Below are positions 1-64,000 of a stretch of 64,000 nucleotides of DNA, one piece after another; the first letter of the stretch is position 1; each line of letters starts with the position of its first letter. The DNA lies in NCBI RefSeq assembly GCF_004365705.1, contig NZ_SOBN01000001.1, forward strand, positions 3,892,001 to 3,956,000, read 5' to 3'. The DNA comes from Streptomyces sp. 846.5. Its GTDB lineage: Bacteria; Actinomycetota; Actinomycetes; Streptomycetales; Streptomycetaceae. Under the pieces are notes generated by a model. That model was given only the letters and a program-made list of their open reading frames with translations, was not told the DNA's origin and made no database searches. Position numbers and translations under genes: made by a program.

Positions 1-676
1 TCTCGATGCTCCCGGAGGAGCCGTCGGCGAGGCTGACGGCCTCGCCGCACGGCGAGAAGACGGTGTCGCCCGCCATGACGATCCCCGTCGTGCCGGTCGC
101 CGAGACCCCGCCCTGCTTCGTCGTCACGACGTGGGTGTCGGCCAACGTGACGTGCTGTGCCCCTGATCCGACAGTCACGCCCCAGCCGGCGGTGGCACCG
201 ATCCGCATCCTGGAGAAGGAGATGTCCGCCGAGGCTCCGTCAACGGCCACCGCGGCCGAGGCGGCGCCGCCCGCGACGAACCCGTTCAGATCGATGTCGT
301 GCACCCCGACGAAGTCCATCGCCGGGCTGGTGCCGCCCTGAATGGCAGGGAAGCCGTACTCTGTCGGCGCGCCGACGCCGGTGAAGGTGATCGGGGCATC
401 GGCGGTGCCCGAGTTCGTGAAGGTCACCGGCTGATAGGTCCCGTAGCTGACGTTCACCGTGTCGCCGGCCGTCGCCGCGGCCGCGGCAGCCTGGATCTGG
501 CAGAAGGGCACGGACTGGCTGCCGGGGCCGGTGTCGCTGCAGCCGGCCGCAGCGACATTGACGTACAGCGCCGTGGGATCGGCGGCATGTGCCGAGCCGG
601 TTCCGAGGCCGCTCGCCAAAACCGCGAGTGAGGCCAGCACGGTCGTGGATATGAGTGGAGAGCGTCGACGCCGCAT
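1..676 (-). CDS. Secreted right-handed beta-helix (pectate-lyase-like) protein, N-terminal part
   Basis: The frame is open from an ATG at 674-676 to the left edge, so the C-terminus lies outside the window. The protein starts with an Arg-rich n-region, a hydrophobic stretch and an AHA-type signal peptidase site near residue 32, so it is exported. The mature part (LYVNVAAAGCSDTGPGSQS, PFCQIQAAAAAA, GDTVNVSYGTY, then short turns such as DIDLNGF and VTVGSGAQHVTLADT) is typical of parallel beta-helix proteins. The start of the mature region closely resembles the 929-residue protein at 43772-46561 (GTGTQASPYCLIQDAVNAA there), so the two are probably paralogues. Substrate unknown; a carbohydrate-binding or cell-surface role is inferred from the fold only. 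Confidence 0.8.
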   Translation of the reverse strand, partial: MRRRRSPLISTTVLASLAVLASGLGTGSAHAADPTALYVNVAAAGCSDTGPGSQSVPFCQIQAAAAAATAGDTVNVSYGTYQPVTFTNSGTADAPITFTGVGAPTEYGFPAIQGGTSPAMDFVGVHDIDLNGFVAGGAASAAVAVDGASADISFSRMRIGATAGWGVTVGSGAQHVTLADTHVVTTKQGGVSATGTTGIVMAGDTVFSPCGEAVSLADGSSGSIE

Positions 677-821
677 GCTTCTTGTCTTTTCAGTCAGCGC
701 TGACCAGGCCTGTTACCGGCAGCGCCGCCAAGAGTAAGCGTCGGGGAATCCACCTCGGCAGGCGGGGTTCGGTGCGGACCCTGTCCGCACCGAACCCCGG
801 GAATCCCGCCCGCCGCAGCGG

Positions 822-1400
822 TCAGCTCTCGGCCGGGCCGTCCTCGGTGCCGTTGTTCTCGGCGTCGCCCTCGACCGTGCCGTCGGCGTCCTCGTCCTTG
901 TCGACGTCGGTGGCGAGGCCGAGGCGCTCGACGAGCCACTGGTCGAAGCCGACTGCGGCCTGGGTCCAGTTGGCCGTCATCGCCACGAAGTAGTTGATGT
1001 TGACGCCCATGCCGACGATCATCTGCGACTCGCCGATGACCCGGACCACGCCGTCGTCGTGGACGTGGGTGTAGACCTTCGGCCAGAGGGTCTCCCGGTT
1101 CCACTCGTCCAGGGCCTCCAGCAGCTCGGCCTTCTTCTCGATCGGGTGGGGCCGGTCGTAAAAGGCGCGGACGGCGAAGAGCTCCTTCTGCTCGCCGCGG
1201 AACATGTAGTAGACGCGGAAGCCCTCCCAGGGGGCGAGCAGGTCGCCCTCCTCGTCCACGGCGTGCTTCAGCTCCATCTGGTCCAGCAGCTGGGTGACCA
1301 GCTCCTGGTTGGGCACGACGACCGGCGGCGGCCCGTCCTGGCCCGACGGCTGCGGCTGCGGCACCCCGAAGGAGGGGATGGAAGACGGGTCGATGCTCAT
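822..1400 (-). CDS. YbjN domain-containing protein
   Basis: A 192-residue cytosolic protein, starting at ATG 1398-1400 (MSIDPSSIPSFG); an in-frame ATG 17 codons upstream is less likely. After a Pro-rich N-terminus, residues about 30-160 match the YbjN fold, a type III secretion chaperone-like domain common in actinobacteria; recognisable blocks are WEGFRVYYMFRGEQ and FYDRPHPIEKK. The C-terminus is a strongly acidic tail (DVDKDEDADGTVEGDAENN). Such proteins are thought to act in stress responses or as chaperone-like factors, but no biochemical role is established. It lies just downstream of clpB on the same strand with a 130-bp gap, so joint stress expression is possible but not shown. Confidence 0.75.
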   Translation of the reverse strand: MSIDPSSIPSFGVPQPQPSGQDGPPPVVVPNQELVTQLLDQMELKHAVDEEGDLLAPWEGFRVYYMFRGEQKELFAVRAFYDRPHPIEKKAELLEALDEWNRETLWPKVYTHVHDDGVVRVIGESQMIVGMGVNINYFVAMTANWTQAAVGFDQWLVERLGLATDVDKDEDADGTVEGDAENNGTEDGPAES

Positions 1401-1532
1401 AACTTGGCCGGGTTCCCTTCGAATGAACTTACCGACCCCATCCTGCCTCATCCCGGGGGCCCGGCGAAGCCCCGGAAGCCCCTGTGACGGGGTTCCGGGG
1501 CCCGCGGTGCCGGGGACCGCGGGCGGCGGGCC

Positions 1533-4154
<2,622 letters not shown>

Positions 4155-4215
4155 GCTTGTATGTCCTCCCGTGCTCTGCTGTCGTCACGTTATTGCCATG
4201 TACAGCATGACGTAA

Positions 4216-4236
4216 GTTGAGTCTATTCCACTCAAG
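4216..4236. promoter_or_regulatory. HAIR operator (HspR binding site) of clpB
   Basis: GTTGAGT-N7-ACTCAAG matches the HspR-associated inverted repeat (consensus CTTGAGT-N7-ACTCAAG) at all positions but the first. It lies 62-82 bp upstream of the clpB GTG, where a repressor would block the promoter. In Streptomyces HspR with DnaK as corepressor controls dnaK, clpB and lon. Confidence 0.9.
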
Positions 4237-4346
4237 GAGGCAGTGGGGACCAAACCGCGCCAGGACACGAACAGCGCGCCCCGCCCGAAGGACGGCGACG
4301 CGCTGCTCCTGGAACTGCTGCCGGGCGAACCACCGGCCCCCGTCCG

Positions 4347-4841
4347 TCAGTCCTCGTGCCCCTCCAGCCGCTGCAGGTGGTCCACGCACACCGCCACGCA
4401 CAGCAGCAGCGGGACGTCCTGGCCGTCCTCGATGTCGATGCCGTAGGTGTCGCGGAAACTGAACCACTTGCGCGAGATCCGGGCCACCCGGTCCCCGTTG
4501 TCGTCCTCGATGTCGAACTCGTGGTCGAGGATGTTGCCGTGCACCTCGAACTCGCGTCCGTCGGCGAGCTTCGCCTCGTACTTGTCGCGGAACGGGGTGA
4601 ACAGCTTCTTCTTCACGGTGGCGAGCGTCTCGCCGTCCCGCTCGATCTTCATGGCGTCACGGACGCTGACGATCTTCTTCTTGATCACCGCGACCTTGAC
4701 CCCGGACGGGTCCTTCAGCTCGAAGGTGTCGGAGATCCGCAGCACCTTGCCGTCGACCAGGAACGCCTTGTCGCCGTGCTCGGTGGTGATCCAGTGATCG
4801 TCACCGATCGAGAACATCCGGTCCCGCATCAGGAACTTCAT
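4347..4841 (-). CDS. LURP-one-related (scramblase-fold) protein
   Basis: A 164-residue protein starting at ATG 4841 behind GGAGGC. The opening MKFLMRDRMFSIGDDHWI and the repeated beta-strand pattern (LRISDTFELKDPSG, VRDAMKIERDGETLATVKKK) identify the LURP-one-related/YxjI family, a beta-barrel with a central helix like the Tubby and phospholipid scramblase folds. No enzyme activity is established in bacteria; lipid association is an inference from the fold. The start lies 148 bp from the divergent thioredoxin-NHL gene. Confidence 0.8.
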   Translation of the reverse strand: MKFLMRDRMFSIGDDHWITTEHGDKAFLVDGKVLRISDTFELKDPSGVKVAVIKKKIVSVRDAMKIERDGETLATVKKKLFTPFRDKYEAKLADGREFEVHGNILDHEFDIEDDNGDRVARISRKWFSFRDTYGIDIEDGQDVPLLLCVAVCVDHLQRLEGHED

Positions 4842-4988
4842 GACGTTTCGCCTCCGGGAGTGGTCCTGTACCGAGTAGGACGCCTTCCCGCAGGAGGGAG
4901 TTCCTAGCCGCTCCGGACGACTCTCCCACTGTCCGGCGGCGAACCGGGCCCCGGAATGCGCCCCAGCGGCATGCTGTTGGATGGGGAC

Positions 4989-6812
4989 ATGGCTTCACGT
5001 GCACGCGTTCGCGCTCCCCAACTGGTCGGCAAGGGCGGTTGGCTCAACACCGGCGGCAAGGAACTCACCCTCGGCGACCTCCGGGGGAAGATCGTTCTGC
5101 TCGACTTCTGGACCTTCTGTTGCATCAACTGCCTGCACGTCCTGGACGAGCTGCGCGAGCTGGAGGAGAAGCACCGCGACACCCTGGTGATCGTCGGCGT
5201 GCACTCGCCCAAGTTCGCGCACGAGGCCGAGCACGGTGCGGTGGTCGATGCGGTGGCGCGGTACGACGTGGCGCATCCGGTGCTGGACGACCCGGAGCTG
5301 GTGACCTGGAAACAGTACGCGGTGCGGGCCTGGCCGACGCTGGTGGTGGTGGACCCCGAGGGGTACGTCGTCGCGCAGCACGCGGGTGAGGGCCATGCGC
5401 ACGCCATCGCCGCCCTGGTGGAGGAGTTGGAGGCGGAGCACGCCGCCAAGGGGACGCTGCGGCGCGGCGACAGCCCCTACGTCCCGCCGGTGGCCGAGCC
5501 CGGGGCGCTGCGCTTCCCCGGCAAGGCGGTGCGACTGCCGCACGGCGGCTACCTGGTGGCCGACTCGGGGCACCACTCGCTGGTCGAGCTGGCCGAGGAC
5601 GGCGAGACCGTGCTGCGCCGGATCGGCGACGGCGAGCGCGGGTTCGTGGACGGACCGGCCGGCGCCGCGCGGTTCAGCGAGCCGCAGGGCCTGGCGCTGC
5701 TGCCCGGAGAAGAAGGCGGCGCGGTGGTGGTCGCCGACACCGTCAACCACGCACTGCGCCGGGTGGACCTGGCCAGTGGCGAGGTGACCACGGTGGCCGG
5801 GACCGGCCGCCAGTGGTGGCAGAACTCGGCGACTTCGGGCCCGGCCCGCGAGGTCGACCTCTCCTCGCCCTGGGACGTCGCCTGGTTCGACGGCCGGGTC
5901 TGGATCGCCATGGCCGGCACCCACCAGCTGTGGGCCTGGGACCCGGTGGAGGGGACGGTCGCCGTCGCGGCCGGGACCACCAACGAGGGCCTGGTCGACG
6001 GCCCGGCGGAGGAGGCCTGGTTCGCCCAGCCGTCCGGACTGGCCGTCAGCCCGGACGGGGAGCGGCTCTGGGTGGCCGACTCGGAGACCTCGGCCGTGCG
6101 CTGGGTCGCCGCCGGCACGCACGAGGTCAGCACCGCGGTGGGCACCGGTCTGTTCGACTTCGGGCACCGGGACGGCGCGGCCGGACAGGCGCTGCTGCAG
6201 CACCCGCTCGGGGTGACCGTGCTGCCCGACGGCTCGGTCGCGATCGCGGACACCTACAACCACGCCCTGCGCCGCTACGACCCGAGCAGCGGCGAGGTCA
6301 CCACCCTGGCCACCGACCTGCGCGAGCCCTCCGGCGCGGTGGTCGTCGACGGGGACATCGTCGTCGTCGAGTCGGCCCGGCACCGGCTCACCCGACTCCG
6401 GCTGCCCGAGGAGGCGGTCCAGGTCGAGGCGGCGGCGCACCGCACCCAGCGTCCGGCGACCGAGGTCGCCCCGGGCGCGCTGCGGCTCGACGTGATCTTC
6501 ACGCCCCCGGCCGGACAGAAGCTGGACGAGAGCTTCGGGCCCGCCACCCGACTGCTCGTCAGCTCCACCCCGCCCGAGTTGCTGATCTCCGGCGAGGGCT
6601 CGGACACCGCGCTCGACCGCGAGCTGCGGCTGAACCCGGCCGTCACCGAGGGCGTGCTGCACATCAGCGCGATGGCCGCGTCCTGCGACGACGATCCGGC
6701 GATCGAGTACCCGACCTGCCACGTGCACCAGCAGGACTGGGGCGTCCCGGTCCGACTGGTGGAGGGGGCGGCCTCGCGGCTGCCGCTCGTGCTTGCAGGG
6801 ATGGACGGGTAG
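4989..6812 (+). CDS. Thioredoxin-like protein with NHL-repeat beta-propeller
   Basis: 607 residues from the preferred ATG at 4989 (MASRARVRAP), which has a GGATGGGGAC stretch just upstream; an in-frame ATG at 4956 is possible. Residues 1-150 form a TlpA/thioredoxin fold with FWTFCCINCLH, giving the CxxC redox pair C-I-N-C near residues 45-48, and the cis-Pro segment AWPTLVVVDPEG. Residues about 165-480 contain NHL-type repeats (GYLVADSGHHSLVEL, VVVADTVNHALRR, VAIADTYNHALRRYDP) forming a six-bladed propeller. A C-terminal domain has several Cys. The architecture matches NHL-thioredoxin proteins related to the NHLRC2 group. No signal peptide is seen, so it is probably cytoplasmic. Substrate unknown. 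Confidence 0.88.
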   Translation: MASRARVRAPQLVGKGGWLNTGGKELTLGDLRGKIVLLDFWTFCCINCLHVLDELRELEEKHRDTLVIVGVHSPKFAHEAEHGAVVDAVARYDVAHPVLDDPELVTWKQYAVRAWPTLVVVDPEGYVVAQHAGEGHAHAIAALVEELEAEHAAKGTLRRGDSPYVPPVAEPGALRFPGKAVRLPHGGYLVADSGHHSLVELAEDGETVLRRIGDGERGFVDGPAGAARFSEPQGLALLPGEEGGAVVVADTVNHALRRVDLASGEVTTVAGTGRQWWQNSATSGPAREVDLSSPWDVAWFDGRVWIAMAGTHQLWAWDPVEGTVAVAAGTTNEGLVDGPAEEAWFAQPSGLAVSPDGERLWVADSETSAVRWVAAGTHEVSTAVGTGLFDFGHRDGAAGQALLQHPLGVTVLPDGSVAIADTYNHALRRYDPSSGEVTTLATDLREPSGAVVVDGDIVVVESARHRLTRLRLPEEAVQVEAAAHRTQRPATEVAPGALRLDVIFTPPAGQKLDESFGPATRLLVSSTPPELLISGEGSDTALDRELRLNPAVTEGVLHISAMAASCDDDPAIEYPTCHVHQQDWGVPVRLVEGAASRLPLVLAGMDG

Positions 6813-6850
6813 CGCGGTGCTGCACGGGCTACGGCGTGTGCCTGGTTGGC

Positions 6851-6925
6851 CGCGCAGTTCCTCGCACCCCTGAGCATCTGCAACTGGCTCAGTTGCAGAT
6901 GCTCAGGGGCGCGAGGAACTGCGCG
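6851..6925. terminator. Near-perfect 35-bp stem-loop (bidirectional terminator / dispersed repeat)
   Basis: Arms 6851-6885 and 6891-6925 pair over 35 bp with one mismatch (A at 6866) around a 5-nt loop. It lies between the convergent thioredoxin-NHL and M18 aminopeptidase genes, as expected of a bidirectional terminator. The GGGGCGCGAGGAACTGCGCG end recurs at 46715-46741, so it belongs to a dispersed family. Confidence 0.85.
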
Positions 6926-6963
6926 ACAAGCCATGCATGTGCAGCAACCAGCAGCGGTGGCGC

Positions 6964-8277
6964 TCAGCCCTCCAGAAACGCCTTGAGCGCCGCCGCCAGC
7001 AGGTACGGGTCGTCGGCCCCGCACAGCTCGCGGGCCGAGTGCATCGACAGCGCCGCGATGCCGCAGTCCACCGTGGCGATGCCCAGCCGGGCCGCGGTGA
7101 TCGGGCCGATGGTGGTGCCGCAGGGCATCGAGTTGTTGGAGACGAAGCTCTGCCAGGGCACCCCGGCCCGCTCGCAGGCCGCGGCGAAGACCGCCCGGCC
7201 GACGCCGTTGGTGGCATAGCGGTTGTTGACGTTGACCTTGAGGATCGGGCCGCCGTTCGGGAGCGGATGGTGCCCCGGCTCGTGCCGCTCGCTGTAGTTG
7301 GGGTGCACCGCGTGGCCCATGTCCGAGGACAGGCAGATCGTCCCGGCCAGCGAGCGGGCGCGGTCCTCCAGGCTGCCGCCGCGGGCGAACACCGAGCGCT
7401 CCAGGACGTTGCCGAGCAGCGGGCCCTGGGCGCCGGTGTCGGACTCGCTGCCGTTCTCCTCGTGGTCGAAGGCGGCGAGCACCGGGAGGTACGGCAGTTC
7501 TGCGGCGCCCGGCGCGGAGGCGACCGCGGCCAGCGCGGCCGTGGCGGCGTGCACCGAGAGCAGGTTGTCCAGGCGCGGCGCCGCCAGCAGCTCGCGGTCG
7601 CGGCCCAGGTAGGACGGCGGCTGGACGTCGTGCGTCATCAGGTCCCAGCCGACCACCTCGTCCGGGTCCAGGTCGGCGCTGCGGGCGACGTAGTCGATCA
7701 GCGCGCCCTCGGTGGGCCGGCCCAGGCCCCAGACCGGGGTGAGGTGCCGCTGCTTGTCCAGCGTCATGCCGTCGTTGACCTGGCGGTCCAGGTGGATAGC
7801 CAGCTGCGGCACCCGCAGCAGCGCCTCGTCGAGCTGGACCAGCCTGGCGGTGCCGTCGCGCAGCGCGAGCCGTCCGGAGAGCCCGAGGTCGCGGTCCAGC
7901 CAGGTGTTCAGCGGGACGCCGCCGTAGATCTCCACGGCGACCTGGCGCCAGCCGACCGAGCCGGTGTCCGGAACCGGCTTGACCCGCAGGTTGGGCGAGT
8001 CGGTGTGGGTGCCGACGATGCGGAACGGGGTCGCCGCGGTCACACCCTCGGGGACGTACCAGGCGATGAGCGCACCACCGCGGATGACATAGCGCCCTCC
8101 CGCTGTGCCCTCCCAGGAAGCGGTCTCCTCGACCTGCCGGAAGCCCGCCTTCTCCAGCCGCTGCGCGGCGCTGGCCACCGCGTGGTACGGCGAGGGGCTG
8201 GCCTGCAGGTAGGCGATGAGGTCGTCGGTGTGGCTGCGGTCGAAGGCGACGCCGCCCGCGCCGGCTGCGCTGGTCAA
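6964..8277 (-). CDS. apeB: M18 family aminopeptidase
   Basis: A 437-residue cytosolic metallopeptidase that removes N-terminal (usually acidic or neutral) residues from peptides. The start is TTG 8275-8277, chosen because GGAG lies 5-8 nt upstream and the family N-terminus (DDLIAYLQASPSPYHAV) follows. Metal-site motifs are present: GTHTDSPN near residue 89, DHEENGS near 268, SSDMGHAVHPNY and SMHSARE near 410. M18 enzymes are dodecameric dinuclear zinc enzymes; all expected His/Asp/Glu ligands appear intact. It is read alone, convergent with the upstream neighbour across the long hairpin. Confidence 0.93.
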   Translation of the reverse strand: MTSAAGAGGVAFDRSHTDDLIAYLQASPSPYHAVASAAQRLEKAGFRQVEETASWEGTAGGRYVIRGGALIAWYVPEGVTAATPFRIVGTHTDSPNLRVKPVPDTGSVGWRQVAVEIYGGVPLNTWLDRDLGLSGRLALRDGTARLVQLDEALLRVPQLAIHLDRQVNDGMTLDKQRHLTPVWGLGRPTEGALIDYVARSADLDPDEVVGWDLMTHDVQPPSYLGRDRELLAAPRLDNLLSVHAATAALAAVASAPGAAELPYLPVLAAFDHEENGSESDTGAQGPLLGNVLERSVFARGGSLEDRARSLAGTICLSSDMGHAVHPNYSERHEPGHHPLPNGGPILKVNVNNRYATNGVGRAVFAAACERAGVPWQSFVSNNSMPCGTTIGPITAARLGIATVDCGIAALSMHSARELCGADDPYLLAAALKAFLEG

Positions 8278-8511
8278 TGCTGCTCCAGGGGTGAGGGGAG
8301 GGCTGGGTACGGGGGCGGGGCCCTTCCTGGGAAGAGCCCCGCCCTCGTTTCCTGCCGTCCGAGCCTACGCCCGGCCGCGGACCGCATTCTCTGTACGGCA
8401 AGGGGCCGGTGTCGGAGAAGTGCCCCTTGACGTGTTCTTGTCCTACATCGTCTCGCTCAAGATCTGGTCAAGGATCCTGGCGGAGCAGACCGGTCCGGAT
8501 CGGAACCCGGA

Positions 8512-10344
8512 TCAGAACGCAGCCTCCGGAAGGTCCATGATGGCGTTGTCGATGCCCTCGGCGATCAGCCGCTGGGCGTGCACGGTCGGCAGCACGGTCC
8601 GGCTGAAGAAGCGCGCCGCAGCGACCTTGCCCTGGTAGAACGCGGTGTCCTTCTCGGACGTCCCACCCTCGGCCAGCTTCGCCTGGGCCACGGCCGCCTG
8701 GCGCAGCAGCAGCCAGCCGATGACCACGTCGCCGGAGACCAGCAGCAGCCGGGAGGTGTTCTGGCCGACCTTGTACATGTTCCGGACGTCCTGCTCGACC
8801 GAGCCCAGCTGGTTGAGCATGGCGCCGACGATGGCCTCCAGGTCGCCGGCCGAGGCGGCGAGCTGCTCACGCTCGGCGGCCAGTGCGTCGCCGCCGAGGC
8901 CGGAGGCGATGGCCTTCTGGATCTGCTCGGAGAGCGCGGTGAGGGCCTGGCCCTGGTCCTTGACGATCTTGCGGAAGAAGAAGTCCTGGCCCTGGATGGC
9001 GGTGGTGCCCTCGTAGAGGGTGTCGATCTTGGCGTCCCGGATGTACTGCTCGACCGGGTACTCCTGCAGGTAGCCGGAGCCGCCGAAGATCTGCAGTGAC
9101 TGGGCGAGCTGCTCGTAGGACTTCTCCGAGCCGTAGCCCTTGACGATCGGCAGCAGCAGGTCGTTGAGGCGCTCGGCGGCGTCGGCGGACTCGCCGCGGG
9201 CCTTGAGCAGCTGGATCTCGTCCTGGACGCTGGCGGTGTAGAGCACCAGGGCGCGCATGCCCTCGGCGTACGCCTTCTGCGTCAGCAGCGAGCGGCGGAC
9301 GTCGGGGTGGTGGGTGATGGTGACCCGGGGCGCGGCCTTGTCCAGGAACTCGGCGAGGTCGGGGCCCTGGACGCGCTCCTTGGCGTACTCCAGGGCGTTG
9401 AGGTAGCCGGTGGAGAGGGTGGCGATGGCCTTGGTGCCGACCATCATCCGGGCGAACTCGATGATGCGGAACATCTGCCGGATGCCGTCGTGCTTCTCGC
9501 CGAGCAGCCAGCCGCGGGCCGGCGCCTTGGCTCCGAAGGTCAGCTCGCAGGTGTTGGACGCCTTGAGGCCCATCTTGTGCTCGACGTTGGTGGCGTAGAC
9601 GCCGTTGCGCTCGCCCAGCTCGCCGGTCTCCCAGTCGAAGTCGTACTTCGGCACGATGAACAGGGACAGGCCCTTGGTGCCCGGGCCGTGGCCCTCGGGG
9701 CGAGCCAGCACCATGTGGACGATGTTGTCGGACATGTCGTGCTCGCCCGAGGTGATGAAGCGCTTGACGCCCTCGATGTGCCAGGAGCCGTCGTCCTGCC
9801 GGACGGCCTTGGTGCGGCCGGCGCCGACGTCCGAGCCCGCGTCGGGCTCGGTGAGCACCATGGTGGAGCCCCACTGCTTGTCGGCCATCAGCTGGGCGAT
9901 CTTGAGCTGCTCCTCGGTGCCCTCCTCGGCGATGACGCCGGCGAAGGCCGGGCCGGAGGAGTACATCCACACCGCGGGGTTGGAGCCCAGCACCATCTCG
10001 GCGTAGGCCCAGATCAGGCTGGAGGGGGTGGGGGTGCCGCCGATGGACTCGGGGATGCCCAGGCGCCACCACTCGGCGTCCATGTAGGCCTGGTAGCTCT
10101 TCTTGAAGGTCTCCGGCACCGGGGCGGTGCTGGTCTCCGGGTCGAAGACCGGCGGGTTGCGGTCGGCGTCGGCGAAGGAGGCGGCCAGCTCGTTCTCGGC
10201 GAGACGGGCTATCTCGGCGAGGATGCTCTTCGCCGTCTCCACGTCCATGTCGGCGAAAGGACCGCTGCCGTAGACCTCGTCGCGCCCGAGCACCTCGAAG
10301 AGGTTGAACTCAAGGTCGCGGAGGTTGGACTTGTAGTGACCCAT
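8512..10344 (-). CDS. Acyl-CoA dehydrogenase with C-terminal extension
   Basis: 610 residues from ATG 10344 ([20 protein letters not shown]), preceded by GGAGAAGG; an upstream in-frame ATG 18 bp away is inferior. The sequence has the short N-terminal cap of long acyl-CoA dehydrogenases, the FAD fold ([26 protein letters not shown]) and the C-terminal helical bundle ([30 protein letters not shown]), then the acetyl-CoA-dehydrogenase-like C-terminal domain. It oxidises acyl-CoA to the 2,3-enoyl-CoA using FAD and an electron-transfer flavoprotein. Substrate length cannot be read from sequence. Two TACC-N4-GGTA palindromes precede it, suggesting TetR-type control by fatty-acid status. Confidence 0.93.
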
Positions 10345-10413
10345 GGAACCTTCTCCGGTCATCGCGTCGGTAGGTGCCGGGATGTGCGCGGACGGTGTGC
10401 AGACAGCGTCCCC

Positions 10414-10450
10414 TACCCAGCGGTAATGACTATGATGCTACCCGCAGGTA
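10414..10450. promoter_or_regulatory. Two tandem TACC-N4-GGTA palindromes
   Basis: TACC-CAGC-GGTA at 10414-10425 and TACC-CGCA-GGTA at 10439-10450, 25 bp apart start to start, lie between the divergent acyl-CoA dehydrogenase and SseB-like genes. The sites resemble those of TetR-family fatty-acid repressors, but the regulator is not identified. Confidence 0.5.
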
Positions 10451-10508
10451 ACTTATTTCAACCCCACCGGGCCGTCCGAGTGGCGTCGAACTCGATAACC
10501 TTGGCCCC

Positions 10509-11042
10509 GTGTACGGCTACGAGCAAACGACGAGCGGCGCCGGACCCGGCTACCAGGGCGGCCCCTACCAGCAGCAGAACCCCGCCGGAATGGGCCCTGA
10601 CCTGGGCGCCGGGATGGGCGCAGGCGGCATGGGCGGCTACGGGCAGACCCAGCAGCCCCAGCAGCCGCTCTACCCCGAGCCGTCGCCGCCGTCGCTGAGC
10701 GACGCCGTCCGCGCCTTCACCACCGGCGGCCTGCCGGTGGAGGACTTCCAGTCGATCTTCATCACCTCCAAGGTCTACTGCCCGCGCGGCGAGCGCCCCG
10801 GCTTCCTGGCGCTGCACAACACCCCGCAGCCGGTGATCCCGATGTTCAGCTCGCTGAAGGAGCTGCGCCGCTACGCCGGCAAGGAGTCCAAGTACTTCAC
10901 CGTGACCGGCGCCGAGGTGCTCGACCTGCTGCCGACGGGCTACGGCTTCGCCATGGACATGGAGGGCGAGCACCGGATGGTGTTCGACGCCAAGGCCGTG
11001 GAGCAGATGGTCGACTTCACCATGCGCCGCATGTACGGCTGA
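10509..11042 (+). CDS. SseB-like protein with Gly/Gln/Pro-rich N-terminus
   Basis: 177 residues from GTG 10509. Residues 1-58 are a low-complexity Gly/Tyr/Gln/Pro region (GGPYQQQNPAGMGPDLGAG); residues 65-177 match the SseB N-terminal-like domain (VYCPRGERPGFLALHNTPQ, MFSSLKELRRYAG, GFAMDMEGEHRMVFDAKAV). No clear ribosome-binding site precedes the GTG, so the message may be leaderless or start further in. Streptomycetes carry several such proteins of unknown role. Confidence 0.7.
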   Translation: MYGYEQTTSGAGPGYQGGPYQQQNPAGMGPDLGAGMGAGGMGGYGQTQQPQQPLYPEPSPPSLSDAVRAFTTGGLPVEDFQSIFITSKVYCPRGERPGFLALHNTPQPVIPMFSSLKELRRYAGKESKYFTVTGAEVLDLLPTGYGFAMDMEGEHRMVFDAKAVEQMVDFTMRRMYG

Positions 11043-11086
11043 GACCCGCCCCGAGAAGGCCGCCCCAGCCGCCGCACGAGCACATG

Positions 11087-11123
11087 GTTGAAGTTTCAAC
11101 TTGCTTTCGGTTGATGTATCAAC
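11087..11123. promoter_or_regulatory. Two tandem GTTGA-type palindromes upstream of pirin
   Basis: GTTGAA-GT-TTCAAC at 11087-11100 and GTTGAT-GT-ATCAAC at 11110-11123 are two 14-bp palindromes 23 bp apart, about two helical turns, so two dimers would bind the same DNA face. They lie 59-95 bp before the pirin ATG. Size and symmetry fit a MarR-type regulator; no such gene is adjacent. Confidence 0.65.
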
Positions 11124-11181
11124 TAATCTCATGGGTGTCGGCAGGATCTGCCGCTCATGCTTTTCGTCAGAGGAGGACGCC

Positions 11182-12141
11182 ATGCCCGCAGTGACAGTCG
11201 AGAACCCGCTGGTCCTGCCGCGGGTCGAGGCTCCGGACCCGACCACGGCGACGGCCCGCCCGGTGCTCCAGGTCGTGACCGCTCCCGAGGGCTACGAGGG
11301 CGAGGGCTTCCCCGTCCGCCGGGCCTTCGCGAAGATCAACACCAAGTACCTGGACCCGTTCATCATGATGGACCAGATGGGCGAGGTGGAGTACGCGGCC
11401 GGCGAGCCCAAGGGCACCCCCTGGCACCCGCACCGCGGCTTCGAGACGGTGACCTACCTGATCGACGGCAAGTTCATCCACAAGGACTCGACCGGCGGCG
11501 GCGGCTTCCTCGGCGACGGCGACACCCAGTGGATGACGGCCGGCGCGGGCATCCTGCACATCGAGACCCCGCCGGAGGACCTGGTGATCTCCGGCGGCCT
11601 GTTCCACGGGCTCCAGCTGTGGGTCAACCTGCCGGCCTCCGACAAGATGATCCAGCCCAAGTACCAGGACATCTCCGGCTCCAACGTCAAGCTGCTGACC
11701 ACCCCGGACGGCGGCGCGATCCTGCGGCTGATCGCCGGCGAGATCGGCGGGGTGCAGGGCCCCGGCGCCACGCACACCCCGATCACGATGATCCACGCGA
11801 CGGTCAGCCCCGGCGCCCGGATCACCCTGCCCTGGCGCAGCGACTTCAACGCCCTGGTGTACGCGCTGAACGGGCGCGGCACGGTGGGCGAGGAGAACCG
11901 TCCGCTGCAGATGGGCCAGGCCGTGCTCTTCGGCGACGGCGACAGCATCACCGTCCAGGCGGACGCCACCCAGGAGTCCCGCTCCCCCAACCTGGACCTG
12001 GTCATCCTCGGCGGACAGCCGATCCGTGAGCCGGTGGCCCACTACGGACCGTTTGTGATGAACAGTCACCGCGAGCTGCAGCAGGCCGTGGAGGACTTCC
12101 AGTCCGGACGTTTCGGGACCATCCCGGCCGAACACAACTGA
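11182..12141 (+). CDS. Pirin family protein
   Basis: 319 residues from ATG 11182, preceded by AGGAGGAC; an upstream in-frame ATG lies inside the operator region and is rejected. A bicupin with the metal-binding motif of pirins, PWHPHRGFETVTYLIDGKF, and a second His/Glu pair in AGILHIETPPED. Pirins bind Fe(II); some oxidise quercetin or modulate enzymes of central metabolism (a Streptomyces pirin affects an acyl-CoA dehydrogenase). It is monocistronic and ends before a strong terminator. An acyl-CoA dehydrogenase lies two genes away, but a link is only suggestive. Confidence 0.93.
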   Translation: MPAVTVENPLVLPRVEAPDPTTATARPVLQVVTAPEGYEGEGFPVRRAFAKINTKYLDPFIMMDQMGEVEYAAGEPKGTPWHPHRGFETVTYLIDGKFIHKDSTGGGGFLGDGDTQWMTAGAGILHIETPPEDLVISGGLFHGLQLWVNLPASDKMIQPKYQDISGSNVKLLTTPDGGAILRLIAGEIGGVQGPGATHTPITMIHATVSPGARITLPWRSDFNALVYALNGRGTVGEENRPLQMGQAVLFGDGDSITVQADATQESRSPNLDLVILGGQPIREPVAHYGPFVMNSHRELQQAVEDFQSGRFGTIPAEHN

Positions 12142-12170
12142 GCCCCACCGCACGTGGGTTGACCTGAACC

Positions 12171-12199
12171 GAGTCCGGCGCAGCGACTGCGCCGGACTC
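12171..12199 (+). terminator. Terminator after pirin
   Basis: GAGTCCGGCGCA and TGCGCCGGACTC form a perfect 12-bp stem around a 5-nt loop, 30 bp after the pirin stop. No U-tract, as usual in streptomycetes. Confidence 0.85.
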
Positions 12200-12353
12200 A
12201 GCCCTGCAACAGGACTGTCACAGCAGACCCCCAGGTCCCGATTGTCAGTGCGGTGACGTAGCCTCACTCCGTTGACTGCGGCAGCAGGGAGCAGGGGGTG
12301 TCCCTGCCCGCGCCGCAGCACCGTGCGTTTGCACGTGTAATGGGGGCTCATCA

Positions 12354-13199
12354 GTGAAACTTCGTACCTCTGTCGGCACCGCTCTCGCCGCCGCCACGGG
12401 CGTCCTCGCCCTGGCCGCCGCCCCGGCGCTCGCCTCCGCCTCGCCGGTCGGCCAGGCCACCGCCACGCTGAGCGCCGGCAAGGGCGCCGCCGTGTCCGTC
12501 CGCGAAGCCGGCTCCGTGGCCGCCGCGGGCCAGCTCAGCACCGCCGTCTCGCAGCCCGGCGCCACCACCATCCCCACCCACCTGACCATCAGCTCCAGCT
12601 CCGGCTGGATCTCGGCCGGGCAGAGCGTCACCCTGACCGTGCACCTGGACAGGCACGGCACCAACCACAACGTCACCGTCTGGGGCCAGGACTGGTCGCA
12701 CGGCGCGCAGTACGTCGTCGCCAGCGGCCCGGTCGACAGCCACAACAACTTCACCGTCACCTACCGCAGCTACCAGAACCACAGCTTCTGGGCCACCTTC
12801 GGCGGCGGCGCGGTCTACCAGGCCTCCACCTCCGCCCGCACCTATGTGCACGTGGCCGCGGTCACCAGCGAGTCGCTGCTGAAGACCTACGGCAGCAGCA
12901 TCAGCGGCGGCCGCCTGGTCTACAAGTACCACCAGAGCCAGCAGCCGCTGCTCGCGGTCAGCGTCAAGGCCGGCGCCGCCATCGCCATCAACACCCAGGT
13001 CTACTACGGCGGCCAGTGGATCTCGGCCACCCAGACCAACCCGCTGACCGGAACCCTGGACGGCACCGGCAAGGCGGTCATCAAGTACAACGGCTTCACC
13101 GCCGTCCCGTACCTGTTCCGGGTGGAGACCTCCTTCGCGGGTGACGCCCGCAACGGCGGCAGCAACAGCGGCTGGAAGTACTTCAACATCACCAAGTAG
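12354..13199 (+). CDS. Secreted protein with Ig-like repeats, function unknown
   Basis: 281 residues from GTG 12354. A signal peptide (KLRTSVGTALAAATGVLALA, then AAPALASA) indicates export. The mature protein is Ser/Thr/Asn-rich with two likely beta-sandwich repeats of about 95 residues (WISAGQSVTLTVHLDRHG; VSVKAGAAIAINTQVYYGGQ), each ending in a strand pattern like TYVHV or KYFNITK. Cys is absent. The pattern recalls secreted streptomycete proteins with bacterial Ig-like folds; no enzyme motif is seen. It converges with the phosphatase-like gene with only 4 bp between stops. Confidence 0.75.
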   Translation: MKLRTSVGTALAAATGVLALAAAPALASASPVGQATATLSAGKGAAVSVREAGSVAAAGQLSTAVSQPGATTIPTHLTISSSSGWISAGQSVTLTVHLDRHGTNHNVTVWGQDWSHGAQYVVASGPVDSHNNFTVTYRSYQNHSFWATFGGGAVYQASTSARTYVHVAAVTSESLLKTYGSSISGGRLVYKYHQSQQPLLAVSVKAGAAIAINTQVYYGGQWISATQTNPLTGTLDGTGKAVIKYNGFTAVPYLFRVETSFAGDARNGGSNSGWKYFNITK

Positions 13200-13203
13200 G
13201 CAG

Positions 13204-14025
13204 TCAGCGGAGGCGGGCGTAGACCACCGTGGCGTCCTCACGGGCCTTGCCGCGCGGCCAGCGCGTGCAGGAGGTGTCGCCCGCCTCCGCCTCCCGGACC
13301 CGGCGGAGCAGCTCCGCCGGGCCGTGGTGGTCCAGCAGGGCCATGGCGTCCGGCCAGGTGCCGAGGTCGAAGCGCTCCACATAGCGCGAGGAGCCGTCGG
13401 TCAGCGCGGCGAACGAGCGCAGTTCGGCCAGCGCGACGGAGCCGGTCTGCGCATGGTCGGCCGCCTTCGGCAGCGCCGCGGCGATCCACGGGCCGCGCCC
13501 GGTGTTGCGGGCCGCCCGGACCGCGAGCGCGTAGCGCATGTGGAGGGCGGCGCGTTCCGGGGTGCCGGGGGGCATCGCGTGCACCTCGCGCCGCAGCGCC
13601 TCCCCCGCCGGGAACGGCTGGTTGTCGCCGATCACCTCGACCGACCCGAAGCGGTCCAGGACCAGCAGCGAGTCGCCGAGCACCAGGTACTGCAGGACCG
13701 GGCCGTGGTGGCGTACCGCGACCACCATGGCGGCAGGCGTGTTGGGATGCGCCAGGTCGCAGCGGGCGCCGTGCAGCGACGCGGTCTCGGCGATGGCGTC
13801 GCTGAGGCACTGCGCCATGGTGCGGTCGGGCCGGTCCACCAACCTGGCCAGCAGATGCGCGCCGAGCCGGCGCGCGTACCAGGCCGTGCCGTGCTCACAG
13901 CCCGACTCCAGCGTCGCGGGCGAACTCGACCCGTCCAGCAGGACCAGCGCCTCCGGCGTCATCACCGTGTAGTCCTCGCTCACCCGATCAGGGCGTTGCG
14001 CCTCCCCCGCCATCTCCACGCGCAT
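13204..14025 (-). CDS. PP2C-like serine/threonine phosphatase domain protein
   Basis: 273 residues from ATG 14025 (MRVEMAGEAQRPDRVSEDY); the frame stays open upstream but there runs antisense to another gene. The order D-Y-x-V..ALVLLDGSSS, the central PAAMVVAVRHHGPVLQYLVLGDS and the terminal KAREDATVVYARLR match PP2C-type metal-dependent phosphatases, with Asp residues in DG, GDS and the C-terminal ED. Activity is plausible but spacing is unusual for canonical PPM enzymes. No RBS is obvious. Partner unknown. Confidence 0.65.
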   Translation of the reverse strand: MRVEMAGEAQRPDRVSEDYTVMTPEALVLLDGSSSPATLESGCEHGTAWYARRLGAHLLARLVDRPDRTMAQCLSDAIAETASLHGARCDLAHPNTPAAMVVAVRHHGPVLQYLVLGDSLLVLDRFGSVEVIGDNQPFPAGEALRREVHAMPPGTPERAALHMRYALAVRAARNTGRGPWIAAALPKAADHAQTGSVALAELRSFAALTDGSSRYVERFDLGTWPDAMALLDHHGPAELLRRVREAEAGDTSCTRWPRGKAREDATVVYARLR

Positions 14026-14202
14026 AGCTGACAGTGTGCGCGACCAGCGCGTTGTGGGACAGGTCTTCGTCGGCCGTTCCCCCGCAGAGGTGGACGGCAG
14101 CACGGTTGTACGCCCCGGCCGCAAGCGCTCTCCAGGCACGAATGCGTCTCGACTCGGCAGCGGATCTGCCCCTCGCGCTTCACCTGGCGCATACTTCAGG
14201 TA

Positions 14203-14427
14203 ATGACCAGAACCGCCGCGACCCGGCGCCACATGCCCACCAGTCCCTTCAAGGCACCTGCCGCACCGCCGACTCCGGAGACTTTCGTCGTCGGAGACAT
14301 GGTGACGGACGACCAGTACGGGCTCGGACGGATCACCGGAGTCGAAGGGGAGACCGCGGTTATGGTCGACTTCGGCGCCCGGCAGGTCCGAGTCACCACT
14401 CCGTTCTCCAAGCTCAGCAAGCTCTGA
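14203..14427 (+). CDS. Small conserved protein with CarD-like SH3 segment
   Basis: 74 residues from ATG 14203 (ATG 14233 is an alternative). The N-terminus is basic and Pro/Ala-rich; residues 27-74 (GDMVTDDQYGLGRITGVEGE, then VMVDFGARQVRV) resemble the short SH3/Tudor-like strand set seen in CarD/TRCF RNA-polymerase-interacting domains, but the rest of CarD is absent. Coding quality is high, and the strand is opposite to the long antisense extension of the phosphatase frame. A nucleic-acid-associated role is inference. Confidence 0.6.
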   Translation: MTRTAATRRHMPTSPFKAPAAPPTPETFVVGDMVTDDQYGLGRITGVEGETAVMVDFGARQVRVTTPFSKLSKL

Positions 14428-14510
14428 GGCCACCCAGGCACTCCTGAGAGCTCCTCCGCCGTTCACCGGGTCCCTGTGCCGGGTGGGCGGCGGCTGGCAT
14501 ACTCGCCGGT

Positions 14511-15206
14511 GTGGGCAGCGGACTTCCGACAGTGAGGGTGGCGCGCGCGGCGGTCTTCGCCGGCGTCTCGCTCGCGCTGTCCGCGGGCGGCCAGGTCCTG
14601 GTCACCCACGCGCCGCTGCCGATCGCCACCGTGCTGTGGGCCTGGCTGGCGGTCTTCGCCCTGGCCCTGCTGCTGACCGGCGCGGAACGCGGTTTCGCGC
14701 GGATAGCCGCCGTCCTGGTCCCGCTGGAACTGGCGCTCAACGCCATGTTCAACCTGGGCCAGCAGAGCTGTGGTCCCGCTGTGCCGACGACCCCGTCGAC
14801 CGGACTGATGAGCGGGCTGCCCACGCTGCTGCTCTGCGGCCGGGGCAGCGTCCCGCTGCACACCGCGGCCGCCGGTTCGGGGCCGCTGAGCGGACTGTTC
14901 CGGCTGACCCTCCCGGCCGATCCGACCCTCGGGCAGTTCAGCCTGCTGCTGGCGGTGCACCTGATGGCGGCGCTGCTCGCGGCGGCCTGGCTGCGGCGCG
15001 GGGAAGCCGCGGTGTTCCGCACCCTGCTCGCCGTCGCGCTGTCCGCGACCGCACCGCTGCGGGTGCTGTTCGCGGTGCTGACGCCACCGGTGCAGGCCGG
15101 CGTCGCGGTGCCGGCCGCGCCGAGGCGCAGCCAGCCCGGACCGCAGCAGGTCCTGCTCAGGACCGCGCGCAGACGCGGTCCACCGCTCTGCCCGGCCGTG
15201 TGCTGA
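14511..15206 (+). CDS. Multi-pass membrane protein, function unknown
   Basis: 231 residues from GTG 14511. About five hydrophobic segments are visible (AAVFAGVSLALSAGGQVLV, VLWAWLAVFALALLLTG, AAVLVPLELALNAMF, FSLLLAVHLMAALLAAAWL, LLAVALSATAPLRVLFAVLT) with a long loop near residues 80-145. The tail is basic and Pro-rich. It precedes a membrane-anchored DsbA-like protein by 118 bp on the same strand, so a joint role in envelope thiol chemistry is possible, but no DsbD/CcdA motif is present. Confidence 0.6.
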   Translation: MGSGLPTVRVARAAVFAGVSLALSAGGQVLVTHAPLPIATVLWAWLAVFALALLLTGAERGFARIAAVLVPLELALNAMFNLGQQSCGPAVPTTPSTGLMSGLPTLLLCGRGSVPLHTAAAGSGPLSGLFRLTLPADPTLGQFSLLLAVHLMAALLAAAWLRRGEAAVFRTLLAVALSATAPLRVLFAVLTPPVQAGVAVPAAPRRSQPGPQQVLLRTARRRGPPLCPAVC

Positions 15207-15324
15207 GCAGACGCAACCCCCTTCACCAGCCGTACGGGCCGCCGGCCCGTGGGGGCGCTGCTGCTGTTCGCGCACATCCGCGGACCAGTCGGAGCATCCC
15301 CCACGGAGCAGGAGCACCACCACC

Positions 15325-16152
15325 ATGAGCAGCAACAACACCAAGAACAGCAAGAACAGCAGCAGCAAGCGGACCTATGCAAAGACCGACGCCCGCACCC
15401 GGCTGAGCGCCGAGCGGGAGCGCGAGCAGCGGGTGGCCGCGCTGCGCAAGAAGATGCTGATAGGTCTGTCGACCGTGGTCGTCCTCGCCGTCGGGGCCGG
15501 GGTCGCGGTCGTCGCCACCAGTTCGGGCTCCTCCGGGGGCAGCAGCACCGCGCTGGCCGTGCCCGCCAACACCACCGGGACCAACGGCACCGTGATCACC
15601 TACGGCAAGGCCAGCGCCGCCAACACCCTGGACGTGTACGAGGACTTCCGCTGCCCGATCTGCGACGAGCTGGAGAAGGCGGACGGCTCGACCATCCTCA
15701 AGCTCGCCGACAACGGCACCTACAAGATCCAGTACCACATGGCCACCTTCCTGGACAGCAACCTCGGCGGCTCGGGCTCGGCGAACGCGCTGGCCATGGC
15801 CGGGGCGGCGGTCAACGAGAGCGCGGCGAAGTTCGTCCAGTTCCACACTGTCCTCTACGCCAACCAGCCGGCGGAGACCACCGACGCCTTCGCCGACACC
15901 AACCACCTGCTCGACCTGGCCCGCAAGGTGCCGGGGCTGGTGACCCCGGCCTTCGAGCAGGCCGTGAAGAACGGCACCTACAAGCCCTGGGCGCAGCAGG
16001 TGAGCAACGCCTTCAACAACAGCGGCGTGACCGGCACCCCGACGCTCAAGCTCAACGGCAAGACGATCACCGTGTTCGACAACAGCACCGGCAAGCCGAT
16101 CAGCGCCGCCGCGTACGAGGCCCTGGTGACGCAGACCATCGCGGCCAAGTAG
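15325..16152 (+). CDS. Membrane-anchored DsbA-like thioredoxin-fold protein
   Basis: 275 residues from ATG 15325, preceded by GGAGCAGGAG. The N-terminus is basic and Asn/Ser/Lys-rich, then comes a single membrane anchor (MLIGLSTVVVLAVGAGVAVV, residues about 46-68). The extracytoplasmic part is a DsbA-type fold with VYEDFRCPICDELE, giving the active site C-P-I-C at about 110-113, and the cis-Pro loop TGTPTLKLNG near 236. This places it among the actinobacterial DsbA/thioredoxin_4 family, which oxidises or isomerises disulfides in exported proteins. Confidence 0.88.
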   Translation: MSSNNTKNSKNSSSKRTYAKTDARTRLSAEREREQRVAALRKKMLIGLSTVVVLAVGAGVAVVATSSGSSGGSSTALAVPANTTGTNGTVITYGKASAANTLDVYEDFRCPICDELEKADGSTILKLADNGTYKIQYHMATFLDSNLGGSGSANALAMAGAAVNESAAKFVQFHTVLYANQPAETTDAFADTNHLLDLARKVPGLVTPAFEQAVKNGTYKPWAQQVSNAFNNSGVTGTPTLKLNGKTITVFDNSTGKPISAAAYEALVTQTIAAK

Positions 16153-16259
16153 CGGGGCCGGCGGCCGCCGCGGCTCCGGCCGTGGCGGCCGCCATCTCCT
16201 TCTCCGGCCACGGGCGTTACGCTTGCGCGTCGCAGTTCGTACGGGGGAGGGAACCGCAG

Positions 16260-17309
16260 ATGGCCACTGCTGTCACGGCGGCACAGGATCCGGGTGAGTG
16301 GGCCGGACTGCTGGAGGATGTCGCCAGGACCGGACGGCGGCTGCGCCGGGAGGAGCTGGAGCGGCTGCGCTCCTACGGCGACCGCGCGGCCCAGGAGGGC
16401 CGGGGGCTCGCCGAGCTGGTGGACGAGCGGCTCGTGGAGACCGGCGCGGTGTGGGCCGGTCGGACCGTGGACGGCCCGTCGCTGGCCGCGCTGCGGGCCG
16501 CGGTCGCGGCGCTGGCCACCGGGCACGGGCGGGCCTACCGGGAGCGGCTGCAGCGCGACGAGTCGGGCCGCCGGGAGTTCGTCGCCGACCTGCTGAGCAG
16601 CCGCAGCGACCTGGGCCGGCTGGCCGAACACGCCGAGCGCTTCGGCCTCAACCTGGCCTGCGCCCATGTCGTGGCGGTCGCCGACGGCGACGGCTACGAC
16701 CTGGAGGACCCGCTGGTGCGGGGGGTGGAGCGGCAGTTGCTGGGCCGCTTCGGCGAGCAGGACGTGCTGCTGGCGGTGAAGCACGGGCGGCTGGTCTGCA
16801 TCGTGCCCGGCGGCCCGGGCGAGGCCGCGGCGCTGCAGGCGTTCGCCGCGCTGACCGAGGGCCGGCGGGTGGTGGTGGGCCGGCCGCACAGCGGCCCCGG
16901 CGGGGTGGTGCGCTCCTACGAGGAGGCGCGCGGCGCGCTGGAGCAGGCCAACCGGCTGCGGCTGCCGGGGCAGTTGCTGCGCGCCGCCGACCTGCTGATC
17001 CTGCCGGTGCTGCTGCGGGACCGAGACGCCCTGGAGGAGCTGATCCACGGGGTGCTGGAGCCCCTGGTCGGCGCGCGCGGCGGCCCGGGGCCACTGCTGG
17101 AGACGCTGGCCGCGTACGCCGACTCCCGCTATGTCGCGGCGGAGGCCGCCCGGCGGCTGGGGCTGAGCGTGCGGGCGCTGTCGTACCGGCTGGAGCGCAT
17201 CGCCCGGCTCACCGGGCTGGACCCGGACGACGCACTGCAGCGCTACACCCTGGAGACGGCGGCCTTCGGGGCCCGGTTGTTGGGGTGGCCGGACCAGGCG
17301 GGGGCGTAG
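16260..17309 (+). CDS. PucR family transcriptional regulator
   Basis: 349 residues from ATG 16260 behind GGGAGGGAA. The last 60 residues (LLETLAAYADSRYVAAEAAR, then LSVRALSYRLERIARLTGLD) form the PucR C-terminal helix-turn-helix. The middle has the GGDEF-like/CdaR fold of this family. The N-terminus is helical. PucR proteins control purine, sugar-acid or other catabolic genes; the target is unknown. Its 3' end overlaps the 3' end of the opposite-strand ATPase gene by 67 bp. Confidence 0.88.
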   Translation: MATAVTAAQDPGEWAGLLEDVARTGRRLRREELERLRSYGDRAAQEGRGLAELVDERLVETGAVWAGRTVDGPSLAALRAAVAALATGHGRAYRERLQRDESGRREFVADLLSSRSDLGRLAEHAERFGLNLACAHVVAVADGDGYDLEDPLVRGVERQLLGRFGEQDVLLAVKHGRLVCIVPGGPGEAAALQAFAALTEGRRVVVGRPHSGPGGVVRSYEEARGALEQANRLRLPGQLLRAADLLILPVLLRDRDALEELIHGVLEPLVGARGGPGPLLETLAAYADSRYVAAEAARRLGLSVRALSYRLERIARLTGLDPDDALQRYTLETAAFGARLLGWPDQAGA

Positions 17310-20300
17310 TCGGCGGGCTTGTCGTCGGCGGGCTTGTACTCGGCGCAGAGCTGGCGCCAGCGGGCGGTCTGTTCGGCGCCGGCCCGGCCGCGCAGCAGCG
17401 CCAGCCTGATCAGGTTGGCCTCGGCGGCGCTGCCGAGGGTCTGCGCCTCGGCCAGGTAGTGGTCGTCGACCAGGGCCTCCAGTTCGGCGTCGTTGAGTAC
17501 CGGGTCGATCCGGGCGGCCAGCGCGGCCATGGTCCGGTAGCTGCCCTGCAGCAGGAACGGCGGCTCGGTGCGCGCGGCCTCCTCCTGGCCGGCCGAGGCG
17601 ATGTAGGCGCGGTTGACGTCCAGCACGGTCTGCTGCACCCGGCGCATCCGGGCCAGCACGGCGAGCACCCGGTCCAGGTCCTGGACCGGACGGGCGAGCT
17701 GGTCGGCCTGGGCCGAGGGGTCGCCGGAGGCCATCCTGACGAGCAGTCGGAGCTCCGCCGCGGGGCTTCCGGCCAACGGCGCCAGCACCGGGTTGGCGGC
17801 CAGCGCGTTCTCCAGGAAGCTCTGGGCGAACAGCTCCTCACGACCCGTCAGCACCTCGCCGAGGTTCCAGACGTCGGCGCGGTTGGCGAGCATGTCGGGG
17901 ATCCGGAAACGCTGCCCGGACGAGGTGTAGGGGTTGCCGGCCAGCGAGACCGCGAAGCGGCGTCCGCGCAGGTCGAAGCTGCGGGCCCGGCCGTCGCTGA
18001 CCGCCTCGATCCGACGCTGGGCGTCGCAGAGCGGGATGAACTTCTGCAGCAGGTCGGACGAGACATGCTGGATGTCGTCCAGGTGCAGCAGCACATTGCT
18101 GCCCGCCTCCAGGGCGAAGACGATCTTCTCGACCTCGCGCCGGGCGGCGGCGTCGGGTGCGCGGTCGGGGTCGAGCGAGGTGGTGCCGGCGCCGAGGGCC
18201 GGGCCGTCGACGCGCACCATCAGCAGCCCGAGGCGGTCGGCTACGTACTCCAGCAGCGTGGACTTGCCGTAACCGGGCGGGGAGAGGAGCAGCAGCAGGC
18301 CGCTGCGGTCGGCGGACGCGGAGTCGAGCGAGCCCAGCTGCTTGGCCAGGTTGTCGCCGATCAGCGGGAGGTAGACCTCGTCGATGAGCTGGTTGCGGAC
18401 GAAGCCGGCCAGCGGGCGCGGGCGGTAGTCGTCCAGGCGCAGCCGGGCCCGTTCGGTGGCCAGTGCGTCCGCACGCTGTCGCTGGAAGGCGCGGAACGCA
18501 CTGACCCGCTCGGTCCTGAACCGAGCGGCGTGGTAGGGGAGTTGGTCGATGCGGACGGTGAGCCGGCCGTCCTGGATCCGCGGGTGGCTGCCGAGCAGGC
18601 CCTCGACGGTCTCGCTCAGCGGCGCGTCCACGGGGTAGCGGGGCAGCTCCGGGGCGCAGAGCTGGGAGACGGCCTCGGGCAGAGCGATGGCGTCCGGGGC
18701 GAAGGCGCCCAGCCAGGCGGTGGCCAGCTGGTGCCGGGAGGGGAGGTCGTCGGCGAGTTCCCGCAGGTCGGCGGCGAGCAGTGGGCCGCCGGGGGTCTCC
18801 TCGAAGGCGTCCAGCAGGGTGCGCGCGTCGGCGCCGGCGGCGAAGCCCTCGGTCGGGTCGGCGAGTTCCTCCAGCAGGTAGTCACCGGCCGGCGGGGTCT
18901 GCGGGAGCCCGTTGGCCGAGCCGAACCGGGCGACGGCGTCGGACAGTTCGGCGGCCAGGTCGGCCAGTGCCGCAGCCGGGCCGAAGGTGGAGCGGGCCAG
19001 GGCCAGCGAGCGGGCCCGGCGCTGCCAGCCGCGGCGCTGGGCCTCGTCCGCGCCGTGGGCCCAGAAGAGCTGGGCGGCGGCGCGGACCTCGGCGGGGTGC
19101 TGCAGCAGTCCGGCTCCGGCGCGGAGTCGCAGCAGCGCGCCGAGGATCAGCGTCGCGTCCTGGTCGTGGACGCCGCGCTCGTAGCCCTCGTCGTAAGCCG
19201 CCTCGGCGGCCCGGCGCACCTGCTGCTCCAACGATTCGTCAGTTGCCGTGTCCAGCAGCCCTGTTGCCAGGTACTCGGAGCGGTAGAGCACCGGTGACTC
19301 GCTGACCAGCGGCTGGGTCCAGAACTCTCGGCCCGCCAGCAGCCCCGGGTCGTGCGCCTCGCGACGGTAGCCGGTGCCGGTGACCGAGAAGGCGAGGCCG
19401 TCGCCGTCCGGGAGCAGGGTCAGCTCGACGGGTTCGCGGCGGACCGCGAAGCGGTGCCGGCCCAGCCGGACCGTGGCCCCGCCGTCGGCCGAGAGGTCGG
19501 CCCGGTCGCGTAGGGTGCGCACCGCGGTCTGGCCCGCGCCGGTGAGTCCGTCCTCCAACTCCTGGGCGCGGACCCGGTCGTCGAGGGAGCGCAGTTCGGC
19601 GGCGGCGCTGCGGACCCGCAGTGCCATCGGGTCGGCGGCCAGGGCGGCATGGATGGACTCGGCGGTGCCCAGTCCGGCCAGCCGGCGGCGCAGCGCCTCA
19701 AGGGATCGGGTGGCGGAGGCAGCGAGCCGGGCGGCGCGGGCGGCGGCCTGGTCCAGCAGGGTCTGCCGGCGGGCGGCGAAGGCCTGCTGGATCGACTCCC
19801 GGCGGTCGGCGAGCTCGGCGGCCAGGTCCTCGGCCTCGGCGAAGCGGGCCTCCAGGCCGTCCAGCCGCAGCAGCAGCCTGGCCAGCTGGTCGTCGGCGGC
19901 CGCGGGGGAGTCGGCGGCGGCCAGGGCCGCCGTGGTGGCCTGGGCCAGCAGCGCGGACTCGGCGGCGTGGGCGGAGCGGTGCTCGGTCTCCAGCAGCGAG
20001 CGGCGGCGGCTGTCCAGGATCGCCCGGGCCCGGTTGACGGCGGCCAGCACCTCACCGATGGCCAGCAGCACGGCGGTGCCCGCGCCCGGGTCGGCCGTCA
20101 CCGCGCCGGTGACCAGGTCGGTGACGGTGGCCAGGGCCTCGGCCTGCTCGGCCAGCCGGTCCGCGAGCCGTCCCGCCTCGGCGGCGGTGGCCAGTCCCGC
20201 GGCGCTCTCCGCGGCCTCGCGGGCGGCGGCGAGCGGGGCGACGAAGGCGTCCGGCCCGGCGAAGTAGCCGAAGGCGCGTTCGGTCGCCGACTCCAGTTCG

Positions 20301-21952
20301 GCGGCCAGCGAGGCCTCGACGGCCTCCAGCGCGGGCAGGTCGAGCTGCGGCAGGTCGCGGCAGGAGCGGGTCCGGCCCTGGGCCCGGCGCAGGTCGCCGA
20401 GCAGCTCCGTCCAGCCGTCGGCGTCGGTGGGGGGCTCGCCGTGGGAGCGGCGGACCAGGGCGGCTGCCTCCTCCCGCGCCGCGGCGACGGCCTCGGCGGC
20501 CCTGGCCGCCAGGGCGCCGATGCGGGCCTGCTCGGCGCCGACCTGTTCGGCGGCGTCGCGCAGTTCGGCGAGGGGTTCCAGCAGCCCGGCGCCGCCCAGC
20601 CAGTAGTGCCGGTCGGCGGCCTTGGCGCAGGCGTCCAGGATCAGCGCGGCGTCCACCAGGTCGGCGCCGGAGGCACTGCGGACCACGTCCAGGCAGTCGG
20701 CGATGCCGCGTACCAGGTCGGCGTTGCCGATCCGCTCCAGCGGGTCCTCGCCGACCTGCTGCGAAACTGCGGCATCGGCCGAGGCGAAGGGGCTGTGCCA
20801 CAGCTGCACCTCATGGCCGCGGACCGGTTCGCGGTCCGGCTTGAGCAGGACCAGCGTCCCGTCCGGCAGCAGGGTGTAGCCCGCGCCGTGCAGCGGGGCC
20901 GCCGCCTCGCGGCGCACGGTGTTCCAGGACAGCAGCAGCACCTGGGCCGTGCCGGGCCGGCGCAGCACATAGAGCAGGTCCTCGCCGCCCAGCGAGGGCA
21001 GCACGGCGTCGAAGCGCAGCCCGTCGGTGCCGTCGGTGCGGAAGGCGCGGTTGGTGCCGTCGGCGAGCTCGTAGCCGCCGGGGAAGATCAGGCCCTGTTC
21101 GGCCGGCAGCAGCCGGGCCCCCTGGCCCAGCGAGTCCTGCCTGCGGACCGCGCCGGTACGGGTGTTGACCACCAGGTAGCGGTCGGCGGCCTCGTTGTAG
21201 GGGCGGACGCAGAGCACCAGCAGCGGTGCGGCGACGGTGTAGGCGACGGCGGCGTCGGCGAGGCTCTGCAGCGGGTCGTCGACCGGCTCCGTGTACAGCT
21301 CGCGCCCGTCAACCGCGGAGCGGACGGTCAGGCTGCCGCCGGTGGCGGCCACCGTCACCTGGCCCTCGATCAGGACCCGGCCGTTGTCGTGGTGCTCGCG
21401 CCCGGTGGTGGTCCAGGGCAGTTCGAAGACCGGCGGGCTGGGGATCTCCCGCTCGCCGTGGTTGTCCAGGTACTCGGCCTGACGGTCGGTCACCTTCCAC
21501 TGCAGGACCCGGATGTCGCCGTCCTGCTCACCGGTGCGGAAGACCGCGAGCAGCCGGCCGGAAGCGGTGCGGACCAGCTCGACCAGGCGTGCGTCGCGGT
21601 AGTAGCGCAGCAGCTCGGCCAGGTCCCGGTGGAACCGCTCGTCGTCCAGCAGGCCGGGGACGGTGCCGGGGTCCAGCGGCCGCCCGTCCTGGTCGTGCAG
21701 CGAGAGCATGCCCTCGGCCAGGCCCGGCGCCGACGTCCCCAGCAGCAGGACGCCGGGCCGGATCGCGATGATGCCGCAGGCGGTGGCCTCGGCGGCGGTG
21801 CGCAGCCGGGCCGAGGCCGCCAGCTCCAGCACGGGGGCGCCGAAGACCTCCTGCCGGCGGGTGTTCAGCTCCGCCGCCCGGCGGCCGAGCTCGGCCGCGC
21901 GGTCCGCGAGCCGGGTCCGCAGGATCTGGAAGGTGCCGTCCTCGACGCCCAT
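17243..21952 (-). CDS. Giant AAA ATPase of the flotillin-linked 'DNA repair ATPase' (DUF3686) family
   Basis: A 1569-residue protein from ATG 21952. Residues 1-430 form a beta-rich region resembling a propeller. Residues about 450-1000 are Ala/Glu/Leu-rich helices with coiled-coil character. Residues about 1150-1500 are an AAA module with Walker A SPPGYGKSTLLEY near 1222, Walker B NVLLHLDDIQH near 1287 and sensor-like SLAGNPYTSSGQRFRIPD. The layout matches DUF3686 proteins labelled DNA repair ATPases, typically encoded beside YqiK-type flotillins, as here. 'DNA repair' is annotation history, not demonstrated. The gene follows flotillin by 32 bp on the same strand, so they are probably co-transcribed. 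Confidence 0.82.
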   Translation of the reverse strand: MGVEDGTFQILRTRLADRAAELGRRAAELNTRRQEVFGAPVLELAASARLRTAAEATACGIIAIRPGVLLLGTSAPGLAEGMLSLHDQDGRPLDPGTVPGLLDDERFHRDLAELLRYYRDARLVELVRTASGRLLAVFRTGEQDGDIRVLQWKVTDRQAEYLDNHGEREIPSPPVFELPWTTTGREHHDNGRVLIEGQVTVAATGGSLTVRSAVDGRELYTEPVDDPLQSLADAAVAYTVAAPLLVLCVRPYNEAADRYLVVNTRTGAVRRQDSLGQGARLLPAEQGLIFPGGYELADGTNRAFRTDGTDGLRFDAVLPSLGGEDLLYVLRRPGTAQVLLLSWNTVRREAAAPLHGAGYTLLPDGTLVLLKPDREPVRGHEVQLWHSPFASADAAVSQQVGEDPLERIGNADLVRGIADCLDVVRSASGADLVDAALILDACAKAADRHYWLGGAGLLEPLAELRDAAEQVGAEQARIGALAARAAEAVAAAREEAAALVRRSHGEPPTDADGWTELLGDLRRAQGRTRSCRDLPQLDLPALEAVEASLAAELESATERAFGYFAGPDAFVAPLAAAREAAESAAGLATAAEAGRLADRLAEQAEALATVTDLVTGAVTADPGAGTAVLLAIGEVLAAVNRARAILDSRRRSLLETEHRSAHAAESALLAQATTAALAAADSPAAADDQLARLLLRLDGLEARFAEAEDLAAELADRRESIQQAFAARRQTLLDQAAARAARLAASATRSLEALRRRLAGLGTAESIHAALAADPMALRVRSAAAELRSLDDRVRAQELEDGLTGAGQTAVRTLRDRADLSADGGATVRLGRHRFAVRREPVELTLLPDGDGLAFSVTGTGYRREAHDPGLLAGREFWTQPLVSESPVLYRSEYLATGLLDTATDESLEQQVRRAAEAAYDEGYERGVHDQDATLILGALLRLRAGAGLLQHPAEVRAAAQLFWAHGADEAQRRGWQRRARSLALARSTFGPAAALADLAAELSDAVARFGSANGLPQTPPAGDYLLEELADPTEGFAAGADARTLLDAFEETPGGPLLAADLRELADDLPSRHQLATAWLGAFAPDAIALPEAVSQLCAPELPRYPVDAPLSETVEGLLGSHPRIQDGRLTVRIDQLPYHAARFRTERVSAFRAFQRQRADALATERARLRLDDYRPRPLAGFVRNQLIDEVYLPLIGDNLAKQLGSLDSASADRSGLLLLLSPPGYGKSTLLEYVADRLGLLMVRVDGPALGAGTTSLDPDRAPDAAARREVEKIVFALEAGSNVLLHLDDIQHVSSDLLQKFIPLCDAQRRIEAVSDGRARSFDLRGRRFAVSLAGNPYTSSGQRFRIPDMLANRADVWNLGEVLTGREELFAQSFLENALAANPVLAPLAGSPAAELRLLVRMASGDPSAQADQLARPVQDLDRVLAVLARMRRVQQTVLDVNRAYIASAGQEEAARTEPPFLLQGSYRTMAALAARIDPVLNDAELEALVDDHYLAEAQTLGSAAEANLIRLALLRGRAGAEQTARWRQLCAEYKPADDKPADYAPAWSGHPNNRAPKAAVSRV

Positions 21953-21984
21953 GGCTGTTCCTTGCTCCTCAGTGATGCGGTGGA

Positions 21985-24000
21985 TTACTTGGTGGTGCCG
22001 TTGACGATCTGAGCGGGTACCGCTCCGTCAGTCCCCGTTCCCAGCAGCTTCAGCAGCATCGCCAGGTTCCAGGGACCGCCGGCCGCCAGCGAGCTGAGCA
22101 CCTCGGTGGCGTCCTTGCTGAAGCTCTTCTCGCCGTTCAGCCATTCGGCACCGAGTGCCTTGATGACGTCGGAGTTGTCCACCGCCGCGTCGATGCCCCT
22201 GCCGAAGGACACCGCGCCGATCAGCTTCTCGAAGAACATGCTGTCGCCGCCGACGATGTCGATGTCCGCGCTGGTCAGACCGGCCGCCAGGACCGAGGCC
22301 TGGGCCTCGGCGACCTTGCGCTGCACCTCCAGACCGGCGAGCCTGACCTCCTTGTCCGCGGCCAGCCGCAGCCGGAACTCCTCGTGCGCCCGGGACACCT
22401 CGTCCAGCGCGGCCATCGCCGCCGCCTTCTCCTTGAGGCCGGCCGCTTCGCCCAGCAGCCGCTCCCGGATGCCGACGGCGTCCGCCATCGCCTTGCTCTC
22501 CGCGACCGCGGCCTCGGCCAGACCGGCCTTCTCGATGCCGACGGCCTTCTGCTGCAGGCCCTCGGCCTCGGCCTCCATCTTCGCCCTGATGCCCGCCGCG
22601 TCCGCCATCGCCTGACGCTCCGACACCTCGGCCTGGGCCAGCCCGGCCGCGCCGACCCTGGCCCGCTCGCCCTCGGCCAGCCGGATCGCCGCGCTGGCGT
22701 CCAGCTCCGCGGTCTGCTGCCGGGCCTCGGCCAGGACCAGCTGCTCCCTGGCGCTGAACTGTGCGGTCTGCTCGGCGGCCTCGGCCGCCTTGATGTCCTT
22801 GACCAGCTGCTCCTGGGCCTCGCCCTCGGCGGTGATGATCACGGCCTGACGGGTGCGCTCGGCCTCCTGGACCAGCCGGACCCGCTTGATCTCCTCCTCC
22901 TGCTCGGCGACGGTGCGGTCCACCGCGACGCGCTCGCGCACCACCTCGGCGACGCCCCGGCGCTCCACCTCGACCTGGCGCTCCATCTCCGCGCGGGAGA
23001 GCTCGACCTCGCGTTCCCGGTTGACGACCTCCAGCAGCCGGTCCTTCTCGATCCGCTCGGTCTCCACGGCGATGACCCGCTCGCGGTTCTTCTCGGCGAC
23101 GGCGATCTCCCGCTGCTGGTTCTCCCGCTGGACGCCCAGCAGCTCCTCGGTGCGCAGCAGGGCGCTGTGCGACTTCAGCCGCTCCTCCTCCTGCACCTGC
23201 AGGGTGGCCGCCTCCTCCTGGGCACGCAGTGTCTCGATGCCCTTGCGCTGCCGGATCTCGGCCTCGGACCGGCGGCGTTCCAGCTCCAGCACGGCCTCGC
23301 GGGCGTCGACGTCCTGGCGGGTGATCTCCATCTGCTCGTTGCGCTGGAAGTCGTTGGTGCGGATGTGCTCCAGCGCGGTCAGTTCGGTGATCTTGCGGAT
23401 GCCCTGGGCGTCCAGGATGTTGGCCGGGTCGAGCTGCACCATCGGGGTCTGTTCGAGGTGGTCGATCGCCGCGTCCTCGAGGTGGTAGCCGTTGAGGTCG
23501 GTGCCGATGGCGGCGATGATCCGGTCCCGGAACTCCTCGCGCTTGGTGTAGAGGTCGATGAAGTCCAGCTGCTTGCCGACGGTGCGCAGCGCCTCGGCGA
23601 ACTTGGCGGCGAACAGCGTCTGCAGAGTCTCCTGGTGGCTGGCCCGGTCGGTGCCGATGGCCTGGGCGACCTTGACCACGTCCTCCTTGGTCTTGTTGAC
23701 CCGGACGAAGAAGGTGATCCGGATGTCCGCGCGGATGTTGTCCTGGCAGATCATCCCCTCGCGGCCGGAGCGGACGATCTCGATGGTCTTCACCGAGATG
23801 TCCATCACCTCGGCGCGGTGCACCATCGGCAGCACCAGGGCGCCGGTGAAGGTGACGTCGACGTTCTTGGGCTTGTTGACGATCAGGGCCTCGCCCTGGA
23901 CCACCTTGCGGAACAGCCGGCCGAAGAGCAGCAGCGTGCCCAGGCCGATGAGCAGGAGGACGGCGATGAGCACGCCGATTCCGATCGTGACAGCAGACAT
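21985..24000 (-). CDS. Flotillin-like SPFH protein (YqiK family)
   Basis: 671 residues from ATG 23998-24000, preceded by AAGGGA. An N-terminal membrane segment (TIGIGVLIAVLLLIGLGTLL) is followed by the SPFH/band-7 domain (VVQGEALIVNKPKNVDVTF to about residue 200). Then come about 350 residues of Glu/Ala/Arg-rich coiled coil with repeated EAEGL, AMADA and AGIRxxM motifs, and a C-terminal domain with DIVGGDSMFFEKLIGAVSFG. Flotillins oligomerise on membranes and organise lipid microdomains. The EA-rich repeats and the GGD..F block are YqiK hallmarks. It is the middle gene of a YqiJ-YqiK-ATPase operon. Confidence 0.92.
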   Translation of the reverse strand: MSAVTIGIGVLIAVLLLIGLGTLLLFGRLFRKVVQGEALIVNKPKNVDVTFTGALVLPMVHRAEVMDISVKTIEIVRSGREGMICQDNIRADIRITFFVRVNKTKEDVVKVAQAIGTDRASHQETLQTLFAAKFAEALRTVGKQLDFIDLYTKREEFRDRIIAAIGTDLNGYHLEDAAIDHLEQTPMVQLDPANILDAQGIRKITELTALEHIRTNDFQRNEQMEITRQDVDAREAVLELERRRSEAEIRQRKGIETLRAQEEAATLQVQEEERLKSHSALLRTEELLGVQRENQQREIAVAEKNRERVIAVETERIEKDRLLEVVNREREVELSRAEMERQVEVERRGVAEVVRERVAVDRTVAEQEEEIKRVRLVQEAERTRQAVIITAEGEAQEQLVKDIKAAEAAEQTAQFSAREQLVLAEARQQTAELDASAAIRLAEGERARVGAAGLAQAEVSERQAMADAAGIRAKMEAEAEGLQQKAVGIEKAGLAEAAVAESKAMADAVGIRERLLGEAAGLKEKAAAMAALDEVSRAHEEFRLRLAADKEVRLAGLEVQRKVAEAQASVLAAGLTSADIDIVGGDSMFFEKLIGAVSFGRGIDAAVDNSDVIKALGAEWLNGEKSFSKDATEVLSSLAAGGPWNLAMLLKLLGTGTDGAVPAQIVNGTTK

Positions 24001-24059
24001 GACTGATCCCTTGGGCGGCCGCTTGAACGGCCTTGAAGTGAGTGGTTTCTGAATTGACG

Positions 24060-24779
24060 TCAGCCGAGCTGGCGTGGAGCGGCACCGGGGATTCCGGGCA
24101 TCACCCGGAAGAACTCGCCCTCGGCGTCGTAGTCGTAGATCAGTGCGGAGGCGCCCTTGCCGAGCTCGCTCCCCGGCCCGGCCGCTTCGTCGAGGCTCTG
24201 CCGTACCTGCACCAGGGCCGCGGATCCGTCCTCCGCGCGCACCTCCGCCTGGCCGAAGTCCGGGCCGACCCGCCCGGTACGGATGACGCAGGGGCGTCCG
24301 ACGAAGTCCCGGCGGGAGGGCGGCGGGGCGGGCGCCGGCATGATCCGCCGCAGCGGCCATGCCAGCACCCGGGCCCCCGCCCAGCCGACGACCAGGGCCC
24401 CTGCCAGGACGGCACCCCCGTGCCTATCGTTCAGCAGGGTCTGGCCGGTCAGCGCGCCGAACCAGGCGAAGGCGACCACCAGCGAGACCGCCACCGTGAT
24501 CGGGACCCCGCCCAGTCCGAACGTTCTCTGCAGACCCCCGTTGAGGTGGCGCAGGCCGGCGCGGACGCCGCCCTGGTGGTGTCCCGCGGGGCCCCCGTGA
24601 CCACCGTGACCACCGCCGTGGCCGCCCCCGTGACCACCGCCATGACCACCCCCGTGGTGTCCGGCGTGCAGATGCGCTCCCCCGAGCAGCACCAGCACCC
24701 AGTACGCCACGACGACGACCAGTGCGAAGCTGAAGACCACGGTCGGATACCCCGTGACCACCCCCGTGAAGCCACCCAC
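24060..24779 (-). CDS. YqiJ-like OB-fold membrane protein with His/Gly-rich loop
   Basis: 239 residues from GTG 24777-24779 (RBS AGAGGCGG); the open frame upstream lacks a better start. Layout: a TM segment (TVVFSFALVVVVAYWVLVLL), a striking cytosolic or external loop of repeated GGGH units (about 30 residues, 12 His), two further TM segments (ITVAVSLVVAFAWFGALTG; GGAVLAGALVVGWAGARVLA), and a C-terminal OB-fold/NfeD-like domain (FVGRPCVIRTGRVGPDFGQA). This matches YqiJ, the standard partner of YqiK flotillins. It is the first gene of the operon, 59 bp before flotillin. The His-rich loop could bind metal (inference). Confidence 0.78.
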   Translation of the reverse strand: MGGFTGVVTGYPTVVFSFALVVVVAYWVLVLLGGAHLHAGHHGGGHGGGHGGGHGGGHGGHGGPAGHHQGGVRAGLRHLNGGLQRTFGLGGVPITVAVSLVVAFAWFGALTGQTLLNDRHGGAVLAGALVVGWAGARVLAWPLRRIMPAPAPPPSRRDFVGRPCVIRTGRVGPDFGQAEVRAEDGSAALVQVRQSLDEAAGPGSELGKGASALIYDYDAEGEFFRVMPGIPGAAPRQLG

Positions 24780-24936
24780 TGCTGTCGCCGCCTCTGCAGA
24801 TCCTCCGTGGTGGCACTCTGTGCCACCTGCGCCAGAGTGGCAGCGGCGGAGCGGCCCGCGCACTGCATGATCCCGGCAGTCTTAACGGGTCCTTGGCGTC
24901 CTGGATCTGATCAAATTTGTGTTGGGCACGGCCGGC

Positions 24937-25563
24937 TCAGGCCACTCCGCGCGGCCGGTACTGGATGCTGATCCGGGGGCCGACCGGCCTGGCCGTCTTG
25001 GGCACCGCGTGGTCCCAGGTGCGCTGGCAGGAGCCGCCCATCACCAGCAGATCACCGTGGCCCGGCATCAGCCGCAGCGAGTCGCCGCCCTCCCTGGGCC
25101 GGAGCAGCAGGGCGCGGGGCTCGCCGACGGAGACGATCGCGACCATGGTGTCCTCGGTCCGCCCGCGGCCGATCCGGTCGCCGTGCCAGGCGACGCTGTC
25201 CCGGCCATCGCGGTAGTAGCAGAGCCCGGCGCTGCGGAACGGCTCTCCCAACTCCTCGGCGTAGTGGGCGCTCAGCGCGGCACGGGCCCGGTCCAGCACC
25301 GGATGCGGCAGCTCGGCCCGGTCCCCGTAGTACGCCAGCAGCCGCGGTACGCCGACCACGCGCTCGTACATCTCGCGCTCCTCGGCCCGCCAGGGCACGG
25401 TCGTCGCCAGGTGTTCGAACAGCGTGTCCGCACCGGTCAGCCAGCCGGGGAGCAGGTCGACCCAGGCCCCGTGCGCGAGCGGGGTGCGCCGCAGCCCGTC
25501 CAGCCCGAGCAGGGCGGGCGCCTCTGCCTCGCCGAACAGGGAACCCTGGAGTGCGACGGTCAT
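24937..25563 (-). CDS. AlkB-like 2-oxoglutarate/Fe(II) dioxygenase
   Basis: 208 residues from ATG 25563. The double-stranded beta-helix signature is intact: RDSVAWHGD gives the H-x-D iron pair, SCQRTWDHAVPKT the distal His, and RISIQYRPR the 2-oxoglutarate-binding Arg pair. YYRDGRDS before the HxD is typical of AlkB nucleotide-repair enzymes, which oxidatively remove alkyl groups from bases. A repair role is likely but the substrate is unproved. It lies 34 bp after the ArsR gene on the same strand. Confidence 0.88.
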   Translation of the reverse strand: MTVALQGSLFGEAEAPALLGLDGLRRTPLAHGAWVDLLPGWLTGADTLFEHLATTVPWRAEEREMYERVVGVPRLLAYYGDRAELPHPVLDRARAALSAHYAEELGEPFRSAGLCYYRDGRDSVAWHGDRIGRGRTEDTMVAIVSVGEPRALLLRPREGGDSLRLMPGHGDLLVMGGSCQRTWDHAVPKTARPVGPRISIQYRPRGVA

Positions 25564-25597
25564 GGGATCCAGCGTACGCCTCCTTCGAACATATGTA

Positions 25598-25960
25598 CTA
25601 CTCCCCGGCCTCGCTCAAGACCAGGTCCAGCAGGCCGGGGAAGCGCTCGTCGAACTCGGCGCGGCGCAGCCGGTTCACCCGGCGGGCGCCGCTGTCGCGC
25701 TGCTCGATCAGGCCGGCCTCGCGCAGCACCGCGAAGTGGTGGCTCAGCGCCGCCTTGCGCACCGGGACGTCGAAGCTTCCGCAGGCCCGCTCCCAGTCCT
25801 GGCTGGCCGCCAGTTCCCGTACCAGGGTGAGCCGGACCGGATCGGCGAGGGCCGCGAGCGCACCCTGCAGCGGCACCTCGCGCGGATGCCGGTGCTCCGG
25901 CTGGGCCCGGCCCCCGGCCGCTTCGGCGGCCGGCACAGCGGCTGAAACGGCTGCTGGCAT
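25598..25960 (-). CDS. ArsR family transcriptional regulator
   Basis: 120 residues from ATG 25960 behind GAGGAGG. The winged helix is clear: LAALADPVRLTLVRELAAS, then VRKAALSHHFAVLREAGLIE as recognition helix, then a wing. Metal-binding Cys pairs typical of ArsR/SmtB are absent, so it is probably a non-metal sensor. An inverted repeat lies 12 bp upstream of the start, suggesting autoregulation. It sits between LysE and AlkB, so it may also control the AlkB gene. Confidence 0.85.
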   Translation of the reverse strand: MPAAVSAAVPAAEAAGGRAQPEHRHPREVPLQGALAALADPVRLTLVRELAASQDWERACGSFDVPVRKAALSHHFAVLREAGLIEQRDSGARRVNRLRRAEFDERFPGLLDLVLSEAGE

Positions 25961-25971
25961 GGCGGCCTCCT

Positions 25972-25993
25972 CTGTTCGCGCTTGGTCGAACAG
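25972..25993. promoter_or_regulatory. Inverted repeat before the ArsR gene
   Basis: CTGTTCG-N8-CGAACAG, a perfect 7-bp dyad 12 bp before the ArsR ATG and just past the LysE stop. A probable autoregulatory operator. Confidence 0.65.
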
Positions 25994-25994
25994 T

Positions 25995-26615
25995 TTAGCG
26001 GCGCAGCACCAGCCCGGCGCCCATCGCCAGCATGGTCGCGGCGATCAGCAGGTCCAGGGTCCGCCAGGCGCCCGGCCGGGCGAACACCGGGCCGAGCAGC
26101 CGGGCGCCGAAGCCGAGACCGCTGAACCACAGCATGCTGCCGGCCGCGGCGCCCAGGGCGAACATCCAGCGTGCCGATCCATAGCCGGCCGCGACGGTGC
26201 CGAGCAGCAGCACCGTGTCCAGGTAGACATGCGGGTTGAGCCAGGTGAAGCCGAGGCAGCTCAGCACCGAGGACGAGAGCGACCCGCCGGTGGCATCCGG
26301 TGCCGCCGACCCGACCAGCCGTCCCGGCCGCAGGGCCCGCCGGACGGCCAGTAGCCCGTAGCCCACCAGGAACGTCGCTCCGATCCAGGTCACCCCCGTG
26401 ATCACCCCGGGAAAGCTCCGCACCAGCGCGCCCAGACCGGCCACCCCCAGCACGATCAGCGCCGCGTCGGAGAGGGCGCAGATCCCCACGATCGCCGGGA
26501 CGTGCTGTCGGCGGATGCCCTGGCGCAGCACAAAGGCGTTCTGCCCGCCGATGGCGACGATCAGGGAGAGGCCGGTTCCGAGCCCGGCCGCGGCGGCGGC
26601 GATGTCTGCGTCCAT
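25995..26615 (-). CDS. LysE/ArgO family amino-acid exporter
   Basis: 206 residues from ATG 26613-26615 (MDADIAAAAAGLGTGLSLIV); an earlier ATG at 26645 lies too close to the divergent regulator. Six hydrophobic segments with the LysE signature IVAIGGQNAFVLRQGI and the conserved GFTWLNPHVYLDTVLLLGT. LysE/ArgO proteins export basic amino acids (Lys, Arg) at the cytoplasmic membrane. The gene is divergent from a LysG/ArgP-type regulator 70 bp away, the classic exporter-sensor pair. Confidence 0.93.
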   Translation of the reverse strand: MDADIAAAAAGLGTGLSLIVAIGGQNAFVLRQGIRRQHVPAIVGICALSDAALIVLGVAGLGALVRSFPGVITGVTWIGATFLVGYGLLAVRRALRPGRLVGSAAPDATGGSLSSSVLSCLGFTWLNPHVYLDTVLLLGTVAAGYGSARWMFALGAAAGSMLWFSGLGFGARLLGPVFARPGAWRTLDLLIAATMLAMGAGLVLRR

Positions 26616-26652
26616 GCATCCGACGGTAGGAGCGGTCGGACACATGAGGCCA

Positions 26653-26678
26653 GCTAAAGTTTCTTACGTATCATTAGC
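26653..26678. promoter_or_regulatory. LysR-type operator in the lysE/lysG-like intergenic region
   Basis: GCTAA-N16-TTAGC dyad in an AT-rich stretch of the 70-bp divergent spacer. Such a site would let the LysR-type protein control the exporter and itself. Only the dyad is seen. Confidence 0.5.
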
Positions 26679-26685
26679 AGCTGTG

Positions 26686-27627
26686 ATGTCGGAACTCCCG
26701 CTGGACCTGGTCCGTACCCTGCTCGCCGTCGTGGACGAGGGCAGTTTCGACGCGGCCGCACGGGAGCTGCGGCTGACGCCTTCAGCGGTCAGCCAGCGGA
26801 TCAAGGCCCTGGAACGGCGGGTGGGCCGGGTCCTGGTGCTGCGCACCAAACCGGTCGGACCGACCGAGTCCGGCGAGGTGCTGGTACGGCTGGCCCGGCA
26901 GCTGGTCCGGCTGGAGGACGACGCGGCCGCCGAGCTGGGCCTCCCAGGCCCCGGCGACGACAGCGGCGGTACGGACTGGACCGGGCGCGCCACCACCCTC
27001 GCCGTCGCGGTCAACGCCGACTCGCTGGCGACCTGGTTCCTGCCCGCGCTCTCCCAGCTGCCCCCCGACCTGCGGGTCTGCTTCGAACTGCACAAGGAGG
27101 ACCAGGCCCGCACCGCCGACCTGCTGCGCCAGGGCATTGTCTCGGCCGCCATCACCGCCGCACCGCACCCGGTGGCGGGCTGCACCGTGAGCCCGCTGGG
27201 CAGCATGGCCTACCGCGCCTTCGCCGCCCCCGACTTCGTCGAACGGTGGCTGACGCCCGGCCCACTCGGACAGACCCTGCCGTCGGCGCCGGTGATCGTC
27301 TTCAACCGCGACGACGAACTCCAGGACGCCCTCCTCCGCGACCTCGCCCCGGACGCAGGCCCCGGCGCGGGCCGGCTCCGCCACACCATCCCCGCTTCGG
27401 ACGCCTATGTCCGCGCGGTCGTGGCCGGCCTCGGCTGGGGCATGCTGCCCGACGAGCAGGCCGCGCAGCTGCCCCCCGGCGCCGTGGTCGACCTGGCCCC
27501 GGGACACACCGTCGAGGTCGCCCTCCACTGGCAGCAGTGGAAGCTGGACTCCCCGCCCCTGGCGGCCCTGGCCGCCGCGGTCGCCCGCGCCGCCGCGGGA
27601 ACGCTGACCCCGCCACGACGACGCTGA
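26686..27627 (+). CDS. LysR family regulator, ArgP/LysG type
   Basis: 313 residues from ATG 26686. The N-terminal helix-turn-helix is canonical (LDLVRTLLAVVDEGSFDAAA, then LTPSAVSQRIKALERRVG), followed by an effector domain with AVNADSLATWFLPAL and a C-terminal VRAVVAGLGWGMLPDEQ, both typical of ArgP/IciA/LysG proteins that sense Lys or Arg and activate the exporter. Divergent pairing with lysE supports this. Specificity for Lys versus Arg cannot be told. Confidence 0.92.
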   Translation: MSELPLDLVRTLLAVVDEGSFDAAARELRLTPSAVSQRIKALERRVGRVLVLRTKPVGPTESGEVLVRLARQLVRLEDDAAAELGLPGPGDDSGGTDWTGRATTLAVAVNADSLATWFLPALSQLPPDLRVCFELHKEDQARTADLLRQGIVSAAITAAPHPVAGCTVSPLGSMAYRAFAAPDFVERWLTPGPLGQTLPSAPVIVFNRDDELQDALLRDLAPDAGPGAGRLRHTIPASDAYVRAVVAGLGWGMLPDEQAAQLPPGAVVDLAPGHTVEVALHWQQWKLDSPPLAALAAAVARAAAGTLTPPRRR

Positions 27628-27741
27628 CCGGCGGACTCGTCGGAACGCCCGGCGGGCACTCAGCATTTTGTGGCAACTCCGTGACAGTAGTGACAGGCCC
27701 TCCGTCGGATCCTCTTAAGATCGCCGCTTATCGTGGGGCCC

Positions 27742-29913
27742 ATGGCAGCGAACCGCAGCAGCAGCACCCCCCTCCAGAAGGTCGGCAACGGCCTCGGCCT
27801 TGTCGGCGCGAGTGTGCTGGCAGGTGCGATCGTCGCCGGGCTCGCCATTCCGGCGGTGGGCGCGGTCGGCCTGGGGGCGAAGACCACGGCCGACGACTTC
27901 AACAGCCTCTCGGACAGCCTGGCGATCCCGACCCTGTCGCAGTCGTCGACGATCTACGACTCCGCCGGCGGGGTGATCGCCACGGTCTACTCGCGGGACC
28001 GGCAGGTGGAACCGTTGAGCAAGATCGCTCCGGTGATGCAGAACGCGCTGATCGACATCGAGGACCACCGGTTCTACCAGCACGGCGCGATCGACCTGAC
28101 CGGCACGCTGCGCGCGCTGACCCGGAACGCCTCCAGCGGCTCCACCCAGGGTGGTTCCACGCTGACCCAGCAGCTGGTCAAGAACATCTTCATCGAGGAG
28201 GCCGGCGACGACGCGACCCTCGTCGCCCAGGCCACCGCGCAGACCACGGACCGCAAGATCAAGGAACTGCGGTACGCGATCAACTTCGAGAAGACGCTGA
28301 CCAAGCAGCAGATCCTCGCCGACTACCTCAACATCACCTACTTCGGCGGCAAGGCCTACGGCGTCGAGGCGGCCGCCGAGCAGTACTTCAGCGTCCACGC
28401 AAGCGAGCTGTCCCTGCCGCAGGCGGCCCTGCTGGCCGGCCTGGTGCAGGCGCCCTCGACGTACGACCCGATCGCCAACCCGCAGACGGCGCTCAAGCGC
28501 CGCAACGAGGTCCTCAACTCGATGGCCTCGTACGGCTCGATCACCCCGGCGGCGGCCAAGGCGGCCGAGGCCACCCCGATCAAGCTGAAGATCAAGCACG
28601 CGTCGGAGGGCTGCATCACCGCCAAGAAGGGTGAGGAGTTCTTCTGCGACTATGTGAAGTCGATCATTCTGAAGGACCCCACCTTCGGCAAGACCGCCGC
28701 TGAGCGGTCCGCGGTCTGGTACACCGGCGGCCTGAAGATCTACACCACGCTGAACCCCACCGACCAGGCCGCCGACGTCAAGGCCGTGGCCGACCACGCG
28801 TACGCGACCGACAAGGCCGTCGCCGCCTCGACCATGGTCGAGCCCGGCACCGGCAAGATCCTGGCGATGACCCAGAGCCGCCCCTACGGCACCGGGTCCA
28901 ACCAGACCGAGATCAACTACAACGTCGACTCGCAGCACAGCGGCGGCGGCGGTTTCCAGACCGGATCCATCTTCAAGGCGATCACTGCGGCGGCCGCCCT
29001 GGAGCAGGGCATCCCGCTGAGCTACACCATCAACGCGGTGGCCAAGGCCGACTACCCCGAGATGACCGACTGCAACGGCAATCGCCTGCTGGCCACGCCC
29101 GGTGACCAGAACGACACCACCGTGCCGTTCGGCAACATCAACATGGTGAAGGCCATGGCCTCCTCCGTGAACACCTACTTCGTGCCGCTGGAGGCCAAGG
29201 TCGGCCTCTGCAACGTGGTGAAGATGGCGCAGCGGCTGGGCCTCGGCTACCAGGGCAGCTCGGACTCCAAGAGCTCGACCGGACTGACCCCGATTCAGCA
29301 GGTCCAGACGCTGACCCTGGGTGTCAACGACCTGACCACCCTCCAGATCGCCAACGCCTACGCGACCTTCGCCGCCAACGGCACCTACTGCAGCCCCACC
29401 GCGATCACCCGGATCACCGACACCAAGGGCAAGGACCTCAAGGTCCCCAGCTCGAACTGCCAGCAGGTGGTCAGCACCAGCGTCGCCGCCTCGGTCAACA
29501 CCCTGCTGCACTCCGTGGTCGCGGACCCGGGCGGCACCGGCGCCACGGTCGGCAACATCGGCTACGACACGGCCGGCAAGACCGGTACCACCAACAGCGA
29601 GGACCAGGCCTGGTTCGCCGGCTACACCAAGCAGATCTCCGACGCGACCATGATGACCAACCCCTCCGCCCCGAGCACCTACTCCCTCGACGGCAAGACC
29701 ATCGGCGGGACCTACTTCTCCACCGCCTACGGCTACCTGACGTCGGGGCCGATCTGGAAGCAGGCCATGCTCGCGGCCATGAGCGGACTCCCGCACCTCA
29801 GCCTGACCTTCGCGGCCGAACCGGCGACGACCACGAACACCACCACGAACAACAACGGCAACACCAATAACGGGAACAACGGAAACAACGGGAACACCAA
29901 GAACGGCGGCTGA
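27742..29913 (+). CDS. Class A penicillin-binding protein (transglycosylase/transpeptidase)
   Basis: 723 residues from ATG 27742; GTG 27733 is in frame 9 bp upstream, and neither has a clear RBS. An N-terminal TM anchor is followed by a GT51 transglycosylase (EDHRFYQHGAIDLTGTLRAL, then GGSTLTQQLVKNIF) and a transpeptidase with SxxK in TGSIFKAITAAAAL, SxN in ASSVNTYFV and KTG in AGKTGTTNSEDQAWFAG. It polymerises and crosslinks peptidoglycan outside the membrane. The C-terminus is a low-complexity Asn/Gly/Thr tail of about 30 residues. Cys pairs at about residues 298 and 308 (SEGCITA, FFCDY) may form a disulfide. Confidence 0.95.
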   Translation: MAANRSSSTPLQKVGNGLGLVGASVLAGAIVAGLAIPAVGAVGLGAKTTADDFNSLSDSLAIPTLSQSSTIYDSAGGVIATVYSRDRQVEPLSKIAPVMQNALIDIEDHRFYQHGAIDLTGTLRALTRNASSGSTQGGSTLTQQLVKNIFIEEAGDDATLVAQATAQTTDRKIKELRYAINFEKTLTKQQILADYLNITYFGGKAYGVEAAAEQYFSVHASELSLPQAALLAGLVQAPSTYDPIANPQTALKRRNEVLNSMASYGSITPAAAKAAEATPIKLKIKHASEGCITAKKGEEFFCDYVKSIILKDPTFGKTAAERSAVWYTGGLKIYTTLNPTDQAADVKAVADHAYATDKAVAASTMVEPGTGKILAMTQSRPYGTGSNQTEINYNVDSQHSGGGGFQTGSIFKAITAAAALEQGIPLSYTINAVAKADYPEMTDCNGNRLLATPGDQNDTTVPFGNINMVKAMASSVNTYFVPLEAKVGLCNVVKMAQRLGLGYQGSSDSKSSTGLTPIQQVQTLTLGVNDLTTLQIANAYATFAANGTYCSPTAITRITDTKGKDLKVPSSNCQQVVSTSVAASVNTLLHSVVADPGGTGATVGNIGYDTAGKTGTTNSEDQAWFAGYTKQISDATMMTNPSAPSTYSLDGKTIGGTYFSTAYGYLTSGPIWKQAMLAAMSGLPHLSLTFAAEPATTTNTTTNNNGNTNNGNNGNNGNTKNGG

Positions 29914-30225
29914 CGCCTCCAGGGTCCGAACTTCCCTGTACTATCCGGGCAGTTGTGACCTGAGTCGGGCGCGAATGCGTCAAGAACCTGCCGGGGCGGG
30001 CGAGTAGCCACCATACTGAACTATGACTCGTGCATATGCCGCTGGCCTGATCCGCGGCGGCCCGCGCGGGCCCGGCCGACGGCCCCTGCACCAGGGGGCA
30101 GGGCTGGTGGCCTACAGGTTGATGTGCGAACAGGCACATGCCCGAAAGCCGGAGGTGGACTGCGTGGACAGAGTCGGGAAGCAGAAATCGGACGGAAGCC
30201 GGGCGCCTGCCGAACCGGGTCCGCC
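29914..30225. other. Intergenic region, no gene seen
   Basis: 312 bp between the penicillin-binding protein and the LuxR-type gene. Short frames are low in coding quality. It presumably holds the terminator of the former and the promoter of the latter, but I see no clear dyad or box. Confidence 0.4.
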
Positions 30226-30888
30226 ATGGTGAACAGACGGCTGGCACTGGTGGGCGCTTCCTCGATATTCCAGGACGGACTCCGTGCGGTTCTCGACGCC
30301 GTCGACGAATTCAGCATCGTCGGCGAAGCACAGGACATGACCGAGGCTCTCCATGCGGTCGGACGCTGCCATCCGGACGTGCTGGTGATCGACACCGAGT
30401 CGGTGGAGAGCGGATGGCTGGCCCGGATCCCCGATCTGCAGGTCCGTCCCGACGGGCAGGCGCCCCGGGTGCTGCTGCTGATCGTCTCCGCCGACGACCG
30501 CCAGTTACTGCGGGCCGTCGCGGCGGGGGTGGACGGCTGGGTGTTCAAGGGCGAGGAGACGGCCGACCTGATCGCCGCGGTGCGGGCCCTGTCGTCCGGC
30601 TACGCCTGGCTGTCTCCGCAGGTCGCACGCCAGTTGCTGGACCACTGGCGGGACACCCTGGCCTCGCCCGCCAAACCGCCCTCCGAGGAGGTCGACCGGC
30701 TCAGCCGACGGGAGTTGAGCGTGCTGGGGCTGGTCGCCCACGGCTGGTCCAACGCCGAGATCGCCGAGGAACTGGTCCTCGGCGAGGCCACGGTGAAAAC
30801 ACATGTGTCACGGATTCTGACCAAGCTCGATCTGCGCAACCGCGTCCAACTCGCCGCCTTCGCCCACCGCAACGGGCTGACGGTCTAG
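30226..30888 (+). CDS. Orphan LuxR/NarL regulator with degenerate receiver
   Basis: 220 residues from ATG 30226 (GTG 30229 follows directly). The receiver-like domain keeps the possible phospho-acceptor Asp (DVLVIDTES), a Ser (LLIVSADD) and the Lys (GWVFKGEE), but the paired acidic residues normally at the N-terminus (V-D-D) are V-G-A here (LALVGASSIFQDG), so normal Mg-dependent phosphorylation is doubtful. The C-terminus is a typical NarL helix-turn-helix (LSRRELSVLGLVAHGWSNAE, EATVKTHVSRILTKLDLRNR). No histidine kinase is adjacent. It is probably an atypical response regulator controlled by ligand or expression level. Confidence 0.85.
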   Translation: MVNRRLALVGASSIFQDGLRAVLDAVDEFSIVGEAQDMTEALHAVGRCHPDVLVIDTESVESGWLARIPDLQVRPDGQAPRVLLLIVSADDRQLLRAVAAGVDGWVFKGEETADLIAAVRALSSGYAWLSPQVARQLLDHWRDTLASPAKPPSEEVDRLSRRELSVLGLVAHGWSNAEIAEELVLGEATVKTHVSRILTKLDLRNRVQLAAFAHRNGLTV

Positions 30889-31230
30889 CGGAACGGCCGA
30901 ACAATGCGACGTTGTTCATCCTTTCGACGGAACTGCGGATTCCCGCTCACGGCCGACGACGGCGGTGCGGCACAGCCCTAGCGTGGTGTTGCCCGCCCAT
31001 GAATTCCCTGCGCCGCCGGAAGGCCCCAGGACGGCATGCGGACGCAGCGAAAAGGGCGGGAACGGCGGTGCATGCGGACACCGCCGGACCGCAGTACGGA
31101 GGTGGGTTCCGACAACGCGGTCAGCCGCGCCGACTGAGCGAGGCCGAGCAGTCGGCGCACCCGGCAGGTCAGGCCGAAGGCCCCCGAACCAGGGCGGACT
31201 CCGGGCTGGCCTGCCGTGCGCCTCGGGTTC
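30889..31230. other. Intergenic region, weak dyad only
   Basis: 342 bp without a convincing gene. Just after the LuxR stop is GAACAA-N7-TTGTTC (30899-30917), which may be part of a weak terminator or operator. Confidence 0.35.
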
Positions 31231-31383
31231 TCACCCGACGTCGGGCCTCGCGGCCGCGGGCAGGGCCAGCCAGTCCTGCCAGGAGATGTCGCGACCCAGG
31301 TAACGCGGCTCGCGGAACGGCCACTCCGCGGCCATCCACGCGGGGACCAGGGCGTCGAGCGCGGCCTCAGGAAGCCGGCTCAT
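31231..31383 (-). CDS. Possible small protein (50 residues)
   Basis: A short frame from ATG 31383, 11 bp after the DUF488 stop on the same strand. Its composition is protein-like (aromatic- and acid-containing: AAEWPFREPRYLGRDISWQD) rather than the Arg/Ala/Pro noise of shadow frames. No RBS or family is recognised. Confidence 0.4.
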   Translation of the reverse strand: MSRLPEAALDALVPAWMAAEWPFREPRYLGRDISWQDWLALPAAARPDVG

Positions 31384-31394
31384 GGACCCGGAGG

Positions 31395-31763
31395 CTATCG
31401 AGGCTCGCGCAGATACTCGACGAGAACCGGCAGGTGGCTGTGGTCGGGGTCCTTCACCGCGGTCACCAGGGTGACGGTGGAGCCCCGGGCGAGGTCGAGC
31501 ACATGGCGGACGGCGGTCTGGGCGGCCGGTTCGCCCAACTCGGCCCGGTAGCGGGCCCGGAAGACATCGGTGTCGATCTCGCCGTGGTGGTAGGCCGTGC
31601 GCAGTTCGCCGGAGGGGGTCAGGTCCTTGGCCCACTCGTCGACGGCAGCCCGCTCCTTGGACACCCCGCGCGGCCAGAGCCGGTCCACCAGCACCCGCAC
31701 CCCGTCGTCGGGCTCGGGCGGATCGTAGACACGACGGACCAGGAACTCGGGCGGTGACTGCAT
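31395..31763 (-). CDS. DUF488 family protein
   Basis: 122 residues from ATG 31763, preceded by AGGAGG. The motifs VRRVYDPPEPDDGVRVLVDR, LWPRGVSKERA and AYHHGEIDTDVFRARY are those of DUF488 (YeaO-like), a Rossmann-like fold with conserved Arg and Asp of unknown function. Cytosolic. Monocistronic or paired with the small frame downstream. Confidence 0.88.
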   Translation of the reverse strand: MQSPPEFLVRRVYDPPEPDDGVRVLVDRLWPRGVSKERAAVDEWAKDLTPSGELRTAYHHGEIDTDVFRARYRAELGEPAAQTAVRHVLDLARGSTVTLVTAVKDPDHSHLPVLVEYLREPR

Positions 31764-31861
31764 CAGGTCCTCCTGGACGGTCGGCACTGCTCGATCGGTT
31801 CGCTCCGTCCATGGTGACCGCGTCTCAGCCGATGGAGCGGAGGCGCGCGAGCAGGAGAGCC

Positions 31862-32803
31862 TCACCAGAACTTGACCCCGGCGACGCTGCTGATCAGCGC
31901 CAGCGAGGCGGTCGGGCCCGCCGCCCGGGCCAGCAGGGTGCCGACGGCGGAGCGGTACCGGCTCACCGAGGGCTGGTCGTCGAGCAGTTCCACACCCGTC
32001 AGCTGCTCGCGGACGACCACCGGTGACGATCCGTCGGCGAAGCCGAAGACCGAGAACGGGCCGCCGAGGCCGGGCACGGCCGCCCTGCTGAAGGGCAGCA
32101 CCCTCAGCTCGACGCCGGGACGCCGGCCCAGCTCCGCAAGTCGGCGCAGCTGCCCCCGCAGGACTTCCCGGTCCCCGAACGCCTGGTGCAGCACCGCCTC
32201 GGTGAGCACCACCCGCAGCCGCGGCGGACCGTCGGGCCGGTCGAGCACCGCCCGTCGCCGTTTCCCCGCGGCGACCAGGGTCCGCACCCGCGTCGACGAC
32301 GGCTCGCCGGGCGGCCATCCGGACCAGCCGGGGAGGGCGGCGACCGCGGCGCTGTACTCCTCGGTCCGCAGCAGTTCCGGCACCGACTCCGGGTCGTAGA
32401 GGGCGATCTCGGCGGCGGCCGCCTCCAGGCCGAGGTGCCCGTCGGCTCCGGGCGGGAGCTGCCGGCGGTACTCGCGGGCCTGCCACCACTGCGGCGTGCG
32501 GGTCCGCGCCGCGCACTCGGCCAGCACCGCCGCCCGGTCCCCGGGGACGTGGTAGAGCGCGCACACCGCACGCACCTCGGCGTCGCGCAGCGTGCCCTCG
32601 GCGCGTTCCAGCCGGGACACCTTGGCCACCGACCAGCCCATCGCCTCGGCCACCTGACGCCCGGTCAACCCGGCTCCCTCGCGCAGCAGTCGCAGCTCGG
32701 TCCGGAGCCTGCGGCGGCACAGCGCGGGCGCCCGCGGCGCCGGGGGAACCGCCGTCTCGGCGTCCTGGATCTCCGCGTCCTGGATCTCCTCGACGCCGGT
32801 CAT
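31862..32803 (-). CDS. XRE-family regulator with DUF5753 effector domain
   Basis: 313 residues from ATG 32803, overlapping the stop of the ABC transporter gene (ATGA), so translationally coupled. An acidic N-terminus is followed by a helix-turn-helix (LRTELRLLREGAGLTGRQVA, WSVAKVSRLERAEGTLRDAE) and the DUF5753 domain (about 90-300; VPELLRTEEYSAAVAALPGW, LTEAVLHQAFGDREVLRGQL). In streptomycetes such proteins usually pair with a small DUF397 protein (Scr1-type pairs); none is present here. Coupling to an ABC exporter suggests the two serve one process, perhaps with the divergent peptide gene. Confidence 0.88.
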   Translation of the reverse strand: MTGVEEIQDAEIQDAETAVPPAPRAPALCRRRLRTELRLLREGAGLTGRQVAEAMGWSVAKVSRLERAEGTLRDAEVRAVCALYHVPGDRAAVLAECAARTRTPQWWQAREYRRQLPPGADGHLGLEAAAAEIALYDPESVPELLRTEEYSAAVAALPGWSGWPPGEPSSTRVRTLVAAGKRRRAVLDRPDGPPRLRVVLTEAVLHQAFGDREVLRGQLRRLAELGRRPGVELRVLPFSRAAVPGLGGPFSVFGFADGSSPVVVREQLTGVELLDDQPSVSRYRSAVGTLLARAAGPTASLALISSVAGVKFW

Positions 32804-34593
32804 GCCGACCCCCGCAGACCGAGCGCGGCCGGGGCGACCAGCCCTCCGTGCTCGACCGAGAGGAAGGCGTCGGCCTGCTCGGCGAGGTGCGCGTCATGGG
32901 TGATCAGGAAGGTGGTGCGGTCGGCCATCAGCCGTTTCAGCGGCTCCATCACCCGGGCCGCCGATGCGGCGTCCAGGCCGGTGGTGGGCTCGTCCAGGAC
33001 CAGCACCGGCGTGTCCCGCACCAGCGCGCGGGCGATCGCCAGCCGCTGCCGCTGGCCGCCGGAGAGCAGCCGTCCGCGCGGGCCGATCGGCGTCTCGTAG
33101 CCGTCCGGCAGCGAGGACACGAAGGCGTCCAGGTCGGCGCCGGCCGCGGCGCGGCGGATCTCCTCCATGGTCGCCCCGGGCCGCCCGTAGGCGATGTTCT
33201 CGCCGATGCTGGCGTTGAACACCATGGTCTCCTGGGGAACCAGGGTGACCGTGTCGCGCAGCCGGCTCAGCGGCAGGCCGGCGATGTCCTGGCCGTCCAG
33301 CAGGACGGTGCCCGAGGTCGGGTCGTACAGCCGCAGCAGCAGCTTGGCGACGGTGGACTTGCCGGCGCCGCTCGGGCCCGCGATCAGCACCAGCTGGCCG
33401 GGCCAGGCCGTGAAGCTGACGTCGTCCAGGATCGGCCGCCGGGTGTTCGGATAGGTGAAGCCGACCCGGTCGAAGGAGAGCACCCCGCGCGGACGCGGAC
33501 CCGGCAGCGGGGCCGCGGCGGGCCGCCCGGTGCGCGACAGCACCTGCGGGTCGCGCACGGTGGGATGCGTCTCCAGGATTTCCAGCACCCGCTCGGCCGC
33601 CGCGGTGGACGAGGCGAGACTCAGCTGCACCGAGCCCAGCGCCTGGATCTGCGGGTAGAGGTAGCCGAGGTAGGCGGAGAAGGCCAGCAGTCCGCCCAGG
33701 GTCAGCCGTCCGGCGGTGATCTCCCAGGCCCCCGCCACGATCACGCTCAGCAGGCAGACCGTCTCGACCAGGGTGGCCAGCGGCCCGTAGGCGTAGGAGA
33801 GCTTGTACTGCCGGATGACGGCGCCCATCCAGGCGACGCTCTCCTTGTGCACCTTGGCGCCCTGGGCGTCCTGCCGGTTGTACGCCTGGACCAGCGTCAT
33901 ATTGGCCAGGCTCTCCTCGATGGCGGCGGTGAGGGCGCCGTTGCCGTCCCGTTCCTCCCGGGAGACGCTGCGGATCCGCTTGCTGAACACCCGTGCGGCC
34001 AGCCAGAACAGCGGGGCGGCGGCGAAGGTCAGCAGCGCGAGGTCCCAGCGGACCCAGAGCGCGGCGCAGGCGAAGAAGACCGTGTTCGCGGCGCAGGTGA
34101 CCAGGGTGACCGGGGTGGTGACCACCAGTCCCTCGATGGCGTCCACGTCCGAGGTGAGCCGCTCCACCAGGTCGCCGGTGGGACGGCTCTCGAAGAAGTC
34201 GGGAGAGAGCTGCTGCAGGTGGTGGAAGGTCCGGTCGCGCAGCCGCCGCAGGAAGTTCTCGCCTACCCAGCTCAGGGTGTAGCTGCCGGCGAAGGTGGCC
34301 AGACCTTCGAGGGCGGCCAGCCCCAGCCAGAGGAAGGCCGGCTGCCACACCAGGGTGAGGTCGCCCTTCGACAGCACATGGTCGGTGATGTAGGAGAACA
34401 CCGCGACGATGGCGACGTCGCAGGCGGAGGAGACCAGCAGGCACAGCGCGGCCAGGGCGAGCCGCAGCCGCCAGACCCGGGCCAGCGGCCAGAGGTTCCG
34501 GAATGCCTCCCGCGCGGAGATCCTGGCCCGGCGCCGTTTCGGCGCCAGTTCCGCCAGGTCCCCCAGCCTGATCATGAGGGTGTTGTCGTTCAT
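32800..34593 (-). CDS. ABC exporter, fused permease and ATPase
   Basis: 597 residues from ATG 34593. Residues about 35-330 are a six-helix type I exporter membrane domain (VFSYITDHVLSKGDLTLVWQ; FFESRPTGDLVERLTSDVD). The ATPase follows, with Walker A AGPSGAGKSTVAK near 405, signature RLLSGGQRQRLAIARALV near 508 and Walker B VLVLDEPTTGLD near 528. One half-transporter, so it acts as a homodimer or with an unlinked partner. No peptidase (C39) domain. The substrate is unknown; a divergent small cationic peptide gene makes peptide export a possibility. Confidence 0.92.
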   Translation of the reverse strand: MNDNTLMIRLGDLAELAPKRRRARISAREAFRNLWPLARVWRLRLALAALCLLVSSACDVAIVAVFSYITDHVLSKGDLTLVWQPAFLWLGLAALEGLATFAGSYTLSWVGENFLRRLRDRTFHHLQQLSPDFFESRPTGDLVERLTSDVDAIEGLVVTTPVTLVTCAANTVFFACAALWVRWDLALLTFAAAPLFWLAARVFSKRIRSVSREERDGNGALTAAIEESLANMTLVQAYNRQDAQGAKVHKESVAWMGAVIRQYKLSYAYGPLATLVETVCLLSVIVAGAWEITAGRLTLGGLLAFSAYLGYLYPQIQALGSVQLSLASSTAAAERVLEILETHPTVRDPQVLSRTGRPAAAPLPGPRPRGVLSFDRVGFTYPNTRRPILDDVSFTAWPGQLVLIAGPSGAGKSTVAKLLLRLYDPTSGTVLLDGQDIAGLPLSRLRDTVTLVPQETMVFNASIGENIAYGRPGATMEEIRRAAAGADLDAFVSSLPDGYETPIGPRGRLLSGGQRQRLAIARALVRDTPVLVLDEPTTGLDAASAARVMEPLKRLMADRTTFLITHDAHLAEQADAFLSVEHGGLVAPAALGLRGSA

Positions 34594-34915
34594 GGCCCCC
34601 CTTTCCTTGTGGCGCAGCTCAGCGACCGCAATTCGTGTATACGCACCCGAGAATTACGAACTTTCAGACTATGGCAGCTGCCCTCCGGTTCCCCGGAATC
34701 GACGCCGATCCGGGGTACGGAACAACTCACAGCCTGCTGACGACCGGGCCACAGGATTGACAGCATTCACAGGGCCGGACGGACGCCCGTGGGCACCTCC
34801 ACCGGTCGAACGCATCGACATAACACCAGGTGGACGGCGCATGATGGCCCTGGGGCGGAAGCGTGAGGAAAATGTGACGGCGCGAGAATTACACCCCGGC
34901 GAGGGCACTTCCAGG

Positions 34916-35000
34916 TTTCACAGGATCGGCTCCCGGAGGCACAGCTCCAGCACATAGAGGCAGATGGGAACGCCTCCCAAAACAGGCCTTTCCTGTGAAA
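34916..35000. promoter_or_regulatory. Separated 10-bp inverted repeat upstream of the peptide gene
   Basis: TTTCACAGGA (34916-34925) and TCCTGTGAAA (34991-35000) are exact complements separated by 65 bp, ending 162 bp before the peptide ATG. They could be two half-sites bound by a looping regulator. Confidence 0.45.
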
Positions 35001-35124
35001 TGCAGCGCGCTGCGGTACCCGTCCGGAATCACGGAACCAAGCCGGGCCCGGAGAGGTCTGTATGGTCAGTTCCACCGCAAGGGGCCGACCGGAAAAGCCG
35101 GTTCCGAACGGAATGCAATTGGTG

Positions 35125-35144
35125 CCCCTCCGAACCCGGAGGGG
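35125..35144 (+). promoter_or_regulatory. Leader hairpin before the peptide RBS
   Basis: CCCCTCC-GAACCC-GGAGGGG, a 7-bp GC stem ending a few bases before the AGGAAAGGA ribosome-binding site. It may stabilise the message or tune translation. Confidence 0.45.
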
Positions 35145-35162
35145 AATAGGAAAGGATTCACC

Positions 35163-35300
35163 ATGGCCCTCCCCCCGCTGCCACTGCCCAAGCCCAAGAA
35201 GCAGCTTCCCCCGCCGCCGAAGCCGGCCAACGGCAAGAAGCCGCCGCTGCCCCCGAAGGGCCCCAAGGGTCCCAAGCCGATCGGCCTGCCGAAGGGCTGA
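35163..35300 (+). CDS. Proline/lysine-rich small peptide (45 residues)
   Basis: Starts at ATG 35163 with a good AGGAAAGGA RBS and ends before a strong terminator, so it is almost certainly a real monocistronic gene. Of 45 residues, 18 are Pro, 10 Lys, 6 Leu and 5 Gly. There is no acidic residue, no Cys, Ser or Thr, and a net charge near +10 (for example LPLPKPKKQLPPPP and KGPKGPKPIGLPKG). No signal peptide or membrane helix. It must be extended (polyproline II). It could be a nucleic-acid- or ribosome-binding peptide, a proline-rich antimicrobial, or an intracellular scaffold. No known family recognised. Divergent from an ABC exporter and XRE regulator. Confidence 0.8.
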   Translation: MALPPLPLPKPKKQLPPPPKPANGKKPPLPPKGPKGPKPIGLPKG

Positions 35301-35343
35301 TCCCGCAGCGCCGGACCTTCCCCTGGTTCAGCGACCCCCTGCC

Positions 35344-35382
35344 CAGGGCGGGGACCCCGTGTGAGGCGGGGTCCCCGCCCTG
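35344..35382 (+). terminator. Terminator after the peptide gene
   Basis: Perfect 16-bp stem CAGGGCGGGGACCCCG / CGGGGTCCCCGCCCTG with a 7-nt loop, 44 bp after the peptide stop. Confidence 0.9.
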
Positions 35383-35454
35383 CGGCATGCCCGGCCCACG
35401 GTATCTGCCGAGAGCTGCACGCGAAGTCCCCGGGTATGCACGTACGATCAGCCA

Positions 35455-35991
35455 ATGTCAGACATGACGGAAACCACGCCCGGCTGGCTCGCCTCCGACG
35501 AACTGGAACTGGCGCGCGCCCGGATGCCGATCCTCTACGTCGAAGCCGTGCCGGTCCGGGTGGACGACAGCGGCGAAGTGACGCACATCGGGCTGCTGCT
35601 GCGGATCGATTCGGACGGGACGGTCAGCCGCGCCCTCGTCTCCGGACGGGTGCTGCACCATGAACGGGTCCGCGACGCCCTGCTGCGCCATCTGGAGAAG
35701 GACCTGGGCCCGGTGGCGCTGCCCCGGGTCCCGGCCTCGCTGCAGCCGTTCACCGTCGCCGAGTACTTCCCTACCCAGGGGATCACGCCGTTCCACGACC
35801 CCCGGCAGCATGCGGTGTCCCTCGCCTACATCGTCCCGGTCAGCGGTGACTGCCGCCCGCGTCAGGACGCGCTCGACCTGGTCTGGTTCAGCCCACAGGA
35901 GGCCGCGTCCCTGCTGGTCCAGCAGGAGATGCCGGGCGGGCAGGGGGTCCTGCTCAAGCAGGCCCTCGCCCACGCCGGCTGCCTGACCTGA
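35455..35991 (+). CDS. NUDIX-like (DUF4916) family protein
   Basis: 178 residues from ATG 35455 (ATG 35464 also possible). The beta-alpha-beta layout of NUDIX proteins is visible (MPILYVEAVPVRVDDSGEVT, FTVAEYFPTQGITPFHDPRQ, VSLAYIVPVSGD), but the catalytic G-x5-E-x7-REUxEExGU box is replaced by SGRVLHHERVRDALLRHLEK, so hydrolase activity is doubtful. This is the DUF4916 form common in actinobacteria. Role unknown. Confidence 0.78.
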   Translation: MSDMTETTPGWLASDELELARARMPILYVEAVPVRVDDSGEVTHIGLLLRIDSDGTVSRALVSGRVLHHERVRDALLRHLEKDLGPVALPRVPASLQPFTVAEYFPTQGITPFHDPRQHAVSLAYIVPVSGDCRPRQDALDLVWFSPQEAASLLVQQEMPGGQGVLLKQALAHAGCLT

Positions 35992-36031
35992 CCCGGCTTC
36001 GGCGCCCCGGGGCTGCTCGTTCGGACCTGCC

Positions 36032-37438
36032 TCAGGCGGGCCTGAAGGAGTCCCGGGGCGCCGGAGCCGCGTGCTTGATCATGAGATGGCGGGTGACCGA
36101 GTACTCCTGCACGGCCTCCTGACTCATGTCCTTGCCGAACCCGCTGCCCTTGACGCCGCCGTGCGGGGCCTCGGAGGCGATCGGCAGGTGGTCGTTGACC
36201 CAGGTCACCCCGACGTCGAGCCGGTGCGACACCCGCAGCGCCCGGGAGACGTCCGAGGACCAGACCGAGGACGCCAGTCCGTACGGGGTGTCGTTGGCCA
36301 GCCGCACGGCCTCGTCCTCGCCGTCGAACGGCAGCACGGCCAGCACCGGCCCGAAGACCTCGCCCTGGACGATCTCGCTGTCCTGGGCCGCTCCGGTGAT
36401 CAGCGTCGGCGGGTAGTAGAAGCCGGGGCCGTCGAGCGGCTTCCCGCCGCACAGGGCCTCGGCCCCGGCGGCGACAGCGCGGGTGACGAAGCCGTGCACC
36501 CGGTCCCGGTGCGCGGCGGAGATCAGCGGGCCGATGTCGGTTCCCTCCGCCCAGGGATCGCCGGGAGTCACCGCGCCGAGCGTTACCCGCAGTGCGTCGA
36601 CCGCCTCGTCGTAGCGGCTGCGTTCCACGTAGACCCGGGTCGCGGCGGTGCAGTCCTGGCCGGTGTTGTAGGTGGTACCCAGCACCACCCCGGCCGCCAT
36701 CTGCTCCAGGTCGGAGTCGGCGAAGACCAGCGCCGGCGCCTTTCCGCCGAGCTCCAGATGGACCCGCTTGATGCCCGCGACGGCGCCGCGCATCACCGCG
36801 CGCCCGGTCTCGGAGGACCCGGTGACGCTGACCATGTCCACACCCGGATCGGCGACCAGCGCGGTCCCGGTGTCGGCCGCACCGGTGACCACCTGCAGCA
36901 GCCCGTCGGGGCCGCCCGCCTCGGCCGCGAGCTCGGCCAGCCGCAGGGTGGTCCGGGGCGTCTGCGGGGCCGGTTTGATCACCACGGCGTTCCCGGCCGC
37001 GATCGCCGGGCCGATCTTCCAGACCGCCATCACCAGGGGGAAGTTCCAGGGCGCGATCGAGCCCACGACGCCGATCGGACGACGCAGCAGCACCGAGGTG
37101 TAGCCGGCGCTCAGCACCCCCGCGCCGCTCCCCTCCAGCGACCGTGCGGCCCCGGCGAAGTAGCGCAGATTGTCCACCGCGAACGGCAGTTCGCCGTCGC
37201 GGAACACCGGAGCGGGCTTGCCGGTTTCCTCGACCTCCAGCCGGGTCAGCTCCTCCGCGTCGGCCTCCACCAGGTCGGCGAGCCGCAGCAGGAAGCGGGC
37301 CCGGTCGGCCGGGGTCGTCTCGCGCCAGACCTCGTAGGCGGCCCGGGCCCGACGTACGGCTGCGGCCACCTCCTCGGCGGAGCTGTCGGCGACCTCGGCG
37401 ACGGCTGCGCCGCTGGCGGGACTGATCACGGTGCGCAC
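36032..37438 (-). CDS. NAD(P)-dependent aldehyde dehydrogenase
   Basis: 468 residues from GTG 37438 with GAGGAG just upstream; the start is 2 bp after the glycosyltransferase stop, so the two form an operon. Family signatures: GVVGSIAPWNFPLVMAVWKI, VSVTGSSETGRAVM (Rossmann), catalytic Glu in HLELGGKAPALVF near 226 and catalytic Cys in NTGQDCTAATRVYV near 262. Closest in style to gamma-aminobutyraldehyde/betaine-aldehyde dehydrogenases. It oxidises an aldehyde to the acid. The pairing with a glycosyltransferase suggests a detoxification or natural-product step rather than central metabolism. Confidence 0.93.
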   Translation of the reverse strand: MRTVISPASGAAVAEVADSSAEEVAAAVRRARAAYEVWRETTPADRARFLLRLADLVEADAEELTRLEVEETGKPAPVFRDGELPFAVDNLRYFAGAARSLEGSGAGVLSAGYTSVLLRRPIGVVGSIAPWNFPLVMAVWKIGPAIAAGNAVVIKPAPQTPRTTLRLAELAAEAGGPDGLLQVVTGAADTGTALVADPGVDMVSVTGSSETGRAVMRGAVAGIKRVHLELGGKAPALVFADSDLEQMAAGVVLGTTYNTGQDCTAATRVYVERSRYDEAVDALRVTLGAVTPGDPWAEGTDIGPLISAAHRDRVHGFVTRAVAAGAEALCGGKPLDGPGFYYPPTLITGAAQDSEIVQGEVFGPVLAVLPFDGEDEAVRLANDTPYGLASSVWSSDVSRALRVSHRLDVGVTWVNDHLPIASEAPHGGVKGSGFGKDMSQEAVQEYSVTRHLMIKHAAPAPRDSFRPA

Positions 37439-37440
37439 AG

Positions 37441-38757
37441 TTAACTCCTCGACTGGCTTGCGGCGACCACGGCGGCGTTCGCCATGGCGGTCTGCTCGAT
37501 GACGTCGGCCGCCCGGCGGAGCCCGTCCCGGCCGCGGATCTCCTCGCCCGCCGCGGCCAGCCGCGCGCGCAGCTCCCCGTCCCCGAGCAGCGCGTCCAGC
37601 GCGGCGTGCAGCTCCTCGTCGGTGAAGCCGTAGGTGTCGAGGCGGATGCCGAGCCCCAGCTCGTGCACCCGCTGGGCGTTGTCGTACTGGTCCCAGAACA
37701 GCGGCAGGCAGATCATCGGCTTGCCGAAGTGCAGCGCCTCGGTGGTCGTGTTGTTGCCGCCATGGGTGATGACCAGGTCGACCAGCGGAATCACGCTGGT
37801 CTGCGGGACGAATTCGGCGCCCCACATGTTGTCCGCGAGCTCGATCTCGGCGTGCAGCGGACCCTTGGAGACGACGTACCGGTACGGGCTCCGGGCCAGC
37901 GCGCCGATGATCCTGCGCATCAGTTCGACGTCCGCGGAGCCGAGCGAGCCGAGCGAGAAGTAGATCAGCGGCCCGTCGCCGGACAACGAGTCCGGCAGCT
38001 CGAAGGCCTCGTCGGTCTCACGGACCGAGGAGTCCAGCCGGTGCCAGCCGTCGCCGAGCGGCCGCTCCGCGGTGTAGTCGGCGATCTCCGGGTAGACGTA
38101 CAGGTTCGCCGCGCCCTCGTGGACGAACTCCAGGTCCGGCAGCGGTTCGGCGCCCTGCGCGACGACCCAGGCGTTGAACTCCTCCCACAGCGGACGGTGC
38201 GTCCGGTCGTACTCCGCAACGAAGGCGGCCCAGCCCGAGCGGTCGGCGATCGGAAAGCCGGAGAACGTGGGCGGGACGCCGGGACCCTTCACCTCCAGCG
38301 GGTTGCAGGAGACCACGCGAACGAAGGGGACACCCGCCGTGGTCAGCGCGGGGAAGCAGACCACGTTGTCCTCGACGATGACGTCCGGCCGCACCCGTTC
38401 GATGATCGCCTTCAACTGGGGCTCGCAGTAGCGGGACCCGCTGATCAGCTCCTCCCAGACCGGCTTCACCCAGGTGTCCAGCTGCTCGACCGTCGGCTTG
38501 CGGAACTCCGGTGCGGTGTCCCGGATGAAGTCCTTCCAGAACTGGCCGGCTTCCTGTTCGACGTCGGCGTCGCCGGGCGGCGCCAGGGTGACCAGGTCCT
38601 CCTCGAAGCCGAGCGGCGCCAGCTTGCCCCCCCAGGAGGCCTCCGCGGCGAACACCACCCGGTGGCCCCGTCGACGCAGCACATCGCCGATACCGACGCA
38701 GTTGTTGGTCGGACCGTAAGCGCTCTCCGGCACGAAAAGAACGGTCAGCGGCGCCAT
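37441..38757 (-). CDS. MGT/UGT-type glycosyltransferase
   Basis: 438 residues from ATG 38757 with GGGAG 6 nt upstream. GT-B fold of family GT1: N-terminal TVLFVPESAYGPTNNCVGIG, acceptor-domain HRVVFAAEASWGGKL, and the nucleotide-sugar motif THGGNNTTTEALHFGKPMIC then LPLFWDQYDNAQRV near residue 330. Related to macrolide and plant-type UGT glycosyltransferases that glycosylate small hydrophobic acceptors, often for self-protection. First gene of an operon with the aldehyde dehydrogenase; divergent TetR gene 117 bp away. Acceptor unknown. Confidence 0.9.
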   Translation of the reverse strand: MAPLTVLFVPESAYGPTNNCVGIGDVLRRRGHRVVFAAEASWGGKLAPLGFEEDLVTLAPPGDADVEQEAGQFWKDFIRDTAPEFRKPTVEQLDTWVKPVWEELISGSRYCEPQLKAIIERVRPDVIVEDNVVCFPALTTAGVPFVRVVSCNPLEVKGPGVPPTFSGFPIADRSGWAAFVAEYDRTHRPLWEEFNAWVVAQGAEPLPDLEFVHEGAANLYVYPEIADYTAERPLGDGWHRLDSSVRETDEAFELPDSLSGDGPLIYFSLGSLGSADVELMRRIIGALARSPYRYVVSKGPLHAEIELADNMWGAEFVPQTSVIPLVDLVITHGGNNTTTEALHFGKPMICLPLFWDQYDNAQRVHELGLGIRLDTYGFTDEELHAALDALLGDGELRARLAAAGEEIRGRDGLRRAADVIEQTAMANAAVVAASQSRS

Positions 38758-38789
38758 GACGACTCCCGAGTGGATCGGTGTTGGTCGAT

Positions 38790-38805
38790 TTGAAGGCTGA
38801 TTCAA
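38790..38805. promoter_or_regulatory. TetR-type dyad in the glycosyltransferase/TetR spacer
   Basis: TTGAA-GGCTGA-TTCAA, 33-48 bp before the glycosyltransferase ATG; a half-site TTGAAGGC recurs about 60 bp further on, near the TetR start. A likely operator for the divergent repressor. Confidence 0.55.
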
Positions 38806-38873
38806 TTACGGGGTGCTGTCGGACGTCAAGGGCCGCCGGTAGGCTGACAGCCGAGTTGAAGGCGGAGGTGGCG

Positions 38874-39515
38874 ATGGCCACGCGCAAGCGGGGCGCCGAA
38901 CGGCGGCAGGACCTGATAGAGGCGGCCCGGCGCGCGATGTTCCGGCACGGCACGGACGCGGTGCACCTCAACCAGGTGGCTGAGGAGGCCGGGCTGACGT
39001 CGGGCGCGGTGCTCTACCACTACCCGGACCTGAGCGACCTCCTCATGGAGGCGCACCACGCGGGGATGGAGCGCTTCTACGACGCGCGGATGAAGAAGAT
39101 CTCCGGGATCGCGGACCCCGCCGAACGGCTCGTGGTGATGGTCCGCTCCGGCCTCCCGGTGGACGCCGACGACGCCGACGTCCGCCTGCTGTGCGAGCTG
39201 GGCGGCTCGGCCGGACGCAACCGCGTCTACGCGGCCCTGCTGACCTCGCTGTACGACCGTCAGGTGTCGATGTATCAGATGGTGCTCGAATCCGGTGCGG
39301 TCCAGGGGGTGTTCACGCTGGCCGGCGACTCGCAGGTGATCGCCCGCAACCTGGTGGCGCTGGAGGACGCCTACGGCTACCGCATCGTCGCCCGGCACCC
39401 GCTGATCGGGCCCGAGGAGGCGGTGGAGCTGATCCTGGCCTATGCCCGCCAGTCCACCGGCCACGCCCTGACCCCGGCCCGGGGCCACCGTCCCGCCGGA
39501 ACGACGGCGGGCTGA
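38874..39515 (+). CDS. TetR family regulator
   Basis: 213 residues from ATG 38874 behind GGAGGTG. The N-terminal DNA-binding domain is typical (RRQDLIEAARRAMFRHGTDA, then EEAGLTSGAVLYHYPDLSDL). The ligand domain is helical with LLCELGGSAGRNRVYAALLT. It probably represses the divergent glycosyltransferase-aldehyde dehydrogenase operon, with the aglycone or a related compound as inducer (inference from position). Confidence 0.9.
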   Translation: MATRKRGAERRQDLIEAARRAMFRHGTDAVHLNQVAEEAGLTSGAVLYHYPDLSDLLMEAHHAGMERFYDARMKKISGIADPAERLVVMVRSGLPVDADDADVRLLCELGGSAGRNRVYAALLTSLYDRQVSMYQMVLESGAVQGVFTLAGDSQVIARNLVALEDAYGYRIVARHPLIGPEEAVELILAYARQSTGHALTPARGHRPAGTTAG

Positions 39516-39539
39516 CCCCGGGTCTCTCGATACCCTCCC

Positions 39540-40493
39540 TTACCGGCCGATCCACCAGGCGGCGGCGACCAGTTCGGCCACCAGCGTCTCGCTGAGCAGC
39601 GCGACGTCGGGGTCGTCGTCGCCCCGGTAGCGGATCACTCCGGCGGCACCGGGGACATCAGCGCCGACCGCCAGCACGGTCGAGCCGCGTTCCCTGATCC
39701 ACTCCATCGCCTGCCCGTCGTACCGGGAGCCGGGGAACAGCAGGGCCCGGTAGTCGAGGGTCTTGGTCAGGTAGACGTCGACGTGGGCCCAGTCGCCGGT
39801 CTCGCAGGCGGTCGCGGCCCGCCGGGGGCCCTCGCGGACCATGAGGGCGGACTGGTCCGCCGACGAGATCCGTTCCACGGGCGCGATGGTGTAGACCCCG
39901 TGCGGCCCGTCCAGCAGGTCCAGCGCCCGGTCGAGCCACTGGTCCCGCCGGTCGAGCAGGTCCGTGCTGGCAACTGCCGTGCGCCGTACCAGATCCGGGA
40001 CGTCGGGGCCGGTTCCGGCGAGCTGCCCGACCAGGGCGAGCAGCAGCGCCAGGGTGTGCTGGAAGGTGCGGCAGGCCACCCCGCCCTGCTCGACTCCGGC
40101 GAGCATCGGGACGACCAGGTCCGCGCGCTTCGCCACCGCCGACTGCGGATCGTTGGTCAGCGCCAGCACGGTCGCGTCTCCGAGCGGCAGCTCCAGCGCG
40201 TCGAGCACCTCACGGCTGTTCCCGGTCGCCGAGACGACCACGACCAGCGTGCCCGGGGGCTGCGGGTGGGGAACGGCGGAGGCGTACTCGGCGACGGCGT
40301 CGATCCCGGCCGCGCGCAGGCGCAGCGCGGCGACCCGGGCGGCGTACCGGGAGCTGCCCATCCCGAGGAACACGACCCGCCGGATGTCACTGGGAAGAGC
40401 GCCGAAGGGGTTGCCGGAGCTGAGCTCGCCCGCCAGGGCGTGCAGCGCGCCCGGCTTGGCCTCCAGGTCGGCGAGGAAAAGGTCGGGGTTCAC
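39540..40493 (-). CDS. SIS-domain sugar-phosphate binding protein
   Basis: 317 residues from GTG 40493, overlapping the kinase stop by GTGA, so translationally coupled. Two SIS domains of the GlmS-isomerase/AgaS type: RRVVFLGMGSSRYAARVAAL, VVVVSATGNSREVLDALEL, VLALTNDPQSAVAKRADLVV, ending with LVAELVAAAWWIGR. Such proteins isomerise or deaminate aminosugar phosphates (GlcN-6-P to Fru-6-P). The N-terminal glutaminase of GlmS is absent. With the adjacent kinase it would channel glucosamine (GlcN to GlcN-6-P to Fru-6-P). Confidence 0.85.
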   Translation of the reverse strand: MNPDLFLADLEAKPGALHALAGELSSGNPFGALPSDIRRVVFLGMGSSRYAARVAALRLRAAGIDAVAEYASAVPHPQPPGTLVVVVSATGNSREVLDALELPLGDATVLALTNDPQSAVAKRADLVVPMLAGVEQGGVACRTFQHTLALLLALVGQLAGTGPDVPDLVRRTAVASTDLLDRRDQWLDRALDLLDGPHGVYTIAPVERISSADQSALMVREGPRRAATACETGDWAHVDVYLTKTLDYRALLFPGSRYDGQAMEWIRERGSTVLAVGADVPGAAGVIRYRGDDDPDVALLSETLVAELVAAAWWIGR

Positions 40494-41578
40494 AGCGTGT
40501 CGTCTCCCTCGGGGGCGAACCAGGACCGGAGAACGCCCATCGGGGCGTACCGCCAGCGGGGCAGGAACCGCGCCGCATAGACCAGTTCGCGGCATTCCTG
40601 TTCGATCTCGTACGGGCGCAGCAGGCGGGCGTCGAACAGCTCGGCCTTGCCGTGCTCCGAGAGCCGGTCGGTGTAGGCGTCCAGGCAGGCGCGCCGCGCG
40701 CAGCGGGCCCAGGCGAGCGCGGACTGCGGCGCGGTGCTACGGTTCACCGCGATCTGCGCGACGTGTTCCAGGCTGGTGAGCAGCTGCGCGACATCCCGAG
40801 CTGCGGGCTGCAGTGCCGCCGTGCCGTCAAGCGTCGGATTGCCGTCGAAGTCGATCACGGCGTAGCCGTCGCGCCAGCGGAGGATCTGGCCGACATGAAG
40901 GTCCCCATGGATCCGGATCTGCCGAACATCGTCCGGTCCGGGCGACACGATCAGCTGGTCGGAGAGCTGCGCCTCGCTGGCCCGCAGCCACTCGCCGTCC
41001 ACGCCGTCGGTGAGCGCGATCGCCTCGGCCAGCGTCGCTCGCGCGGGGCCGGGACCGGGGAGCGGGCCGGATACGACCGGGTCCGGGAAGATGTCCGACG
41101 GGGTGGCCAGCGCCGCGTGCAGATCGGCGGCGAGCTCGCCGAGATCCGCCGCGAAGCCCAGGGCCTGTGCGCCGGCAAGCTCGGCCTGCACGGCGTCGAC
41201 GCACCAGTCCCAGCCGTCACTGGCCTCCGGCAGGTACTCGGTGACCATGGCCGCCAGGCCGTGCTGACTGAAGACCGCCGCATACAGGCTCAGCGTGCGC
41301 CGGAAACCGACCGCAGCCAGGTGGCCGAGCAGCTCGGGGGCCCGGCCGGCCGCGCTGTCCTCGGCCATCCACTTGACCACGACCTGCTCACCGACGACCA
41401 CCGAACGGTTGGTCTGGTCGACGGTGATCAATCGCTCGGTCAGGTCGCCGACGACCGGCAGCGGCGCGAACACCCGCACCGTGTACGGATCCGGGAGCGG
41501 GAGACCCGCGGCGAGGATCCCCACCAGCCTGCCCGCTCCGCCCTCACCTGTGAGCACGCCCTCATGGTCCACCAGCAT
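40490..41578 (-). CDS. APH-fold sugar kinase, candidate glucosamine kinase
   Basis: 362 residues from ATG 41578. Bilobal aminoglycoside-phosphotransferase/maltokinase fold: N-lobe ITVDQTNRSVVVGEQVVVKW with the ATP Lys, catalytic QIRIHGDLHVGQILRWRDG near 219 and metal-binding AVIDFDGNPTL near 240; GWDWCVDAV in the C-lobe. The arrangement and the QxRIHGDxHxGQ-type loop resemble the actinobacterial glucosamine kinases characterised from Streptacidiphilus, also encoded with a SIS protein and a permease. Maltokinase is the main alternative. Divergent from an APC permease. Confidence 0.78.
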   Translation of the reverse strand: MLVDHEGVLTGEGGAGRLVGILAAGLPLPDPYTVRVFAPLPVVGDLTERLITVDQTNRSVVVGEQVVVKWMAEDSAAGRAPELLGHLAAVGFRRTLSLYAAVFSQHGLAAMVTEYLPEASDGWDWCVDAVQAELAGAQALGFAADLGELAADLHAALATPSDIFPDPVVSGPLPGPGPARATLAEAIALTDGVDGEWLRASEAQLSDQLIVSPGPDDVRQIRIHGDLHVGQILRWRDGYAVIDFDGNPTLDGTAALQPAARDVAQLLTSLEHVAQIAVNRSTAPQSALAWARCARRACLDAYTDRLSEHGKAELFDARLLRPYEIEQECRELVYAARFLPRWRYAPMGVLRSWFAPEGDDTL

Positions 41579-41610
41579 TGGCTATCCGTTTTCTGAAGCC
41601 GGGTTCAGTT

Positions 41611-41691
41611 GCGTTACAAAAAATAAACATCACTGCGCCTGGGTGAGTCTTGTTCACAACTGAGTTTCAGTGCAACACTCGCGTTCCAAAA
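41611..41691. promoter_or_regulatory. Divergent control region with repeated GCGTTMCAAAA
   Basis: GCGTTACAAAA (41611-41621) and GCGTTCCAAAA (41681-41691) are direct repeats exactly 70 bp apart in the AT-rich spacer between kinase and permease. They may be binding sites of a shared regulator. Confidence 0.4.
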
Positions 41692-41749
41692 CGGGGCGTC
41701 TCCCCAATCGTCCGGTTCCGGCGCACGATTCCCCGCAGGAGGTCCAACG

Positions 41750-43330
41750 GTGGCTATCGACAGTCCGTCCGCTCCACCCCCGGCAACCGCCGTCTCGGAC
41801 TACGAGACGGAAACCCGGAAGCTGCGCAAGCACTTCGGCCGGTTCGACATCCTCTTCTTCCTGCTCTGCACGATCATCGGCGTCGACGTCATCGGCAGCA
41901 TCGCCTCCCAAGGCGCGGAGGCGTTCACCTGGCTGATCATTCTGGGCCTCTTCTTCTTCATCCCCTCGGCGCTGCTGACCGCCGAACTCGGCACGGCCTT
42001 CCCGCAGGAGGGCGGTCCGTACGTCTGGACCAGCCGGGCCTTCGGACGGCTGGCCGGCGCGGTGAACAACTTCCTGTACTGGGTCACCAACCCGGTCTGG
42101 CTGGGCGGCACCCTCTCGGTCTCCGCCGTCACCGCGTTCACCACGTTCTTCAACAACGGCAAGGACCTGAGCACCCCTGCCTTCTACGTGTTCACCCTGG
42201 CCTTCGTCTGGGTGGGCGTGCTGGCCGCGATCCTGTCCTTCGACGTCGGCAAGTGGATCCCGACGGCCGGCGCCTGGGCCCGCATCCTGCTGCTCGGCCT
42301 GTTCACGCTCAGCGTGATCGCCTACGCGGTCAAGCACGGCGTGCACGGCTTCGGCGCGGGCGACTTCAAGCCCAGCTACGCCGGCTTCATCACGCTCGTG
42401 CCGTTGCTGATGTTCAACTACGTCGGCTTCGAGCTGCCCAACAGCGCGGGCGACGAGATGACCGACTCGCAGAAGGACGTCCCGTACGGGATCTTCCGCA
42501 GCGCCGGGCTGAGCATCCTGCTCTACGGCATGCCGCTGCTGGGCATCATGCTGGTGCTGCCGACCACCGCGATCACCAGCCTCGGCGGCTTCCTCGACGC
42601 CATCCGCCAGGTCTTCACGATCTACGGCGGACATGTCGCAGCCGACGGCACGGCGACGCTCAGCGGCTTCGGCACCGTGCTGGGGGACTTCGCGGCGATC
42701 CTGTTCATCCTCACCGTGCTGTCCTCCGGGGTGACCTGGATCATGGGTTCGGACCGTGCCCTGGCCGTGTCCGGCTACGACGGGGCCGCCCCGCGCGCCC
42801 TCGGGGTGATCTCGCAGCGCTTCGGCACGCCGGTCCGGGTGAACCTGCTCAGCGGTGTGGTCTCCACCTTCGTGCTCGTCCTCGCCCACGAGCTGACCAG
42901 CGGCAACGCCGCCAAGCTGTTCGGCGCCGTGCTGGGCCTGGCGGTGTCCACCACCCTGGTCAGCTACCTGGGCATCTTCCCGGCGCTGGCGGTGCTGCGG
43001 CGCAAGTACCCCGATGTGCCCCGGCCCTACCGGGCGCCCTTCCCGACGGTGATCTCCATCTTCCTCACCGCGCTGATCCTCTTCGCCACGGTGCAGCTGC
43101 TCGCGCCCGGCCTGGGCAGCGACTGGTTCGGGACGAACTTCGCACCGAGCGGCTGGACCCACGCCGAACGCTACAAGTACCTGCTCACCGAGGCCGTGCC
43201 GCTGGCGGCATTCATCCTGCTCGGAGCCCTGTTCTGGGCCCTGGGCACACCGACCCGCCGCAGGAACGCGGAGCTGGCCCCGGCCGAGGCAACCACAGCC
43301 GAGGACGCATCGGCCCAGCCCACCGTCTGA
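41750..43330 (+). CDS. APC-superfamily amino-acid/amine permease
   Basis: 526 residues from GTG 41750 behind AGGAGG. About 12 hydrophobic segments; APC signatures in FDILFFLLCTIIGVDVIGSI, TAELGTAFPQEGGPYVWTSR and LMFNYVGFELPNSAGDEM. A cytoplasmic-membrane importer for amino acids, amines or perhaps aminosugar-containing compounds. Position beside a sugar kinase and SIS gene suggests the substrate feeds that pathway. The C-terminal tail is hydrophilic. Confidence 0.88.
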   Translation: MAIDSPSAPPPATAVSDYETETRKLRKHFGRFDILFFLLCTIIGVDVIGSIASQGAEAFTWLIILGLFFFIPSALLTAELGTAFPQEGGPYVWTSRAFGRLAGAVNNFLYWVTNPVWLGGTLSVSAVTAFTTFFNNGKDLSTPAFYVFTLAFVWVGVLAAILSFDVGKWIPTAGAWARILLLGLFTLSVIAYAVKHGVHGFGAGDFKPSYAGFITLVPLLMFNYVGFELPNSAGDEMTDSQKDVPYGIFRSAGLSILLYGMPLLGIMLVLPTTAITSLGGFLDAIRQVFTIYGGHVAADGTATLSGFGTVLGDFAAILFILTVLSSGVTWIMGSDRALAVSGYDGAAPRALGVISQRFGTPVRVNLLSGVVSTFVLVLAHELTSGNAAKLFGAVLGLAVSTTLVSYLGIFPALAVLRRKYPDVPRPYRAPFPTVISIFLTALILFATVQLLAPGLGSDWFGTNFAPSGWTHAERYKYLLTEAVPLAAFILLGALFWALGTPTRRRNAELAPAEATTAEDASAQPTV

Positions 43331-43350
43331 CCGACCGATCCGACCCCGAC

Positions 43351-43388
43351 CTGGCACTCGCCCGCGCCGTCACGCGGGCGGGTGCCAG
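43351..43388 (+). terminator. Terminator after the permease
   Basis: 16-bp stem CTGGCACTCGCCCGCG / CGCGGGCGGGTGCCAG with one T-G wobble and a 6-nt loop, 20 bp after the stop. Confidence 0.85.
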
Positions 43389-43416
43389 GCTGGCCGTCGC
43401 GACCTAACCTGGTCGC

Positions 43417-43767
43417 ATGATCACTGGTGGGCACGTCATCATCCACAGCCGTGACGCGGAAGCAGACCGGGCCTTCTTCAGAGATGTGCTGGAGTATCCG
43501 CATGTCGACGCAGGACACGGCTGGCTGATCTTCAAACTTCCGCCGACCGAGCTCGCCGTGCACCCCACCGACGGCCCGGAGACGCAGGAGCTCTACCTGA
43601 TGTGCGACGACGTCGACGAAACCGTCAGGAACCTCACCGCGAAGGGCGTCGCGTTCACCCATCCGGTCACCGACGAGCGCTGGGGACGGCTGACCAGGTT
43701 CCGCCTGCCCGGCGGCGGCGAAGTGGGCATGTACGAACCCCGCCACGAACGGGCCACCGATCTCTGA
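43417..43767 (+). CDS. VOC (glyoxalase/dioxygenase-fold) protein
   Basis: 116 residues from ATG 43417. One vicinal-oxygen-chelate module of two beta-alpha-beta3 units: GGHVIIHSRDAEADRAFFRD opens it, LYLMCDDVDETVRNLTAKG and PGGGEVGMYEPRHERA close it; the His near residue 6 and the C-terminal Glu are candidate metal ligands. Members include glyoxalases, dioxygenases and drug-binding proteins; no way to choose. Convergent with the beta-helix protein, 4 bp apart. Confidence 0.83.
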   Translation: MITGGHVIIHSRDAEADRAFFRDVLEYPHVDAGHGWLIFKLPPTELAVHPTDGPETQELYLMCDDVDETVRNLTAKGVAFTHPVTDERWGRLTRFRLPGGGEVGMYEPRHERATDL

Positions 43768-43771
43768 GCAA

Positions 43772-46561
43772 TCAGCTGTTCTGGTAGTACCCGAAGGCGT
43801 CCACGACGAGAGCAGTGCTCCCGTTGCCCGAGTTCCAGTAGTCGACAATGCCGTTGGCACCGGCGTTCGCCTGGACCAGGTTCGCGACGGTCTGCGTCGG
43901 AAGCCAGTTCAGAGTGGAGACCGAGGGCTTGGTCGGCCAGCTCTGGGTGCCGTCCTGGTACTGCGCCTGGGTGTTCGGGTCGGGGGAGACGGTCAGATAG
44001 CCGCTGCCCGTGGTACGGGTCACCGTGGTGTTGAGGACAAATCCGGTGACATCGGGATGGCCCGCGCTGAGCGGCATATAGATGTAGCTGCCGTGCGGCA
44101 GCGGTCCGCTCGTCCAGGTCGAGTCCCGGGTGTCGAGCAGCCGGGTCGGCGTGATGGGCAGGTAGGCGCTCGCGCCCGCGGCGCTGTAGTAGCCGACGAC
44201 GTCGACGATGACCGAGGTCGGCAGGCTGCCGCCGTTGTAGACCCGGATCCTTCCGTCCGCACCGACCGGCGAGATCACCGCGTTGGCGATGGTCTGACCG
44301 GTGCTGAAGTTCACGTTGGAGGCGATCGGCGTCTTCGTCCCGTCCGGGTAGACGGTGAGGAAGCCGCTGCCGCCGGAGCCGGTGACCGTGACATTCAGCG
44401 CCACCGCGGTGACGCCGGAGCTCGGGAGGAGCCCGGAGTCGGCGCCGGCGACCTGGCCGACGAGTGAACTGTGGCCTGCGAGCTGTCCCTTGGCGGTGCC
44501 GGTGCCGGAGCGCGTGTCGACGAGGCGATCGGGTGTCAGCGGCGTGTAGCCGCTGGACGGGGTCCGGGCGAAGTACCCGGCGATGTCGGCGATCAGATCG
44601 ATGGAGCCGGAGCCGCTGTTGTACAGGTCGACCGCCCCGTCGGAACCGATCGGAGCGATGACCTGGTTCGGAACCGTCGTCCGGGCAGCGTAGTTGACGT
44701 TCGACGTGCTCGGGCGGGCGTCTCCGTCACCGTACGCCGTGACGTCACCGGCGGCGGTCGCGTCGGTCACGGTGACGTTGAGGACCACCGCCGTCACATC
44801 GGAGGGGATGCTCCCCTGGCCCGCGATCTGCACCTTGACCGACGCGTACGGATGCACCTTCGCCTTCGACGCACCCGTGCCGTTCCGGGTGTCCAGCAGC
44901 CGGGCCGGGCCGTAGGCGGTGTAGTCCGAACCGGCCGTTGTCACCGTGACGCTGTTGACGACGTTGTCGCCCTGACCGTCCGTGAGGGTGACGGCGATCG
45001 TGTACGTCCCCAGCTTCGCGTACGTATGCGGGGAGACGATGGTGCCGGAGCCGGAGAGGGCGCCGCTGCCGGTGGTGCCGTCACCCCAGGTGATGCCGGC
45101 CGTGAGCGCGACGCCGGCGACGCTCGTCACCTGCGAGGTGAGCGAGACCCCGTACGCGCTCGTGTCCTGCGCCAGCAGACTCACCGCCAGCGTGGGGTCG
45201 ATGTCGACGAACTGGACCGCGCCGCGGCTGTTGTAGGGGCTGGTGCCGTAGAAATCGGTGCTCAGCTCGCCGGGCGCACTCGTGCTGGCCGAGTTGTCAG
45301 CGGCCGAGCCGCTGCGAGGGGTCAGGTCGACATTGGCGCTCTCGTTCGGGCGGAGGTACGCCGCAGACGCCTCAACGGTGTCGCGGGTATCGTGCACGCC
45401 CTGGGTGGGGACGCCGGCCTGGAACGACGCCAGCGTCGGGTATTCCGTTCCAGCCCAGTCGTACGGCGCGGTGGCGTCGGCGCCGTACACGTAGAAGTCG
45501 TTGTAGTCGGCCGTCGTGGCCGGGCTCGATCCGGCGGCCACGGTCAGGTCCGGCGCCCAGCCGTATCCGCCCGAGGCGCACGTCGACCGGTATCCGCCCA
45601 TCGCGTAGTCGGTGCTGGGATTGGTGTCCTCCAGCAGGTTGTTCTCCAGGAAGACGCCGGTGGACGCCCCCTCCACGTCCACGGCCGACGAGCATCCGCG
45701 CTGGATCGTGTTTCCGGCGATGTCCAGGCCACTGACGCCCGTGGCGGAGATCCCGGTGGCTGCCAGGACGTCACCGGCGAGCGTGATGGTGCTTGCCCCG
45801 GAGGCGACCGTGATCCCCTGATGGGTCGCGGACCAGGTGTTGGTGTCGACGTAGGTCCGGCTCACGGTGATCCTGCTGGACGTGCCGTCGATGTCGATGC
45901 CGTCCCCACCGATCGTCGACACATAGCCGGAGTCCAGGGTGACGCCGGTGGAGCCGACGATCTCGACGGACGGCGTGTTGTACGCGGTCAGCATCAGATT
46001 GCTGACCGTCACATTGCTGACGCCGTCGAGGACGAGGGCGGGTTTGCCGGAGTTTGCGTTGTCCGGGTGGATCCATGCCTGGTCGCCGACACCGACGATG
46101 GTGATGTCCGAGGTCCTGACCGTCACGGACTCCTGCGAGAAGTACCCCGTGCTGCCGAGGATGTCGATCGTGTCGCCGGGCACCGCAGCGTTCACCGCGT
46201 CCTGGATCAGGCAGTACGGGCTGGCCTGGGTGCCGGTCCCGGTGTCAGTGGGGCAGGAGAACGTCGACGTCGCGTAGATGGTCGTCCCGGTACCCGTGGT
46301 CGACACGGCGGTACGGGTCTTCGGACCGCCGACAGCCGCCTTCTGTACCCGCATCGACTTGTCGGCGGGACTGGTGAAGGTCCGGAACTGCGAGGAACCG
46401 ACCTTGGTCAGGGGGTTCGTATGCGCGGGGCTCGCGGTGGAGGTGCCGGCATCCGCCGTGCCATCGGCGTAGGCGAGGCACGGTACGAGGGCGACGACTG
46501 CCGCGAGTGCGGCTGCGCCTGCGGTTGCGGTTGCGGTTGCTATGAGACGCCTCTGAAGCAC
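43772..46561 (-). CDS. Large secreted beta-helix/PKD protein with three C-terminal repeats
   Basis: 929 residues from ATG 46561. Signal peptide (RRLIATATATAGAAALAAVV, ending at AYA). Residues about 90-430 are a right-handed parallel beta-helix (PGDTIDILGSTGYFSQESVT; VTLDSGYVSTIGGDGIDIDG). Around 455-540 is a PKD-like domain (GITWGDGTTGSGALSG; YAKLGTYTIAVTLTDGQG). Three repeats of about 130 residues follow, each opening with ARLLDTRNGTG-, DRLVDTRSGTG- or TRLLDTRDSTW-type sequence and closing with IAGYF or VGYY. Surface or extracellular, likely polysaccharide-interacting. Paralogue of the partial gene at the left edge. Confidence 0.85.
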   Translation of the reverse strand: MLQRRLIATATATAGAAALAAVVALVPCLAYADGTADAGTSTASPAHTNPLTKVGSSQFRTFTSPADKSMRVQKAAVGGPKTRTAVSTTGTGTTIYATSTFSCPTDTGTGTQASPYCLIQDAVNAAVPGDTIDILGSTGYFSQESVTVRTSDITIVGVGDQAWIHPDNANSGKPALVLDGVSNVTVSNLMLTAYNTPSVEIVGSTGVTLDSGYVSTIGGDGIDIDGTSSRITVSRTYVDTNTWSATHQGITVASGASTITLAGDVLAATGISATGVSGLDIAGNTIQRGCSSAVDVEGASTGVFLENNLLEDTNPSTDYAMGGYRSTCASGGYGWAPDLTVAAGSSPATTADYNDFYVYGADATAPYDWAGTEYPTLASFQAGVPTQGVHDTRDTVEASAAYLRPNESANVDLTPRSGSAADNSASTSAPGELSTDFYGTSPYNSRGAVQFVDIDPTLAVSLLAQDTSAYGVSLTSQVTSVAGVALTAGITWGDGTTGSGALSGSGTIVSPHTYAKLGTYTIAVTLTDGQGDNVVNSVTVTTAGSDYTAYGPARLLDTRNGTGASKAKVHPYASVKVQIAGQGSIPSDVTAVVLNVTVTDATAAGDVTAYGDGDARPSTSNVNYAARTTVPNQVIAPIGSDGAVDLYNSGSGSIDLIADIAGYFARTPSSGYTPLTPDRLVDTRSGTGTAKGQLAGHSSLVGQVAGADSGLLPSSGVTAVALNVTVTGSGGSGFLTVYPDGTKTPIASNVNFSTGQTIANAVISPVGADGRIRVYNGGSLPTSVIVDVVGYYSAAGASAYLPITPTRLLDTRDSTWTSGPLPHGSYIYMPLSAGHPDVTGFVLNTTVTRTTGSGYLTVSPDPNTQAQYQDGTQSWPTKPSVSTLNWLPTQTVANLVQANAGANGIVDYWNSGNGSTALVVDAFGYYQNS

Positions 46562-46714
46562 GGACTCCCCCAGCCCTCCGAGATGGTGATCACGTTGTTC
46601 GGCAGCCGGCTCAGGCTACAGAGCGTCGACGCGCCCCGTAGACGGATTGGGCCGATCCCGCGCGGCACAGGCCGGATCCGGCCAACGTCTACAACGGAAG
46701 CAGCGGGCCCGGTA

Positions 46715-46741
46715 GGGGCGCGGGGAACTGCGCGAACAGCC
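46715..46741. repeat. Dispersed repeat copy (GGGGCGCGGGGAACTGCGCG...)
   Basis: 27 bp matching 6906-6932 at 24 positions; that other copy forms one arm of the long hairpin. Here it stands alone, without the inverted partner. Confidence 0.65.
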
Positions 46742-46781
46742 GCCCCCGCCGACCCGCACCCGGCCGCCGACCACCGACCCG

Positions 46782-47891
46782 TCAGGCCGTACCCCCCGCC
46801 GACCGAATCGCCGCCGTGGCCCGCGCCAGCTCGAACGCGGCGACGGAATTGGTGTGCTCGGTCCACGGCTCCGCCCCGCACCAGGGCCCGAGCCGCCGGA
46901 ACTGCTCCAGTGCCGCGTCGTAGTGCCGGGCGTTGCAGAGGTAGAAAGCGAGCTTGTGCCGAAGGCGCTGCACCTGGCTGTCGTCCTGGACGACCTGGTC
47001 CAGCGACCGGGCGGCCTGCAGCAGGGTCGCGCGGGAGGCCGCGGACCAGCTGGTGATACGCGCCGCCTTGACGCCGCTGACCTGGTTGTTCCGCTCGATC
47101 AGCTCGTCCAGGGCATGCAGGTAGATTCCTGCCAGCGGGCTGCCGGGAGGAGCGTTGTGCACCGCCGCGGTCGCGAAGCGGAGCATCAGCTCCCTGCTGC
47201 CGTGCCACTTGGCGCACCAGTACTGAAGTGCCTGCCAGTGGCCGTCGTAGTGGTACGGGGCGCGGGCGACCAACTGGGTCCAGAGCTTCTGGAACTCCTT
47301 GCGGTCGGTGCCGAGGCCGCGGGCCGCGGTGATCATCACCACCCAGGGACCCGGGTGCTCCGGCGCCGCCAGGCTCGCCCTCTGCGCGGCCTGGTAGGCA
47401 TCCGGGAGCATCTGCTTGAACGCCGCCTTGTTCTGCGCCGACAGCTGGTTGGCGTAGCCGGTGCCGCGCGCGGCCCAGGCCTGATGCACCAGCAGCGAGG
47501 CATGGACGCTGAGGGCGTCGCCGTTCTGCGGTTGCGCCTGGATCCAGGCGTCGAGCCACTCCGGGGTCCGGTCCGCGAGCTGCTGGAGCAGCTGGGTCCG
47601 GGACCAGCGCTCGTCGTAGTCCTGGCCGGCCCCCTCCACATAGGCGGCGGCGGGCTTCCAGTCACCCTTCCAGGCGGCGTCGATGACGGCGTCGCGCTCG
47701 TCGGCGTCGTCGTCCGGCAACGAAGGGCCCGCCTTGCGCGGGTCCAACAAGGCTGAGGGAGCCAGCCCGTAGCGGACCGGATCGAAGTCCTTGGGGACGG
47801 CGCGCAGCAGGAATGGGCGGCGCAGATAGCGCAGCAGGCCGAGCGGCCCGCCGATGAGGGCCGCGATGATCAGGAGGTAGACGAAGGTCAC
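46782..47891 (-). CDS. DUF4034-like protein with N-terminal membrane anchor
   Basis: 369 residues from GTG 47891 (TFVYLLIIAALIGGPLGLLR), chosen because a TM segment follows directly; the open frame upstream lacks membrane or family features. After the anchor, an all-helical TPR-like region (HASLLVHQAWAARGTGYANQ; APYHYDGHWQALQYWCAKWH; KLAFYLCNARHYDAALEQFR) matches what I recall of DUF4034 proteins. Role unknown; TPR-like helices suggest protein binding. Confidence 0.65.
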   Translation of the reverse strand: MTFVYLLIIAALIGGPLGLLRYLRRPFLLRAVPKDFDPVRYGLAPSALLDPRKAGPSLPDDDADERDAVIDAAWKGDWKPAAAYVEGAGQDYDERWSRTQLLQQLADRTPEWLDAWIQAQPQNGDALSVHASLLVHQAWAARGTGYANQLSAQNKAAFKQMLPDAYQAAQRASLAAPEHPGPWVVMITAARGLGTDRKEFQKLWTQLVARAPYHYDGHWQALQYWCAKWHGSRELMLRFATAAVHNAPPGSPLAGIYLHALDELIERNNQVSGVKAARITSWSAASRATLLQAARSLDQVVQDDSQVQRLRHKLAFYLCNARHYDAALEQFRRLGPWCGAEPWTEHTNSVAAFELARATAAIRSAGGTA

Positions 47892-48032
47892 AGCGGGGAT
47901 CTTGCTGCAGCGGCGGGCAGTGCGGCAAGAGGTTTCGGGGACTCTTGGTGCCAGGTGATGCCCCGTCAGCTGATTGCCGGTTGTGCCCTGGAACCACTGC
48001 CGCTGACCTAGTGCGACGTCTAGCATCCGACT

Positions 48033-48740
48033 ATGCGAAACCCCCGGGCCCTAGCAGCCGTCATCGCCGTACTCGCGCTCCCGCTCTCCGCCTGCTCCAG
48101 CGGCGGCAGCGGAAGCAGCAGCAAGGAGACCGCCAACCTTCCGGCAGCCGCACAGTTGCTGAGCAGCGGTGCGACGGCGATGACCGCGGTGCAGTCGGTG
48201 CGGTTCTCGATCGACGCGAGCGGCCAGATCGCGGGCCTTGCCCTGCGCAGCGCCACCGGCCAGCTGACCCGGGCCGGGAACGCGCAGGGCAAGGCGTCCA
48301 TCTCGGAGAGCGGTGCCCTGGTGGAGATCAACTTCGTCATCGTGGGCTCCACCGCCTACATCAAGGGCGCGACCGGCGGCTACAGCAAGGTCCCGCTCGG
48401 GATCGCCACCGCGGTCTACAACCCCGAGGCGATCCTGGACCCGAACAAGGGGGTCGTGAAGCTGCTGCAGACGGCGACGGGCGCCCGGACGGTGGACCGG
48501 GAGACCCTGGACGGGCAGTCGGTCTACCACGTGAAGGCGCTGCTGGCGCAGCCGGTGCTGGCCACGCTGGTTCCCGGGGACTCCTCGAGCGAGCAGGGCG
48601 ACCTGTGGCTGACGGTGTCCTCGTCGCAGCTGGTGCGGGTCTCGTTCCCGGTACAGACCGCATCGGGCGGCAGCGGCTCGGTGACGGCCTCGTTCTCCGA
48701 TTTCGACGCGCCGGCCACGATCACCGCTCCGTCGTCGTGA
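48033..48740 (+). CDS. LppX/LprAFG-type lipoprotein
   Basis: 235 residues from ATG 48033. Signal peptide with lipobox LSAC (ALAAVIAVLALPLSACSSGG), so anchored to the outer face of the membrane by acylation. The mature part is the half-barrel of the LppX_LprAFG family (SVRFSIDASGQIAGLALRSA; GALVEINFVIVGSTAYIKG; AILDPNKGVVKLLQTATGAR), which binds lipids. Its stop overlaps the MFS gene by GTGA, so they are translationally coupled, like mycobacterial lprG-Rv1410c (P55). Confidence 0.88.
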   Translation: MRNPRALAAVIAVLALPLSACSSGGSGSSSKETANLPAAAQLLSSGATAMTAVQSVRFSIDASGQIAGLALRSATGQLTRAGNAQGKASISESGALVEINFVIVGSTAYIKGATGGYSKVPLGIATAVYNPEAILDPNKGVVKLLQTATGARTVDRETLDGQSVYHVKALLAQPVLATLVPGDSSSEQGDLWLTVSSSQLVRVSFPVQTASGGSGSVTASFSDFDAPATITAPSS

Positions 48741-50257
48741 CCGTCGTCGACACCGGGACGGCGCTCAGGGGGCGGCACGCCGTCCTCGGCGTCACCGGCG
48801 TGGTCACGCTGCTCGGGTCGCTGGACACGTACGTCATCGTCACCCTGCTGAACTCGATCACCAATGACCTGGGCATCCCGCTCAACCATCTGGAACGCGC
48901 CACCGCGATCGTCACCGCGTACCTGCTCGGCTATGTCGCCGCCATGCCGCTGCTGGGGCAGAGCGCGGACCGGTTCGGGCCGCGGCGGGTGCTCCAGTCC
49001 TGCCTCGTCGTCTTCGCGGCCGGCTCGGCGCTCACCGCGAACGCGCACAGCCTCCAACTGCTGGTCGCGGGGCGGCTGGTGCAGGGCGCCGCGGCAGGTG
49101 CGCTGCTGCCCGTCTCGCTCGCGCTGGGCGGGCGTCTGTTCCACGGCCGGGCACGGCCCGTGGCGCTCGGTTCCGTGGGCGCCGCGCAGGAGCTCGGGAG
49201 CGTGCTGGGCCCGTTGTACGGGGCCGGCGTCGCGGCGCTGACGGGCTGGCGCGGGGTGTTCTGGGTCAACGTCCCGCTCGTGCTGGTCGCGGCGGTGGTC
49301 ATGGAGTTCACGGTGCCTGCTGCGCCGGCGCCCGAACAGGACGAGCCGACCGGAAGCCGGCGCACCGACCTGGTCGGCGGCGCTCTGCTGGCGGTGGCGC
49401 TGGCGCTGCTGGTGGCGGCCCTGGACAACCAGGACCCGGAGAAGTCGGTGCTGCCCAGCTGGGGCCTGCCCATGCTGCTCGGCAGCGCGCTGGCGCTGGC
49501 GGCCTTCGTGCTGTGGGAGCGCCGCAGTCGGACGCGCCTGATCGACACCCGGCGGATGCGGCGGCGCCCCTTCGCCGCAGCGATGGCGACGAGCTTCTGC
49601 GCCGGCGTGGCACTGCTGGTCACGTTGGTGGACGGGGAGTTGGTGGCGCAGTCGCTGCTGGGCAAGAGCTCGGTGGGCGGCGCGCTGCTGCTGATGTGGT
49701 TCCTGACGGCGCTGCCGGTGGGCGCCGTCATCGGCGGTCTGGCCGGGCGTCGGCTGAGGCACTCGGTCGTGGCCGCGGTCGGCATGGCGGTGGCGGCTGG
49801 GGGCTATGTCCTGATCGCGGCCTGGCCCCTGGCGGCCCTCACCGCCCACCTCGGCCCGCTCCCGCTGGCGCAGACCGACCTCGTCATCGCAGGCCTGGGC
49901 CTGGGCCTGGTGATCGCGCCGGTGGCGGGGGCAGTGCTGGACTCGACGGAGCCCGCCCAGCACACGACGGCCTCGGCCGCAGCGGTAATCTCCCGAACCA
50001 TCGGCATGCTGGTCGGCGTGGCGGCCCTGTCAGCCTGGGGGCTGCACCGCTTCCAAACGCTGACGGCCCACCTCGACATGCCGATCCCGGGCACAGCCGA
50101 CTTCGCGAAGGCCTGGCCGGCCTACCAGCACGCGCTGGCCATGGCGCTGCACACCGAATACAGCGACATCTTCCGCGTGACGGCGGTGGTCTGCGCGCTG
50201 GGCGCCGTATGCGCACTGGGACTCGCCGACCGGACGTCCGACGAGCCGACGCGCTGA
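48737..50257 (+). CDS. MFS exporter (P55/EmrB-like, 14 TM)
   Basis: 506 residues from GTG 48737. DHA2-type drug:H+ antiporter features: opening TLLGSLDTYVIVTLLNSITN (motif D1-like), LGQSADRFGPRRVL (motif A), VAGRLVQGAAAGALLP (motif B) and GAAQELGSVLGPLYGAGVA (motif C). About 14 helices. In mycobacteria the LprG lipoprotein and P55 MFS together move triacylglycerol and lipoglycans outward; the coupled lipoprotein here suggests a similar lipid-export pair. Confidence 0.88.
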   Translation: MTVVDTGTALRGRHAVLGVTGVVTLLGSLDTYVIVTLLNSITNDLGIPLNHLERATAIVTAYLLGYVAAMPLLGQSADRFGPRRVLQSCLVVFAAGSALTANAHSLQLLVAGRLVQGAAAGALLPVSLALGGRLFHGRARPVALGSVGAAQELGSVLGPLYGAGVAALTGWRGVFWVNVPLVLVAAVVMEFTVPAAPAPEQDEPTGSRRTDLVGGALLAVALALLVAALDNQDPEKSVLPSWGLPMLLGSALALAAFVLWERRSRTRLIDTRRMRRRPFAAAMATSFCAGVALLVTLVDGELVAQSLLGKSSVGGALLLMWFLTALPVGAVIGGLAGRRLRHSVVAAVGMAVAAGGYVLIAAWPLAALTAHLGPLPLAQTDLVIAGLGLGLVIAPVAGAVLDSTEPAQHTTASAAAVISRTIGMLVGVAALSAWGLHRFQTLTAHLDMPIPGTADFAKAWPAYQHALAMALHTEYSDIFRVTAVVCALGAVCALGLADRTSDEPTR

Positions 50258-50274
50258 CCCGCCCGCCGAGGGCT

Positions 50275-50520
50275 CTACTCAGCGTCCGCGCCGCTCGCCG
50301 ACTGCTCTAGCCGACTCCTCCAGTCCGCGAATCGCTGACGGATGGCCTCCGCCTGGCGGCCGTCGAGACCGTAGGCGGCGAATTGCCTGTCGCTGTACCG
50401 CCGGACGCGGGCGAGCGCGTCGGCGAACCGATGCAGAGTTCCACCGAGCCAGTATCCATCGGCGCGGCACCCCTCGATGCGAACTACCGGCAGCTCGGCC
50501 GCTGAGGTCTCCCGTCCTGG
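50275..50520 (-). pseudogene. C-terminal remnant of an unknown gene
   Basis: An 81-codon frame without an ATG/GTG start and blocked upstream by a stop, yet clearly protein-like (RIEGCRADGYWLGGTLHRFA; QFAAYGLDGRQAEAIRQRFA). Probably the 3' end of a truncated gene; family unknown. Confidence 0.45.
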
Positions 50521-50598
50521 TCAGCCAGCCTACGGCGGTCAAGTGCGGTCGGCTACACCATGGTTGCTGTGCTTCAGTGCTGTAGCATCTGCGTCTTG

Positions 50599-50810
50599 CT
50601 ACATCGTGCACAACCGCAACGGCATCTGCTCTGTTCGCTCGTCCTTGCCCTGACCCCACGAGGTCGTAGTGAGGTTGTCCGGTGCCCAGGCGGCAATCGC
50701 CTCTCGCACGGCATCGCCTCCGCCACTGTTCTGGCGGGCCTCCAGCCGCCTGCGCCGCCCGGTCCAACTCCGTCCACACGTCGCCAAGAGCTACGGCCGC
50801 CGCGAGTGCC
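50599..50810 (-). pseudogene. Frameshifted remnant of an unknown gene
   Basis: Protein-like sequence changes frame near 50740: LGDVWTELDRAAQAAGGPPE in one frame, then DAVREAIAAWAPDNLTTTSW and a stop in the next. Likely a decayed gene; no family. Confidence 0.35.
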
Positions 50811-50859
50811 TAAGGCCTCCCCGCGCATAGTTGTCCTCATCCCGCCCATCGGAGGAAGT

Positions 50860-51537
50860 GTGATTTCCAAGCGCGGCCTGTTCGCCGCCACCGCAACCGG
50901 AGCGGGCGCCGCTCTGCTGTTCGGCGGCGCCGCCTTCGCCGACAACATAAACGACTTCTCGGTGACCCCCGTGGCCAGGTGTGACACCAGCTCCGGTGTC
51001 GCCAAGGCCGCGATCACGGTCACCGACAAAGACAGCTCGGGCACGCCTGCCCACATCACCATCGGCCCGCACATGGCGTCCGGCCTGCCCGGCCCGGTGT
51101 TCGCCCAGTGGGACTTCCCCCACCCCACCGCGGCCGGAGTCAGCCACACCTTCTACGTGGACTGGGAGCCTGGGGCCCAATGGGACGTCCGCGTGACAGC
51201 CGGACCGATCAGGGACCTACCCATCACCCCGTATCCCACGTCCGCTGACAAGCCGTGCACCGTTCCTTCGGCAGCGCCTTCGAAGACTCCGGTGCCGCCC
51301 AACAAGCCGACCGGCAGCGCGGCGCCTACCTCCACGCACAGCTCGGCCGCACCGTCGACCGCCGCCGACGGCGCCCCAGCCCCGTCCGCCTCAGCGTCGA
51401 CACAAGGCGCATCGCTCGCCACGACCGGCGGCGGAAGCAACAGCGGCGTGGTCGCCGGACTCGCCAGTGTCCTGATAGTCCTCGGCGGTGGCGCACTGTT
51501 CACCGTCAAACGCCGCAAGGCCGCTGCGCGGCACTAA
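50860..51537 (+). CDS. LAXTG-type sortase-anchored surface protein
   Basis: 225 residues from GTG 50860, with GGAGGAA close upstream. Signal peptide (SKRGLFAATATGAGAALLFG, ending AFA). The globular part (about 30-150) has two Cys and no known domain. Then a Ser/Thr/Pro/Ala linker, the sorting signal LATTG, a hydrophobic helix (VVAGLASVLIVLGGGALFTV) and a basic tail KRRKAAARH. LAXTG is the motif of class E sortases in streptomycetes, so the protein is probably covalently attached to peptidoglycan. No sortase gene nearby. Confidence 0.82.
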   Translation: MISKRGLFAATATGAGAALLFGGAAFADNINDFSVTPVARCDTSSGVAKAAITVTDKDSSGTPAHITIGPHMASGLPGPVFAQWDFPHPTAAGVSHTFYVDWEPGAQWDVRVTAGPIRDLPITPYPTSADKPCTVPSAAPSKTPVPPNKPTGSAAPTSTHSSAAPSTAADGAPAPSASASTQGASLATTGGGSNSGVVAGLASVLIVLGGGALFTVKRRKAAARH

Positions 51538-51673
51538 CCCGGAATAGGCCCGTCACGCGTAGCGGGTGTTCATCTTTGACCTGGAGCGGAACCGTCGATC
51601 GCTCCCTTGAGCTGCGAGGGAAGGGTCGGCGATGCTGCCGGACTTCCATGGCATCCCGGACCGCTCCGCAGCC

Positions 51674-52006
51674 TCAGGTCGCGGCTGTGGCCAGGTAGGA
51701 GCGAGCCCAACCAGCGAACCGGGAGCGCTGGGGACGGTCCGCGATTTGGGCGGGCAGGGACTCGATCTCGGCGGAATCGGCGTGACCGAGACGGAACAGC
51801 ACGTCTCGGTAGACCGGTCCAAGGCGCAAGACCGGCGAGGCAGGATCATCGAACTCGGCCAAGAGCCGTTCACGGCTCGCCATGCGCTGCACCAGCGGGA
51901 GGATCTCAGAATCCACCGCCCCCCGGAAGGCCTCGCCCAAGGCCTCCGTCTCAGTGGGGAGATTTGCCGCCCATCGCGTAGAGAGGCGTATCCGCGGTGT
52001 CTTCAT
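51674..52006 (-). CDS. Hypothetical protein (110 residues)
   Basis: Preferred start ATG 52006 (GAAGG six bases upstream). Largely helical and acidic-basic mixed (ETEALGEAFRGAVDSEILPL; DVLFRLGHADSAEIESLPAQ). Coding quality is good but no family is recognised. Divergent from the GntR remnant. Confidence 0.55.
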   Translation of the reverse strand: MKTPRIRLSTRWAANLPTETEALGEAFRGAVDSEILPLVQRMASRERLLAEFDDPASPVLRLGPVYRDVLFRLGHADSAEIESLPAQIADRPQRSRFAGWARSYLATAAT

Positions 52007-52062
52007 CGTCATCCTTCGGCATCTGTGTCTCCGGCTGATGATCCCATGGGGCGGATCTCTAG

Positions 52063-52503
52063 GTCGGAAGTCACCGCACCTGGGGCTCGATCACCAACCT
52101 GGCGAACCTACAGCAGGACATCGCCACTCGCCTGGGCGGTGCCCGCAAGGTCCTGGCGCGTCGTCGGCGGTATCTGCTCGACGGACGGCCGGTGGCGTTC
52201 GCAGTCTCCTACCTCCCCCTCGACGTGGCGCGGAACACCCCCATCGCCGAGCCCAACCCGGGCCCCGGGGGGATCTACGCCCGCCTCGAAGAACTCGGGC
52301 ACCGCCTGGACCACTTCGACGAGGAGATCCGAGCCCGGATGCCCTCCCCCGAAGAAGCGAAAACACTGCGACTCGCCGCCGGAGTACCCGTGATCCACCT
52401 GATCCGCACGGCATACGACACCGAGGGCCGCCCGGTGGAGGTCTGTGACACGCTGATGGCAGCAGACGCCTACGTCCTGGCCTACCAACTCCCGGCCACC
52501 TGA
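52063..52503 (+). pseudogene. GntR regulator remnant (UTRA domain only)
   Basis: The open frame begins after a stop at 52060 and has no DNA-binding domain. Residues from RKVLARRRRYLLDGRPVAFA through YLPLDVARNTPIAE and GIYARLEELGHR to VEVCDTLMAADAYVLAY are the UTRA ligand domain of GntR/HutC regulators, the type often found on actinomycete integrative elements. The winged helix is lost, so it cannot act as a normal repressor. Confidence 0.75.
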
Positions 52504-52606
52504 CGAGAAATGGGGACACCGCCGCCCGAACAACAAGGACCCGCAAGCGCCACTGGCCTGGAGTTCCATGAGGTACTTAGGTACCATTCTCCTGGAGGTG
52601 ATACGG

Positions 52607-52885
52607 ATGACGGCAGCTTCGCCGAAGACACCCCGGCAGTCGCCGCTGAAGGTAGACCCGGAGACCGACAAACTGATCAGTCAGGGCGCACATTTCCTGG
52701 GCTTGACGAAGAAGGATCTAGTAGCCGATGCCGTACGGGTCTACCTGGAGCAGCGGCGTGAAGACCTCAGAGCCGGCATGGCCGAGGCGTTGCAGGTGCT
52801 CGACGGCTCCCTCAAGGCGGATGTGATGCTGCTGACCGGGCTGACTGCGGAAGAGATCGACGCCGTCGGCGGGATCGACGAGTAA
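52607..52885 (+). CDS. Ribbon-helix-helix (CopG-like) protein
   Basis: 92 residues from ATG 52607 behind GGAGGTG. KVDPETDKLISQGAHFLGLT then KKDLVADAVRVYLEQRREDL is the strand-helix-helix pattern of CopG/MetJ DNA-binding proteins; a helical C-terminus follows. Direct GGTAC repeats upstream (52571-52584) may be an operator. It precedes a broken gene by 13 bp, so it looks like the first gene of a two-gene (antitoxin-like) unit. Confidence 0.7.
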   Translation: MTAASPKTPRQSPLKVDPETDKLISQGAHFLGLTKKDLVADAVRVYLEQRREDLRAGMAEALQVLDGSLKADVMLLTGLTAEEIDAVGGIDE

Positions 52886-52898
52886 CCGGGGGAACACC

Positions 52899-53663
52899 AT
52901 GCACCACCCTGCCCGCCCCACCTTGCGCTGTCTTGCCGAGGATCTGGAACTGGCCCTGCCGGCTGTGACCCTGCCGCTGGACGAGCTGGCACATCCGCTT
53001 CTCGGCAAGACCGCGGAGCAGTTCGCCGAGGCGGAGACCAAGCACGAACGGATCCGGTCGATCGATCGATGACACGGTGCTGTTCAAGGTCAAGGTGCAG
53101 CGCTGGCGCGGAGCCGTCTGGATCGACGCCGACCTGCCCTGGCTGGTCGCAGCGGGCCGACGGAAGACGGTTCCAACGAGGACTTCTACGCCGCTCTGGA
53201 AGCTCAGGCCAAGGCGATGCGCGCCCGCTACAACGCCACGCACACCGACGGATTGAGAACCTCCACATCCAGCGCGCATCTGCTGCCGACACGCGCCGAC
53301 CACATTCGCTACCGTGCCGAAGCCGGTGTCCGCTTTGCCCGACGGCTACGTGCAACGATCCAGGAACTCACCAGAGCCACCCTGCGCGACGGCCGCGAGC
53401 ACGCCGCGGACTTCGACACCTTTACCCTGGGCCTCCAGGTCCGGGCCGACAACGGACACGAGACCTACGCCGCCGTGCGCATCACAGGCTCCGTACCCGC
53501 CAACCTCGCCACCGTCGTCCTCGGCAACGTCCCCGGCTGCGACACCGACGGCTGGTACCCGGAATACGCCCTCCCCGAGCGCGACCTGCTCCCCGCCGAG
53601 CAGGCCTGGTCCAACATCATGGATCCGCGCGCAGCAGCCATCCTCCTGGACACCGAGACCTGA
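52899..53663 (+). pseudogene. Doubly frameshifted partner of the RHH gene
   Basis: Starts at ATG 52899 with GGGGGAA upstream. The first frame stops at 53072. The natural continuation (DTVLFKVKVQRWRGAVWIDA) lies in the next frame, and past about 53163 returns to the first frame (TEDGSNEDFYAALEAQ... to 53663). The first shift coincides with a tandem ATCGATCG, where removing one ATCG restores the frame; the second fits loss of one G. The intact protein would be about 255 residues; family unknown. Truly broken, or two sequencing errors. Confidence 0.7.
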
Positions 53664-53709
53664 CTTCCACCGCGCCACAGGAAGGCACCCGAGGCGGCGT
53701 ACATGAAAC

Positions 53710-53736
53710 AACCCCCGGGCCGCTGGCCTGGGGGTT
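53710..53736. terminator. Terminator next to the tRNA-Gly fragment
   Basis: ACCCCCGGGCC / GGCCTGGGGGT, 11-bp stem (one wobble), 3-nt loop, just beyond the CCA end of the tRNA fragment. Confidence 0.8.
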
Positions 53737-53740
53737 TGTG

Positions 53741-53788
53741 TGGAGCGGGTGACGAGAATCGAACTCGCGCTCTGAGCTTGGGAAGCTC
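53741..53788 (-). other. 3' half of tRNA-Gly(CCC): probable attachment site
   Basis: Read on the minus strand, 48 bp run from the anticodon arm (GAGC-TTCCCAA-GCTC) through the T arm (GCGAG-TTCGATT-CTCGT) and acceptor strand CACCCGC to an encoded CCA. The 5' half (acceptor 5' strand, D arm) is missing; the sequence beyond 53788 is unrelated. Such a fragment is the usual duplicated att core left by tRNA-targeting tyrosine integrases. The CCA end points left, so an element would extend to the right with the intact tRNA at its far end, outside the window. Confidence 0.85.
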
Positions 53789-53987
53789 TCCGGCCTGGGC
53801 GACGTTTCCGCAGGTAAGAGCCTTGCGAGTCAGCAATTCCCCCACTCTGCAAGGCAATTGATTGCCCCCCATTGCCCGCCGCATACCGCTCCTACCGGTG
53901 CGCTACCCGTGCGCCCACTCAGGTGACGCTGGTAGCAGGAGGAGTCAAAGCACCTCATGTGACGCCGGTAGCCAAGGGCCCCGTCCC

Positions 53988-54178
53988 CGTGTCAGTGGCC
54001 GCTCCTGGGCCTGCTGGTCGGCCACGGCATCGACCACACCGGCGACCCCGGGGTCCTGGCCACCCTGATGTCCGTGCTCGACGCCTCCGACCTCGCCGAC
54101 ACGATCATCACCGTCCGCAGCCTCATCCGGCGATCCTGGACAACCCGCCGGGACAACCGCCCAAGGAGACACCCGTAA
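53988..54178 (+). pseudogene. Remnant of an unknown gene in the 53.8-54.3 kb gap
   Basis: A protein-like stretch without start (LLVGHGIDHTGDPGVLATLM; DASDLADTIITVRSLI) ending at TAA 54176-54178. The rest of the 510-bp gap between the tRNA fragment and the next gene shows no gene. Confidence 0.35.
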
Positions 54179-54299
54179 GACGCCACCTATCTGCGTGAGC
54201 TCTAAGCAGTTGCTGTTCCCTGGCTGGCAGGGCGGGCCTACGGTGGTGCTCTGCGGGCTCCGCGAGAACGACTGCTGCTTCGCCTGGAAGGTGATGGTC

Positions 54300-54671
54300 A
54301 TGGCCGCTGCCGACGCACCCGTGGTGCGTGACGCGCTGCGGGCTTGGTTGCGAGGCGACCTCGACGCGTTCGAGCGGGCTCTGACCGAGGATGCCGAGCT
54401 GCTTTGGTATGAGCCCAGCCCGTGGGACTGCCACGGCCGCGTACAGATCATGCGGCTGTTGCGGCAGCGTCGGGCCGAGGACCGGCCGTTCATCGAGGTC
54501 CGTATCGACGACGTGGACGCGGACACCCTGGTGGTCTCCGTCGCCCGGCCCGATCAGGGCCAGGGAGCGGAGGAGGTCGCGCGCGCGACCCGGGTGACTC
54601 TGCGCGACGGGAAGATTTCCCGGTTGCGGCAGTTCCGCACCCTTGACCAGGCCCTGGCCGCGACCGCCTGA
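54300..54671 (+). CDS. NTF2-fold (SnoaL-like) protein A
   Basis: 123 residues from ATG 54300 (GGAAGG eight bases upstream; ATG 54294 is too close). The cone-shaped NTF2 pattern is seen: VVRDALRAWLRGDLDAFERA, LTEDAELLWYEPSPWDCHGR, then FIEVRIDDVDADTLVVSVAR and VTLRDGKISRLRQFRTLDQA. Members are enzymes (cyclases, isomerases) or binding proteins; active-site residues cannot be assigned. Same operon as the next gene, 25 bp apart. Confidence 0.78.
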   Translation: MAAADAPVVRDALRAWLRGDLDAFERALTEDAELLWYEPSPWDCHGRVQIMRLLRQRRAEDRPFIEVRIDDVDADTLVVSVARPDQGQGAEEVARATRVTLRDGKISRLRQFRTLDQALAATA

Positions 54672-54696
54672 CCCGCGACGAAGGAGACCACCGAGC

Positions 54697-55113
54697 ATGA
54701 CCGAACCACAGGACGTCGCCAGGCAGCTTGGTGAGGCGTTCGCCACCGGGGACCTGGTCCTGCTGGAGCCGCTGCTGGACTCGCGGGTGCGCTGGGGCGC
54801 CCAGGACGAGACTCCGCAGACCTGCCATTCGCGCTCCGATGTGCTGGCCTGGTACGGCAGCGCGCAGGCCGCGGGTACACGCGCCGTGGTAACCGAGACA
54901 CAGGTGCTCGACGACGCGGTGGTCCTGGGCCTGACCATGACCGGTCCCGGTTGGGGGCCGGGCAACGGGCGGCCCGCGCGGATCTTCCAGGCTTTCCGGC
55001 TGGCCGGCGGCCTGATCATCGACATCCGTGGCTACAACACCCGCGAGGAGGCACTCGCGGTCGCCCGCACCCCCGTCCCGGCCCCGGGGGCACCGCAGCC
55101 GGACCACCCCTAG
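54697..55113 (+). CDS. NTF2-fold (SnoaL-like) protein B
   Basis: 138 residues from ATG 54697 behind AAGGAG. Same fold as its neighbour: DVARQLGEAFATGDLVLLEP, LLDSRVRWGAQDETPQTCHS, IFQAFRLAGGLIIDIRGYNT. The paired NTF2 genes probably encode a heteromer or act on related compounds (inference). The C-terminus is Pro-rich. Confidence 0.78.
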   Translation: MTEPQDVARQLGEAFATGDLVLLEPLLDSRVRWGAQDETPQTCHSRSDVLAWYGSAQAAGTRAVVTETQVLDDAVVLGLTMTGPGWGPGNGRPARIFQAFRLAGGLIIDIRGYNTREEALAVARTPVPAPGAPQPDHP

Positions 55114-55153
55114 CCGGACCCCGCCAGATGCCGGACGGGGACTGCTTCCGGCC

Positions 55154-55954
55154 TCAGCGAGGACCGGCGGTGGTGACGTCCGCGCCGAAGGCCCGCCCCA
55201 GCAGGGGGCCGAGGGTCTGCACGCCGAGTTGTTCGGCGGCGCTCTGGTCCAGGACCCGGCCGATGATGTCGGCGTGGTCCTGGGCCCACCGGCGGGCGCA
55301 GTCGCCGCTGGTGAAGACGTTCAGGACGTCGCAGCACACCGTGGCGGCCGGGCCCGCGCAGCAGCGGCGGCCCACGAACACCACCGCACCGGCCGGCTCC
55401 CACACCATCCGCCCGCCGGTGGAGGTCACGGTGACCGTCTCCCCGGTCACCGGGTCGGACGAGGTGATCACCGCGTCCGCATCCAGCATGGCCGGGATGC
55501 CCAGCGCGTCGATCGCGCACATCGACCACACCTGGGCCCCGCCCGAGATCGCCACCCGGTGGGCAGTTGGCGCCGCCGAGAACGGATACGCGGCCCGGAC
55601 CCCGCCGGTCTCGTCCAGGGTCAGGAAGTCCTCGGCGGCCAGCTCGGCCAGCACCTCGGCGGCAGAGCGCCCGAAGCGGGCGGCGACCGGCTCCAGGTCC
55701 GCCGCGCTGGGGGCGGTGCCGGTCTGGGCGAAGTGCCGCAGCACGTGCTGCTGGACTGACCGCAGGCCCCGTTCGGCCGGGGCAAGCCGGCCCCGGCCGC
55801 CCCGCCCGACCGGGTCCAGGACATCCAGGTCCGCCGACAGGCCCTGGCCGTCGGCGGCGGCCCGCCCGGCGCCGTCCAGGGCCCAGCGCAGGTCCTCGGC
55901 GGTCGGGGCCCCCTGGACCCGGCCGTCCGCACCCCGATACAGGCGGCAGGACAC
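55154..55954 (-). CDS. MerB-like (alkylmercury lyase family) protein
   Basis: 266 residues from GTG 55954; start uncertain, no RBS. MerB features are well kept in the C-terminal 150 residues: YPFSAAPTAHRVAISGGAQV, WSMCAIDALGIPAMLDADAV (Cys and Asp of the catalytic triad, spaced C-x-x-D) and VCCDVLNVFTSGDCARRWAQ (second Cys). MerB protonolyses the carbon-mercury bond, releasing Hg(II) for MerA. Here no merA, merR or transporter is near and the N-terminus is extended, so the substrate may differ. Confidence 0.82.
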   Translation of the reverse strand: MSCRLYRGADGRVQGAPTAEDLRWALDGAGRAAADGQGLSADLDVLDPVGRGGRGRLAPAERGLRSVQQHVLRHFAQTGTAPSAADLEPVAARFGRSAAEVLAELAAEDFLTLDETGGVRAAYPFSAAPTAHRVAISGGAQVWSMCAIDALGIPAMLDADAVITSSDPVTGETVTVTSTGGRMVWEPAGAVVFVGRRCCAGPAATVCCDVLNVFTSGDCARRWAQDHADIIGRVLDQSAAEQLGVQTLGPLLGRAFGADVTTAGPR

Positions 55955-55959
55955 GCTCG

Positions 55960-56117
55960 TCGGAGAACTACGAGCAGAGGGCCGCCGACCCGGACGGCGA
56001 TCTGCCGTACAGAGTGACGGGCACGGTCACCGTCGAGGCGACCGCGACAACGGCAGCACCGACGTGTGGGACCTGCGGCTGCCCTCCCCCGATGGCACCG
56101 TGGAACTGAGCAGCTGA
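55960..56117 (+). pseudogene. Frameshifted gene-end remnant
   Basis: ENYEQRAADPDGDLPYRVTG in one frame continues as RDNGSTDVWDLRLPSPDGTV and a stop in the next. Gene of unknown family, 5' part missing. Confidence 0.35.
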
Positions 56118-56186
56118 GTCTCCCACCCAGGGCCGCCCCGCCCCCAGGATCGGGCTGAAGCCGGGCTCTGGGATCGACGCCGGATA

Positions 56187-56237
56187 CGGCGGTGGGTGTT
56201 GCTCGGGATCCGCGGCCCCGAGCAACACCCACCGCCG
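56187..56237. terminator. Perfect 21-bp terminator after the SIR2 gene
   Basis: Arms 56187-56207 and 56217-56237 are exact complements around a 9-nt loop, eight bases past the SIR2 stop. Confidence 0.92.
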
Positions 56238-56244
56238 CGCCGGC

Positions 56245-58101
56245 TCAGAACCGGGGGTGCTCGATCTTGTGCGTCTGCAGCGCGGTGTACGCCGCCTGGG
56301 CCCGGTCGAGGTCTCCGCCGAACGCTCCGGCCTGCAGCAGCGGCCAGTCCGCGGTGAGCTCCGCCTGGACCTGCTGAGCGAGACCGTTCATGGAACCCCA
56401 TCGGCCGTCCAGGAGGAACACCCCCTCCCACACGTAGTTCATCGGCTTCGGCAGGACGTCGAGGGCGATCATGGACGCGAGCAGCTCGAAGCGGTCGAAT
56501 GCGGCCAGGAACGCAGTGTCGTCCGGCTCCACCAGCCGCAGGGGCTCGCGCAGCTCCTCCTGCAGCCACTGGCTCTGCGGGTACCGGTACCGGCTGCCCC
56601 CCGTCGGGTGGTAGACGGCGTTCAGCGCGTCCCCGGCAAGGACCAGGCCCGGGTTCAGGTACAGGGCCGGGAGCTGCGGAGTGTTCCCGCTGAACGTCCC
56701 AGACCAAGTGGGGGTGGTCAGCAGGCTGGCCAGCAGGTCTTCCCGGTGGGAGAGCACGGCCGCCAGGCCGATGGCGTAGGTCGCCAGGAGGGAGGGGAGG
56801 TGGCGCAGCTTCTCCAACCCTTCCTGCGAGCTGCCGTGGACGGTCCCGCGGATGCGGTTAAGCCGCTCCAGTGCACGGGTCCACAGGCCGTTGTGGGTTC
56901 CGGCGTCGTCGTGGAAGACCCCGTTGGCCAGCAGGTGCAGCAGGGTGTCCGTGTCGGCCCGGTAGCCGCTCAGGTTCTCCTCGAAGACCCTGGCGAAGTC
57001 CGCACCGGCCGTGCCGCCCATGATGGGGCGGCGATCGAAGCCGGAGTTGGCGACGACGGCGGTGACCGTCTGGTCGATCAGGTCGCGGAGTTCGATCACG
57101 CGCACCGGGTCGAGCAGGACGCGCTTGAGGCGGACCACCGCCAGGTCGCGGGTGATCGGCGGGGCGGCCAACTGGTCGAACGCGTCGATGTTGCGCAGCA
57201 GGCGGGTGAACAGCTCGTCGGCGTCCCTGCCCTCGATCACGGTGGCGGAGTGCTGGGCGGTCAGGCGCTTGCTGTCGGCTCCGAGGGCGCCGTACTGGGA
57301 CCAGAACAGCGGGTAGCGGCGGGAGCGGGTGCCTTCCAGGGCGCGCACCAGCGCCTTGTCCCACTCCGCCGACCAGCCGCAGACCAGCAGCCCGTACTCG
57401 TCCAGTACTCGCTCCAGCAGCCGCAGCTGGGCGTCGGGGTAGGTCTCCAGCTCGTCCACCGTGTTGCGCTGGGCCAGGTCGGCGTAGTCGCCGTGCAGCT
57501 TGATGATGGTGACCGCGCTGTGGGCCAGCGGCTGGATGGCGTCGTACTGGTCGGGCTGGTGGACGACCTGGGCGGAGATCGCGACCTCGTCCAGGGCGCT
57601 CTCCATCAGCCGGTCGAAGTTCGTGGTCACGATGACCCGCACGATGCCGCGCTTGACCAGCTGCGCCAGGGCGCGGTGCGCGGCGGTGGGGCGCTTGTCG
57701 CCGTCGGGGGCGTCGTCGCCCTCGTCCGGTTTGAAGTACCGGGCCAGCTGGGCCTGCCGGTCCGCCGGCGTCTTGGCCACCTGCGCCAGCAGGGAGGAGT
57801 AGCCGAGCTGCTCGCCGAAGGTGTCGCTCCACCAGGTCTCCGGGTCCTCGGCGGCGAGCACGGCCGCGCCGGACGAGTCTGCCTCGTGGGTGGCGGCGAC
57901 CCGGGAGACCAGGTCCTGGACGATGCCCCACCCCGTCTTGACGCCGGAGGCGATCGAGGCGCCCGAGCCCAGCAGCACGGCGTACACGCCCGGACTGGCG
58001 TGCATGCTCATCGCCAGCGCCGTCTCCCCGTCGACCGCTCCGGCCGGCACCGTCCGCGGTCCTGCGAACGTCCCGCCCGGTGCAGTGCTGCCTGTGGGCA
58101 T
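56245..58101 (-). CDS. SIR2-like domain protein, candidate anti-phage NADase
   Basis: 618 residues from ATG 58101 (AGAGAGGT upstream). Residues about 30-300 are a SIR2_2-type Rossmann domain: VYAVLLGSGASIASGVKTGW (GAG motif), VRVIVTTNFDRLMESAL (NFD) and KLHGDYADLAQRN (catalytic His), closing with LLVCGWSAEWDKALV. The rest is helical with no known domain. Stand-alone SIR2 proteins in accessory regions are often NAD-depleting abortive-infection effectors (as in DSR, Thoeris and SIR2-HerA systems). Context (mobile DNA, restriction gene, IS) supports defence. No partner gene adjoins it. Confidence 0.83.
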   Translation of the reverse strand: MPTGSTAPGGTFAGPRTVPAGAVDGETALAMSMHASPGVYAVLLGSGASIASGVKTGWGIVQDLVSRVAATHEADSSGAAVLAAEDPETWWSDTFGEQLGYSSLLAQVAKTPADRQAQLARYFKPDEGDDAPDGDKRPTAAHRALAQLVKRGIVRVIVTTNFDRLMESALDEVAISAQVVHQPDQYDAIQPLAHSAVTIIKLHGDYADLAQRNTVDELETYPDAQLRLLERVLDEYGLLVCGWSAEWDKALVRALEGTRSRRYPLFWSQYGALGADSKRLTAQHSATVIEGRDADELFTRLLRNIDAFDQLAAPPITRDLAVVRLKRVLLDPVRVIELRDLIDQTVTAVVANSGFDRRPIMGGTAGADFARVFEENLSGYRADTDTLLHLLANGVFHDDAGTHNGLWTRALERLNRIRGTVHGSSQEGLEKLRHLPSLLATYAIGLAAVLSHREDLLASLLTTPTWSGTFSGNTPQLPALYLNPGLVLAGDALNAVYHPTGGSRYRYPQSQWLQEELREPLRLVEPDDTAFLAAFDRFELLASMIALDVLPKPMNYVWEGVFLLDGRWGSMNGLAQQVQAELTADWPLLQAGAFGGDLDRAQAAYTALQTHKIEHPRF

Positions 58102-58396
58102 ATCCGTACCTCTCTGCACAGCAGCCCCCGGTCGCCATCGGCCGGCATCACTGCTCGGAGGCGACTCTACTCCCAATTTCGTCACTCTGACGATAATTGT
58201 TGATGGTCCCTCCGGCCAAGCCCGGTCTGCCTCCGATCCCCGCTCCCTACAACGCTGTTGGTCCCCCGAATCGAGCCGATACGGGGGCCCCGGCGGCCTG
58301 CCCCAGCGACTGGGGAAGCCCCGCTGACCGGCCGGACCATGGCCGATGCTGGTCTTCGCGGCGCCGGTCCCGGGGCTGACACGGGCGGAGGCGGCT

Positions 58397-58847
58397 ATGG
58401 GGCGCAACAGGGTGTGGGTGCAGGTCGAGGGTGAGCGGCGGGTGCGGGCCGACCGGATCCATGAGGTCGGGGCCGGCGGCCCGGGGCAGCTGGAGATCTG
58501 GGCCACCGGTCACCGCGACCCGCTGGGCGCGGACCTGGTCCCCGGCGCCGATGCCGAGCAGTCCGGGGAGTGGGGCCGCGAGATGCTGTCGCTGATCGCG
58601 GCCCACTCGGAGCGGCGCGGGGAGACGCTGCTGCGGTTCGATCCGGGCGGGGACGGCGTGCTGCCGCACTGGGCTGTCTACGACTGCCGCACCCGCCAGC
58701 GGCTGAACACACCGCCCGGTGGACCACGCGATGCTGCGGGCGCTGGACCCGTCGAACCCCTCGGACGCGGACCGGATCATGGCCGTCACCGACCGGTTCC
58801 GGCGCGAGAGCCAGGCCCGGCAGCGGGGACTTCCGCCCGGAGCTTGA
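58397..58847 (+). pseudogene. Frameshifted hypothetical gene
   Basis: From ATG 58397 (GGAGGC) the protein runs as GRNRVWVQVEGERRVRADRI to RTRQRLNT. Then coding quality switches frame near 58715 and continues VDHAMLRALDPSNPSDADRI to a stop at 58847. Unknown family. One-base indel assumed. Confidence 0.5.
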
Positions 58848-58849
58848 CC

Positions 58850-59234
58850 CCGCTCCCCCGCCCCGGTCAACGTCTCGGGCCGGTGCTCCGATGCGCGCCC
58901 TGCTGCGGTTGCTGCTGCTGGTTGCCCGGACGGCGGCCGCCGCTGACCGGCGCCGCCGAAGGCGCACTCTCCGCTCCCGGGACGCCGGGGACGTCCAGGC
59001 GCCGCTGCCCGGCCGGGCGGCCATCCGGCGCAGGAAGTCCTGCATCCGGCGCTCCGAGGGGTCCGTCCGCTCGCGCAGCTCGCGCTCGCAGAGCAGGTCC
59101 GCCAACCTGCGCAAGACGGAGAGGTCGGCAGCGCCCCTGTCGAGGTCCGCGGCCAAGGCTGCGGACTCGGCAGCTGGGTCAGCGTCAAGGTCCCCCAACC
59201 GGCCGGGGACATCCTCCAGGCCGATGCCCAGCAT
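58850..59234 (-). pseudogene. Protein-like remnant abutting the IS6 fragment
   Basis: From ATG 59234, SAALAADLDRGAADLSVLRR and ADLLCERELRERTDPSERRM look coding, then quality fades by about 58900. Probably the start of a gene cut during IS insertion; family unknown. Confidence 0.35.
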
Positions 59235-59722
59235 TCCCGGACGAGGTCTTCATCAAGGTCAACGACGAGCAGAAGTACCTGTGGCGGGCCGTGGACGCCG
59301 ACAGCGACGTCCTCGACATCCTCGTGCAGAGCCGCCGGGACACCGCCGCGGCCAGGCGTTTCTTCCGGAAACTGCTCAAGGGCGCCGGGGCTGTGCACCG
59401 GGTGGTGGTCACCGACAAGCTCCGCTCCTACGGCGCCGCGCACCGCGAGGTGATGCCGTCGGTCGAGCACCGATCGCACAAGGGACGGAACAACCGGGCC
59501 GAGAACTCCCACCAGCCGACGAGGCAGCGCGAACGCGCCATGAAGGGCTTCCGCTCCGTCGGCGCCGCCCAACGGCTCCTGGCCGCGTTCAGCGGCATCT
59601 CACCCCACTTCCGCCCCCGACGCCACCTGCGCACCGCCGCCGACCACCGCCTCGAAATGACCATCCGCTTCACCCTCTGGAACCAGATCACCGGCACCAC
59701 CGGTCTGCCCACCGCAGTCTGA
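59234..59722 (+). pseudogene. Truncated IS6-family transposase
   Basis: About 162 codons with the IS6/IS26 DDE core: DEVFIKVNDEQKYLWRAVDA (first Asp), VHRVVVTDKLRSYGAAHREV (second Asp) and NNRAENSHQPTRQRERAMKG (Glu). The N-terminal DNA-binding 70 residues and left end are missing, so it is inactive. The cut at 59234 joins directly to unrelated DNA. Confidence 0.85.
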
Positions 59723-59930
59723 CCCACCGCCACCACCCGGGCCAACCACACCCCGAGACACCATCAGAGACAGGCACCCCCGACAACGTGACAACACCGG
59801 CTGAGTCGCTCGGTTGACGGAGCGCCTGCGCCGAGCCAGCCGGTGCGGCCCATAGGCTCGCGGTACCGGGACGCCAAAGGCGCGATCGGCCCGGCCACGT
59901 GTGCATTTTTCAAGGCTTGGAGCACTAGTC

Positions 59931-60278
59931 ATGGCAGACGACCAGGTCAGCAGCAATCTCAAGGACATGGACGAGCTCGATTTCCGCGGGTGGAACAGGG
60001 CCGACTGGAACGGTGTGTTTGCCCACCACCACACCGACGATGTCCTGGTGGACTGGAAGGGCCAGCCACCGACTCATGGTGTCCAGGAGCACATCGACGC
60101 CATGAAGGCCTACGTCGAGTCGGCCGGCGGCACGCCGCAGCAGATCGCTTCGCACCCCATCGCCTTCGGGGCAGGCGAGTGGACCTGCGTCATCGGGGAG
60201 TTCGAGGGTGGCGGCCGCATGGTCACCGTCGCAAAATGGCGCGACGGTGCGATCTCCGAGGAGTACATCTGGGCCTGA
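59931..60278 (+). CDS. NTF2-fold (SnoaL-like) protein C
   Basis: 115 residues from ATG 59931 (GGAG eight bases upstream). Pattern of SnoaL-like ester cyclase-type proteins: DFRGWNRADWNGVFAHHHTD, GVQEHIDAMKAYVESAGGTP, VIGEFEGGGRMVTVAKWRDG. Third NTF2-fold gene within 6 kb; distant in sequence from the first two. Function unknown. Confidence 0.8.
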   Translation: MADDQVSSNLKDMDELDFRGWNRADWNGVFAHHHTDDVLVDWKGQPPTHGVQEHIDAMKAYVESAGGTPQQIASHPIAFGAGEWTCVIGEFEGGGRMVTVAKWRDGAISEEYIWA

Positions 60279-60389
60279 TGAAGCGCTGGCTGTGCCGTGC
60301 CGTTGCCCAGGCTGTTCCGGAGCGCACCAGCCCGGAGCGACGCCGGATGGGCGGGTTCTGTCGTCCCAATCGGGCGGAGGTGCAGGGAC

Positions 60390-60601
60390 GGGTCCTACTC
60401 TCCCAGCACCTTGGCCACCGCCCGCAGCCCGGTGCGCCCGTGCCTGGCCAGCGTCGTGGCCGAGCGCGAAGCGTTCGGCGAACTCGACCTCGGCGAACGC
60501 GAGCTGGACCCCGCGCTGTGCCTGCGGCATCTGAACGCGATCGTCTCGCCCCACCCCTACGACCTGGAGGCAGTGGCCCCCGTCGCGGAGTTCGACCTGA
60601 G
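60390..60601 (+). pseudogene. 5' fragment of a Mrr-like restriction endonuclease gene
   Basis: In-frame sequence EREAFGELDLGERELDPALC, LRHLNAIVSPHPYDLEAVAP, VAEFDL matches the middle of actinobacterial Mrr-type (restriction endonuclease) proteins and ends exactly where the IS110 element starts. The N-terminal half of the family is missing upstream. Continues at 62248. Confidence 0.75.
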
Positions 60602-60689
60602 TCATTCAGCGGCCCTTCGGGCCTCGCGGTGGGACGGGAAAATCGGGGGCGTCGTCGGCGTTTGTGCCCCTGCCACGCACGGGGAACGG

Positions 60690-60850
60690 GAGCATGGTTG
60701 TCGTCCGTTCCGGATGACTCCGGATCTACTCTGGTGCCTGTGAGCCCGCACCTGAGTCTGGTGGCGGAGGGCGGCCACGGGAACCGTGGATTGTTGCCAC
60801 GAGCACGAGCGTCAGATTGCATGCTGACCCCAGCCCTCCCCGGAGCGGTG
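60690..60850 (+). ncRNA. Candidate bridge RNA in the IS110 leader
   Basis: The leader folds into several stem-loops (CCGGA-TGAC-TCCGG at 60710-60723; GGTGC..GCACC; GTCAG..CTGAC). ACCTGAG at 60750-60756 equals the left target flank plus AG core (60595-60601), and GCGTCAG at 60809-60815 equals the right end of the element plus core (62243-62249). These are the expected left-target and left-donor guides, in the IS621 order (target loop before donor loop). Right-side guides are weak by eye. Limits approximate. Confidence 0.55.
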
Positions 60851-60888
60851 TCCGACCGACTGCCGAGGCAACCCCGGAGGGGTGGGAG

Positions 60889-62136
60889 ATGGACGTCGTC
60901 CACGAGCGCGTCGCCGCGCTGGACGTCAGCAAGAAGGACGCCAAGGTGTGCGTCCGGGTCCCCGGCGCGCGCAAGGGGACCTTCGCCAGGGAGGTGACCA
61001 CCTGGGGGTCGATGACCGGCCAGGTCCTCGAACTGCGTGAGTTCCTCCTGGACAAGAACGTGACGCTGGTCGTCATGGAGGCGACCGGCGACTACTGGAA
61101 GCAGTTCTACTACCTTCTGGAGGACGCACTGCCAGTGCAGTTGGTCAACGCGGCCCACGCGAAGAACCTGCCCGGCCGCAAGAGCGACGTGAACGACGCC
61201 CAGTGGCTGGCTCAACTCGCAGCCCACGGGCTGCTGCGCGGCTCACTGGTGCCGCCGCCACCCGTGCGTGAACTGCGCGACCTGACCCGCCTGCGCTCCA
61301 AGCTGACCAACGACCGCTCCAAGGAGCACCAGCGGCTGGAGAAGCTCCTGGAGGACGCGGGCGTCAAACTGTCCGTGGTGGCCACCGACATCCTCGGCGT
61401 CTCCGGTCGGCTCATGCTCGGGGCCCTGTGTGCGGGCACGGCCGGCCCCGAGGCGATGGCCGAGCTGGCCAAGGGCCGCATGCGCTCGAAGATCCCCGAG
61501 CTGCGCGAGGCCCTGACCGGCCGCTTCACCAGCCACCACGCCTTCCTGACCCGCCTGCACCTGCAAGTAATCGACGGCTTCGATGCGGCCATCGCCGAAC
61601 TGGAGGCACGGATCGAGGTGGTGATGGAGCCCTTTCGCCCCCTGATCGACCTCCTGCTGACCATGCCCGGTATCGGCGAGAAGACCGCGCAGGTGATGGT
61701 CGCCGAGGCCGGTGCGGTCATCGACTGCTTCCCCAGCGCCGCATGCTTCGCGTCCTGGGCCGGACTCGCCCCCGGCTCCAACCAGTCAGGGCCGAAGACC
61801 AAACCCGCCAGGACCAGACATGGCAACACCTACCTCAAGGGCGCCCTCGGCATCGCAGCGCTGTCCGTCTCCCGCTCCCGCGGCACGTTCCTCAGCGCCC
61901 GCTATCACCGCATAGCCACCCGCCGAGGCCCGATGAGAGCCCTGGTCGCCACCGAGCACTCCATGGCCACGGCGATGTGGCACATGCTCACCCAGGGCGT
62001 GCCCTACCTCGAACTCGGCGGCGACTACTACACCCGCCGCGAGCCCGAACGCGCCAAGGCCCGCATCACCGCCCAGGCAGAGGCCCTCGGGCTCGCCGTC
62101 ACCTTCAGCCCCATCGAGCCCGACACCGCCGCCTGA
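60889..62136 (+). CDS. IS110-family transposase (DEDD/Ser recombinase)
   Basis: 415 residues from ATG 60889 behind GGAGG. N-terminal RuvC-like DEDD domain: VAALDVSKKDAKVCV (Asp), LVVMEATGDYWKQF (Glu), NLPGRKSDVNDAQWLAQLAA (Asp pair). A coiled middle follows, then the Tnp domain LLTMPGIGEKTAQVMVAEAG and the catalytic Ser region CFASWAGLAPGSNQSGPKTK. These enzymes use a bridge RNA to pair donor and target. The frame is intact, so it may be active. Confidence 0.93.
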   Translation: MDVVHERVAALDVSKKDAKVCVRVPGARKGTFAREVTTWGSMTGQVLELREFLLDKNVTLVVMEATGDYWKQFYYLLEDALPVQLVNAAHAKNLPGRKSDVNDAQWLAQLAAHGLLRGSLVPPPPVRELRDLTRLRSKLTNDRSKEHQRLEKLLEDAGVKLSVVATDILGVSGRLMLGALCAGTAGPEAMAELAKGRMRSKIPELREALTGRFTSHHAFLTRLHLQVIDGFDAAIAELEARIEVVMEPFRPLIDLLLTMPGIGEKTAQVMVAEAGAVIDCFPSAACFASWAGLAPGSNQSGPKTKPARTRHGNTYLKGALGIAALSVSRSRGTFLSARYHRIATRRGPMRALVATEHSMATAMWHMLTQGVPYLELGGDYYTRREPERAKARITAQAEALGLAVTFSPIEPDTAA

Positions 62137-62247
62137 CAACGCCCACAGTGCACCATTTGCGCAGGCCGGCCGCCACCGGTTCCCGAAGCATGTCAACAAG
62201 GCACCGCCGCACCTTCCGTCTGCCGGGCTGACCGTGATTTTCGCGTC

Positions 62248-62729
62248 AGCAAGTACCGCTTCGTGGAGGAGGTCGACATCGTCTCCGGCCTCGACAGCCG
62301 CCCGGACCTGGTGAAGATGGACCCGTACGCGTTCGAGCACCTGGTCCGCCAGCTCTTCGAGGCCGTCGGGCTGGAGGCCTGGACCACCCAGGCCAGCCGC
62401 GGCGACGGCGTCGACGCCGTCGCGATCAACCGCGACCCCCTGACCCCGGGGGCCTGTGCGTCATCCAGGCCAAACGCTACAAAGACGCCGTACCGGCCGA
62501 CGCCGTCCGAGCACTGGCCGGCGTCATGACCGACAAGGCCGCGGCCAAGGGCATCCTGGTCACCGCCTGTTACGGCAAATCCAGCCTCGACTTCACCCAA
62601 CGCACCGGACGCATGCAACTCATCGAAGGACGCGGCCTCAAAGCCCTCCTCAAAGAACACCTCGGCATCGACGCCATCATCGGCCTACCCAAAATCCCCC
62701 GCGGCTGGCACCCTCAAGACATCCAATAG
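62248..62729 (+). pseudogene. 3' fragment of the Mrr-like restriction endonuclease gene (frameshifted)
   Basis: Continues the fragment at 60601: SKYRFVEEVDIVSGLDSRPD, DPYAFEHLVRQLFEAVGLEA, DGVDAVAINRDPLTPG. In the G/C run near 62443-62452 one base is lost and the frame shifts: CVIQAKRYKDAVPADAVRAL, GRMQLIEGRGLKALLKEHLG, to TAG 62727. Asp in DGVDA and Q-A-K are the PD-(D/E)xK catalytic residues, now in different frames. So the gene is broken by both IS and frameshift. Confidence 0.82.
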
Positions 62730-62808
62730 CCACTGCGGTCGCCCGGCTCCAACGGCTCGACAAGGGCACGCAGGATCGAACGGCCCGCAAATCTTCAGGT
62801 GCAGGTGT

Positions 62809-62965
62809 GGTGCTGTATGCGGTGGCCCATCCATACAGCGACATCGCACACGCGCAGCGCGCTGACTGTCTCGGGGACCTTGGCTTCTTCCCGGAGCGAG
62901 ATCAGGCGCTGCTGCAGTTCGGCCCCGTCCGCATGGAGACCGCCTACACCCGCAGAAAGCCCTGA
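62809..62965 (+). pseudogene. Short gene-end remnant before the intron
   Basis: Protein-like, no start: VLYAVAHPYSDIAHAQRADC, LGDLGFFPERDQALLQFGPV, to TGA 62963. Unknown family. Confidence 0.3.
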
Positions 62966-62999
62966 ATCACCGGTATGACTCTGTTGGCTTGTGTCCTGA

Positions 63000-64000
63000 A
63001 CACGAAGAGGAGCTGCATGTAGGAGAGCTTCGCGAAGTGATGCTGTGCGGAAGATGAAGGATTCTGGCCCTTCGGAGTCGCCCTGCGGGGGGAGGCTTCA
63101 AACCGCCTCATGCTGCATTGGCTGAAGACCGTTGTGGTGAACGATGAGGAAAAGGCGTCGTAAGAGGCGTCAGGTAGGGATCGGGAAGACGAACGCGAGT
63201 GAATCGTTGCTGAAGTGTCGAAAGAGTTGAGACGACATCAAAACCGAGGTGTGCCAACAGCTTCGGGATGAGCCTGGCGGGTGCCCGTCTATTGGCCAGG
63301 CGGTGTCCGGCATGCAGACGACGTGAGCCCGATCTGCCGCTTTCGCATGGAACAGGAGAAGGCGTGCCCCGATACTGTCCGCCCTGGTAGGGGCGGGCGA
63401 CAGGGAGTGTCCCCGGCGGTGGAAGCCGCGAGGGATCGAGTACCGGCGCGGGGCGCGCTGGCGGACCGGCCCGTAGTAGTGACGAAGCTCCTGTAATGGG
63501 GGCGGAGCGAAGGGGCCGGGCTATTCGTGACGTTGTGTATCCGGACAACCGGACGTTCTCCGGGAGGAACTTGATGGACACGTTGAAGTCACCGGCCAAG
63601 CCGTTCGATATCTCGAAGCGGGAGGTCTGGGAGGCATACGAGGGAGTGAAAGCGAATCAAGGTGCGCCGGGAGTGGACGGGCAGTCCATCGACGAGTTCG
63701 AGAAGGATCTGAAGAACAACCTGTACAGGATCTGGAACAGAATGTCGTCGGGGACGTACTTCCCGCCGCCAGTGCGTGCGGTCGAGATCGCCAAGTCCTC
63801 GCCGGGAGGCGGGGTGAGGATCTTGGGCGTGCCCACGGTGGCCGACCGGATCGCCCAGCCGTGGTAGCCAGGCACCTCACGAACCGGGTCGAGCCCGTGT
63901 TCCATGAGGACTCGTACGGCTACCGCCCCGGGCGGTCGGCACTGGACGCGGTGGAGCTCTGCCGGCAACGCTGCTGGAGCAAGGACTGGGTGATTGAGCT
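63000..64000 (+). mobile_element. Group II intron (5' part; continues beyond window)
   Basis: About 570 bp of structured, poorly coding, relatively AT-rich leader (intron RNA domains) precede a group II reverse transcriptase frame. A GTGCG at 63045-63049 could be the 5' splice boundary, but this is uncertain. The 3' end lies outside. Confidence 0.7.
63574..64000 (+). pseudogene. ltrA: Group II intron reverse transcriptase/maturase, frameshifted and partial
   Basis: Starts at ATG 63574 (GGGAGGAA upstream): KREVWEAYEGVKANQGAPGV, DGQSIDEFEKDLKNNLYRIW, then GGGVRILGVPTVADRIAQ. In frame a stop follows at 63865-63867, whereas the family sequence continues one base later: TVVARHLTNRVEPVFHEDSY, GYRPGRSALDAVELCRQRCW. 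One missing base near 63857 explains it. As seen, the maturase is truncated, unless this is a sequencing error. The active-site YADD lies beyond the window. Confidence 0.85.

What the first reader, a model, noticed from the sequence alone, without database searches (positions are those of the whole stretch)
60595..62249. IS110 element whose leader contains guide-like matches to both recombination junctions (bridge RNA)
The leader upstream of the transposase carries ACCTGAG, equal to the left target flank plus the AG core, and 53 nt later GCGTCAG, equal to the element's right end plus the same core. That is the order and content expected of left-target and left-donor guides in an IS621-type bridge RNA. 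The uninterrupted restriction-gene frame gives the pre-insertion target, so donor and target are both known here. Each 7-mer could match by chance (roughly 2% each in 287 bp), so this is suggestive, not proof. The right guides are weak by eye.
Basis: partly seen in the sequence, partly recalled or inferred. Interest (0 to 1): 0.85.

Follow-up and report, generated by a model that had tools for sequence, protein, structure and literature searches.

The report
Mirror-order bridge RNA of an IS110
A jumping gene in a soil-type bacterium carries, just before its recombinase gene, a predicted RNA whose short guide stretches match the element's own end and the places where it has landed, but with the two target guides in the opposite order to the best-studied relative.

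Summary
Element: 60602-62247 (1,646 bp), core AG on each side. Ten copies lie in this genome; all ten left flanks read TTCNNCCTG|AG. Across relatives, an unbiased scan maps left-target positions -5..-1 onto consecutive RNA columns: 88-91% match versus 25-40% for permuted pairs. The donor guide has an exact copy beside the right end in 23 of 30 guide types, versus 20 of 870 mismatched pairs. A covariance model built without this element finds 60700-60850 at 127 bits; the next hit scores 11.

The RNA is not IS621-like in layout. The right-target guide (CTACT, 60726-60730) lies 5' of the left-target guide (0 of 5,000 permutations as good). IS621 and ISEc21 have the reverse order; IS1111 elements have this order, but with the RNA downstream of the transposase gene. 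No right-donor guide was found. Four copies sit in the end of an IS630-like element. Verdict: very probably a real bridge RNA, and a new architectural variant of a known system. Transcription and activity are untested.

The parts
60602..62247 (+). IS110-family element, 1646 bp (copy 1 of 10 in the genome)
   Evidence: 10 copies at different sites: right boundary by divergence after AG; left boundary because CCTG|AG, shared by all copies, is also in unoccupied homologues up to CCTGA
60600..60601 (.). left core dinucleotide AG
   Evidence: AG flanks the element on both sides in all 10 copies
62248..62249 (.). right core dinucleotide AG
   Evidence: as above
60591..60599 (+). left target, TTCGACCTG (positions -9 to -1)
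   Evidence: TTCNNCCTG in 10 of 10 copies; unoccupied allele with the same left target in L219
62250..62254 (+). right target, CAAGT (+1 to +5); over the 10 copies +1 is T in 6, +2 is A or G in 9, +3 is G in 7
62243..62247 (+). left donor GCGTC (right end of the element)
   Evidence: with core AG identical to guide 60809-60815; same relation in 23 of 30 guide types, one element per type
60602..60606 (+). right donor TCATT (left end of the element); no RNA guide detected for it
   Evidence: diagonal scan without a leader
60638..60644 (+). short subterminal inverted repeat, left copy GAAAATC, 36 nt inside the core
   Evidence: reverse complement of the 62236 repeat; spacing 36 in the three families of this genome
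62236..62242 (+). short subterminal inverted repeat, right copy GATTTTC, 5 nt from the core
   Evidence: among relatives the right copy varies (ATTTTC, ATCTTC, ATTTAC, GATTTC) and its reverse complement is found in the left end in most
60700..60850 (+). bridge RNA core (model match)
   Evidence: held-out covariance model R1: 127 bits, E 1.2e-25, next hit in window 11.3 bits; G-U 162 versus A-C 25 among paired cells supports the + strand
60704..60713 (+). closing stem P1, 5' arm (pairs with 60840-60849)
   Evidence: 7 of 10 pairs with changes on both sides, 82% of cells paired
60840..60849 (+). closing stem P1, 3' arm
60724..60730 (+). right-target guide ATCTACT; CTACT at 60726-60730 is the reverse complement of AGTAG
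   Evidence: RT +1..+3 match 57/53/51% versus 33/29/31% in permutations, 0 of 5000 for the sum over +1..+5, 47 guide types; RT diagonal 7.5, next unrelated one 4.0
60732..60748 (+). target-loop inner hairpin (60732-60737 with 60744-60748, bulged T)
   Evidence: 99.4% of cells paired, 4 of 5 pairs with changes on both sides
60750..60756 (+). left-target guide ACCTGAG
   Evidence: LT -5..-1 match 88-91% versus 25-40%, 27 guide types; top diagonal 17.2 versus next 3.3
60766..60772 (+). donor-loop outer stem, 5' arm (pairs with 60833-60839)
   Evidence: 5 of 7 pairs with changes on both sides, 95% of cells paired
60833..60839 (+). donor-loop outer stem, 3' arm
60775..60789 (+). hairpin CCACGGGAACCGTGG at the place where a first donor guide would be expected
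   Evidence: 70% of cells paired over all 35 rows; sequence much the same in most close relatives
60792..60807 (+). donor-loop inner hairpin, same form as 60732-60748
   Evidence: 99.4% of cells paired, but 3 of its 5 pairs never vary
60809..60815 (+). left-donor guide GCGTCAG
   Evidence: exact copy beside own right end in 23 of 30 guide types versus 20 of 870 cross pairs; 96 of 119 elements versus 54 of 3451
60889..62136 (+). IS110-family transposase, 415 aa; motif positions D12, E64, D100, D103, S300
   Evidence: Pfam DEDD_Tnp_IS110 and Transposase_20; NCBIfam transpos_IS110 255 bits, cut-off 140; motif positions; PDB relatives IS621 and ISCro4

Best explanation
The leader of this IS110 element encodes a bridge RNA (about 60700-60850, + strand) that works with the 415-aa recombinase. 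A target loop carries, in the order 5' to 3', a right-target guide (CTACT, read as reverse complement of AG+RT), an inner hairpin and a left-target guide (ACCTGAG, read as LT+AG). A donor loop carries one clear guide, GCGTCAG (LD+AG), in the place that corresponds to the left-target guide. Recombination exchanges strands at the AG core between the circular element and the target. Shown by sequence here: element ends, target preference, covariation of three guides with their DNA, RNA structure and strand. Inferred: transcription, binding by the recombinase, circular intermediate, strand exchange as in IS621. In core terms the RNA keeps the IS621 order (the guide ending in CU first, the guide ending in AG second), but left and right of the element are swapped. 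I therefore infer that the strand cleaved first is the one opposite to the transposase-coding strand. The right donor side would then be recognised by the protein or the subterminal repeat, or by pairing too short to see here.
For: 10 of 10 same-genome copies have CCTG|AG at the left, and RT is biased to T-(A/G)-G. Two further families in the same genome have other guides that fit their ends and flanks: 7 copies with GGTTC|AG...AG|GCG and guides CGGTTCAG and CGCCT, and 2 copies with GGACCAG at their own end. Unbiased scan and permutation tests for LT and RT. Donor guide 23 of 30 types versus 20 of 870. Core covariation: L064, L065 and L092 have core AA, LT guide ending AA, LD guide GTAGGAA and RT guide ending TT. 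Structure covariation: 124 both-side-changed cells versus 41.4 in shuffles, 0 of 500 reached. Held-out model hit 127 bits; in the whole genome its 19 strong hits are the 10+2+7 copies. Unoccupied homologues of the host gene exist.
Against: No RNA or recombination data. The RT guide is weaker than the LT guide: in the single-column scan the best RT hit lay elsewhere (+7, column 183, z 3.6; the guide columns had z 2.3-2.6), 9 of 104 elements could not be framed, and 10 of 90 guide-target entries have at most 1 of 5 matches even with G-U, although 43 of 90 have at least 4 (13% in cross pairs). No right-donor guide found. TTC at -9..-7 is fixed in 10 of 10 copies and I see no RNA segment that explains it. 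26 of 123 elements with enough 3' DNA lack the exact donor 7-mer: 4 are the nested copies, and of the rest several look truncated and some differ by one or two bases. In the L013 family the sequences that I call target are shared by all 7 copies and no unoccupied site was compared, so there target and element are told apart only by the repeat spacing and by other families. The nearest unoccupied allele has AC, not AG, at the core.
Confidence: 0.92

Rival explanations
1. A canonical IS621-type bridge RNA: left-target guide first, right-target guide 3' of it in the same loop, four guides in all.
For: Family membership; target loop precedes donor loop; left guides present.
Against: The RT diagonal lies 5' of the LT guide (columns 75-77 versus 99-103), and no diagonal of comparable score lies 3' of it. 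The RD scan finds no leading diagonal.
Confidence: 0.04
2. The matches are chance: short 7-mers in a GC-rich leader, with target preference set by the protein alone.
For: Each 7-mer alone has about 2% chance; single-sequence folding is little better than shuffles; TTC at -9..-7 shows that something other than the guide also matters.
Against: Guides covary with DNA partners across families, with 0 of 5000 permutations as good; structure covariation; held-out model.
Confidence: 0.01
3. The leader is a regulatory 5' UTR (attenuator or ribosome-binding control) whose guide-like parts are a by-product of end duplication.
For: It lies directly upstream of the transposase start and could also affect its expression.
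Against: Does not predict the host target sequences, which are outside the element; left targets differ between families and follow the guide.
Confidence: 0.03

Closest known systems
IS621 bridge RNA and recombinase (PMC11208160 passages; PMC11208158 passages and section 7)
   Same: DEDD/Tnp recombinase, RNA in the left end on the coding strand, target loop before donor loop, pseudo-symmetric loops with inner hairpins, core included in guides, first guide ends CU and second AG
   Different: There LTG comes before RTG and LDG before RDG, core CT on the coding strand, four guides; here RTG comes before LTG, core AG on the coding strand, one donor guide found; recombinase 415 aa instead of 328 aa in the PDB chain
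ISEc21 seekRNA (PMC11187229, section 12 read)
   Same: IS110-type element with upstream non-coding RNA; target lies in another IS
   Different: Bottom-strand match precedes top-strand match there; order reversed here; transposase cluster of 345-385 aa there (section 6)
IS1111-group seekRNAs such as ISEc11, ISPa11, ISKpn4 (PMC11187229, abstract and passages)
   Same: Top-strand complement precedes bottom-strand match, as here
   Different: Their RNA lies downstream of the transposase gene; longer subterminal repeats; transposases of 330-350 aa (section 6)
ISArsp3 (Arthrobacter; annotation name in plasmid records)
   Same: 57.9% identical transposase; same RNA scaffold, donor guide ATGTCAG matches its right end, LTG TAAGTGAG matches the left flank AAGTGAG (by eye)
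   Different: Different guides; no paper naming it was among the listings

Membership tests
IS110 family | DEDD RuvC-like domain plus Transposase_20 domain with G..P....SG motif | tested here: met
   G..P....SG motif from PMC11187229 section 6
IS110 family | No terminal inverted repeats; dinucleotide core at both ends | tested here: met
   core AG at both ends of 10 copies; no inverted repeat between the two ends among the 25 longest of 73 listed; 7-nt subterminal repeat GATTTTC/GAAAATC present
IS110 group (not IS1111) | Long non-coding region and RNA upstream of the transposase | tested here: met
   287 nt left end with RNA, 111 nt right end
IS621-type bridge RNA | Loops complementary to target and donor | tested here: met
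IS621-type bridge RNA | LTG 5' of RTG in the target loop | tested here: not met
   RTG columns 75-77, LTG columns 99-103
IS621-type bridge RNA | Both a left and a right donor guide | tested here: inconclusive
   left donor guide present; no leading right-donor diagonal, but RD varies little among close relatives so power is low
IS621-type bridge RNA | RNA expressed and bound by the recombinase | not testable with these tools
   needs RNA sequencing
[quoted passage not shown]
   the joined junction was not scanned
IS1111 group | RNA downstream of transposase and subterminal repeats of 7-17 bp | tested here: not met
   RNA is upstream; a 7-nt repeat exists, 36 nt from one core and 5 nt from the other
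IS1111 group | Top-strand complement precedes bottom-strand match | tested here: met
   definition from PMC11187229 (abstract, passages)

The most novel reading that the evidence does not exclude
The long-transposase IS110 subgroup to which this element belongs (and plausibly IS110 itself) uses a mirrored, three-guide bridge RNA. The RNA sits where IS621's does, but its target guides are in the order of IS1111 elements, and the donor is read by RNA on one side only. It would be a third architecture between the two known groups, in Actinomycetota and, on single elements read by eye, also in Bacillota and Pseudomonadota, and it predicts that the opposite strand is cleaved first relative to the transposase gene.
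Probability: 0.6. Interest if true: 0.72.

Novelty: new variant of a known kind. Interest (0 to 1): 0.62.

Why it matters
Bridge recombinases are being developed for programmable DNA rearrangement. The members with structures or assays that I came across are IS621 and its close orthologues, ISCro4 (PDB), ISEc21 and some IS1111 elements; I met none from the long-transposase subgroup. This family has short natural guides whose left-target rule can be read from sequence, and it occurs in actinomycetes, where insertion tools are useful. The swapped guide order makes a concrete question testable: is the polarity of cleavage fixed by the RNA or by the orientation of the element? The element also shows natural targeting of another transposon's end (an IS630-like end, 4 of 10 copies), and a nested composite that lies at four sites.

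Tried and rejected
Rfam has no bridge-RNA model that matches (only a group II intron nearby). Single-sequence folding was uninformative and put the guides in stems. I considered GGATGACT (60712-60719) as a right-donor guide because it pairs with AGTCATTC with one wobble; rejected, since the relatives' sequences at that place do not follow their own right donor (alignment, by eye; scan). I considered TTGCT/GTTGCC in the donor loop as a right-donor guide; it hardly varies while RD does. I looked by eye for a pairing explanation of TTC at -9..-7 of the left target and found none. First automatic boundary finding with a fixed ATTTTC/GAAAAT motif missed many families, so the right end was then located by the donor guide; the column scan for LD is therefore circular and is not used. 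My first donor count (25 of 30) was uneven: it let any element of a type count and used longer DNA for own pairs than for cross pairs. The even recount is 23 of 30 versus 20 of 870, and only that is used. In one search two elements (L041, L081) have probably mis-called left boundaries; they were kept as misses. Caballeronia relatives match the donor guide but not clearly the target guides. No protein structure prediction was made.
Full report
What was checked. The finding places an IS110 element at 60595-62249 whose leader holds ACCTGAG and GCGTCAG. Both strings are present, at 60750-60756 and 60809-60815. The transposase (60889-62136, 415 aa) matches Pfam DEDD_Tnp_IS110 and Transposase_20 and NCBIfam transpos_IS110 at 255 bits against a cut-off of 140. 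The only two solved relatives found by sequence are IS621 (E 4.6e-10) and ISCro4 (E 2.5e-9). The motif residues D12, E64, D100, D103 and S300 are in place (the role of the corresponding IS621 residues is from PMC11208158, passages).

Copies in the same genome. A whole-genome search finds 10 near-identical copies: six of 1646 bp and four of 3079 bp that carry a nested IS110-family element. All ten left flanks read TTCNNCCTG|AG; four of them share one sequence, so there are seven distinct left flanks. That CCTG belongs to the target and not to the element is shown by unoccupied homologues. Position -5 equals the guide base A in 5 of 10. On the right, +1 is T in 6 of 10, +2 is A or G in 9 of 10, and +3 is G in 7 of 10. 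The four copies that share a left flank lie at the right end of an IS630-like element (HTH_33 and DDE_3 domains in L005; NCBIfam IS630 85.7 bits, below its cut-off of 100, from the second of two reading frames). The flank was found four times in the genome, each time next to this element. Three of the four continue with TA, the dinucleotide that IS630 elements duplicate (recalled, not tested).

Other families. The same genome has two related families: L011/L012 (2 copies) and L013-L019 (7 copies). In both, the leader carries their own right end in the same frame (GGACCAG, GAATCAG). In the 7-copy family all copies have GGTTC|AG on the left with guide CGGTTCAG, and AG|GCG on the right with guide CGCCT; since all 7 share these, copy comparison alone does not prove that they are target. 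CGCCT lies 5' of the left guide, and the window has CTACT at the same place. That was the first sign of the swapped order.

Covariation. From the loci I pooled 163 distinct elements. 152 have a recognisable donor-loop frame and 11 do not; 123 had at least 250 nt of 3' DNA, and 97 of these 123 hold the exact donor 7-mer. The 26 misses are the four nested copies and 22 others, several apparently truncated and some with a difference of one or two bases. In an even test without the nested copies, 23 of 30 guide types (one element each) have their own guide in 260 nt at their 3' end, against 20 of 870 cross-type pairs; over all elements, 96 of 119 against 54 of 3451. Left boundaries were set by the subterminal repeat and the core, without use of the target guide, for 83 of 104 elements. 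A scan of 238 RNA columns then puts LT -5..-1 on columns 99-103 in order, as its five best hits (z 4.6-8.1), and RT +3..+1 on columns 75-77 (z 2.3-2.6; the single best RT hit was elsewhere, +7 on column 183, z 3.6) (its LD part is circular and is not used). Summed over three positions, the LT diagonal scores 17.2 with 3.3 as the next, RT 7.5 and 6.2 on adjacent columns with 4.0 as the next, and RD has no leader (4.2 three times). Permutation tests on guide types: LT (81 of 83 elements, 27 types) 88-91% match per position against 25-40%, observed sum 4.51, best of 5000 permutations 2.52. RT (95 of 104 elements, 47 types) 57/53/51/37/36% against 33/29/31/26/24%, 0 of 5000 for the sum; 43 of 90 guide-target entries have at least 4 of 5 matches with G-U allowed, against 13% of cross pairs, and 10 of 90 have at most one, against 26%. 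Relatedness between families is not fully removed by collapsing to guide types. Three elements with core AA (L064, L065, L092) have guides ending AA, AA and TT, so the core itself covaries in all three guides; their left boundary is uncertain by one base.

Structure. A 35-sequence alignment supports six helices that I named by eye: 88.1% of cells paired against 79.5% in shuffles, 124 cells changed on both sides against 41.4, 0 of 500 shuffles as high; slid controls fall to 34-52% paired. RNAalifold recovers three of the six on its own. Inner hairpins of the target and donor loops have the same form, as IS621's loops are pseudo-symmetric (PMC11208158 section 7). All three guides lie in unpaired columns. 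G-U outnumbers A-C 162 to 25, or 93 to 25 without the two near-invariant U-G pairs, which favours the coding strand. A model built from 30 sequences without this element finds the window leader at 60700-60850 with 127 bits, E 1.2e-25; the next hit in 64 kb has 11.3 bits. In the whole genome (150 of 8530 first-look candidates scored) it gives 20 hits at E up to 0.01: 19 are the 10+2+7 known copies, and one of 34 bits lies beside a partial relative.

Wider relatives. In plasmid records the transposase has relatives in Bacillota and Pseudomonadota (137 records, 60 listed). I fetched 15 of the 60 listed and read five elements outside Actinomycetota by eye. The donor 7-mer is exact at the right end in all five (Paenibacillus AGGGTAG, two Alicyclobacillus AGGATAG and ACGGTAG, Variovorax ATCCTAG, Caballeronia TTACCAG). 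The left target agrees with the guide in four of five (5 to 8 nt with the core; not clearly in Caballeronia). The right guide 5' of it agrees well in Paenibacillus (TAAACT with AGTTTA), partly in Variovorax and one Alicyclobacillus (two bases beyond the core), and poorly in the other Alicyclobacillus and in Caballeronia.

Comparison with what is known. In IS621, LTG is nucleotides 50-58 and RTG 77-80 (PMC11208158). In ISEc21 the bottom-strand match precedes the top-strand match, while IS1111 elements have the reverse (PMC11187229, abstract, passages and section 12). The same paper notes that transposases of the IS110-containing subgroup are 395-455 aa, and that those of the IS621 and ISEc21 groups are shorter (section 6); the window's is 415 aa. 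The window family thus combines the upstream location of IS110-type elements with the guide order of IS1111. PMC11208160 predicts bridge RNAs in 85.7% of IS110s and shows ISAar29 among six examples (passages). I could not see that figure, so the order may already be drawn there. In the listings (open-licence PMC only), and in the parts of five papers that I read, I saw no report of an upstream RNA with this order.

Mechanism, shown and inferred. Shown: ends, core, target preference, three guides, structure, strand. Inferred: the RNA is made, bound and used as in IS621; the guide ending in CU plays the part of IS621's LTG although it reads the right target here; cleavage polarity relative to the gene is inverted. 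Open: how the right donor and the TTC at -9..-7 are read. The nearest unoccupied homologue of the host gene has AC at the core (L219, 97% identical over 272 nt), L222 and L226 have AG, so the ancestral core at this site is uncertain.

Host. A genome labelled same family (G017) has a contig of the same length, and a match at the same start coordinate, as a Streptantibioticus cattleyicolor megaplasmid, so the family is probably Streptomycetaceae.

Noticed in passing
window 63056-63175 (+): Group II intron domain match (RF01999, 98.6 bits), with a reading frame from 63496 to 63867 that has no Pfam hit.
   Followed up: no
window 62263-62526 (+): Mrr-type restriction endonuclease fragment interrupted by this IS; the gene also appears to change frame after about 62440. 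Unoccupied homologues exist in relatives.
   Followed up: partly
L024:2824-4098 (-) and the same insert in copies 7, 9 and 10: A 1433-bp IS110-family element nested just before the transposase stop in 4 of 10 copies; the 3079-bp composite is at four different sites, so it has probably moved as a unit.
   Followed up: partly
L005, about 335-1506: IS630-like element whose right end is the target of 4 of 10 copies; all four places with that end found in the genome are occupied.
   Followed up: partly
window 60591-60593 and the same place in nine other copies: TTC at -9..-7 of the left target is fixed in 10 of 10 copies and is not explained by the guide.
   Followed up: partly
window 60690: The window copy has G where copies 2 to 6 have C (element position 89); copies 7 to 10 also first differ from the window copy there; outside the RNA model.
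   Followed up: no
window 58346-59719 (+): Reading frame with a DDE_Tnp_IS240 domain just upstream.
   Followed up: no
L028, L029 and L032, left flanks: Rhodococcus relatives whose left flanks read ATTTTCGTGGGAG, ATTTTCGTGTCAG and ATTTTCGTATCAG, i.e. look like right ends of related IS110 elements: apparent tandem insertion or IS-end targeting.
   Followed up: no
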